From Bacillus sp. FJAT-27245 (GTDB lineage Bacteria; Bacillota; Bacilli; Bacillales; Cytobacillaceae): a DNA stretch of 32,222 nucleotides. Below are positions 1-32,222 of the stretch, in pieces. The number at the start of each line of letters is the position of its first letter. The stretch's first letter is position 1. A program made the position numbers and the translations under genes. The stretch covers positions 3,376,143 to 3,408,364 of the forward strand of contig NZ_LIGI01000001.1 in NCBI RefSeq assembly GCF_001273955.1, written 5' to 3'. The notes below the pieces were generated by a model. The model was not told the DNA's origin. It worked only from the letters and a program-made list of their open reading frames with translations, and ran no database searches.

Positions 1-6
1 GCTGCC

Positions 7-1038
7 ATGAGTATGAGTGCGCCAGCGGCTGTGAAAACATTGCTCGAGGTTAAGAACCTTAAACAATACTTTCCTATCAAGGGTGGCATTTTCGGGCGGA
101 CCGTCAACTATGTCAGGGCCGTCGATGACATTAGCTTCACTGTCCAGGAAGGCGAAACCGTCAGCATTGTCGGCGAATCCGGCTGCGGAAAGTCGACGAC
201 AGGCAGAGCCATCCTCCGCCTCGACAACCCCTATGCCGGTGAAGTAATCTTCAATGGCGAAGATTTGCTTTCATTGAGCAAGGAGGAGATGAGGAAAAAG
301 CGGCAGGACCTACAGATTATCTTCCAGGATCCTTACGCGTCGCTGAACCCTAGGCAAACGGTCAGCCAGATTTTGGAGGAGGCGCTCCAAATCCAAAATG
401 TTGTCCCGCCAAAGGAGCGGAGGCAGAAAATCGCCGACCTGCTGCAGACAGTCGGCATCGGCATGCATCAGATGGACCGCTATCCGCACGAGTTCAGCGG
501 CGGGCAACGGCAGCGGATCGGGATTGCCAGGGCATTGTCCGTCAATCCGAAACTTGTCATTTGCGATGAGGCTGTCTCGGCGCTCGACGTGTCGATCCAG
601 GCTCAAGTCCTGAATTTGTTAAAAGATTTGCAGCGAAAATTTCAGCTGACGTATTTATTCATTTCCCATGACCTTGGCGTTGTCCGCCATATCTCGGACC
701 GCATCATCGTCATGTATCTTGGGAAAATTGTTGAAATCGCCGATAAAAAGTCGCTGTTCGAAAACCCCCAGCACCCGTATACAATTGCCCTGCTGTCGGC
801 GATTCCAAGCACGAATCTCGAACAAAAGCGTGAACGAATCATCCTGAAAGGCGACGTCCCATCCCCGATCGACCCGCCGCAAGGATGCCGTTTCCATACA
901 CGGTGCCCGTTCGCATTCGACCGGTGCCGCACCGAAGAACCTAAGCTGTATAGCGTGGACGGCAAATCCCACAGCTCCGCCTGCCACCTCGTCGAAAACG
1001 GGCAGATTGACTTTGGGACGGTTCCGGCAAACTATTAA
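7..1038 (+). CDS. oppF: Oligopeptide/dipeptide ABC transporter ATP-binding protein (OppF/AppF/DppF type)
   Basis: This is the ATPase subunit that, with an OppD-type partner, powers peptide import through OppB/OppC-type permeases. Visible motifs are Walker [10 protein letters not shown] near residue 57, the ABC signature [14 protein letters not shown] near residue 165, Walker [13 protein letters not shown] and the switch histidine in FISHDLGVV. The C-terminus carries the oligopeptide-transporter tail with the cysteine cluster [11 protein letters not shown], seen in peptide importers of this family. At 343 aa it is slightly longer than typical OppF (about 310-330 aa) and appears complete. The start lies seven bases into the window with two nearby ATGs (7 and 13), so the exact start is uncertain. 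It is probably the last gene of an opp operon whose earlier genes lie to the left. No clear T-rich terminator follows; a repeat element does. The substrate, and the choice between opp, app and dpp, cannot be settled from this gene alone. Confidence 0.93.
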
Positions 1039-1078
1039 TTTTGTTCTAGGGAGAAGTTAGGAAAACTAAGAATTGTAG

Positions 1079-1183
1079 TGCCAAGTACGCAATAGGGGAC
1101 GGCAAATGTCCTGATTGGTACCTCTTGGCGGTTGCCAGGCACCTGACTGGGATATTTAACGTCCCACTCTAGTGCCTGGCACT
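1079..1183. repeat. Two adjacent GGTGCC-type hairpin elements (one degenerate, one good)
   Basis: The right element (1131-1183, 53 bp) has outer arms GTTGCCAGGCACC and AGTGCCTGGCACT around an inner TGGGAT...GTCCCA pair. The left one (about 1079-1130) has diverged arms GCCAAGTAC...TCTTGGC around an inner GGGGAC...GTCC pair. The same architecture recurs near 6263, 12161 and 26649. It lies between oppF and the next gene on the plus strand and could fold as a long RNA hairpin. No gene is seen in 1039-1246. Confidence 0.75.
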
Positions 1184-1246
1184 TCTATTTTAAAAATAGG
1201 TTTTTCTGTTTTTGCTGCGAATATAGGGTGTGAAGGGGGAAGAGAA

Positions 1247-1720
1247 ATGGATAACAGCATCGAGATTAGGCGTGTGACGAAGGAGAATATTCGGGAGTGT
1301 GCGCGATTGGAGGTTGCGGAGGACCAGAAGCAGTTTGTTGCGAGGAATTTGGCGACGATCGCGTGGGCTTACGTCGACCTGGCATTTACTCCGTATGCGA
1401 TTTGCGCGGGCGATGCGGTCGTAGGTTTGGCGGCGGTTGAATATATTCCCGAAAACGAATCATACGACCGCCACTGGGTTCCGAGGTTCATGATTGGCGA
1501 GCAGTTCCAGGGCAAGGGCTACGGAAAGAAAGCGATGCTGAAAATCATCGAGATGATTTCCGAAAACCATCCCCAGTGCGAACGGGTCCGCCTGTCGGTC
1601 GTACCCGAAAACACGGCCGCCATCGAATTTTACAAAAAAATCGGCTTCGTTGAAACAGGAGAAAAACTAGAAGACGAAAACGTTATGGACTTCTTCCTAA
1701 AAGTCGGAACAAGCCAATAG
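1247..1720 (+). CDS. GNAT-family N-acetyltransferase, BltD/spermidine-acetyltransferase-like
   Basis: Predicted cytosolic acetyl-CoA-dependent N-acetyltransferase of 157 aa. The acetyl-CoA binding loop is visible as QFQGKGYGKKAM around residue 90, and the C-terminal GNAT signature as NTAAIEFYKKIGFVETGE. The general course of the sequence resembles Bacillus spermine/spermidine acetyltransferase BltD, but the acceptor substrate is inferred only from that resemblance. The ATG at 1247 was chosen because it follows a good ribosome binding site (GAAGGGGGAAGAGAA). An upstream in-frame start at 1172 would lie inside the repeat element and has no binding site. The gene stands alone, between the repeat element and a strong hairpin terminator. 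Aminoglycoside or other small-amine acetylation is an alternative. Confidence 0.85.
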   Translation: MDNSIEIRRVTKENIRECARLEVAEDQKQFVARNLATIAWAYVDLAFTPYAICAGDAVVGLAAVEYIPENESYDRHWVPRFMIGEQFQGKGYGKKAMLKIIEMISENHPQCERVRLSVVPENTAAIEFYKKIGFVETGEKLEDENVMDFFLKVGTSQ

Positions 1721-1762
1721 AAAAAGTGAAGCGGGGGACGGATCCTTCGCTTCACTTTTTTC
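1721..1762. terminator. Bidirectional terminator with a GGGGACGGA loop
   Basis: A perfect 12-bp inverted repeat, AAAAAGTGAAGC / GCTTCACTTTTT, encloses GGGGGACGGATCCTTC. A-tract and T-tract flanks let it work in both directions, between the plus-strand GNAT gene and the minus-strand phosphatase. A related hairpin is found near 3808-3847. Confidence 0.85.
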
Positions 1763-1871
1763 TAAGGCATGTTTTGGGTTCAAAAAAGTATGCAGGTCAT
1801 TTCTAATTCGCACAGCAATCGGAACTTTGTGGCCCCGTACTTATTTCGTTAACAATAGCATCCTTTAAAGC

Positions 1872-2465
1872 TTAATAAGCAATATAAGCATTTATATGTT
1901 TCGTACAGTTATATAAAGAACAATCCCATTTTTCTTCTGTGTAATTTAATATAGTTAGTGAAGTATTTTCAATATAAGTGGTTGGGAATCTTTCGGGTAA
2001 TAAATATTGTAATGTAAGTCCTATTAAAGCACCATGGCTTACCACTAAAATTCTTTTCCCGCTATAAATACGATTTATTTCTTCTATAAAATGAATTCCT
2101 CTTTTTGCGACATCCTCAAACCTTTCCATTCCGAGGTCTAATTCACGCCAGTTATCTCCCCATTTTTGAATCCTTTCTTCCTCAGTTGTTCCTTCAATTT
2201 TCCCACAGTTTATTTCCCGAATCCTCTCATCAACATGATCAACAGGCAAGTCTAGTTTACTCCCAATAATTTGGGCTGTTTCAACTGCTCTCGATAAATC
2301 GCTTGTAAAAAGCATATCCCATTTTTCTTCTTGTAATAACCTGTCTCCTACATCGGATGCTTGCTTCCTGCCAATTTTATTTAAAGGAATATCGGTTACT
2401 CCCTGTGCCTTACCCAAAGAGTTCCATTCAGTTATTCCGTGCCGTATTAATCCTATTGTAGTCAC
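1872..2465 (-). CDS. Histidine phosphatase family protein (phosphoglycerate-mutase-like)
   Basis: A member of the branch-1 histidine phosphatase superfamily (197 aa). The phosphorylated histidine lies in the N-terminal LIRHG motif, followed by T-E-W-N, and the second catalytic histidine is in VVSHGALIG near residue 145. The FTSDLSRAVETA motif typical of PGM-like phosphatases is present. The GTG at 2465 was chosen because AAAAGGG sits nine bases upstream. A TTG at 2474 would abut that binding site. The resulting start (VTTIGLIRHG) matches how relatives usually begin. Substrates vary widely in this family (sugar phosphates, phosphoglycerate, nucleotides), so none is assigned. The gene is more AT-rich than oppF and appears to be monocistronic, facing the terminator at 1721-1762. 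Confidence 0.9.
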   Translation of the reverse strand: MTTIGLIRHGITEWNSLGKAQGVTDIPLNKIGRKQASDVGDRLLQEEKWDMLFTSDLSRAVETAQIIGSKLDLPVDHVDERIREINCGKIEGTTEEERIQKWGDNWRELDLGMERFEDVAKRGIHFIEEINRIYSGKRILVVSHGALIGLTLQYLLPERFPTTYIENTSLTILNYTEEKWDCSLYNCTKHINAYIAY

Positions 2466-2630
2466 AATCTCCAACCCTTTTCATTATTTTTTCATCTAAT
2501 TTTCCAACAATCTTCCACGTTCCTGTAACTAGAAGTTCAATAAAAAAAGGCAGAAATACTCCTGGAGAATCCCACGCGTTAACGAAATACCCCAATGATT
2601 TTTTGCAACGGAAAGCAATATCTAAAAGTA

Positions 2631-2948
2631 TTAGAAAAACTCATAGATTCGTATCCCTTTGCCATAATAATAATTGCCCCTGTTATGTATATCACTACGG
2701 AATCTTAGATTTGTAATAAAGCAGGTACTGCAACCGTGGGATTCTGTATGCCAAGTATCAATGAAAACTTCAATGACTTCATAAGGTGATTTTTGTCGTG
2801 ATAAGGCGTGATTCATTATGCCTTCAAACACATTCAGATCGTATAGTGGGGAGAGAATCGTATAAGTATGTTCCCCTTCTTTTTCACAAACATAATCCCA
2901 TTGTTTTTCTAAATGATTTTGTTCATAACCACATTCTTTACATTTCAT
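2631..2948 (-). CDS. Small zinc-ribbon-like protein of unknown function
   Basis: A 105-aa protein with an N-terminal CKECGY pair (CxxC), a further cysteine in YVCEKEG and a CSTC pair near residue 80, so one or two metal sites are possible. No family is recognised with confidence. Its ATG at 2948 overlaps the last codons of the kinase gene in a different frame (ATGAAATGTAA), which implies translational coupling and co-expression with the kinase. A longer in-frame reading to 3011 would run through the kinase C-terminus and is unlikely. A role tied to the kinase is an inference from the overlap only. Confidence 0.6.
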   Translation of the reverse strand: MKCKECGYEQNHLEKQWDYVCEKEGEHTYTILSPLYDLNVFEGIMNHALSRQKSPYEVIEVFIDTWHTESHGCSTCFITNLRFRSDIHNRGNYYYGKGIRIYEFF

Positions 2949-3792
2949 TGTGCTTCCACGCCTCAAAAAACTCTTCAACAGTTGAGTATCGCTGATGGCG
3001 CGCCTTTTCAACCGCCTTCAGCGCAACATCGTAGAGACCCGGACTTGCTTCCCATTTTGAAAAAGACCGGTCGAGTTCTCCCCCAAGCAGCACGAAGGCC
3101 ACCGCCCCCATATTGAAAACATTCGTCCGGGCGTCAATCGCCGCTCCGAGGTCAAATTCCTCCGGCGACATGAAGCGGGATGAACCCCACAACCGGCCCA
3201 TCGAGTTGGTGAAGGGCTTCTTCTGATAAAAATCGATATCGCAGATCCGTGAGGAATTTGTTTTAAAATCGTACAGAATGCTTCCATCGTAAAAGTCAAT
3301 CGCCACAAAGCCCTTCTTTTCAACAAAGATATGGAACTCGAAAATGCAATCGAGAATCTCAAGCCGCTTCTCAACCGGAAGCTGCCTGAACCGGAAAAAT
3401 GGGGATTCGGGATCTGTATACTTTTTGGGTGGCGGAAACTCATCCGGCATATGCAGGCACTCGCCATCAAACCAGTCAAAAACGAGCGCATATCCTCCGC
3501 CCGCCGCAAAGTGATCCTCCAGCCTCACCAAATGCGGATGGCTCAATTCCTCATAAACAAGCGCCGCCTCCTTCAGCCGCGCCACTGCATCCTCCGGGGT
3601 ACCGGAATACCTCAACGTTTTCGCCCCGGCGAACTTTACGAGTTTTTTCTCGCCATCCCGTTCAATTCCGAATGCGATGTTTCCCGAATCCTGCCGGTCA
3701 AATACGCAAAACATCTTTCCGTAATCCCTAAGCCACCCAAAATCATGCTCCTCTACCAGCCCGTACTCAACGCCATCAATCACAAACCGCAA
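2938..3792 (-). CDS. Protein-kinase-fold protein with degenerate catalytic loop
   Basis: A 284-aa protein with the order of Hanks-type kinase motifs but altered key positions. The VAIK-like lysine is K53 (LVKFAG), a candidate helix-C glutamate is E75, and the HRD loop reads AID166FYDGSIL. There the usual K(+2) is Tyr and the Mg-binding Asn(+5) is Ser171. The DFG motif reads D185-I-D, followed by MSPEEF in place of APE. No membrane segment or sensor domain is present, unlike PrkC-type kinases. The TTG at 3792 has GGAGG seven bases upstream. It overlaps the zinc-ribbon gene downstream. It may be a weakly active or atypical kinase, a pseudokinase, or a small-molecule kinase; the sequence does not decide. 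Confidence 0.75.
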   Translation of the reverse strand: MRFVIDGVEYGLVEEHDFGWLRDYGKMFCVFDRQDSGNIAFGIERDGEKKLVKFAGAKTLRYSGTPEDAVARLKEAALVYEELSHPHLVRLEDHFAAGGGYALVFDWFDGECLHMPDEFPPPKKYTDPESPFFRFRQLPVEKRLEILDCIFEFHIFVEKKGFVAIDFYDGSILYDFKTNSSRICDIDFYQKKPFTNSMGRLWGSSRFMSPEEFDLGAAIDARTNVFNMGAVAFVLLGGELDRSFSKWEASPGLYDVALKAVEKARHQRYSTVEEFFEAWKHNEM

Positions 3793-3807
3793 CCTCTTCC
3801 CTCCTCA

Positions 3808-3847
3808 CGTGAAGCAGGGGACGGACCTTTTGCTTCATTTTTTTACC
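3808..3847. terminator. Second GAAGC...GGGGACGGA hairpin
   Basis: GTGAAGC and GCTTCAT arms surround AGGGGACGGACCTTTT, followed on the plus strand by a T-run. This closely matches the hairpin at 1721-1762. It lies just upstream of the kinase gene and downstream of the minus-strand GNAT gene's promoter side, so it does not terminate an obvious plus-strand gene. About 15 bases on, a looser AAGCAAGGGACATACCCGTT copy follows. Confidence 0.55.
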
Positions 3848-3940
3848 TGCATTTAAGCAAGGGACATACCCGTTGTTTCACTTTTCATATTTTGAAAAGT
3901 ACTCCATTTTAAAATGAGCTTTCACTATTAAACGTTTCCG

Positions 3941-4486
3941 TCAGCCGCCAAGCCTTCCCATGATAATCGTATTATAATAGTTTCCATCGGAGAGAAGTTT
4001 GTCGTTCCGTAGCACGCCCTCCACTTCAAATCCTGCCGCTTCGTATAGCTTAATCGCATTTTCATTCGTTTCGAGGACATTTAATGTCATTTTCCTGATT
4101 CCGTTCGTGTCTGCCCAAGCAATCGATTCGTTCAGCAGATTTTTCCCGATGCCAAATCCCCAAAACTCCTTTAATACACAAACACCGAATTCAACTTTAT
4201 GGGCCGAGCGTTTCAAAGCGTTTCCTTCGCATCTTGAAAATCCGGCAATCCTTCCATCTGTTTCGGCAACTAGAAACAGATTAGCCGGCCGCCCCGAATC
4301 ATCGTTGATGAGCTTCTTGAAGCCAGCTTCATCCATGTATGCCTCTCCTGGTTCCCTGTCCAGATTTTCCGTTTCGCCGTCAATCTTCACCCTCACTTCC
4401 GAAAGGCTTTTCGCATCCTTTTCCTCCGCCATCCTGACGCAATAATGCAAGCCTTTGACGGTGAATTCCTTCCGCTCCACCCTCAT
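3941..4486 (-). CDS. GNAT-family N-acetyltransferase, RimI/PhnO-like
   Basis: A 181-aa acetyltransferase. It has a typical GNAT core: the strand FSRCEGNAL, then EFGVCVLKEFWGFGIGKNLL as the acetyl-CoA pyrophosphate loop (GFGIGK) and ENAIKLYEAAGFEVEGVLRN as the C-terminal signature. This last motif is shared with protein- and small-molecule-acetylating members, and the YYNTIIMG ending is common in RimL/SpeG-like proteins. The ATG at 4486 follows GGAGGAGCT at good spacing. It stands alone on the minus strand between the kinase unit and the DUF4190 gene. The acceptor is unknown. Confidence 0.87.
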   Translation of the reverse strand: MRVERKEFTVKGLHYCVRMAEEKDAKSLSEVRVKIDGETENLDREPGEAYMDEAGFKKLINDDSGRPANLFLVAETDGRIAGFSRCEGNALKRSAHKVEFGVCVLKEFWGFGIGKNLLNESIAWADTNGIRKMTLNVLETNENAIKLYEAAGFEVEGVLRNDKLLSDGNYYNTIIMGRLGG

Positions 4487-4533
4487 CGCAGCTCCTCCCT
4501 ATAATCCGCCCACTTAACAATTTAGTTTCACGT

Positions 4534-4806
4534 TTACTCTAGCTGGAATGTCGATACGGAAAAATAGGTAACATAGCCCAGCACCATTAAAAGTTGAAGT
4601 ATAATTCCCACAATGCTGTATATGAACCCCGCAGTTGCCAAGCCTCGCCCATTTCCATTCGTTTTATTTATCTGTTTTACAGCAATTCTTGAAAAAACAA
4701 TACCAATAATGCCCAGGATTAATCCAATAAAAGGTATAAATAATGATAAAATACCGACAGTCAAAGAAATTACTGAATTATTGTTCGTTCGATTTCTTTC
4801 TGGCAT
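4534..4806 (-). CDS. DUF4190-type small membrane protein
   Basis: A 90-aa protein. After a polar, Asn-rich N-terminus it has two hydrophobic segments, one around ISLTVGILSLFIPFIGLI and one around GFIYSIVGIILQLL. The linker FSRIAVKQINKTNGNGRGLATAG is the arrangement found in DUF4190 proteins. The ATG at 4806 was chosen because GGGGGTAAGG lies just upstream; the longer reading to 4884 has an Arg/Ser-rich extension overlapping the previous gene. It starts about 17 bases after the stop of the GyrI-like gene, so the two are probably co-transcribed. Function is unknown. Confidence 0.75.
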   Translation of the reverse strand: MPERNRTNNNSVISLTVGILSLFIPFIGLILGIIGIVFSRIAVKQINKTNGNGRGLATAGFIYSIVGIILQLLMVLGYVTYFSVSTFQLE

Positions 4807-4825
4807 TTCCTTACCCCCTCTTGAT

Positions 4826-5293
4826 CTACTCCTTCGGCAAGACCGGAACCCAAAGTTCATGCTTTGGCTTTCTTTTTGTCCCATAATAGCATTCGATGCA
4901 GGGGAGATTGGCTAGTTCATATCCCGATGCCGGCAGCCACTCCGAGTAAAGGCGTTTCCAGGCGTCAGGAATATTCGGGAAAACGGCCCATGTGCCTGGC
5001 GGGATCACCAGCGACTCCATATGATCGGGGATGTTTCCGTCATAACGTACTCCCATGAAATAAGTAAATTCGTCAGCCTTAATTGCCGCTTCCTCCCCGC
5101 AAACCCCAAGCAGGCCTTCCAGCGTGCAATTTGGGTTCTCCCATGACAGATCAATCAGTTCCTGCATAAACCCTTCTTTTTTTGCAGCGCTCCAGAGCCC
5201 CGGAATCGTTTGAAACGCCCGGCTGGTCTTCACAGCCTGCCCCTTCCCAACAACCTTAACCTCAAAATCAATCGTTTCAATCCTAAACTCCAT
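4826..5293 (-). CDS. GyrI-like / AraC effector-binding-domain protein
   Basis: A free-standing small-molecule-binding domain of 155 aa resembling the C-terminal effector-binding domain of AraC-type regulators and GyrI (SbmC). Telling features are the N-terminal FEVKVVGKGQAVKTS strand, the central YFMGVRYDG strand, the IPPGTWAVFP motif and the conserved W near WLPASGYELANLPCIECY. No DNA-binding helix-turn-helix is fused to it. The ATG at 5293 has AAGGGG upstream at suitable spacing. It is first in a two-gene unit with the DUF4190 gene. Ligand binding or gyrase inhibition are the known roles of relatives; neither is shown here. Confidence 0.8.
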   Translation of the reverse strand: MEFRIETIDFEVKVVGKGQAVKTSRAFQTIPGLWSAAKKEGFMQELIDLSWENPNCTLEGLLGVCGEEAAIKADEFTYFMGVRYDGNIPDHMESLVIPPGTWAVFPNIPDAWKRLYSEWLPASGYELANLPCIECYYGTKRKPKHELWVPVLPKE

Positions 5294-5353
5294 CTCCCCA
5301 ACCCCTTTACTATCGAAAAGGAAAAAACCTATGACAGAACATAGTTTGTTCAA

Positions 5354-5545
5354 CTTGAGTGCTGGCGTCCGCGGTTTTTTCCTGTTACTTCCACTTTATA
5401 TGATTGTTAGGCGGGTTGCCTAGTGGGTTGGTGCTTTTTTTCTATAAAAGAAACCCATGCCGCTCTGTGCATGGGTTTTTGGAAGTTAGATTTATTTTCA
5501 TAGAAGCAGGGAGAGGTACCCTCTCGTTTCGGTCGCTTCTATAAG
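5354..5545. other. Gene-free stretch with two strong hairpins, possible small RNA
   Basis: No convincing protein gene lies in 5294-5694. AAACCCATGC / GCATGGGTTT (5451-5478) is a terminator-like stem with T-rich flanks on both sides. A second nested structure follows at about 5499-5542: outer AGAAGC / GCTTCT, inner GAGAGG / CCTCTC around TAC. A terminator without a gene to terminate hints at a small transcript on either strand; no promoter was confidently seen. Confidence 0.4.
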
Positions 5546-5694
5546 TTTATGACCATTAATTGGAGGTGTATGTATAATATGGTAACAGAATCAAATATTT
5601 CTCTTTAGGACGGAAAGCGTTGCATAATAGAATTCTAAACACGGTCAAAAAAAGCTTAGCGTGAGGACATAGTTGAATGTAAAGGGGGGGGAGA

Positions 5695-6228
5695 ATGTTT
5701 AACTTTATTATGTTTTCACTAATTTCAAGTGTACCACTTTGGATTTTATTGGGGATTCATAAGATTATTAAAAAATATTGGAAAAACATTCGCAAGGAAT
5801 ATTTCTTGTATCCGGGCCTCGTAATCGCTGTTAGTTTATCGATTTCCTATTTCTCCCTGGAGGCAGCCACGTTTTTAATACTAATTGCAGCACTTTTTGC
5901 AATAGTCCGGGGGATTTTAGCGGTAGTTTGGCGAAACCGCCCGGATAAAAACAAGCCGCTTATTGCCTCGCTCATCACATCTGTGATCTCAATCCTTTTC
6001 GTGATCAGCTTTTACTCTATCACGATGGCATCAAATCTATCTTTTTTGATCCTTTTGTTTCTATTGATGTTTGGGATTGTTACTTTTAAATGGCGGGATA
6101 AATACGTTAGTACAGGGAAAAAGGTGATGATTGCCATGGGAGCGACAACCTCAGTCCTTGCATTATTACTCGTTCTCTTGCCCCTGGCCGCAGCATTTTT
6201 CCTCTTGATTCTAATACTTGTCTTGTAA
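5695..6228 (+). CDS. Hypothetical multi-pass membrane protein
   Basis: A 177-aa, very hydrophobic protein with about five membrane-spanning stretches: FIMFSLISSVPLWILLG at the start, a second near YPGLVIAVSLSISYF, a third LILIAALFAIVRGIL, a fourth LIASLITSVISILFVISF, then LSFLILLFLLMFGIV and a C-terminal LALLLVLLPLAAAFFLLIL. Short basic loops lie between them. The ATG follows AAAGGGGGGGAG. No family was recognised. It is transcribed alone and ends just before a GGTGCC-type hairpin shared with the convergent operon. Confidence 0.7.
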   Translation: MFNFIMFSLISSVPLWILLGIHKIIKKYWKNIRKEYFLYPGLVIAVSLSISYFSLEAATFLILIAALFAIVRGILAVVWRNRPDKNKPLIASLITSVISILFVISFYSITMASNLSFLILLFLLMFGIVTFKWRDKYVSTGKKVMIAMGATTSVLALLLVLLPLAAAFFLLILILVL

Positions 6229-6262
6229 ATTATTTAAACGAGCAATTTTTCATACATAAAAA

Positions 6263-6315
6263 GGTGCCAGGCACCCCATTGGGACAGAAAACGTCCCACT
6301 TCGGGTCCTGGCACC
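6263..6315. repeat. GGTGCC-type 53-bp hairpin element, likely bidirectional terminator
   Basis: Outer arms GGTGCCAGGCACC and GGGTCCTGGCACC enclose TGGGAC...GTCCCA. It sits exactly between two convergent genes (stops at 6228 and 6333), where a bidirectional terminator is expected. The left flank is A/T rich. Confidence 0.8.
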
Positions 6316-6332
6316 TAATTATCCAACTAACT

Positions 6333-6818
6333 TTAGTGCCCTGATACCATTAGGCCGAATTGGGCGAGGAGGGCGCTGCCGATGTAGGTGCCGAGGAAGA
6401 CAAATACGGCAACAATCGCAACTTTCCAGGAGGTCTTCCTGAGGTCCATAAGTTGGTCGACCACGGATATTCCGGCAAAGGCCAGGATTGGTGTGGTGAT
6501 CGATAGGAAATCGACCGCACCGATTGCCTTGATGAACCAGTCGGAAATGGAGCAAAAGACAAGCGACGTAATCGCGACCCAGCCGAGGACCGGGAAGTCC
6601 TGCACTACTTTTATCGGAGCCTTTTTCATTAAATCGGAAATCAGGATGCCGATGAAGGAAAACAACCACAAAACGATCAATCCGTATAGGGTCATAACTG
6701 AAATCGGCGTTGATGCCGGGTTTTTAATAAGTTTAATTTGCTGGGTGAACAAAATCAGCCCAATGCTGAGCAATAAAATCAGTCCGAATTTTACATATTT
6801 ATTTAATCCAGCGGCCAT
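6333..6818 (-). CDS. Membrane protein, second half of DUF3100-type pair
   Basis: A 161-aa protein with about five hydrophobic spans, including FGLILLLSIGLILF near the start, VMTLYGLIVLWLFSFIGILI, a central WVAITSLVFCSISDWF, and VAIVAVFVFLGTYIGSALLA at the C-terminus. Its ATG overlaps the stop of the upstream membrane gene as TAATG, so the two are translationally coupled. The two products may form one transporter; their combined length (about 423 aa) fits a single typical permease split in two. It is the last gene of the M20-hydrolase cluster. Transport function is inferred. Confidence 0.75.
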   Translation of the reverse strand: MAAGLNKYVKFGLILLLSIGLILFTQQIKLIKNPASTPISVMTLYGLIVLWLFSFIGILISDLMKKAPIKVVQDFPVLGWVAITSLVFCSISDWFIKAIGAVDFLSITTPILAFAGISVVDQLMDLRKTSWKVAIVAVFVFLGTYIGSALLAQFGLMVSGH

Positions 6819-7606
6819 TATTTTTCACCCCTTACAAATAGACGGTACATGAAGCGTTGCAGCGGAACAGCCAGGAATACCATTGTAAATGTCCCGAGGA
6901 AGCTCGTTAAAAGCTGGCTTGCGGATGCGTAGGCCAAAATCGTGCTTTGCATGTCTGGCATCCGAGCGACCAGGCTCGAGGATGATGCTGTCATCATGCT
7001 AGCGGAGCCCATGCCTGAAGCAATCGCGAGTGCCTCGACACGGAAGCCAAGGTCAAGCAGAATTGGCGCCAGGATGCTGAAGAAAATCGCGCCAAACAGC
7101 GTGCCAATGATGTAGAGCGACAATACCCCTCGCCCTTCAGCTGAATCAAGTGTATATTTCTCCGTAATGTAAGCCAGTTCACCTTCACGGCCAAGCCCAA
7201 GCGTCGAACCGATCGCTTCACGCCTCAACCCAAGGAAAATTGCAACCGGAAGGCCGAACAGGACCGTTCCAAGGTTCCCAAGCTCCTGTATGATAAAAAT
7301 CCACCCAAGCTTAACAATTTCCTGCAAATGCGGCGCAACATCCGCCCCATACCTCGCCATCAACGGAAGCATGATGAAAATCAAATTCTTGCTTGAGAAC
7401 AGGACATTTTCTCGGCTATAAATCTTTTTAAAAATTCCTTTCCGGAATGCAGGTATCCCCAAAACCATAGTAATCAGGATGGCGAACACCAGCGGCAAAA
7501 GGCCGATCTTGATGGTTCCAATCGTAATAGCCTGGAATCCGATAAATTCAGCGGCAGTGATAACGAGCAGGACAAACACGAGCAAATAAAGTAATTTCGA
7601 TTTCAT
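6818..7606 (-). CDS. DUF3100-domain membrane protein, putative transporter subunit
   Basis: A 262-aa protein with about seven to eight membrane segments. A conserved-looking small-residue stretch, ASGMGSASMMTASSSSLVA near residue 210, precedes the last spans. It resembles the helix-breaking hairpins of elevator-type carriers, although homology to those carriers is not claimed. The overall course matches DUF3100 proteins as I know them. It follows the M20 hydrolase by about 150 bases and overlaps the next membrane gene by TAATG. The context suggests uptake of the amidohydrolase substrate. Confidence 0.8.
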   Translation of the reverse strand: MKSKLLYLLVFVLLVITAAEFIGFQAITIGTIKIGLLPLVFAILITMVLGIPAFRKGIFKKIYSRENVLFSSKNLIFIMLPLMARYGADVAPHLQEIVKLGWIFIIQELGNLGTVLFGLPVAIFLGLRREAIGSTLGLGREGELAYITEKYTLDSAEGRGVLSLYIIGTLFGAIFFSILAPILLDLGFRVEALAIASGMGSASMMTASSSSLVARMPDMQSTILAYASASQLLTSFLGTFTMVFLAVPLQRFMYRLFVRGEK

Positions 7607-7660
7607 AGTCAGCCTCTCTCTGTGGTGGATGTTTTTTGAAAAATGGGTGTTTCGTATGGC

Positions 7661-7747
7661 GGTGTCAATGTCTGACGCCGGGACGGGACGGCAGGGCAGG
7701 TGATTTTAGCGAGTTTCTGTTGGTATACCAAAAGACCACCCTGCCCC
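7661..7747. other. Structured spacer between the M20 gene and the DUF3100 gene
   Basis: It contains a short palindrome GGTGTCA...TGACGCC (7661-7679). A larger stem follows, GGGCAGGTG (7694-7702) with CACCCTGCCC (7737-7746), whose loop carries the perfect palindrome TTGGTATACCAA. No T-run follows on the minus strand, so it looks more like an RNA-processing or stability hairpin within the operon, or an operator, than a terminator. Confidence 0.45.
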
Positions 7748-7758
7748 TAACGTGGAAC

Positions 7759-9015
7759 CTACTCCAAAATCCCCGCCAATAATTTTTCATAGTCCGCATA
7801 GGAACGCTTGTATAGCCTGGAGCGGTCAATTTTCCCGTTCATTTCCTCGAGTACCTGGGCCATGAACCTTGGGAACACCTCGAAGATGTATTCCGGATCG
7901 ATATCTAGGAAATCATCGCCATGGATCGTACCGGTAAACCCGCTGTACCCGACCTGGATGCACGGGAACATATAGGAAAGGTCCCCGATATCGCCGGCCG
8001 CGCTAATTGGATTGTTGTTTTTAATCGCATCAATTTCATCATTTTTTTCAAAAGCGCTGATCACGAACTCGTTCAGGTAGCGGTCCTGGACGAAAGGAAG
8101 GTATCCCATTTGCGTTTCAATCTCCACTTCCCCCTGAAGGGCGCGGGCACTTCCGATTGCCGCGTCATCCATCCGCTTGACGACCTCTTTCATATAGCCG
8201 ACCGATTGCGTCCTGATGTCGCTTCCAACCGTAATCTCGTTCGGGATGACATTGGTCGACATGTCCGAATCCATGACAATCGGATTGATGCGCACCATTT
8301 CGGCATCGCGTAGCTGCTGGCGGCTTAGGCCAAGCGCCACATTGAAGAGCGTTGACATGCTGTAAGCATTTTTCCCAGAGAAAGGATCGAACCCAGCGTG
8401 GGTCGCCTTCCCCTTGAATGTGTATTTTTTGTATAAAAAACCTGCCAGGTCGCAATTGACTTCGATTGTCCGCTCGGGGAATTCCCCGCCCATCGCATGG
8501 ACGCAGATGCCGATGTCGATTCCGTCGAAAACTCCCAGTTTCATCGCTTCCGGCTTGCCTCCGTAATAGCTGATTTTGTTTTCGGCCAAAAGCTTGGCGC
8601 GGTAGGCCAGGTCGAGGTATTCTTCCGCAGGCACAAAGACGAACGTCAGCTTATAATTGAAGTTTTTGTAAACCTCTGTTTGGAACAGATAGCTATACAG
8701 CGCGAGCGCGATGCCGACCTGGGTGTAGTGGCCGCAGTTGTGGGCCGCGCCGGTTTCCGGGTCCGACCACTTGTGGCTGGGCGCATAGACGGCGTCCAGC
8801 TCGGCGATAAACGCGATGTTCAGGCCGGTTTGGCTGCCTAGCGTGGTTTTCAGCCCGGTTGTACTGAATTCTTCAATTTCGATGGCCGGATTCACTTTCT
8901 GCAAAAATTCCTTGACGGTGTCCTTCGTCTTGAACTCCTTGTAGCCTAATTCGGGGTTCTGGAAGATTTTTTTTGAAAGGTCGGCGATATCCTGATATTG
9001 TTTTTTGAATAACAT
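7759..9015 (-). CDS. M20-family amidohydrolase (AbgB/aminoacylase-like)
   Basis: A 418-aa metal-dependent amidohydrolase of the M20 peptidase clan. Metal-site motifs are visible: HNCGHYTQVG around residue 95, the VPAEE glutamate pair, CVHAMGG and a C-terminal GTIHGDDF histidine. The canonical CGHD is CGHY here, as in relatives of p-aminobenzoyl-glutamate hydrolase that vary at this position. The lid/dimerisation domain lies around residues 185-300 (FKGKATHAGFDPFSGKNA). The ATG at 9015 was chosen because CGGGGGC precedes it; the GTG at 9036 would start inside that binding site. It is the first gene of a cluster with two membrane proteins. The substrate is probably an N-acyl or peptide-like amide, not determined. 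Confidence 0.9.
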   Translation of the reverse strand: MLFKKQYQDIADLSKKIFQNPELGYKEFKTKDTVKEFLQKVNPAIEIEEFSTTGLKTTLGSQTGLNIAFIAELDAVYAPSHKWSDPETGAAHNCGHYTQVGIALALYSYLFQTEVYKNFNYKLTFVFVPAEEYLDLAYRAKLLAENKISYYGGKPEAMKLGVFDGIDIGICVHAMGGEFPERTIEVNCDLAGFLYKKYTFKGKATHAGFDPFSGKNAYSMSTLFNVALGLSRQQLRDAEMVRINPIVMDSDMSTNVIPNEITVGSDIRTQSVGYMKEVVKRMDDAAIGSARALQGEVEIETQMGYLPFVQDRYLNEFVISAFEKNDEIDAIKNNNPISAAGDIGDLSYMFPCIQVGYSGFTGTIHGDDFLDIDPEYIFEVFPRFMAQVLEEMNGKIDRSRLYKRSYADYEKLLAGILE

Positions 9016-9060
9016 TTCACATATGCCCCCGTTCACTCGTGGAGTTTTCCTATTTAATAC

Positions 9061-9095
9061 TTTAATATATTAAACAAACATAGAAGGTACGTCAA
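9061..9095 (-). promoter_or_regulatory. Candidate promoter with overlapping palindrome for the M20 gene
   Basis: Read on the minus strand, TTGACG (9090-9095) and TAATAT (9067-9072) are separated by 17 bases. The perfect 14-bp palindrome TTTAATATATTAAA (9061-9074) covers the -10 region and could be an operator. The rest of 9096-9330 is AT-rich without a gene. Confidence 0.45.
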
Positions 9096-9331
9096 TACGA
9101 ATATTTTGGTTATCCGAAAAAAGATTGTTTGTGTTTGGAGCGACAATTTCCAGTTGACTAGAACAAAAATCCACATATGCCGACAAAAGGTAAATAATCA
9201 TTTAATTCTAAATTGGTAAAAAACAATGGTGAAAGCCGGCCATAAATATATTTTCTTTCTCTAAAATCCCCTAAAAAGTTAGGTATTCTGTTCGGACGAA
9301 CCTGGAACCCAAGGGACGGCTCCCTAAATAG

Positions 9332-9378
9332 GAAAAGGCTGCTGAGCGTTTTGCTTCAGCAGCCTTTGGCTTTTTATA
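9332..9378 (-). terminator. Terminator of the minor-pilin operon
   Basis: AAAGGCTGCTGA / TCAGCAGCCTTT arms with a short GCGTTTTGCT loop lie downstream of the last pilin gene. T-rich sequence follows on the minus strand (TTTTCCTATTT) and also on the plus side. Confidence 0.85.
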
Positions 9379-9409
9379 TAGGTTAGCGTGCCTCTATTTC
9401 ATTGGGAAT

Positions 9410-10771
9410 CTAGTTGATTTCCCTAAGTGGGTCGGTGACGATGCTGTCCTGGACGGGGGTTTCGTTTCCACCTGTGTCAATATAGATCGGTGAATTCTCG
9501 TAATTGATTTGAACGAATTCGTATTTACCTTCTTTGTTGGCACCGTTGGAAGTTATTGTGTTAGCAATAATCGAACCAGAGAACGTTGCATCAATCAGAA
9601 TATCGGCGTTTGGAGCGTAAATCATCCTTGGATAGACGATCGGACTGCCGCTGAGTTTGATTGACGATTTCCCCCCTGTAATGATGTGCCCCTGCACCCC
9701 CGAAGTAACACTGACTGTCAAATAGGAAACATTTTTTGGAAGGTCCAGATCCTTCGCGTACATCGAACCATAAATAAGGCCGTTGTTCAGCGACGTTCCC
9801 GCCCCCTTGAGGAACACATAAAGTTTGCTAACATCCTGGCCGGTATTGATCACCGAACCGCTATAAAGATTAATATAATCCGCAAAAATAGACAGCTTGC
9901 CTTTCCCGATAATTTTAATTTTCCCGTTATCAAAGACAGACAAATTTTTCACGACAAGATTCCGGTTGTAATCCCCTACATCAATCGTCAATGTCTGATT
10001 GCTGTTCACGGACAATGAATCGAAGGCCATATCCCGTTTCATTGTCAGGGTGTTCGCTGAAAACGAGCTGGCTCCCATGGGAACTCCAAATTCAGGGAAC
10101 TGCGGTATAGTCAGTACGGCGCCGGCATTGTACACGATTGATAAGCTGTTGGCATTATACCCTGTTGTTTTAACACTGCTTTGCGGCCCGTTTGTGGAAA
10201 TTGTCCCGACAATCGGCGTATTGGAGATATCAATGCCACTCTTCCCAAAAAGAACGTTACTTGCCGGAATTGTCACAACGCTTTTCGGCTTCCAGGAAAC
10301 ATGGACAATCCTTGAAACTGTCCTTTTCCTGTTATTAACAATGCCAGTTGACGTGATTTTATAGTCTTTTGTATACGATATGATTGTGTCGCTTGTTACT
10401 TTTTCAATCTTAACCTTGGCTATCGGTTTGTCACCGAAAGTGTCCTCAAAATCGGTATACGGCTTCTCAACGCCAAGTTCGAGCGCCGCATCAACTCCAC
10501 TGAAAAAACTGTCCAGCGTTGCAGCGTTCTTATACACCGAGCGGATCGCCGGGCTCATTTCGTTGAATCTGGCTGTCGCACCAGCCTCGGCAATGTAATA
10601 CGCAGACTGGTAGCCGCGCTCAACCGTACCCATCTTCATATTGTTTGCCGCCATCGCCATCATGCTGAGCCCCATAATCACAACGACAACCAAAACAAGC
10701 AGCACCAAAACCATAGCCATGCCGGATTCATTTTTTAAAATTGCCTTTGTGTTTCTCACGGTCTCACCCAT
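9410..10771 (-). CDS. PilX-like minor pilin with large beta-rich C-terminal region
   Basis: A 453-aa protein beginning with a class III-like signal: a basic leader, ESG, then the hydrophobic MAMVLVLLVLVVVVIMGLSM. The usual Glu at +5 is missing, as in many PilX-type N-termini. A YYIAEAGATARFNEM helix follows, typical of the PilX N-terminal domain. The remainder is Ser/Thr/Val/Ile/Asn-rich and beta-like, with repeated short strands, and probably forms a solenoid exposed at the surface. It is the last gene of a three-gene pseudopilin operon, 15 bases after the previous stop. No motor ATPase, platform protein or prepilin peptidase lies in the window, so assembly depends on genes elsewhere. A DNA-uptake, adhesion or secretion role is inferred. 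Confidence 0.75.
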   Translation of the reverse strand: MGETVRNTKAILKNESGMAMVLVLLVLVVVVIMGLSMMAMAANNMKMGTVERGYQSAYYIAEAGATARFNEMSPAIRSVYKNAATLDSFFSGVDAALELGVEKPYTDFEDTFGDKPIAKVKIEKVTSDTIISYTKDYKITSTGIVNNRKRTVSRIVHVSWKPKSVVTIPASNVLFGKSGIDISNTPIVGTISTNGPQSSVKTTGYNANSLSIVYNAGAVLTIPQFPEFGVPMGASSFSANTLTMKRDMAFDSLSVNSNQTLTIDVGDYNRNLVVKNLSVFDNGKIKIIGKGKLSIFADYINLYSGSVINTGQDVSKLYVFLKGAGTSLNNGLIYGSMYAKDLDLPKNVSYLTVSVTSGVQGHIITGGKSSIKLSGSPIVYPRMIYAPNADILIDATFSGSIIANTITSNGANKEGKYEFVQINYENSPIYIDTGGNETPVQDSIVTDPLREIN

Positions 10772-10786
10772 TTCCGGTTAGCTTTC

Positions 10787-11203
10787 CTATTTTCTGATAT
10801 AAATTGTTGTTGATAACGATGTTTGCGGATTGTTCTGAGTGTTGTTTGCGGACATTGCTATCGTAATTTTATTGCCAGCCATTTGGATTTTGAAATCCTT
10901 GAGGCTGGATATTACCGGGACCCCGTTTTTCGTCAGATTGCTATTTTCAAGTTTATAAATATCCGTATCGTTTAGCGTCAGAATGTTATTTGCGACAGTC
11001 ACACTTGAAGCCTTCCTGATTTCTTTTGTGATAATATTCAAGCCGAGCCGGACATCCGCCTGATTTTGGACTTGGGCAGTTTGATTGATCGCCTGTTTTT
11101 GCCCAAACAGAAAAATTGAGCTGCCAAGTACCATGACGAGCGAAAGGAGTGCAACGCCTGCCAAAACCTCTGCCAAAGACAAGCCTTTCTGATTTTTCAG
11201 CAT
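10787..11203 (-). CDS. Prepilin-type minor pilin (PilW/GspJ-like)
   Basis: A 138-aa prepilin. The leader NQKG is followed by LSLAEVLAGVALLSLVMVLG, with the conserved Glu at +5 after the Gly cleavage site, so a type IV prepilin peptidase should process it. The following FLFGQKQAINQTAQVQNQADVRLGLNIITKEIRKAS resembles the N-terminal helix of PilW/ComGF/GspJ proteins, which assemble at pilus tips. It is the second gene of the pilin operon, 11 bases after the first gene and 15 bases before the PilX-like gene. ATG start. Confidence 0.82.
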   Translation of the reverse strand: MLKNQKGLSLAEVLAGVALLSLVMVLGSSIFLFGQKQAINQTAQVQNQADVRLGLNIITKEIRKASSVTVANNILTLNDTDIYKLENSNLTKNGVPVISSLKDFKIQMAGNKITIAMSANNTQNNPQTSLSTTIYIRK

Positions 11204-11214
11204 GTCGAACCCCC

Positions 11215-11667
11215 CTATTGGTTCCAGGTTAGTAACGTTTCCATTTGCGCTTCCTTAATGGCTTTAGTAGAATCCTTAAAAACCTTGACCTTTACCTTGG
11301 CCATCTCGTTTGCACCGCCTGAATTGACAATCTGCACAAATACGTAATGCCCGCTGTCAGTTTTTTCAAAGCAAATACCTGTTGGGCAATCCTTCGTTGT
11401 TAATGTAAATCCGTAAGTGGCATTTGTCAGCGGTATTGTCACGCCATCGAGGGACGGGACCGTGGAAACCACGTTGTAAACGGTCTCCATATTCGCTTCA
11501 GCCACATACGTTGCATCAATTATGTTTTTTGAGAAACTATTGGTACGTGCAGATTGGGTAAACATCGGCAGCATGGAAACGATGATAATCGTCAGGATCA
11601 TCATCGCTGCCAGTATTTCAATTAGCGAAAAGCCTCGCTGTGACTTTAGCTCAGAAAATAGTTTCAT
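11215..11667 (-). CDS. Prepilin-type minor pilin (PilV/GspI-like)
   Basis: A 150-aa prepilin with leader KSQRG and the hydrophobic FSLIEILAAMMILTIIIVSM, including Phe at +1 and Glu at +5. The ANMETVYN motif after the helix is common in PilV/GspI proteins. The C-terminal globular part has one Cys pair (DCPTGICFE) that may form a disulphide outside the cell. The ATG at 11667 has AAAGGAAAA upstream; a longer reading to 11715 lacks a site. It heads the pilin operon. The 52-bp dyad array begins 170 bases upstream of its start. Confidence 0.85.
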   Translation of the reverse strand: MKLFSELKSQRGFSLIEILAAMMILTIIIVSMLPMFTQSARTNSFSKNIIDATYVAEANMETVYNVVSTVPSLDGVTIPLTNATYGFTLTTKDCPTGICFEKTDSGHYVFVQIVNSGGANEMAKVKVKVFKDSTKAIKEAQMETLLTWNQ

Positions 11668-11836
11668 AGTGTCATTTTCCTTTGTAAAAAAACTAGAATT
11701 TAAAATGTATAACAAGTTTCTTTCTTATTAAACCTATTCTAGCAGTGGAAGGTCCTGCAAACAATTCCCTAATATGACAATTAAATGGCGGTAAATGTTG
11801 GAAGTAGCACTCAAGCTCCTGATGAAATTGCTTTTC

Positions 11837-12044
11837 ACTCTCAAAACCGTTTTCCGGAAGCTTCCTCGGTGAAATGGTCTTGATGAACACTCTCAAGACC
11901 GTTTTGAAGAAGTTTCCTTAATGAAACGGTCTTGATGAACCCTCTCAAGACCGTTTTGCTGGAGTTTCCTCGGTGAAACGGTCTTGATGGACCCTCTCAA
12001 GACCGTTTTGTGGAAGTTCACGAGGTGAAACGGTCTTGAATGCT
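11837..12044. repeat. Array A: four 52-bp units with inverted AAGACCGTTT arms
   Basis: Unit starts are 11837, 11889, 11941 and 11993. Each unit holds TCAAGACCGTTT, a 19-nt spacer with a variable GAAGTTTCCTCGGTG-type sequence, AAACGGTCTTGA and a 9-nt linker. The outermost left unit is more divergent (AAAACCGTTT / AAATGGTCTT). It lies between the pilin operon's start and the SbsC-like gene's terminator. Confidence 0.95.
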
Positions 12045-12117
12045 TCCTTTCAGTTTTGTTTTAGGGAATATTTTAAGAGGTTACTAATCCCACGCCTTCC
12101 TGCTTAAATACTCAAAA

Positions 12118-12153
12118 GAAAAAGCAGACCGGGATTCATTCCGATCTGCTTTT
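12118..12153 (-). terminator. Terminator of the SbsC-like gene
   Basis: AAAAGCAGAcCGG / CCGaTCTGCTTTT arms with a GATTCATT loop; the single a/c mismatch lies inside a strong stem, and A- and T-tracts flank it. It follows the SbsC-like gene after an intervening GGTGCC element. Confidence 0.8.
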
Positions 12154-12160
12154 ACCTAAG

Positions 12161-12212
12161 GGTGCCTGGCACCGAAGTGGAGGTTTTTTGTCCCAGTTGG
12201 GTGCCAGGCACC
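12161..12212. repeat. GGTGCC-type 52-bp hairpin element
   Basis: GGTGCCTGGCACC and GGTGCCAGGCACC ends, core TGGAGGTTTTTTGTCCCA. The element lies 9 bases past the SbsC-like stop codon, in the opposite orientation to the copies near 6263 and 26649. Confidence 0.85.
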
Positions 12213-12221
12213 TATTTGTTT

Positions 12222-14288
12222 TTAAAACGATGATTTTATCGGTGTTTCAAATTCAAATGTTTTGCCGTTTTGTGTTTTTACGGTGATTTTGACACTGCTG
12301 TTGTCGAGCCACATGCCGTATTTGAAATTGACGCTGAAGCCCCAGCTGGCGTATGGGTTAATGGTTGTAGCAACGCCGCCATCTTCTAGTTGAGACGGTG
12401 TGTAGGTTGTATAAAGCCTGCCTTTTTCATAAAGCTCGACTTTTTCAACGGTAACAGCCTGTTCGTCACGGCTGTACACATTGACCGACAGCGACTGGAT
12501 GACGTTGTTGATAAGAACCGATGGATAGCTATACAGCACAAGCTCCGGCCTGTCGCTAACCGTTACAACCGTGCTCGCGCTTTTCCCGTCAGCTGTTGCT
12601 GTAATCGTCGCAGTTCCTTCCGCGACCCCAGTCACAAGCCCGTTCTCATCGACAATTGCCACACCCGCGTCCGATGTCTCCCAAACGACTGTCCTGTTTG
12701 TCGCATTCGCAGGCGAGACAACAGCGCTCAACTGCTTCGTGCCGCCGCTTTTCACAGTCGCGCTAACAGGCAATACGACCGACGAAACCTTCACAATATA
12801 CGTCACAGCCTTGGAAAGCTCAGAAGAAGCATTGCCCGCCGCGTCCGCAGCAACGACAACTACCCGGTTAACGCCCTCAGCCAAAGCAATTTCCTTTGTA
12901 AAATGGCCTTCCGCATCAACCGCTGCCGCTTCTCCGTTCACCGTAACAGTTGCCCCGGCTTCCACAGTTCCGCTAACAACATATGCACCTTCGTAAACTG
13001 TTTCATCAGCCACATTAAACGTTACCACAGGAGGCGTTGTATCAACCGTAAACGACACCTCAGAAACCGCAGTCAACCCATCATGCTCGGCGGTCACGGT
13101 CAATTCGTACTTGCCCTCTTCACGGATTTCAGTGCCGAGCGTGTAGCCGTCCACTTCAACGCCGTCCTTTTTCAAAACTGCCGTGTACGTCACGCCTTCT
13201 ACCGCCTTGACAGCAGGGGCCGCCGACTTCACAACCTCCCCGCCAATCCCGGTTACTTCCGGAGTTTCCGGAGCGACAAGCGCTTCAAGCACAATCGGAG
13301 CCGCATTCACAGCTTCACCGCTGCCAAGCTTCACTCCATAAACGATTTCCTGCTTCACAGTCGTGCGCTCCACTTTTGGGACCGCAACAACCAACTTGTT
13401 CCCATCCATCCTGATCATACCCGGTGCAATCTCCAGGTTCTGGCCATTTTTCACAAAAACAAGCTCTTCAGGCACTTCGGTTACTTGCTTATCCAAGGTA
13501 ACGGTAACAGTCCCGTTTTCAGCTGCCACGCCTGTCACTCCAGCTGGGCGCGCTTCCTCATACTTCGGCAGAGTCACCTCGGCCTGCTCGGTCAGTTCCC
13601 CCTTGAATGTACCGCTGACCTTTGGCAGGTACTCTTTCACCTGGCGAGCCGCATCTTTCGCGGCGGAGAGTTCCGAATCCGCAAGCCCTTCGTCAAGCAG
13701 CTTGTTCAGCTCGTCAAGCTTCATGGCGACGGACACATCGTAAACCATGCTGTCGCGAAGGTCCTGTGCCTCTTGCTTGTACGCCTTGAACAGGTTCCGC
13801 GTGCTTAAGCCGTATACGCGATAAATGATGACGGTCCGCGCCTTCAGCTGGTAGGAAATTTCGTGGTAGGATTCCTGTACGCCATCCAGGTTGGCGGCAT
13901 TGATGCTCGCCTGCAGCGCTGCCGTATTCGCCTGGACGTTTTTCACCGTGTAGTTGTACGCGTCAATGTACGGAATGACCCGCTCGGTGATGTACGTTTT
14001 GTAATTCGTATCCAATTTTAAAAGCAGCGATGCCTTTTGCGTCCCGCCGCTCTTCACAACCTCAGCCCTCGCGTTCGAGTAGGCCGCTTTAGCCGCGTTG
14101 TATTGCTTATACACATCAGTGATGTTCGCGAATTTTCCCGTCGCCGTCACATCACTATACTGGTGGTAGGCCTTCTGCATCTGGACGATTGCCCGGTCCA
14201 CCGTTGTCACAATGCTCGTTGCCGCATTCGCCTGCAATGGCGCCATAAGCAACAGCAAGGACATAAATAAGATTGAAACCTTTTTCAT
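12222..14288 (-). CDS. Secreted surface protein: SbsC-like wall-binding domain plus Ig-like domains
   Basis: A 688-aa exported protein with signal peptide residues 1-23 (cleavage after ANA). Residues about 24-245 are helical and closely follow the N-terminal domain of the S-layer protein SbsC, with GKFANITDVYKQYN, YIDAYNY, RTVIIYRVYG and LRDSMVYDVSVAMK. In SbsC that region binds secondary cell wall polymer. Then come beta domains: about 250-345; 346-415; a TTPPVV/DAAGN domain at 417-495; and a BIG_2-like domain at 500-577 with NRTVVWETSD and VTGVAEGTATITA. The C-terminal domain is unassigned. A real S-layer protein would be longer and very highly expressed; this may be a minor wall-anchored or adhesin-type protein. 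The AAGGGGG ribosome site is about 10 bases from the ATG. Confidence 0.88.
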   Translation of the reverse strand: MKKVSILFMSLLLLMAPLQANAATSIVTTVDRAIVQMQKAYHQYSDVTATGKFANITDVYKQYNAAKAAYSNARAEVVKSGGTQKASLLLKLDTNYKTYITERVIPYIDAYNYTVKNVQANTAALQASINAANLDGVQESYHEISYQLKARTVIIYRVYGLSTRNLFKAYKQEAQDLRDSMVYDVSVAMKLDELNKLLDEGLADSELSAAKDAARQVKEYLPKVSGTFKGELTEQAEVTLPKYEEARPAGVTGVAAENGTVTVTLDKQVTEVPEELVFVKNGQNLEIAPGMIRMDGNKLVVAVPKVERTTVKQEIVYGVKLGSGEAVNAAPIVLEALVAPETPEVTGIGGEVVKSAAPAVKAVEGVTYTAVLKKDGVEVDGYTLGTEIREEGKYELTVTAEHDGLTAVSEVSFTVDTTPPVVTFNVADETVYEGAYVVSGTVEAGATVTVNGEAAAVDAEGHFTKEIALAEGVNRVVVVAADAAGNASSELSKAVTYIVKVSSVVLPVSATVKSGGTKQLSAVVSPANATNRTVVWETSDAGVAIVDENGLVTGVAEGTATITATADGKSASTVVTVSDRPELVLYSYPSVLINNVIQSLSVNVYSRDEQAVTVEKVELYEKGRLYTTYTPSQLEDGGVATTINPYASWGFSVNFKYGMWLDNSSVKITVKTQNGKTFEFETPIKSSF

Positions 14289-14315
14289 TATGTAAAAACC
14301 CCCTTTTCACCCTAA

Positions 14316-14344
14316 ATTATATAAATATACCAATAAGATTGAAA
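14316..14344 (-). promoter_or_regulatory. Candidate sigma-A promoter of the SbsC-like gene
   Basis: On the minus strand TTTCAA (14339-14344) and a perfect TATAAT (14316-14321) are 17 bases apart, about 30 bases upstream of the start codon. Confidence 0.6.
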
Positions 14345-14410
14345 TGGTAGTTCATTCCTTATTGCTCACTTACTTCCTTCACTTCCATAAATACTATTTT
14401 AATAAAATGA

Positions 14411-14448
14411 AAAGGGGCAAGCCTTCGTCGGCTTCCCCCCTTCTTTTT
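14411..14448. terminator. Terminator of the ABC exporter operon
   Basis: GGGGCAAGCC / GGCTTCCCCC arms (one mismatch) around TTCGTC, with a T-run on the plus side and TTTTCATT on the minus side. It sits about 20 bases past the ABC ATPase stop on the minus strand. Confidence 0.8.
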
Positions 14449-14468
14449 TTGAAAAAATGGACATCGCA

Positions 14469-15161
14469 CTACATGACCCCTATCAAAATATTGAAGGCGA
14501 CGTCCGGGTTTGTTGTGCCAGTTTCCTCCAGAAAACCTGTGTAACTTCCCTGAAAGCTGATTGTGCCGCCATTCAAGAGGTAAAGCCAGGAGTCCACATA
14601 CTCTAATTCATGCAAAATATGCGTCGACATGAGGACGAGCCTGCCATCCTTTTTCGCCAAATCTTCAATTCTTTTTAAAATCTTGATCCTCGAGTCAGGG
14701 TCGACGCCGCTCGTTGGCTCATCAAAAATATAGACCTTTCTATCCATCTGGCAGATTAATGACACAATCAGCCAGCGCCTCTCACCAAGTGACATTTTGC
14801 CGTAAGGAGTTTCCCACAGCTTTTTCAAAAGAAATTCCTCACGCTGGTCGAGCGTTTTGAAAGCGGACTTCGCGTCCTTGCTCCGGAAATCGGTTTGAAA
14901 GAACAGCTTCACGATGTCCTTGCCTTTTAGAATATAGAGAAATGGGACGCTTTGAAGCTGGTAGACGACTTCTTCTTCCCGGGGCGCATCGATGATTCCA
15001 CCCTTCGAATCGAGAGCGCCGGAAATCAAATCGAAAAGCGTCGTCTTCCCGGCTCCATTTTGCCCGAGGATAACATTCACTTTGTCCGGAGAGAAATCGA
15101 GCGAGATATTGTCCAATACTGTCTTATCGCCGTAGCCAAATGATAGATTCCGTATTTTCAT
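14469..15161 (-). CDS. ABC-2 type exporter ATP-binding protein
   Basis: A 230-aa ATPase subunit. Walker A is GQNGAGKTT, Walker B is KVYIFDEPTSGVDPD, and the switch histidine is in LMSTHILHE. The signature reads MSLGERRWL instead of LSGGQ, a departure from most ABC proteins. The Q-loop is in VVYQLQSVPF. Its partner is the permease encoded 18 bases upstream. The exported substrate is unknown; relatives move drugs, lantibiotics or lipids. It is the last gene of a four-gene operon. Confidence 0.88.
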   Translation of the reverse strand: MKIRNLSFGYGDKTVLDNISLDFSPDKVNVILGQNGAGKTTLFDLISGALDSKGGIIDAPREEEVVYQLQSVPFLYILKGKDIVKLFFQTDFRSKDAKSAFKTLDQREEFLLKKLWETPYGKMSLGERRWLIVSLICQMDRKVYIFDEPTSGVDPDSRIKILKRIEDLAKKDGRLVLMSTHILHELEYVDSWLYLLNGGTISFQGSYTGFLEETGTTNPDVAFNILIGVM

Positions 15162-15179
15162 GATTTCAACACTCCATCG

Positions 15180-15953
15180 TTAATTTCGGGCAATTTTTGA
15201 AACAATCCCGATCCGCCTTAATGTGATAAAACCTAACGAAGAAAATAACAAAATGATTGCCAGGAACAGGACGGGCGGGGTAGCGTGGGATTCGTACCCG
15301 GCGATTGCGAACAGATTTCTTGCCATCCTTGCTACAAATTCAACCGGATTCAGCAGTGCCAGGGCTACTAGCCCCGTTTCGTTTTTATCGAGCGTCAGCA
15401 TTGACAAATATGATAGGACGATTGGCAATAGCGTTGTAATCGGGGTCAGTGATTCGGCCTTCAGGTTCAGCGCCGGGATCCACGAAAATAGGAACGCGAC
15501 CGGCAGAATGGTAACAAGCCCGATCAATAATGAAATTAGTACAATATGTAAAAATAAGTGCGGTGCGAAAAACAACGAAGTAATAACGGAAAAGAGTGCA
15601 ATATTCAGCATTAGAAACGAAAATTGGGAGAGGAAAAACCCCGTGATGACCGAATACTTATTGCCGGCGATGAACTTGAACATTTTTAAAAAGCCGTACT
15701 CCCGTAAGTTCAGTAGCCCGATGCCGATTCCATTCGCTGTCGTAATCGTTACGATGAACCCCAAATAAAACGAGTACATCGGGACGAATTCTTCGATGCC
15801 GGGTTTCGCGGCGAACCATGCCCTCGCCGAATACGACATGATGATTGTCGGCAAAAGCAACGTCCAGACAAAGGACACTTTGTAGCTGATCGCATTTTTA
15901 AAAAAGAGCTTGAAGAACGCCAGGGACGTTCGTGTGAAAATCCGGAAATCCAT
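15180..15953 (-). CDS. ABC-2 type transporter permease
   Basis: A 257-aa integral membrane protein with about six spans: the first after FKNAISYKVSFVWTLLLPTIIMSY, then FYLGFIVTITTANGIGIG, the following FSFLMLNIALFSVI, IVLISLLIGLVTILPVAFLF, ITTLLPIVLSYLSML and a C-terminal VLFLAIILLFSSLGFITL. The layout is that of ABC-2 permeases. The ATG at 15953 follows AAAGGAG. It lies between the 187-aa membrane protein (33 bases away) and the ATPase. Confidence 0.85.
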   Translation of the reverse strand: MDFRIFTRTSLAFFKLFFKNAISYKVSFVWTLLLPTIIMSYSARAWFAAKPGIEEFVPMYSFYLGFIVTITTANGIGIGLLNLREYGFLKMFKFIAGNKYSVITGFFLSQFSFLMLNIALFSVITSLFFAPHLFLHIVLISLLIGLVTILPVAFLFSWIPALNLKAESLTPITTLLPIVLSYLSMLTLDKNETGLVALALLNPVEFVARMARNLFAIAGYESHATPPVLFLAIILLFSSLGFITLRRIGIVSKIARN

Positions 15954-15986
15954 CGATTAATCTCCTTTCATAGCGCAGGGCAAAGG

Positions 15987-16547
15987 TCATTTCCCAGCCG
16001 CTTCCATATACCGCCACATTAGCCTATGGTGCGGCAACAGCTTGCGCGGGATATCAGCAAGAGTCCGTATTTTTTCGTCTTCCTCATCTTTACGTCCGTA
16101 AAGGTAAAAAGTTCCATTAAGTGGAATGTCTTTTTGAAATTTATGGAGGGCAACAACATACGCCTCCTCGTCTACCTTTTCAATGTCCTTAGGCTTGATT
16201 TGGTTATAATTTTTCAACGCTGCAAGGCTTGACCAGATTTGCGCGGCTACATGGGGGCTGGATTCCTGGGGGTAAAAGGCAATCGTGGTGATAAGGGTAA
16301 GGAGAATGATCACAGGCCAAACTAGTTTGTTTCTGCTACTGGAGGTTCCTTTTCGGGTGAGGAAAATCGCCGCAGCTACGAGCGCAAGGTTTATGTAAAG
16401 AATAAGCGGGATGGCAAGGATGCGCTCAAGGCCGGTATACGGAAATAGCCTCGTTAATAATTCGATCATGATGAACGTCGGCAGGATTGCCGCCATCCCC
16501 TTTAAAACGGCTTTTTGCCTGCCGCTGAGCTCCTTCTTTTTTACCAT
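15987..16547 (-). CDS. Membrane protein of the ABC exporter operon, unknown family
   Basis: A 187-aa protein with three membrane segments in its N-terminal half (GMAAILPTFIMIELLTRLF, ILAIPLILYINLALVAAAIFL and LVWPVIILLTLITTIAF). A soluble C-terminal half of about 95 residues follows, with YLYGRKDEEDEKIRTLADIPRKL. The ATG at 16547 overlaps the stop of the first gene (TAATG), so a short extension to 16562 is not used. No family was recognised. Its position between a small membrane protein and the permease suggests an accessory or immunity-like component of the exporter; this is inference. Confidence 0.7.
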   Translation of the reverse strand: MVKKKELSGRQKAVLKGMAAILPTFIMIELLTRLFPYTGLERILAIPLILYINLALVAAAIFLTRKGTSSSRNKLVWPVIILLTLITTIAFYPQESSPHVAAQIWSSLAALKNYNQIKPKDIEKVDEEAYVVALHKFQKDIPLNGTFYLYGRKDEEDEKIRTLADIPRKLLPHHRLMWRYMEAAGK

Positions 16548-16750
16548 TAGCCAGTAAAACACCTTGTTAATAAAGTAAACGTCAGGATGACAAACGCCAG
16601 TACCGTTACATTAAATAGAATCTGTTTCCAGCCTCCGCGAAAAAATTCACCCGGCGAACCGGTTACCCCCTGGCGCTGGGCTTCGTTGAACGTATATCCA
16701 GGGTCCTTCCGCATTTCCCTCTCAAGGAAGTCCCTTTCCTTTTCCGACAT
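16547..16750 (-). CDS. Small single-span membrane protein, first gene of the exporter operon
   Basis: A 67-aa protein with a charged N-terminus (SEKERDFLEREMRKDPGYTF), a middle GVTGSPGEFFRGGW, and one C-terminal membrane span (LFNVTVLAFVILTFTLL). The ATG at 16750 has GGGGGGA upstream. Its stop overlaps the next start as TAATG. It could be a regulatory subunit or a peptide partner of the exporter; no homology is recognised and no double-glycine leader is seen. Confidence 0.65.
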   Translation of the reverse strand: MSEKERDFLEREMRKDPGYTFNEAQRQGVTGSPGEFFRGGWKQILFNVTVLAFVILTFTLLTRCFTG

Positions 16751-16888
16751 CCAAATCCCCCCAGTTGGACTGGTCTGTTCCATTATATACCACTTCCGAT
16801 TAGGCGAATAGATTCAATTTCCCGTAAATCCTACGGTACCCGAATTATTTTTGTGCTGTTTCGTTATTTTCCACAATTTCCAAGCATA

Positions 16889-16906
16889 ATTTGGTAACAA
16901 CCAAAT
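16889..16906. promoter_or_regulatory. Operator-like palindrome upstream of the DUF2269 gene
   Basis: ATTTGGT-AACA-ACCAAAT, a perfect 7-bp dyad, ends about nine bases before the ribosome binding site (AGGAGG) of the next gene. A repressor here would block transcription or translation. No matching regulator gene is adjacent. Confidence 0.45.
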
Positions 16907-16929
16907 AAATCGTGCTAGGAGGAAACAGT

Positions 16930-17382
16930 ATGAACCTTTATCACTTTCTCGTCCTGATTCACGTCATCGCTGCCATCGTTGGAATCGGCTCCACCTTCGC
17001 CCTGCCCGCAATCGCAAAAAAACCGAAAACCCCTTCGCAGGCGCAATTTACCTTTGGCATCCTCGACGGAATCGAGAAAATCGCCAAAACCGGCAGCATC
17101 ACCCTCCTGCTGACCGGACTCATTTTAGGCTTTTTGGAACCGAAGCTTTTCAAGGAATTCTGGTACATCGCCTCCATCGCCATCTATATCGCCGTCCAGC
17201 CAATCGTCGCTGGCATCCTCCCGAAAAAAATCAAGCAGCAAAAGCAAATCCTCGAGGCGCACACAGGCGATGGCCTGCCCGAAGCCTACCTCACCATCAA
17301 CCGGCAAATGGAACGCCTCAACCAAATCACCCACATCGCCGCCATCATCCTCATCATTTTAATGGTCACCAAGCCCTTTTGA
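16930..17382 (+). CDS. DUF2269-family membrane protein
   Basis: A 150-aa protein with four hydrophobic spans: LYHFLVLIHVIAAIVGIGST at the N-terminus, ITLLLTGLILGFL, FWYIASIAIYIAVQPIVAGIL and ITHIAAIILIILMV at the end. The HVIAAIVGIG start and the conserved His in the first and last helices are characteristic of DUF2269 proteins. The ATG at 16930 has a perfect AGGAGG eight bases upstream; an earlier in-frame start at 16912 is unlikely. It is divergent from the exporter operon and preceded by an operator-like dyad. Biochemical role unknown. Confidence 0.83.
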   Translation: MNLYHFLVLIHVIAAIVGIGSTFALPAIAKKPKTPSQAQFTFGILDGIEKIAKTGSITLLLTGLILGFLEPKLFKEFWYIASIAIYIAVQPIVAGILPKKIKQQKQILEAHTGDGLPEAYLTINRQMERLNQITHIAAIILIILMVTKPF

Positions 17383-17780
17383 TTTTTTTGGGAAAAGGGG
17401 CCCATGCCATAGGGAACTGTACACACCGGTTTGCGGCGCTTTGATGGTTTGAGGAGGATTCTCCGGAACGAAGAATCCAGACGGGTTATTGGAGGGCGCA
17501 TCGTACATGGTCGCGAAACACAGAGGGCAGTCGAACCTTGAATCCTTTACCTTTGGCATTCCGTATCTGTGGCTATTACGAGCAAAAACGAAGAAGCCAG
17601 GGTTATCCTGGCTTCTATCAGTCTATTAAGTTAAAGACTAGGATAATGAAGGGCCAGGCAAGCAGGCTTTTTATTAAAGAAGCGAGTTTAATCCGATTAT
17701 TCACTCAAAGAAGTGAATTATTAGTAACATTGACTGATTAATAAGCGAATCTTTGAACCTATTCTGATTGTAAGACTCAT
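17383..17780. other. Gene-free stretch with hairpins
   Basis: No convincing gene is seen. A perfect 10-bp hairpin AGAAGCCAGG / CCTGGCTTCT with a 5-base loop lies at about 17591-17615. A TTCACT / AGTGAA dyad follows near 17699-17716. A short minus-strand reading with two CPLC-type cysteines (17359-17559) shows no recognisable domain. This is the left flank of the 9-unit array. Confidence 0.4.
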
Positions 17781-18240
17781 CAAGACCGTTTCATCTTAGG
17801 ATACCCCTCAAAACGGTCTTAAGATGCGGCATCAAGACCGTTTCATCTTAAGTAACCCCTCAAAACGGTCTTGAGATGCGGCATCAAGACCGTTTCATCT
17901 TAAGTAACCCCTCAAAACGGTCTTGAGATGCGGCATCAAGACCGTTTCATCTTAAGTAACCCCTCAAAACGGTCTTGAGATGCGGCATCAAGACCGTTTC
18001 ATCTTAAGTAACCCCTCAAAACGGTCTTGAGATGCGGCATCAAGACCGTTTCATCTTAAGTAAGCATTCAAAACGGTCTTGAGAAGAGGCATCAAGACCG
18101 TTTCATCTTAAGAACCCTTTCAAAACGGTCTTGAGAAGGGGTATCAAGACCGTTTCATCTTAAGTAACCCCTCAAAACGGTCTTGAGATGCGGCATCAAG
18201 ACTGTTTCATCTTAGGAAACTCCTCAAAACGGTCTTTAGT
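17780..18240. repeat. Array B: nine 52-bp units with the same inverted arms as array A
   Basis: CAAGACC starts are at 17781, 17833, 17885, 17937, 17989, 18041, 18093, 18145 and 18197, always 52 apart. A unit is TCAAGACCGTTT, 19-nt spacer CATCTTAAGTAACCCCTCA, AAACGGTCTTGA and 9-nt linker GATGCGGCA. The interior units are nearly identical, and the first and last are more diverged. The array lies between two convergent genes. Confidence 0.97.
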
Positions 18241-18275
18241 AGAGATACACCAGAACGAGAAGAATAAGCGAATGT

Positions 18276-19202
18276 TTAACGTCCGTGAATATATTCATAA
18301 AAGGACCAACGATGTTTACTTACTAAATCTAAGTTTTTCTCTAAAACCCTCCGTATCCGCCGCTTCGGCACCCTTCCCCCGCACCACTCATAAATATCAT
18401 TTGTAGTTATTTTCCTCCCTGGGAACAAAACCTTGTATTCCCACACATGCCGCATAACAGCAGCATCAACAATTTCCCTTTCCCCACAAGCCCCACAAAC
18501 ACAATAATGACCCTCCACCCCGACCAAAGCGGACGCGCACCGCCCGCAGAAAAGCGCCTTTCGCAACCCGTCATACTCATAAGCCGGAACATTTGAATAC
18601 CTCGACTCCACCTGGTGCAGGGAAACCAGGTGATCCGCAAGCTGATAGTGGCTTTTCGTCAACTTCGAAGTACGCGCGTCAAATTTTTTAAAAAAGCGAT
18701 TTAACTGGGAGTGCATGAGCATCGACTTGTCACGAGGAGCATGGAACAAGGCAAATTCGGGGTTAATAAACACGGCGGTTGATTGTATTTGTGGAGAGTA
18801 GCCAAGCGAGTGGAGCATATTGCGCAGCTGCGAATCATTGCGGGCCATTTGAAGCAAGGGGTTCGTAACATCCACATCAGGCAGCCTGATAATCCGGTCA
18901 TTCTTTGCATCATAGACATGGTCGCCATAGAAGTTTTTCACTTCAAACGGGTAAAGCCTTTCCGGCGCCAGGACGAGCGAATCGATTTGGAACGTCGTGT
19001 TGTTGAACTTGAAAAGCAAGTCGTTCAAGACGAGGCAATCACTTTGGAGCCGGCCGGTCCACTCATCAAACATCAGCTCCCCTTCAAACCCCTTCTTCTT
19101 ATTCGCATAATAATTCGCATCCTTCTCTACCAAGCCCATCCTGACATCCAGCAGCCTCAGCGCAGTCAACTCACCAGGTTCCGTGCGCGGTTTGAACAGC
19201 AT
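18276..19202 (-). CDS. NERD (nuclease-related) domain protein with zinc-finger C-terminus
   Basis: A 308-aa protein. The N-terminal half contains the NERD signature: GFEGELMFDEW, FNNTTFQIDSLVLAPERLYPFEVKNFYGD (with the D...E-x-K core in IDSL / FEVKNF) and the later HSQLNRF region. The C-terminal part has cysteine pairs FCGRCAS and CVCGACG, a likely zinc ribbon, then a basic RRIRRVLEKN end. The ATG at 19202 follows GAGAGG. NERD domains are related to restriction-type nucleases; here no partner gene is adjacent. Its stop is 35 bases from array B, and the array lies in its 3' region. Confidence 0.85.
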   Translation of the reverse strand: MLFKPRTEPGELTALRLLDVRMGLVEKDANYYANKKKGFEGELMFDEWTGRLQSDCLVLNDLLFKFNNTTFQIDSLVLAPERLYPFEVKNFYGDHVYDAKNDRIIRLPDVDVTNPLLQMARNDSQLRNMLHSLGYSPQIQSTAVFINPEFALFHAPRDKSMLMHSQLNRFFKKFDARTSKLTKSHYQLADHLVSLHQVESRYSNVPAYEYDGLRKALFCGRCASALVGVEGHYCVCGACGEREIVDAAVMRHVWEYKVLFPGRKITTNDIYEWCGGRVPKRRIRRVLEKNLDLVSKHRWSFYEYIHGR

Positions 19203-19566
19203 AATCCACAACCTCTCAAATTTTTTAGACACAATTCCATTTTACAAAAGTTCCCTGCCTATCCGCCGGGCAAATATGAATTTTTTGTAAAAAAAAGACC
19301 AGACACCGCGAATTGACGGTGCCTGGCACTTGTGTTACTTACGATATCAGTTTGGCTTATTTAATTGCCATCTGTAACAGGTTTTAAACTATTAAAAAAC
19401 TATTCCAGTAAATCACGTTTCAACCAGGAAAAACCCAACGTTACATCAAGACTTTTAAAAACTTATCCAGTTTTACAACAACCGAAACCTTGCCAGGATG
19501 AACAACTCCAGGCGGTTTTATTATAACAGCGTATTAAAAGTCCGGAAAAAGTGGAGTTCTGCTAAC
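19203..19566. other. Gene-free stretch with a decayed GGTGCC element
   Basis: Positions 19307-19331 carry AGACCAGACACCG and GGTGCCTGGCACT, the outer arms of a GGTGCC hairpin whose core has been lost. Nothing else recognisable is seen. Confidence 0.5.
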
Positions 19567-20751
19567 CTACGCCTCCACTCCCACTCCAACCTTCAAAAAC
19601 TCCCGGATCCGCCCGGCTGCTTCGGCGAGCCTTTCCGCTGGCTGGACGATGGCGATTCGGACGTACCCCTCGCCTTGCCTGCCGAACGCGTCGCCCGGAA
19701 CGACCGCCACCCCGGCGTTGTCCAGCAGCTGGAACGCAAAATCACGGGACGTCCAGCCTTCCGGGATTTTTGCCCAGACAAACATCGTGGCCGGGGATGA
19801 TGTTACCTGCCAGCCGCTTTTGTTCAGGCCTTCAATCAGCGTGTCCCGGCGGTGCTCGTAAATTTTCACCCGCTCGGCAAGGTCTTCATAATCCGAAGTG
19901 AGCGCCGCGGCGGCCGCTTTTTGGATCGGCAGGAAAATGCCATAGTCGATATGCGACTTGAACGCCGCGAGGATGCCGATCGCCTGCTCGTTCCCGACCG
20001 CGTAGCCAATTCGGCAGCCCGCCATGTTGAACGTTTTCGAAAGGGAGTTAAACTCGATGCCAACCTCTTTCGCACCCTCAACCGACATGAAACTGATTTG
20101 CGGATGGTTGTCAAAAATCAGTTCCGAATAGGCAAAATCGTGCAGGACGAGAATCCCATGTTCTTTTGCAAACGCGATGACTTTTTCAAAAAAGCGCTTG
20201 TCCGCCAAAGCGGGCACGGGATTCCCCGGATAGCTGAGGATCATCAGCTTCGCTTTCGCCAGAACCTCCGCCGGAATATCTTCGAGCACAGGAAGGAAAT
20301 TGTTCTCCTCAAGCAGCGGCATCGGGTACGCCTCGGCCCCGGCAATCGTCACGCTCGCCTCATAAATCGGGTAGCCGGGGTCAGGCACCAGTACGTAATC
20401 ACCCGGATTCACAAGTGCGAGCGCCAAGTGCGACAGCCCGTCCTGCGAACCCATTAGCTGCAAAACTTCCTTTTCCGCAATAATATCCGCGTTATAGCGC
20501 TGCTTGTAAAAATAGCTCACAGCCTCACTGAATTCCGCGGTCCCCTTTAGTGTGTAGCCGTAATTCAGCGGGTCGCTGCTGTACTTCGCTAACGTCTCCG
20601 TTACGAGCGGCGATGGCGGCAAATCAGGGCTTCCGACGCTTAGGTCAATCACATCCATGCCCTGTTTCATAAGCTCCTGCTTGCGGCTAGCCAAGGCATG
20701 AAAAATCCCTGATGGCAGCTTTTCCAATATCGTCGATGGTGAAATCTTCAT
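19567..20751 (-). CDS. Class I/II PLP-dependent aminotransferase
   Basis: A 394-aa fold-type I aminotransferase. The PLP lysine is K239 in SLSKTFNMAGCRIGY, with D205 and Y208 (HDFAYSE), N177 in SYPGNPVP and Arg at RIGY. It resembles LL-diaminopimelate/alanine/aspartate aminotransferases of Bacilli; substrate specificity cannot be read from sequence. The ATG at 20751 follows AAGGAGAG. It stands alone on the minus strand with no visible amino acid biosynthesis partners. Note SYPGNPVP, where most relatives have NPxGNPT. Confidence 0.88.
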   Translation of the reverse strand: MKISPSTILEKLPSGIFHALASRKQELMKQGMDVIDLSVGSPDLPPSPLVTETLAKYSSDPLNYGYTLKGTAEFSEAVSYFYKQRYNADIIAEKEVLQLMGSQDGLSHLALALVNPGDYVLVPDPGYPIYEASVTIAGAEAYPMPLLEENNFLPVLEDIPAEVLAKAKLMILSYPGNPVPALADKRFFEKVIAFAKEHGILVLHDFAYSELIFDNHPQISFMSVEGAKEVGIEFNSLSKTFNMAGCRIGYAVGNEQAIGILAAFKSHIDYGIFLPIQKAAAAALTSDYEDLAERVKIYEHRRDTLIEGLNKSGWQVTSSPATMFVWAKIPEGWTSRDFAFQLLDNAGVAVVPGDAFGRQGEGYVRIAIVQPAERLAEAAGRIREFLKVGVGVEA

Positions 20752-21009
20752 ATGTAACTCTCCTTAATATGGGAATTTATTATTGTAAAATAGGCCGCAA
20801 TTGACAGTTAAGTGAATTTTAAAAATTATTTTAACAGTATAACACAGGATGTTTCAGTGTGCCGCTATAAATTTATTTGATTTTTGGGGATATTTTTACC
20901 AAAACAAAAATTGCTGAATTGCATTCTGGCTGGAAAGCTTGAGTAGTACGAGAGAAACCACGCGTCAAAACGGCTTCCTACGAAAAGGTTCATAAACGCC
21001 GGCTCGGTC
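20752..21009. other. Gene-free AT-rich stretch upstream of the aminotransferase
   Basis: No gene, repeat or clear promoter was found. The aminotransferase leader and the end of the galE transcription unit lie here. Confidence 0.4.
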
Positions 21010-21052
21010 CCGCACAGGAAAAAGGCGTATGGTTCCACCTACCATACGCCGC
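21010..21052 (-). terminator. Terminator of galE
   Basis: GGCGTATGGT / ACCATACGCC arms around TCCACCT, followed by TTTTT on the minus strand. It lies directly after the galE stop. Confidence 0.88.
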
Positions 21053-21064
21053 CTTACAAAGATG

Positions 21065-22084
21065 TCACCCGCCCCCGTATCCATCCGGATTGAGCTTCTG
21101 CCAGTTCCATACATCCCGGCACATTTCCTCGATCCCGCGTGCGGCGGACCAGCCGAGTTCCCTGTCCGCCTTTGACGGATCGGCATAGCAGATTGCAACG
21201 TCACCAGGCCTGCGATCGACAATCCGATACGGAATGCTCCTGCCTGTAGCCTTTTCGAAAGCGGTAATGAGCTCCAGGACGCTATTGCCCTTCCCGGTTC
21301 CGAGATTGTATGCCTCCACTCCCGTAGAAGACAGGACCTTCTCCAACGCTTTCACGTGTCCCCGTGCCAAATCAACAACGTGGATATAATCCCTAATCCC
21401 GGTTCCGTCGGCGGTCGGGTAGTCGTTGCCAAATACTTCGAGCGCATCCAATTTACCGGCCGCCACCCTGGTGATATAGGGCATCAGGTTTGCCGGAACG
21501 CCGCTGTTCGGGTCCTCCCCGATTAACCCGCTTGGATGCGCCCCCACTGGGTTAAAGTAACGCAGCAGCGCAATACTCCACTCCCCGTCAGCAGCATATA
21601 AGTCCTGCATAATCCTTTCGGCCATCAGTTTTGACCTGCCATATGGATTGGCGGCGCATAGCGTGGATTCCTCAGAAATCGGAACCCGTTCCGGCTTACC
21701 ATAAACGGTGGCGGATGAACTGAAAACGAGATTTTTCACGCCGTACTTTTCCATGAGGGCCAAGAGATTCAGGGTGCCGGAAACGTTTGTTTTATAATAA
21801 TGAAGCGGATCCCGGACAGATTCCCCGACAGCTTTTACCCCGGCAAGATGAATGACAGCGTCGACCGGATGGCTCATAAACACTTCCTCCAGCTGCCCCG
21901 GCTCGGTGAGGTCCGCCTCGAAAAACACAAACTCCTTCCCGGTAATCTCACGAATTCTTTTCAAAACTTTCTGTTTGCTGTTGGAAAAATTGTCGACAAT
22001 CATAAGTTCGTAACCCTTTTCCAGCAGCTCCACGCACGAATGGCTCCCGATAAAACCCGCCCCGCCTGTAATCAAAATTGCCAC
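21065..22084 (-). CDS. galE: UDP-glucose 4-epimerase
   Basis: Interconverts UDP-glucose and UDP-galactose, supplying sugars for the cell envelope or for galactose use. The 339 aa match the usual family length. The NAD-binding GGAGFIGS is at residues 7-14. DNFSNS, HLAGVKAVGESV, SSSATVY and NPYGRSK (the catalytic Y-x-x-x-K) follow. The sugar-binding segment RYFNPVGAHPSG and the IRDYIHVVDLA motif are present. The ATG follows a G-rich binding region. It is monocistronic, divergent from the LCP gene and next to other envelope genes, which favours an envelope role. Confidence 0.96.
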   Translation of the reverse strand: MAILITGGAGFIGSHSCVELLEKGYELMIVDNFSNSKQKVLKRIREITGKEFVFFEADLTEPGQLEEVFMSHPVDAVIHLAGVKAVGESVRDPLHYYKTNVSGTLNLLALMEKYGVKNLVFSSSATVYGKPERVPISEESTLCAANPYGRSKLMAERIMQDLYAADGEWSIALLRYFNPVGAHPSGLIGEDPNSGVPANLMPYITRVAAGKLDALEVFGNDYPTADGTGIRDYIHVVDLARGHVKALEKVLSSTGVEAYNLGTGKGNSVLELITAFEKATGRSIPYRIVDRRPGDVAICYADPSKADRELGWSAARGIEEMCRDVWNWQKLNPDGYGGG

Positions 22085-22361
22085 CGAATTCCCCCCAAAA
22101 CCAAACTACCTAAGTATATTCAGGCGGAAACAGGGCCATTCTTATAAACCGGCGCCTAATTTGAAACGAATTTAAATGGACACGATTTTGTTAGATAAAA
22201 TTTAGAATTCACAAATTTAATGTGAGTTCCACATTCAATCGGCTAAATGAACTTATTCCGGACACAGTTACTTATTTTTACAACACGAATCATACCCTGT
22301 GCCGCAGCAAAATAAAATGTTCTGTACAGCTATCCATGTTGCTGAAAATGCTGGAGGACTG

Positions 22362-23285
22362 ATGAAAATGGCGGGTGCGAAAAAGAAACGGTTATTGATT
22401 ATTGTACTTTCAGGCATAATCGCCTTATTTCTGGCAGGTGGAAGCTATGCCTTCTCTGTTTACCATTCCTTATCCAAGGCGGCCGATACAATGCATGCGC
22501 CGATTGAACGCGTTAAATCGGAGAAACGGGTCGAACAGGTCACGATAGAGAAGCAGCAGCCGCTTTCCGTCCTCCTGCTTGGAGTTGATGAGCGCGAGGG
22601 AGACCGCGGCCGGACCGATAGTATGATCGTGCTGACCGTGAACCCGAACCTTGGCTCTGTGAAAATGGTCAGCATCCCCAGGGATACGAGGACTGTGATT
22701 GCCGGGCGGGACGGCGAGGACAAAATTAACCACGCCTACGCATTCGGCGGGGTCGAATTGGCGATGGAAACGGTCGAACGTTTTCTCGATATCCCGATTG
22801 ACTATTATGTAAAAGTGAATATGGAAGGATTCAGCGGGTTGGTGGATGCGGTCGGCGGCGTCAGTGTCACGAATCCATTCGCGTTCACCTATGGAGAGGA
22901 TCAATTTTCAACAGGGGAAATCACGCTCGACGGGGAGTCGGCGTTGAACTACACGCGGATGCGCTACGAGGACCCGAGAGGTGATTTCGGGCGCCAGGAA
23001 AGGCAGCGGGCCATCATCAAGGCCGTTCTCGACAAGGGTGCGTCCCTCTCATCGCTAACCAATTTTGATAAAATTTTCGCTGAACTCGGACAGTCGGTGA
23101 AAACAAATTTGTCTTTTGAACAGATGCTCGGCATCGCCGGGAAATATAGGGATGCAGCGAAAAACATCGAGCAGCTGGAGTTGAACGGAACCGGCACGAA
23201 AATCAATTCAATTTACTACTACCTCGTCACAGACGGAGAAAAACAGCGAGTCCAAATGGAACTGAAACAGCACCTCGAACTCTAA
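22362..23285 (+). CDS. LytR-CpsA-Psr (LCP) family protein, TagT/U/V-like
   Basis: A 307-aa membrane-anchored enzyme that transfers teichoic acid or other glycopolymers to peptidoglycan. One N-terminal span (LLIIVLSGIIALFLAGGSYAF) is preceded by lysines. The LCP domain has LLLGVDEREGDRGRTDSMIV, SIPRDTRT, KINHAYAFGG, the central YYVKVNMEGFSGLVDAVGGV and RMRYEDPRGDFGRQERQR. Conserved Arg and Asp residues in these motifs bind the polyprenyl pyrophosphate. The ATG at 22362 or 22368 follows GGAGG. It is divergent from galE. Confidence 0.93.
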   Translation: MKMAGAKKKRLLIIVLSGIIALFLAGGSYAFSVYHSLSKAADTMHAPIERVKSEKRVEQVTIEKQQPLSVLLLGVDEREGDRGRTDSMIVLTVNPNLGSVKMVSIPRDTRTVIAGRDGEDKINHAYAFGGVELAMETVERFLDIPIDYYVKVNMEGFSGLVDAVGGVSVTNPFAFTYGEDQFSTGEITLDGESALNYTRMRYEDPRGDFGRQERQRAIIKAVLDKGASLSSLTNFDKIFAELGQSVKTNLSFEQMLGIAGKYRDAAKNIEQLELNGTGTKINSIYYYLVTDGEKQRVQMELKQHLEL

Positions 23286-23387
23286 AAAGAAGGCAGGGTC
23301 GGGTACTGAATTTAGCGCCCTTACAAATTCAAGATTTCGACATTTTTCGGGTGATGACAGGCACTGTTCGCATTTCTTCCCCCAAAA

Positions 23388-23426
23388 AAACGGGGCGGTC
23401 AGCTTGTGCTGTCCGCCCCACCCTTA
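23388..23426 (-). terminator. Terminator of the SLT/SH3 gene
   Basis: GGGGCGGtCAGC / GCTGtCCGCCCC arms with a TTGT loop, then a T7 run on the minus strand. Confidence 0.88.
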
Positions 23427-23433
23427 ACTATTT

Positions 23434-24681
23434 TCAGTAAAAATTCGCGATGCATTTGACGGCGTCGAGCCGCGCTTTGCTTGGTGTTTCGTAGTTTACT
23501 TTTTTCGGGTCGCGCTTGACGAACTGGCCAGCGCCAACACGGAGTTCGTCTTTTTTAAACCCATAAATTCTATACACTTCGCCTTTTTTCAGCGTTCTCA
23601 CAAACTTGCCGTCATTGGACAGAAGAGGCGTATCCTCAAGGATGGTCAAACGGCCAAGGAGACCCGGTACCAATTCCCACTTATACTTGTCCCAGTAAAT
23701 TTTCTGGCCCTTGTGGTACTGCAAACAAGGCGTGCACACAGGCTTCGTCACGTACGCGGATGAAATGTACCCTGGTTTGTTATCCAATGTCCTGACCGGA
23801 ATCCAGACAAACTGGTTCTGGTTTGCTGAATTATCGTACACGAAATCCCCGGTAACCGTCAGCGATGAGAATTTCCCGAGCGGTTTCACCCTCGCGGAAC
23901 CCGTCCCAGGCCCTGATCTCAAAACACCAATGTCAATGGTCGTCGCAACCTTATCCCCTTTATTATAAAAATAAGCGGATGGATGGACTGGCCCGTCAAC
24001 CGTATAAGCCATTTTCGGGAACTTTATGTTCGCCGGACTTTGCGGATCATAGTCAAAATCACTCACCTTGAACTCAGGCTTGACCAATTTAGCGCCGTTA
24101 AGCAGGCTGTCTATTTCAATATTCCTGAACACTTTTTCCTGGTAGGCTTCTAAATTCGGCTTCCCAGTGTCCTTTTTAATCGGGCTGTTCACCGGCTTCG
24201 TCCCATTGTACGCCATGACCGCGAAATACCAGCTTTCGATGTCACGCCGAGTGGTGTTCGTTATTTTCGGAAGATCCGGTCTGGCGTACATTTCCGCCAG
24301 AATCTCCACTCCCTTTTCAATATTGTAATACACATCATTTTTCAAGCTTTCCTGGTCCAAATTCGGCTTGTCGGTAATCTGCATGATGCCGATTCCGCCA
24401 TCCCATGAAATGACCGGCTCCCCGTTCGCATCGAACTGCTCCCATTTTCCGTTTTCCTGCCTTGCCACCGCCTTCACCACTTCAGGCGGGACGTCGTTCG
24501 CAATCGCCGCGCTCGTCAGCAGGCAGTTCGCGTGTTGGAAGGACGGGTTCTCATTCGGCTTCAACGCGCCGAATTTAGAGCACTTCGAGACCCACCCCGG
24601 CTGCTCGGCTGCGGAAGCATTTCCGTGATACAACCCAAGGGCTAGTAGTGTCAGGACCGCTGTCTTCAATAGTGTTTTCAA
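23434..24681 (-). CDS. Secreted protein with lytic-transglycosylase-like domain and SH3-like repeats
   Basis: A 415-aa exported protein. The TTG at 24681 was chosen because GGAG lies nine bases before it and it yields a clean signal peptide (KTLLKTAVLTLLALGLYHGNASA); an upstream TTG at 24696 does not. Residues about 45-170 look like an SLT fold: VVKAVARQENGKW with a candidate catalytic Glu, GGIGIMQIT and AVMAYNGTKP. SH3-like segments follow: IDIGVLRSGPGTGSARVKPLG and WIPVRTLDNKPGYISSAYV, with a CTPC pair. It probably acts on peptidoglycan outside the cell. Confidence 0.82.
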   Translation of the reverse strand: MKTLLKTAVLTLLALGLYHGNASAAEQPGWVSKCSKFGALKPNENPSFQHANCLLTSAAIANDVPPEVVKAVARQENGKWEQFDANGEPVISWDGGIGIMQITDKPNLDQESLKNDVYYNIEKGVEILAEMYARPDLPKITNTTRRDIESWYFAVMAYNGTKPVNSPIKKDTGKPNLEAYQEKVFRNIEIDSLLNGAKLVKPEFKVSDFDYDPQSPANIKFPKMAYTVDGPVHPSAYFYNKGDKVATTIDIGVLRSGPGTGSARVKPLGKFSSLTVTGDFVYDNSANQNQFVWIPVRTLDNKPGYISSAYVTKPVCTPCLQYHKGQKIYWDKYKWELVPGLLGRLTILEDTPLLSNDGKFVRTLKKGEVYRIYGFKKDELRVGAGQFVKRDPKKVNYETPSKARLDAVKCIANFY

Positions 24682-24771
24682 TCTCCACTGCTCCAATCTT
24701 TTAGTCTCATAAACTATCTTTTAATCTATCATACCTAAAAATACCAGAAAATCCAAATCCCTATCCTCTGC

Positions 24772-25227
24772 TTACCTCCCGCGAAGCTTCTCAATATCCT
24801 GTTTAAGAATTTGATTTTCCTTTATTAACACACTCTCAATATAAAAATAATCTTTCATAATCAAGTCCATAAGCGCATCTACGTCAGCAGGGTCATACCC
24901 GCGAATCATCTTCCTTTTAAATTCCTTATCGTTGATTTGCCTCGCCCTTAACAGAAGGTTTGCATTGCCTTTTTGCTGAAGCTCGGGCAGTTCTCTTTCA
25001 ATAATCGTATTAAGGAACTTTTCAGAATACGAATAGGTCAGTAAAATTGAAGCACCCTCCGCATTTTCCATTATCAATTCAATAACAGTCAATTCATTTA
25101 CATACTCTGTACTTAGGCTTTGAGTGTAAATATGTGTAGCAGAAAACCCCTGTCCTAGCTTCTTTTCATAGGCTTTGGCCAGCTTTGGGAATTTCCCAAT
25201 CGCCAAATCAATCATGTCCTGGATCAC
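24772..25227 (-). CDS. Protein with DivIVA-like C-terminal domain
   Basis: A 151-aa cytosolic protein. Residues about 98-150 (INDKEFKRKMIRGYDPADVD, then LMDLIMKDYFYIESV) match the start of DivIVA/GpsB proteins: the I-x-N-K-E-F signature, RGYD, the spaced Val and the KDY motif leading into a coiled coil. Usually this domain is N-terminal and membrane-binding; here it is C-terminal behind about 95 residues of unknown type. The GTG at 25227 follows AGGAGG at five bases. It is transcribed alone. The partner of the coiled coil is unknown. Confidence 0.7.
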   Translation of the reverse strand: MIQDMIDLAIGKFPKLAKAYEKKLGQGFSATHIYTQSLSTEYVNELTVIELIMENAEGASILLTYSYSEKFLNTIIERELPELQQKGNANLLLRARQINDKEFKRKMIRGYDPADVDALMDLIMKDYFYIESVLIKENQILKQDIEKLRGR

Positions 25228-25406
25228 GCAAACCTCCTAGCAATCTCTTAGTTCGTATCATGACACACTCGCAGGCCAGCCTACCACTGGGGAATTAGAC
25301 CAGAAACCCAAGGAAAACCACCATAAATACCTCTTTCCAGCCAGGAAGTCTAGGTGATCCTCCCGCTATCCCAAAACTGAAGGGTGGCCGGGTCAATTTT
25401 ATCCGG

Positions 25407-25532
25407 ATTAATGCCGATTGGGGCGATATTAATGCCGATTGGGACACTATTAATGCCGATTCCGCTGATAATAATGCCTAATTCCACAATAATAATGCCA
25501 AACTAGCTATTATTTATGCCTGACGCAATAAA
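25407..25532. repeat. Six-unit 21-bp direct repeat (ATTAATGCC)
   Basis: Unit starts at 25407, 25428, 25449, 25470, 25491 and 25512, exactly 21 apart. The core A(T/A)TAATGCC is constant; the remaining 12 bases (GATTGGGGCGAT and variants) drift. It lies between the DivIVA-like gene and the terminator of the SH3b gene. No gene is seen in 25228-25406. Confidence 0.9.
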
Positions 25533-25562
25533 AGCGGCCCCTCGATCAGGACCGCCTGCAAA
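25533..25562 (-). terminator. Terminator of the SH3b gene
   Basis: On the minus strand GCGGTCC and GGGCCGC pair (one G-U) around TGATCGAG, followed by TTTTATT. Confidence 0.65.
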
Positions 25563-25608
25563 ATTACCCATATCATCACGTTCAATTTTCAAAAAATGCC
25601 ACCACAAT

Positions 25609-26298
25609 CTACTCCTCAAAAACCACCAAATGATCATAAACGCGCCAGCCCGCCTTCGTTTTCAATAAACAGATCGTCGTCGTTTGGTTGCCGCTCATCT
25701 CATTCAGATGGTACTGCGAAACGAACAAATACTCCACGCCGTCCTTCTGATAGCGCACCACTGAAGGCTTCTTCGGATTGTACTCCAGCTCCCAGTCGAG
25801 CGGATACAGCGCCAAGCCCCAAATCTCCGTCTCAATCACATGGAACAGCTGATTCCCGCGGCTATCCTTCCCATCCGTCCGGAACTGCTGCTTGAAATAC
25901 CGGTCCACAAACTCCCGCGTAAACGCCTGCTCCATAATCGAGTAAACCTGCGCCTTCGTGTAGCTCTTCTCCCACGAAACCCGCATTACAGCATCCGCCC
26001 TATCTGTAATCTTCCGCGCTTCCGCCTCCGCCATCGGCATGTAGACGCGCACATAATCGTCCAACACATAGCCGGTCTGCTTCCCGTATTTAATCTGCAC
26101 CCAGCCGTTCTTCACCGCGGCAACCGGCACGCTCACCTTGTTCTTCAGCGTTCCAATCTTCTTGTACTTCAGCCCCGGCCCGCTCCGCACATTCAGCACG
26201 CCGCTCTTAATCTCCACAACCCCCGTCTGCCCCGCCGCCATAGCCTCCGTATGGCCCAATGGCGCAAAAAGCCCCAAAACAAAAACCGCCAGCACCAA
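25609..26298 (-). CDS. Secreted SH3b-domain protein
   Basis: An exported protein of at least 229 aa with a bacterial SH3 domain at residues about 24-85 (GVLNVRSGPGLKYKKIGTL then GWVQIKYGKQTGYVLDDYV), a wall-binding type fold. A C-terminal region of about 140 residues follows with no recognised family. The TTG at 26298 abuts AAAAGGG with no spacer, a poor start. The in-frame sequence continues upstream without a stop as (I)FKKAVLKG and gives a better signal peptide from an ATT at 26325, nine bases after GGGGG. The true start may therefore be that rare ATT. Confidence 0.8.
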   Translation of the reverse strand: MVLAVFVLGLFAPLGHTEAMAAGQTGVVEIKSGVLNVRSGPGLKYKKIGTLKNKVSVPVAAVKNGWVQIKYGKQTGYVLDDYVRVYMPMAEAEARKITDRADAVMRVSWEKSYTKAQVYSIMEQAFTREFVDRYFKQQFRTDGKDSRGNQLFHVIETEIWGLALYPLDWELEYNPKKPSVVRYQKDGVEYLFVSQYHLNEMSGNQTTTICLLKTKAGWRVYDHLVVFEE

Positions 26299-26501
26299 CC
26301 CTTTTAAGACCGCTTTTTTGAAAATTGGCCAACGCCCCCATTCCCGCGCCCGTACCCCACACCCGAACGCACCATTTTCAACTCACATACCCCAACTATA
26401 TGCAAAAAACCCAAAAATGAGAAAATCGTCCCAAAGGTAGAACAGCCCTATATTTTTTTCATGAAACAGTAAATTGAATTTTGTTTTTTAAATTGATATT
26501 T

Positions 26502-26702
26502 TCAGAAAGAACGAGGAAAATAACCGCGGATCCAAAAAAAGAATCCAATCGAGGTAATCACTAAATTCAAGGCAACCTCCCAAAAATCCTCCACCACAAT
26601 CTCAAACAAACCCAAAAATAAAACCACAAAATTCGCCAACAAATGAAAGGTGCCAGGCACCCGACTGGGACGTTTTTGTCCCACGTCGGTGCCTGGCACC
26701 AA
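26502..26702 (-). CDS. Possible small two-span membrane protein, 5' end in a repeat
   Basis: The reading has two hydrophobic spans (LLANFVVLFLGLFEIVVEDF and LVITSIGFFFWIRGYF) that look like a real protein. The only ATG-type start near the 5' end lies inside the GGTGCC hairpin at 26649-26700 and has no binding site. A TTG inside the reading is also without a site. It may be a gene whose promoter was replaced by the repeat, or a chance reading. Confidence 0.3.
   Translation of the reverse strand: MVPGTDVGQKRPSRVPGTFHLLANFVVLFLGLFEIVVEDFWEVALNLVITSIGFFFWIRGYFPRSF
26649..26700. repeat. GGTGCC-type 52-bp hairpin element
   Basis: The best-conserved copy: GGTGCCAGGCACC, then CGAC, TGGGAC, GTTTTT, GTCCCA, CGTC and GGTGCCTGGCACC. 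It can fold into a near-perfect 24-bp hairpin. Confidence 0.9.
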
Positions 26703-26794
26703 TTGTAAACACCCGACCGTCGGAAAAAGAAGGAATTTACCGAATATTGTAGAAATTAGGTTGAGTACGGTTATTTTTGAAGGGGGATGTATTG

Positions 26795-28114
26795 ATGAGA
26801 GTGTTGGTTTCTTTTTTTAACCGCATTATGCAGCGGTATTTGCCCGACCCGTTTTTGTTTGTTGTGATTTTGACGTTTGTGGTGTTTGTATTGGGGCTTA
26901 TTTTTACGGACAACGGGCCTTACCAGATGGTGCAGCATTGGGGTAATGGCTTCTGGAGCCTGCTGGCCTTTTCCATGCAAATGGTCCTTGTCCTTGTGAC
27001 CGGCCACGTGTTGGCTAGCAGCCATATTTTTAAAAAAGGATTGGGCGCGCTCGCATCGACCGCAAAGTCACCGGGCCAGGCAATCCTTATTGTTACTTTG
27101 GTTTCCATGATTGCCAGCTTGATTAACTGGGGATTCGGGCTCGTCATCGGCGCCCTTTTTGCAAAGGAGCTTGCCCGCAAGGTTAAAAACGTCGATTACC
27201 GGCTGTTAATTGCAAGCGCTTACAGCGGATTTATAGTTTGGCACGGCGGAATTTCCGGCTCCATTCCGCTCACTATCGCGACTCCGGGCCATTTCTCCGA
27301 GAATATGATTGGCGTGATTCCAACCGAAAAGACGATTTTCGCGGGCTTTAACCTTGCGATCGTCGCAGCGCTTTTGCTCGTCCTGCCATTCGTCAACAGA
27401 TTCATGATGCCAAGAAAGGAAGAGACGATCACGGTCGACCCGGCACTACTTGAGGAACCGGCCTATGCCGTCACCATTGAAAAAACGGCCATGACCCCTG
27501 CCGACCGGATGGAAAACAGCCGCATCATCTCGTTCCTGATCGGCATTTTCGGACTCGTTTTCCTATTCTATTATCTCGCAACAATTGGCTTCAAACTCAA
27601 TCTTGATATCGTCAACTTCTTGTTCCTGTTCCTAGGAATCCTTTTCCACGGAACGCCGAGGAAGTTCCTTGAAGCAGTCATCAACGCGGTGAAAGGCGCA
27701 AGCGGCATCATCGTCCAGTTCCCGTTCTACGCCGGAATCATGGGCATGATGACCGTATCCGGTCTTGCTGCCGTCATGTCGAAAGGCTTCGTGGCGATTT
27801 CCAACGAGTACACGTTCCACTTCTTCACATTCCTGAGCGCCGGACTCGTGAACTTTTTCGTCCCATCCGGCGGCGGCCAGTGGGCAGTCCAGGCCCCGGT
27901 CATGCTCAAAGCCGCGCAGGCTTTAGACGTGTCCATCCCGAAAACCGCGATGGCCGTCGCATGGGGTGACGCATGGACAAACCTGATCCAGCCATTCTGG
28001 GCACTCCCAGCCCTCGCCATCGCCGGCCTAAAGGCGAAAGACATCATGGGCTACTGCGTTCTGACCCTCCTCGTCAGCGGCGCGATTATATCGCTTGGGT
28101 TCTTGATATTATAA
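26795..28114 (+). CDS. Short-chain fatty acid transporter, AtoE family
   Basis: A 439-aa permease of about ten to twelve spans, the AtoE family that takes up short-chain fatty acids such as acetoacetate or butyrate. Family-like features are the opening FFNRIMQRYLPDPFLFVVILT, the segment NWGFGLVIGALFAKELARKV, YSGFIVWHGGISGSIPL, NFFVPSGGGQWAVQAPV and GDAWTNLIQPFWALPALAI. The ATG at 26795 follows AAGGGGGAT; an upstream TTG at 26777 is not favoured. It is transcribed alone, with no thiolase or CoA-transferase genes nearby, so the substrate is not certain. Confidence 0.92.
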   Translation: MRVLVSFFNRIMQRYLPDPFLFVVILTFVVFVLGLIFTDNGPYQMVQHWGNGFWSLLAFSMQMVLVLVTGHVLASSHIFKKGLGALASTAKSPGQAILIVTLVSMIASLINWGFGLVIGALFAKELARKVKNVDYRLLIASAYSGFIVWHGGISGSIPLTIATPGHFSENMIGVIPTEKTIFAGFNLAIVAALLLVLPFVNRFMMPRKEETITVDPALLEEPAYAVTIEKTAMTPADRMENSRIISFLIGIFGLVFLFYYLATIGFKLNLDIVNFLFLFLGILFHGTPRKFLEAVINAVKGASGIIVQFPFYAGIMGMMTVSGLAAVMSKGFVAISNEYTFHFFTFLSAGLVNFFVPSGGGQWAVQAPVMLKAAQALDVSIPKTAMAVAWGDAWTNLIQPFWALPALAIAGLKAKDIMGYCVLTLLVSGAIISLGFLIL

Positions 28115-28150
28115 TCCGGCGAAATCGGCATGCATTTATAAAAAAATGCA

Positions 28151-28184
28151 AGAGGATGGCATAACATGGCCATCCTTTTCTTTG
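28151..28184 (+). terminator. Terminator of the AtoE-family gene
   Basis: GGATGGC / GCCATCC arms around ATAACATG, followed by TTTTCTTT, 37 bases past the stop. A smaller TGCATTT / AAATGCA pair precedes it. Nothing else is recognised in 28185-28530. Confidence 0.75.
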
Positions 28185-28530
28185 GCTTGTACATTGGAAT
28201 GTACCACCAACCTAGGATTAGAACTGAAGCAGTATTGCATCGCCGCCAATGTGGAGGCAATTTCGGACTTAATTACAGGGGAAACGCGCAAACCTGCCCG
28301 AAGCCAACAATACTTTACATTTTTAATTGCTTGGTGAAACACAGGATACGCCACAAGCTTCTTTTCTAAAAAAGAATTTGCTTGACAGACAGGCTTCCTT
28401 TCCAGCATAATGACAATTAAAACTTTGGAAAATTCGAAAAATGCATAGCAAGAAGCGTAACGGCAGTTAGTGATTTTGAAGTTTAGAGCACGTGGCTGTT
28501 ACTAATTTTGATATTCAAAAACTGTATAGA

Positions 28531-28848
28531 GCAGAGCGTTGAGTAAGGCCAGTAGATGGAATACGGCGAAAGAGAGCGGGGCCCACCGGCTGAAAGGTTC
28601 CGCAGCCCTCTGGACCATTGAACCTACCTTATGAGCTGCCAGGCAAACCTGGCCGCGTGTCCGGCGATAGTGGATTTGAGTGAGCCCTTTTGTGGAAAAT
28701 GGTGCGTAGCGCGGGATTTGCTGTCCTTGTGCGTTGTCCGCTTTTCCGAAAAATAGGGGTCAATAAAGGTGGTACCACGGAAGAATGGCCTTTCGTCCTT
28801 TGCGGATGAAGGGCCTTTTTGTATTTTTTAAAAAAGGAGGCGGTTCCG
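28531..28848 (+). promoter_or_regulatory. Proline-type T-box riboswitch leader of proC
   Basis: Features in order: an AGTA loop-E-like motif (near 28551), AGAGAG and CCGGCTGAAAGGTTCCGC in the stem I apical part. A GAACCTA follows where CCT is a proline specifier codon (near 28620), then the T-box core AAAGGTGGTACCACGG (28765-28780), whose TGGT can pair with the ACCA end of tRNA-Pro. The terminator is GGCCtTTCgTCC / GGAtGAAgGGCC with T5 (28787-28820). Uncharged tRNA-Pro would stabilise the antiterminator and allow transcription into proC, sensing proline shortage. Exact pairing was not computed. Confidence 0.92.
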
Positions 28849-29682
28849 GTGAGGAAGATTGTGTTTGTTGGTGCGGGTTCGATGGCGGAGGCGTTGATTG
28901 CGGGGATTGCGGCGAATGGGCTGGTTGATGCGGCGGACATTTGGGTGACGAACAGGCGTGACGGGGAGCGCCTCAACGTTTTGCGGGGAAAATATGGCGT
29001 GACGGTTACGTACGATAAGGAGGCTTTGTTCGAGGGTGCGGACGCGGTGGTTTTGGCGATGAAACCGAAGGACGCGATGGCCGGGCTTGAGAACGTGATG
29101 CCGTATCTGACGGGAGGAATACTGGTTATTTCGGTGCTGGCGGGGCTTTCGATCGGGACGATTGAGCGGATGGCGGATAAGGAGCTCGCGATTGTGCGGG
29201 CGATGCCGAACACTTCGGCGGCGATTGGAAAATCGGCTACTGGGCTTGCGTTCAACTCGCTTGTTTCCGGAGAGCAAGCTGACCAGGCTAAGGCGCTGTT
29301 TGAAACCGTCGGGCTTGCGGCGTTTGTTGAGGAAAGCCAGCTCGATGCGGTGACGGGATTGTCAGGAAGCGGCCCGGCGTATATTTACTACCTTGTCGAA
29401 GCGATGGAGAACAGCGCTTCAGAAATCGGGCTCGAACGGGATTTGGCCAAGGAGCTCATCGTCCAGACGCTGCTCGGCGCGGCGGAAATGCTCAGGAAGT
29501 CCGACAAGCCTTCGCGCCAGCTGCGGCATGAGGTCACGAGCCCTGGCGGGACTACCGAAGCGGGCATCCGGGTGCTTGAAAACAACCAGGTGCACGACTC
29601 GCTCATCCACTGCATCAAGGAGGCCACCGCGCAATCCAAAAAGCTCGGGAATATGCTCAGCCGTGAATTCGGCGCCGGGTGA
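28849..29682 (+). CDS. proC: Pyrroline-5-carboxylate reductase
   Basis: Reduces pyrroline-5-carboxylate to proline with NAD(P)H, the last step of proline synthesis. This 277-aa protein has FVGAGSMAEALI at the N-terminus, then MKPKD, RAMPNTSAAIG and the signature GLSGSGPAYIYYLVEAM with LRHEVTSPGGTTEAGI. The GTG at 28849 was chosen because GGAGG sits eight bases upstream; an earlier in-frame start lies in the leader terminator. A T-box in its leader (specifier CCU) ties expression to proline. It stands alone, without proB or proA. Confidence 0.95.
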   Translation: MRKIVFVGAGSMAEALIAGIAANGLVDAADIWVTNRRDGERLNVLRGKYGVTVTYDKEALFEGADAVVLAMKPKDAMAGLENVMPYLTGGILVISVLAGLSIGTIERMADKELAIVRAMPNTSAAIGKSATGLAFNSLVSGEQADQAKALFETVGLAAFVEESQLDAVTGLSGSGPAYIYYLVEAMENSASEIGLERDLAKELIVQTLLGAAEMLRKSDKPSRQLRHEVTSPGGTTEAGIRVLENNQVHDSLIHCIKEATAQSKKLGNMLSREFGAG

Positions 29683-29765
29683 GGTACGGGTTGCGGCCGG
29701 GGAACGTGGGACGGGAGGCAGGGAACGTTTCCTCCACCTCACCCATGATGATTTTTTTCAAAAAA

Positions 29766-29800
29766 ACGGGCCCGCCAAGCCATTGGGTTGGCGAGCCTTT
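29766..29800. terminator. Bidirectional terminator between proC and the acidic-protein gene
   Basis: GGCccGCCAA / TTGGCGaGCC arms around GCCATTGGG. A T7 run follows on the minus strand and TTTA on the plus. Confidence 0.8.
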
Positions 29801-29812
29801 ACTCCATTACAT

Positions 29813-30091
29813 TCATAAAGAGCCTGTGTCGTTTAGTAACTCTTTGATAATTTTCATATCCTCTTCGTACTCGACTTGGTTGTCGTACATGTTCTCATAG
29901 ACGACCGTTTCGGAAGGCGTTTCGAGCTTGAGCTGCACCTGCAAGTTTTGGCTGGCGCCCGTTGCGCTGTCTTCATCGGCGATGGCCATCCCATCCGGGC
30001 GAATTTCCTTTTCGTTAAAATGAATAACAGGTTGCCCTTTTGTCTCATTTACACGCGCGACAAATTCGGGAAGCGACACATTGTCTGACAT
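29813..30091 (-). CDS. Small acidic protein of unknown function
   Basis: A 92-aa acidic protein without membrane spans. Residues around DNVSLPEFVARVNETKGQPVIHFNEKEIRPDG form the N-terminal half; the C-terminus is Glu/Asp-rich (NQVEYEEDMKIIKELL). The ATG at 30091 follows AAAAAGGGG. No family is recognised. It is convergent with proC across a shared terminator. Confidence 0.65.
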   Translation of the reverse strand: MSDNVSLPEFVARVNETKGQPVIHFNEKEIRPDGMAIADEDSATGASQNLQVQLKLETPSETVVYENMYDNQVEYEEDMKIIKELLNDTGSL

Positions 30092-30272
30092 GAAATCACC
30101 CCTTTTTAACGTTTTACCTTTCTAGCCTTTAACTAAAACGTCAATTTTATGTCGGAGAGTGCGATAGTGTGTTTTTGCACACTGAAAAGCCGTCGGGGCC
30201 TAGCGCTCGAATGAGCCAGCTTTTGTGATGGATTAGGTTAGCGATCTTTAACTTGAAATGGAGTTGGAAGGA

Positions 30273-30656
30273 ATGAGTACCTCTAAAGTAAGCATTAAAA
30301 GCCCGATTCCAATTTTGCGTATTTTTGATGAGGAAAAAGCGAAAGAGTTTTATTTAACATTTTTGGAATTTAAGGTGGATTGGGAGCATCGATTTGAAGA
30401 GGATTTCCCTTTGTACATGCAAGTATCATATGGAAATTGCATTCTTCACCTTACTGAGCACCACGGGGATTGCTGTCCCGGGGCTGCAATCAGAATTGAA
30501 GTCGAAAACTTGGATCTCCTCCACTCAAACCTTATTTCCAAGCATTACAAATTTGCCCGTCCCGGCATCGAAACAACCCCCTGGCATACGCGGGAGGTCC
30601 GTGTTGGAGACCCATTCGGCAATCGAATTGTTTTCTATGAGAATGTTGGAAGGTAA
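30273..30656 (+). CDS. VOC (glyoxalase/bleomycin-resistance-like) family protein
   Basis: A 127-aa protein of the vicinal oxygen chelate fold. The N-terminal repeat has PIPILRIFDEEKAKEFYLTF and LEFKVDWEHRF; the middle has LHLTEHHGDC with His ligand candidates; the C-terminal VRVGDPFGNRIVFYE is the conserved closing strand with its metal-binding Glu. The ATG at 30273 was chosen because GGAG is nine bases upstream; the ATG at 30258 has none. Members include glyoxalase I-like and antibiotic-sequestering proteins; the ligand is unknown. It stands alone. Confidence 0.85.
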   Translation: MSTSKVSIKSPIPILRIFDEEKAKEFYLTFLEFKVDWEHRFEEDFPLYMQVSYGNCILHLTEHHGDCCPGAAIRIEVENLDLLHSNLISKHYKFARPGIETTPWHTREVRVGDPFGNRIVFYENVGR

Positions 30657-30686
30657 CGGGCCTGTCCAATCGGAAAATTCGGTTTC

Positions 30687-30825
30687 GGTTGTCAGAATAA
30701 GAACGGATATCTGACAACCATAGGCGAAAATCCAATTCGGGTTGTCAGAATAAACCCGGATATCCGACAACCGCAGGCGTAAACCAGGTTGGCTTGTCAG
30801 AAAAAAAATCGGATATCTGACTATT
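30687..30825. repeat. Array C: three GGTTGTCAGA / TCTGACAACC dyads with 52-53 bp period
   Basis: Left arms at 30687, 30740 and 30792, spaced 53 and 52. Each GGTTGTCAGA is followed by about 13 bases and TCTGACAACC (the second copy reads TCCGACAACC; the third is partial, GCTTGTCAGA and TCTGAC). The linker with ATAGGCGAAAATCCAATT-type sequence is also repeated. Confidence 0.9.
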
Positions 30826-30873
30826 ACGGGTTCGGATTAGGAGCACATAAACTCATTTAGAACATCAATTGTT

Positions 30874-30909
30874 GGTCCAAATCGCATATGATTTGGACCT
30901 ATTATTTTT
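30874..30909 (+). terminator. Terminator downstream of the VOC gene and array C
   Basis: A perfect 10-bp stem GGTCCAAATC / GATTTGGACC with a six-base loop, followed by TATTATTTTT. A second dyad TATTATTTT / AAAATAATA (30900-30921) overlaps it. The rest up to 31160 is AT-rich without a gene. Confidence 0.8.
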
Positions 30910-31160
30910 GTTAAAATAATAAGTTTTTTTACATTTTGGCGTAACAATTCGAACTGAAATTAGCACGCTTTTTAACAGGGTGACAACAGCTAATGCCACA
31001 CGTCTGAAACGAATTCCCAAAATAATTGCCAATTTAATTACTGAATTTCAAGCCCGGCGGCAACTTATGTCAAAACAACCTGAAAAGGATGTATTTTATT
31101 TAGGATATACACTTTTATGGTAGTATGAGAATAGGGATTTTCTTACAAAGGGGAACGAAT

Positions 31161-31622
31161 ATGAATATCAGCCGAACAAACGATTTTGAATTAGTGGCTA
31201 AATTGAATAAATATGTTCACGATTTACACGCAAATTTATACCCTGAGTATTTCAAAGAATATAATTTTGAGGAAATTAAGACTTTCTTTCAAAAGATTAT
31301 TGATAAAGAGGAATTCTATTTCCTTCTATTGGAGGACTATGACCAATCTTTAGGTTATGCTTGGATCGAGGTAAGAAATTATCCCGATAATGCCTTTAAA
31401 AAATCATATAAATCGGTATATGTGCATCAAATAAGTATCGCAGAGAGCCAAAGAAAAAAAGGATACGGTTCTGAATTGATGAACGAAATTACGGATATTG
31501 CAAAAGAAAACGGCATTAATAAGATTGAATTAGACTATTGGTTCAATAACGAAATAGCAAAGAACTTTTATAAGAAGAATGAATTTGTGAAATATCGAGA
31601 GTTTGTCTACAAAGACATTTAA
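31161..31622 (+). CDS. GNAT-family N-acetyltransferase, AT-rich
   Basis: A 153-aa acetyltransferase. The core has YFLLLEDYDQSLGYAWIEV, then VYVHQISIAESQRKKGYGSE with the RKKGYGS acetyl-CoA loop, and NNEIAKNFYKKNEFVKYREFV at the C-terminus. The ATG at 31161 follows AAAGGGG. Its codon use is far more A/T-rich than proC's, which suggests recent acquisition or a different history. It is flanked by related repeats (30687-30825 and 31726-31789). The acceptor is unknown. Confidence 0.85.
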   Translation: MNISRTNDFELVAKLNKYVHDLHANLYPEYFKEYNFEEIKTFFQKIIDKEEFYFLLLEDYDQSLGYAWIEVRNYPDNAFKKSYKSVYVHQISIAESQRKKGYGSELMNEITDIAKENGINKIELDYWFNNEIAKNFYKKNEFVKYREFVYKDI

Positions 31623-31651
31623 TTCTAATGCTAATTCATTTGTTAAATAAT

Positions 31652-31686
31652 AAAAAAAAGAGGTACGAATTGCACCTCTTTTTTTG
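31652..31686. terminator. Bidirectional terminator after the AT-rich GNAT gene
   Basis: AAAAAAAGAGGT and ACCTCTTTTTTT arms around ACGAATTGC. The A- and T-tracts suit both strands. Confidence 0.88.
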
Positions 31687-31725
31687 CTAATTAAAGTTTT
31701 GTACTTCAAAACCGAACCCGTTAAT

Positions 31726-31789
31726 CTCACAACCATAGGCTAATATCCAATTCGGTTGTCAGAATATGACCGGTAGTGACAATCACAGG
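31726..31789. repeat. Single unit related to array C
   Basis: CACAACCATAGGC...AATATCCAATTCG, then GGTTGTCAGAATATGACCGG and TGACAATC; it matches the inter-dyad segment 30713-30753 of array C. One unit only. Confidence 0.8.
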
Positions 31790-31870
31790 AGATTATCAGT
31801 GGAGCAGTTTTCAACTGTATAAAAATCAAAGTATCAGCCCCCCCTCCAACTTTCCCATTCCTCCCCATTT

Positions 31871-32222
31871 TCACTCCCCAAACTTCGCCCGGTAGTGCGC
31901 CAAAGCCAACAGCGGGAAGATGTAGCGGTAGCTGTGGTAGTGGATGTAGAAGTCGCCTGCCATCCCCTGCCCTTTTGGGTACTCCTCCGTCCAGTTCGTC
32001 GACTCCAGATTCTCTAGCAAATACCGAATTCCGGCATTGATTTCCTCGGTCGGCCTCCCGCGCCCTGCCAGTGCAATGAGTGCGTCGACCGCCCACGCTG
32101 TATGGACGAGCGTGCTCGCACCTAACGGATCATATTTTCCTGCACTATCACTCAGGCACGATTCTCCCCAGCCGCCGTCCTCATTTTGAATCCCCTTTAG
32201 CCAGCCAGCAGCCCTCGACAAA
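31871..32222 (-). CDS. Squalene-hopene cyclase/sporulenol-synthase-like protein, C-terminal end (partial)
   Basis: The end of a terpenoid cyclase that makes hopanoid-like or sesquarterpene lipids; its 5' part lies beyond the right edge. Only 116 residues are visible. The QW-type repeat QNEDGGWGE, then STLVHTAWAVDALIAL and the closing GMAGDFYIHYHSYRYIFPLLALAHYR match the C-terminal domain of squalene-hopene cyclases. In Bacillus a similar enzyme makes sporulenol. The reading is open to the window edge, so no start can be given. Confidence 0.85.
   Translation of the reverse strand, partial: LSRAAGWLKGIQNEDGGWGESCLSDSAGKYDPLGASTLVHTAWAVDALIALAGRGRPTEEINAGIRYLLENLESTNWTEEYPKGQGMAGDFYIHYHSYRYIFPLLALAHYRAKFGE

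Follow-up and report, generated by a model that had tools for sequence, protein, structure and literature searches.

The closest described counterparts of the arrays considered here are the 52-nt repeats of Bacillus reported by Subirana and Messeguer in 2021 (PMC8161180). In the accessible part of that article these repeats are constant in size and variable in sequence, occur in approximately 30% of the species studied, have units of 51-53 nt, form several species-specific families per genome and are mostly present in 4-10 copies; their constant size is left there without an obvious explanation, and no protein partner is named in that part. A second system of interest is the RAYT/REP pair, in which, according to the accessible sections of its description (PMC2817692), RAYT genes are flanked by their own REPs and gene and repeat co-evolve.

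Two arrays of the 52-nt kind, designated A and B, are located in the window, that is, in the whole analysed stretch of 32,222 nucleotides from Bacillus sp. FJAT-27245 (Table 1). The first-pass annotation had ascribed to both of them the same 12-bp inverted arms and an exact 12+19+12+9 layout of 52 bp, and this was confirmed: the arms are TCAAGACCGTTT / AAACGGTCTTGA with 31 bp from start to start within a dyad and 21 bp between dyads, and the first dyad of array A has one altered base in each arm. The window contains 26 occurrences of the arm at up to one mismatch, compared with a mean of 0.22 in shuffled sequence. The same annotation regarded the spacers as unrelated and the arrays as not being copies of a single unit, which the comparison of spacers contradicts, since with B turned round they match those of A at 8.31 of 19 positions, against 3.94 of 19 as read and a shuffled mean of 5.87 (p = 0.002). 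Judged from these sequences, A and B would most simply be drifted copies of one ancestral unit, in which the spacer changed and the arms and distances were kept. Inside array B the spacers mutually agree at 16.4 of 19 positions on average. In the related Bacillus sp. FJAT-27445 an orthologous array is present for B and the orthologous site of A has no array; consequently, after the divergence from this strain array A was either acquired here or lost there.

Table 1. Position of the arrays and of the NERD gene with its domains in the window
Feature	Position	Strand	Description
Array A	11841-12039	.	Four dyads TCAAGACCGTTT-19-AAACGGTCTTGA, 9 bp from dyad to dyad, period 52
Array B	17780-18238	.	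Nine dyads, arm family of array A, orientation opposite to A, period 52
NERD nuclease-type protein gene, 318 aa	18276-19232	-	3' end 37 bp from array B
Predicted winged-helix domain, residues 251-316	18285-18482	-	Fold matches with middling scores
Zinc ribbon, residues 224-252	18477-18563	-	Pfam match under cut-off (16.5 vs 24.8 bits)
NERD domain, residues 47-155	18768-19094	-	PF08378, 54 bits, cut-off 22.1, E 2.7e-14
Third dyad array	30687-30821	.	Other arm family GGTTGTCAG / CTGACAACC, period 53, 2.6 copies

The suggestion that selection acts on the dyad geometry was strongly supported by 107 loci from the own genome (G000), FJAT-27445 (G002), Neobacillus piezotolerans YLB-04 (G005), ten genomes of the genus g35, and the genomes G235 and G262. 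Outward neighbours, whose spacing is independent of the search pattern, are 21 bp apart in 254 of the 297 pairs up to 80 bp and in 254 of the 266 pairs at 17-27 bp, and inward neighbours are 31 bp apart in 318/375 pairs and in 318/341 of those at 26-32 bp, figures that are partly search-driven because an inward-31 pattern was used for finding the loci. The alignment of arms and spacing against spacers points in the same direction: in 18 orthologous array pairs (own genome versus FJAT-27445 or G005) the spacing is kept and the arms agree at about 21.6 of 24 positions, which is partly forced by the detection rule, while the spacers agree at 9.1 of 19, compared with 6.1 in non-orthologous pairs and 4.8 in shuffled letters, with 8 of the 18 pairs lying above the 95th percentile of non-orthologous agreement.

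The period itself was assessed by a blind scan that accepted inverted 9-bp arms irrespective of their sequence and every period from 36 to 79; in 1.23 Mb from three genomes it detected 14 arrays (6 in the own genome, including the 3 previously known in the window, 7 in G006, and 1 in G381) and none in 200 kb of shuffled DNA. The period was 52 in 12 of the 14 arrays, 53 in one, and 51 in one, while the own genome contributed the arms TCAAGACC or TGAAGACC, ATTTGGACA, and GGTTGTCAG, G006 the arms ATGAATGACA, CTATGTTAC, TAGATTAAT, and GGTCGCCAA, and G381 the arm ATGAGGACA; the constant is the period, not the arm, which, like the NERD link described below, was beyond the reach of the first-pass annotation. 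With 10.4 bp per helical turn, 52 bp corresponds to five turns of DNA.

Arrays A and B are members of the published 52-nt repeat class as far as the accessible part of its description goes (PMC8161180), with the unit sizes listed above, several arm families in both G000 and G006, and inverted arms in A and B that correspond to its short signal plus the reverse of it. What is added here beyond that description is the layout of inverted sites at 31/21 (or 29/23), the conservation of arrays at orthologous loci, and a NERD gene with matching arms. The 29/23 split is found at L184 (2863-3200), where the arms are TGAGGACAATGTT and the units 51-52 bp long.

Dyads of the A/B type (at most 3 mismatches in 24 bases) were found in 3 of 61 genomes, all three from one genus with 8 members, numbering 65 in the own genome (50 of the 65 listed), 54 in G002, and 5 in G005; the reversed control pattern gave 0 in the own genome. 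A second arm type of identical geometry (type II, ATGAAGACANTTT) is represented by 43, 49, and 11 dyads in these three genomes and by 8 in G046, and none was found in the other 57 genomes searched. Across the order the type II pattern matched 17 of 397 genomes, including 10 of the 14 members of g35, compared with 1 genome for the reversed control, and the single two-mismatch dyad in four genomes of this search may be due to chance. The 52-bp layout is also present in G235 and G262, and at L037 both arm types succeed one another in one unbroken 52-bp register. Arrays persist at orthologous loci of related species, and among the type I and type II loci of the own genome array B, with 8.8 units, is the longest measured.

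Array B is situated behind the gene of a 318-aa protein in which the PD-(D/E)XK residues E52, D84, E97, and K99 of the NERD domain and the zinc-ribbon cysteines 229, 232, 246, and 249 are invariant in 48/48 aligned proteins, 47 of them taken from the best 120 of 755 homologues. PF08378 is the only family above cut-off for this gene. The structure model of the protein (pLDDT 90.8) resembles PD-(D/E)XK nucleases, including nickases, and its residues 251-316 resemble winged-helix proteins. Invariant residues together with the modelled fold suggest a nuclease, and the winged helix of the model is likely the arm-reading part. The protein is like other NERD proteins (PF08378) in its domain score far above the cut-off and in the retained nuclease residues, but differs in that its zinc-ribbon/winged-helix branch has a linked array, while four distant NERD-only proteins of the own genome have none.

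Close relatives of this protein were found in 13 of 13 other genomes searched (2 to 7 each, 40 places, E <1e-50), and the own genome possesses three close and four distant NERD relatives. When 36 of the 43 close NERD genes from 14 genomes were examined by TRF and by an inverted-arm scan, 35 of them had a 50-53-bp tandem array within 1.5 kb, in each case with one 3' of the gene: 34 arrays were identified by TRF at 16-154 bp and the array of L326 by the inverted-arm scan at 28 bp, and only at L291 was no array found by either method. Without the previously known own gene and its G002 orthologue the linkage amounts to 33/34. Among the controls, arrays adjoined 0 of 4 distant NERD-only paralogues of the own genome and 1 of 13 valS loci; of 3.9-kb windows drawn at random from three array-bearing genomes, 5.7% contained one. 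The scan detected inverted arms at 24 of the 36 loci, 20 of them strict and 4 relaxed, the remaining arrays showing only the period, and NERD-linked arrays are longer than the sampled ones, with a median of 7.4 versus 2.9 units (34 versus 17 arrays, p = 0.0002). At L289 the NERD gene is flanked on both sides by 52-bp arrays with arms ATGAAGACCT in both.

This link between NERD genes and 52-nt arrays appears to be new; in the searched literature on 52-bp-type repeats and on NERD with repeats, mostly outside subscription journals, no NERD link is reported. It surfaced only on searching the paralogues of the NERD protein and not from the clustering of neighbours, in which 589 ORFs were screened for a recurrent DNA-binding neighbour of the dispersed arrays and the clusters present in at least 3 loci were common proteins, with no candidate among them. 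The valS gene as a cross-family array site was a false lead that arose from the clustering of related synthetases.

The same arms recur elsewhere in the genomes. Same-arm dyads of 21 NERD-linked arrays with strict arms were counted in 400-kb samples of G000, G006, and G381 that contain none of the NERD loci tested, and 5 of the 6 families belonging to the sampled genomes recur in the sample of their own genome (L308 with 10 dyads, L287 with 2, and L309 with 0 in G006; L314 with 21 in G381; L328 with 9 and L329 with 1 in G000), with 0 dyads in the other two samples. The arm of L309 resembles, by eye only, that of array L254. Among the 15 arrays of other genomes, 9 had no matches and 6 had some, namely, L282 (9), one of the two arrays of L289 (4), L293 (2), and L322 (2) in G000, and L286 (1) and L326 (3) in G006; L282 and L293 have orthologues among the genes of the own genome, and thus these matches are partly orthologous. 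The arm of the third array of the window is found in the NERD-adjoining arrays L311 (G002) and L312 (G005), the latter showing GGTTGTCAG in its unit where the arm chosen by script was poor, and L330, the own NERD3 gene of the L311/L312 clade, has a short 51-bp array with a sequence unlike the GGTTGTCAG arrays. On the tree, sister or near NERD genes have common arms in L282/L328, L286/L287, L293/L329, and L289/L317 and differing arms, despite 71-89% NERD identity, in L312/L313, L310/L293, and L308/L326, so that the arms can switch fast. None of the three close NERD genes of the own genome is linked to type II arms (ATGAAGACA).

The reading preferred here, with a probability of about 0.55, is that the protein encoded next to array B, which combines a NERD domain with a zinc ribbon and a predicted winged helix, likely binds these inverted arms; by nicking or cutting at them it would then probably serve to maintain the arrays or to spread them. 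The observations behind it are the adjacency in 35/36 loci, the matching arms in the same genome, the fixed spacing, the drifting spacers, and the conserved nuclease residues; binding, cutting, and spreading would be putative activities of the NERD protein, and every protein of this kind is probably specific for the sequence of its own array across the genome. In the proposed mechanism the C-terminal winged helix would read the arm, proteins at phased arms would form one assembly at five-turn (52-bp) intervals, the array behind the NERD gene would be the source array, and nuclease activity at the arrays would either keep them or drive their copying to new extragenic sites.

By analogy, this arrangement may best be read as an enzyme-repeat pair with RAYT/REP-like logic and an unrelated nuclease; it is not a RAYT system. 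In the accessible description of RAYT/REP/BIME (PMC2817692) a gene likewise adjoins its own dispersed intergenic repeat family, several pairs occur per genome, gene and repeat co-evolve, and tandem units are inverted; here a gene stands beside its own dispersed repeats in 35/36 loci with 5/6 families recurring, which is a likeness of working and not membership. The differences are a NERD nuclease-type enzyme instead of a Y1 tyrosine transposase (PF01797), units of A and B without a GTAG head, an array only 3' of the gene in nearly all loci, the 52-bp phasing, and arm pairing that is not kept. RAYT itself was rejected as the partner, since the Y1 gene at C1:1984834 is adjoined by other repeats and Y1 genes are present in 23 of 24 genomes, whether or not a genome has these arrays. 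Near C1:1984834, at L033 (2000-2400), a Y1 transposase-like gene is adjoined by repeats of its own, namely, TCACTAGTGA units about 54 bp long as well as GTAG beside GGGTCAGACCC, which do not belong to the 52-bp family. The arrays are similar to CRISPR in having constant and variable parts in tandem beside a nuclease gene, but array B consists of near-identical units in place of unique acquired spacers, the spacers diverge by drift in the course of descent, and numerous arrays lie dispersed.

A wider form of the preferred reading, rated at even odds, is that of a widespread nuclease-satellite system, in which each protein of the NERD-zinc-ribbon-winged-helix type would own a genome-wide family of 52-bp dyad arrays seeded behind its own gene, and specificity and arm would switch together between species, the geometry remaining fixed and older arms being left as relics. 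If true, it would account for the unexplained 52-nt repeats of Bacillaceae by a single co-evolving system: a bacterial satellite DNA whose nuclease and array sequence evolve together, paralleling RAYT/REP but based on an unrelated enzyme. It would then also offer many natural protein-site pairs for the study of changes in DNA specificity. One gene family beside the arrays provides this long-puzzling repeat class with a testable partner. Several findings fit the nuclease-repeat account poorly: an internal in-frame stop within the homologous segment of the NERD-zinc-ribbon gene at L329, L293, and L315 (3/36), where a 52-bp array is still found 3'; similar NERD proteins whose arms differ; the lack of a linked own gene for the type II arms; and retention at orthologous loci, which is slower than in a busy mobile element. 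The missing array at L291, the detection of inverted arms at no more than 24 of the 36 loci, the deviating array of L330, and the arm matches of six arrays from other genomes likewise speak against it.

An unlikely alternative, though the most probable of the rival readings, is that the NERD protein is a structural partner polymerising on phased sites, for nucleoid organisation or transcription stop at gene ends, and that the arrays are spread by ordinary recombination. The five-turn period suits such a polymer, as do the long persistence of arrays at orthologous loci and their gene context: arrays avoid divergent gene pairs and favour convergent and co-directional intergenic sites, with 29 convergent, 65 co-directional, and 6 divergent sites among 100 classified against 48, 168, and 65 among 281 background pairs, in a count with genes called simply from ORFs that omits 10 arrays lying at the edge of a locus and 3 lying within predicted ORFs. 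A polymerising nucleoid protein is also proposed in the accessible part of PMC8161180. What speaks against a purely structural role is that the nuclease residues are invariant in 48/48 homologues and that several paralogues each have a repeat of their own, a pattern typical of enzymes that spread repeats, RAYT among them.

Improbable, too, is a role in defence or self-marking, with the arrays serving as bait or sensors for the nuclease. It was considered on the basis of fold matches of the NERD protein to the defence nucleases Can2, Card1, and Cdn1 and of a weak similarity to PglW (E 0.0044 in PADLOC and 0.022 in NCBIfam) far under the cut-off; but no known defence family exceeded its cut-off, no relative of the NERD protein was found in phage, plasmid, and viral collections, and no dyads were found in viral contigs. 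The outward pattern gave one unrelated match in viral contigs, and array B had no match in plasmids. The absence of viral dyads, of a plasmid match of B, and of a relative of the NERD protein in these collections also led to the rejection of a phage or plasmid origin.

The possibility that the arrays act as RNA, being read through from NERD or other genes into hairpins or small RNAs, is slightly less credible still. Arrays do lie 3' of genes with inverted arms that could pair, and transcription of the 52-nt repeats of B. coagulans is reported in the accessible part of PMC8161180. The first-pass annotation had set compensatory arm substitutions, expected of RNA, against matched substitutions, expected of a protein site. 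In a set of 306 distinct dyads, agreement between the two arms exceeds expectation at positions 2 and 8, the ones that separate the two arm types, and in this pool also at positions 9 and 11, whose composition differs between genera. Within G000 and G002 there is no excess at position 9 (53/93 against 55.6 expected and 33/63 against 38.6 expected) and no matching beyond shuffles at positions 4-6, 10, and 12, and in g35 the excess is weak (positions 2, 9, and 11, p 0.02 to 0.05). Matching was thus confined in G000 and G002 to positions 2 and 8, and because position 9 and others vary independently, the variation of the arms favours independent protein sites over a paired stem. Paired RNA was rejected, since the Rfam search gave no match and there is no compensation within an arm type; the fixed five-turn period also has no evident RNA reason.

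The view of the arrays as neutral satellites, for which the NERD 3' end would simply be a frequent site, agrees with their local homogenisation and with the persistence of some beside broken NERD genes, but is the least probable in the light of the 35/36 adjacency in 14 genomes with many different arms, the period of 52 in 12/14 arrays, and the matching arms elsewhere in the same genome.

Several minor observations concern other repeats. In a test for intrinsic terminators (hairpin plus T-run) no T-run followed the dyads of A and B, while isolated pattern matches in other taxa do resemble terminators. Tandem repeats with 41-42-bp units were seen near close and distant NERD genes at L316, L318, L331, and L332, and two of the four distant NERD genes lie near 41- or 42-bp repeats. 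In the window a tandem repeat of 21 bp and 42 bp is located at 25407-25499, and two inverted GGTGCCTGGCACC-type palindromes, presumably resembling a REP pair, lie at 12161-12212 between array A and the next gene.
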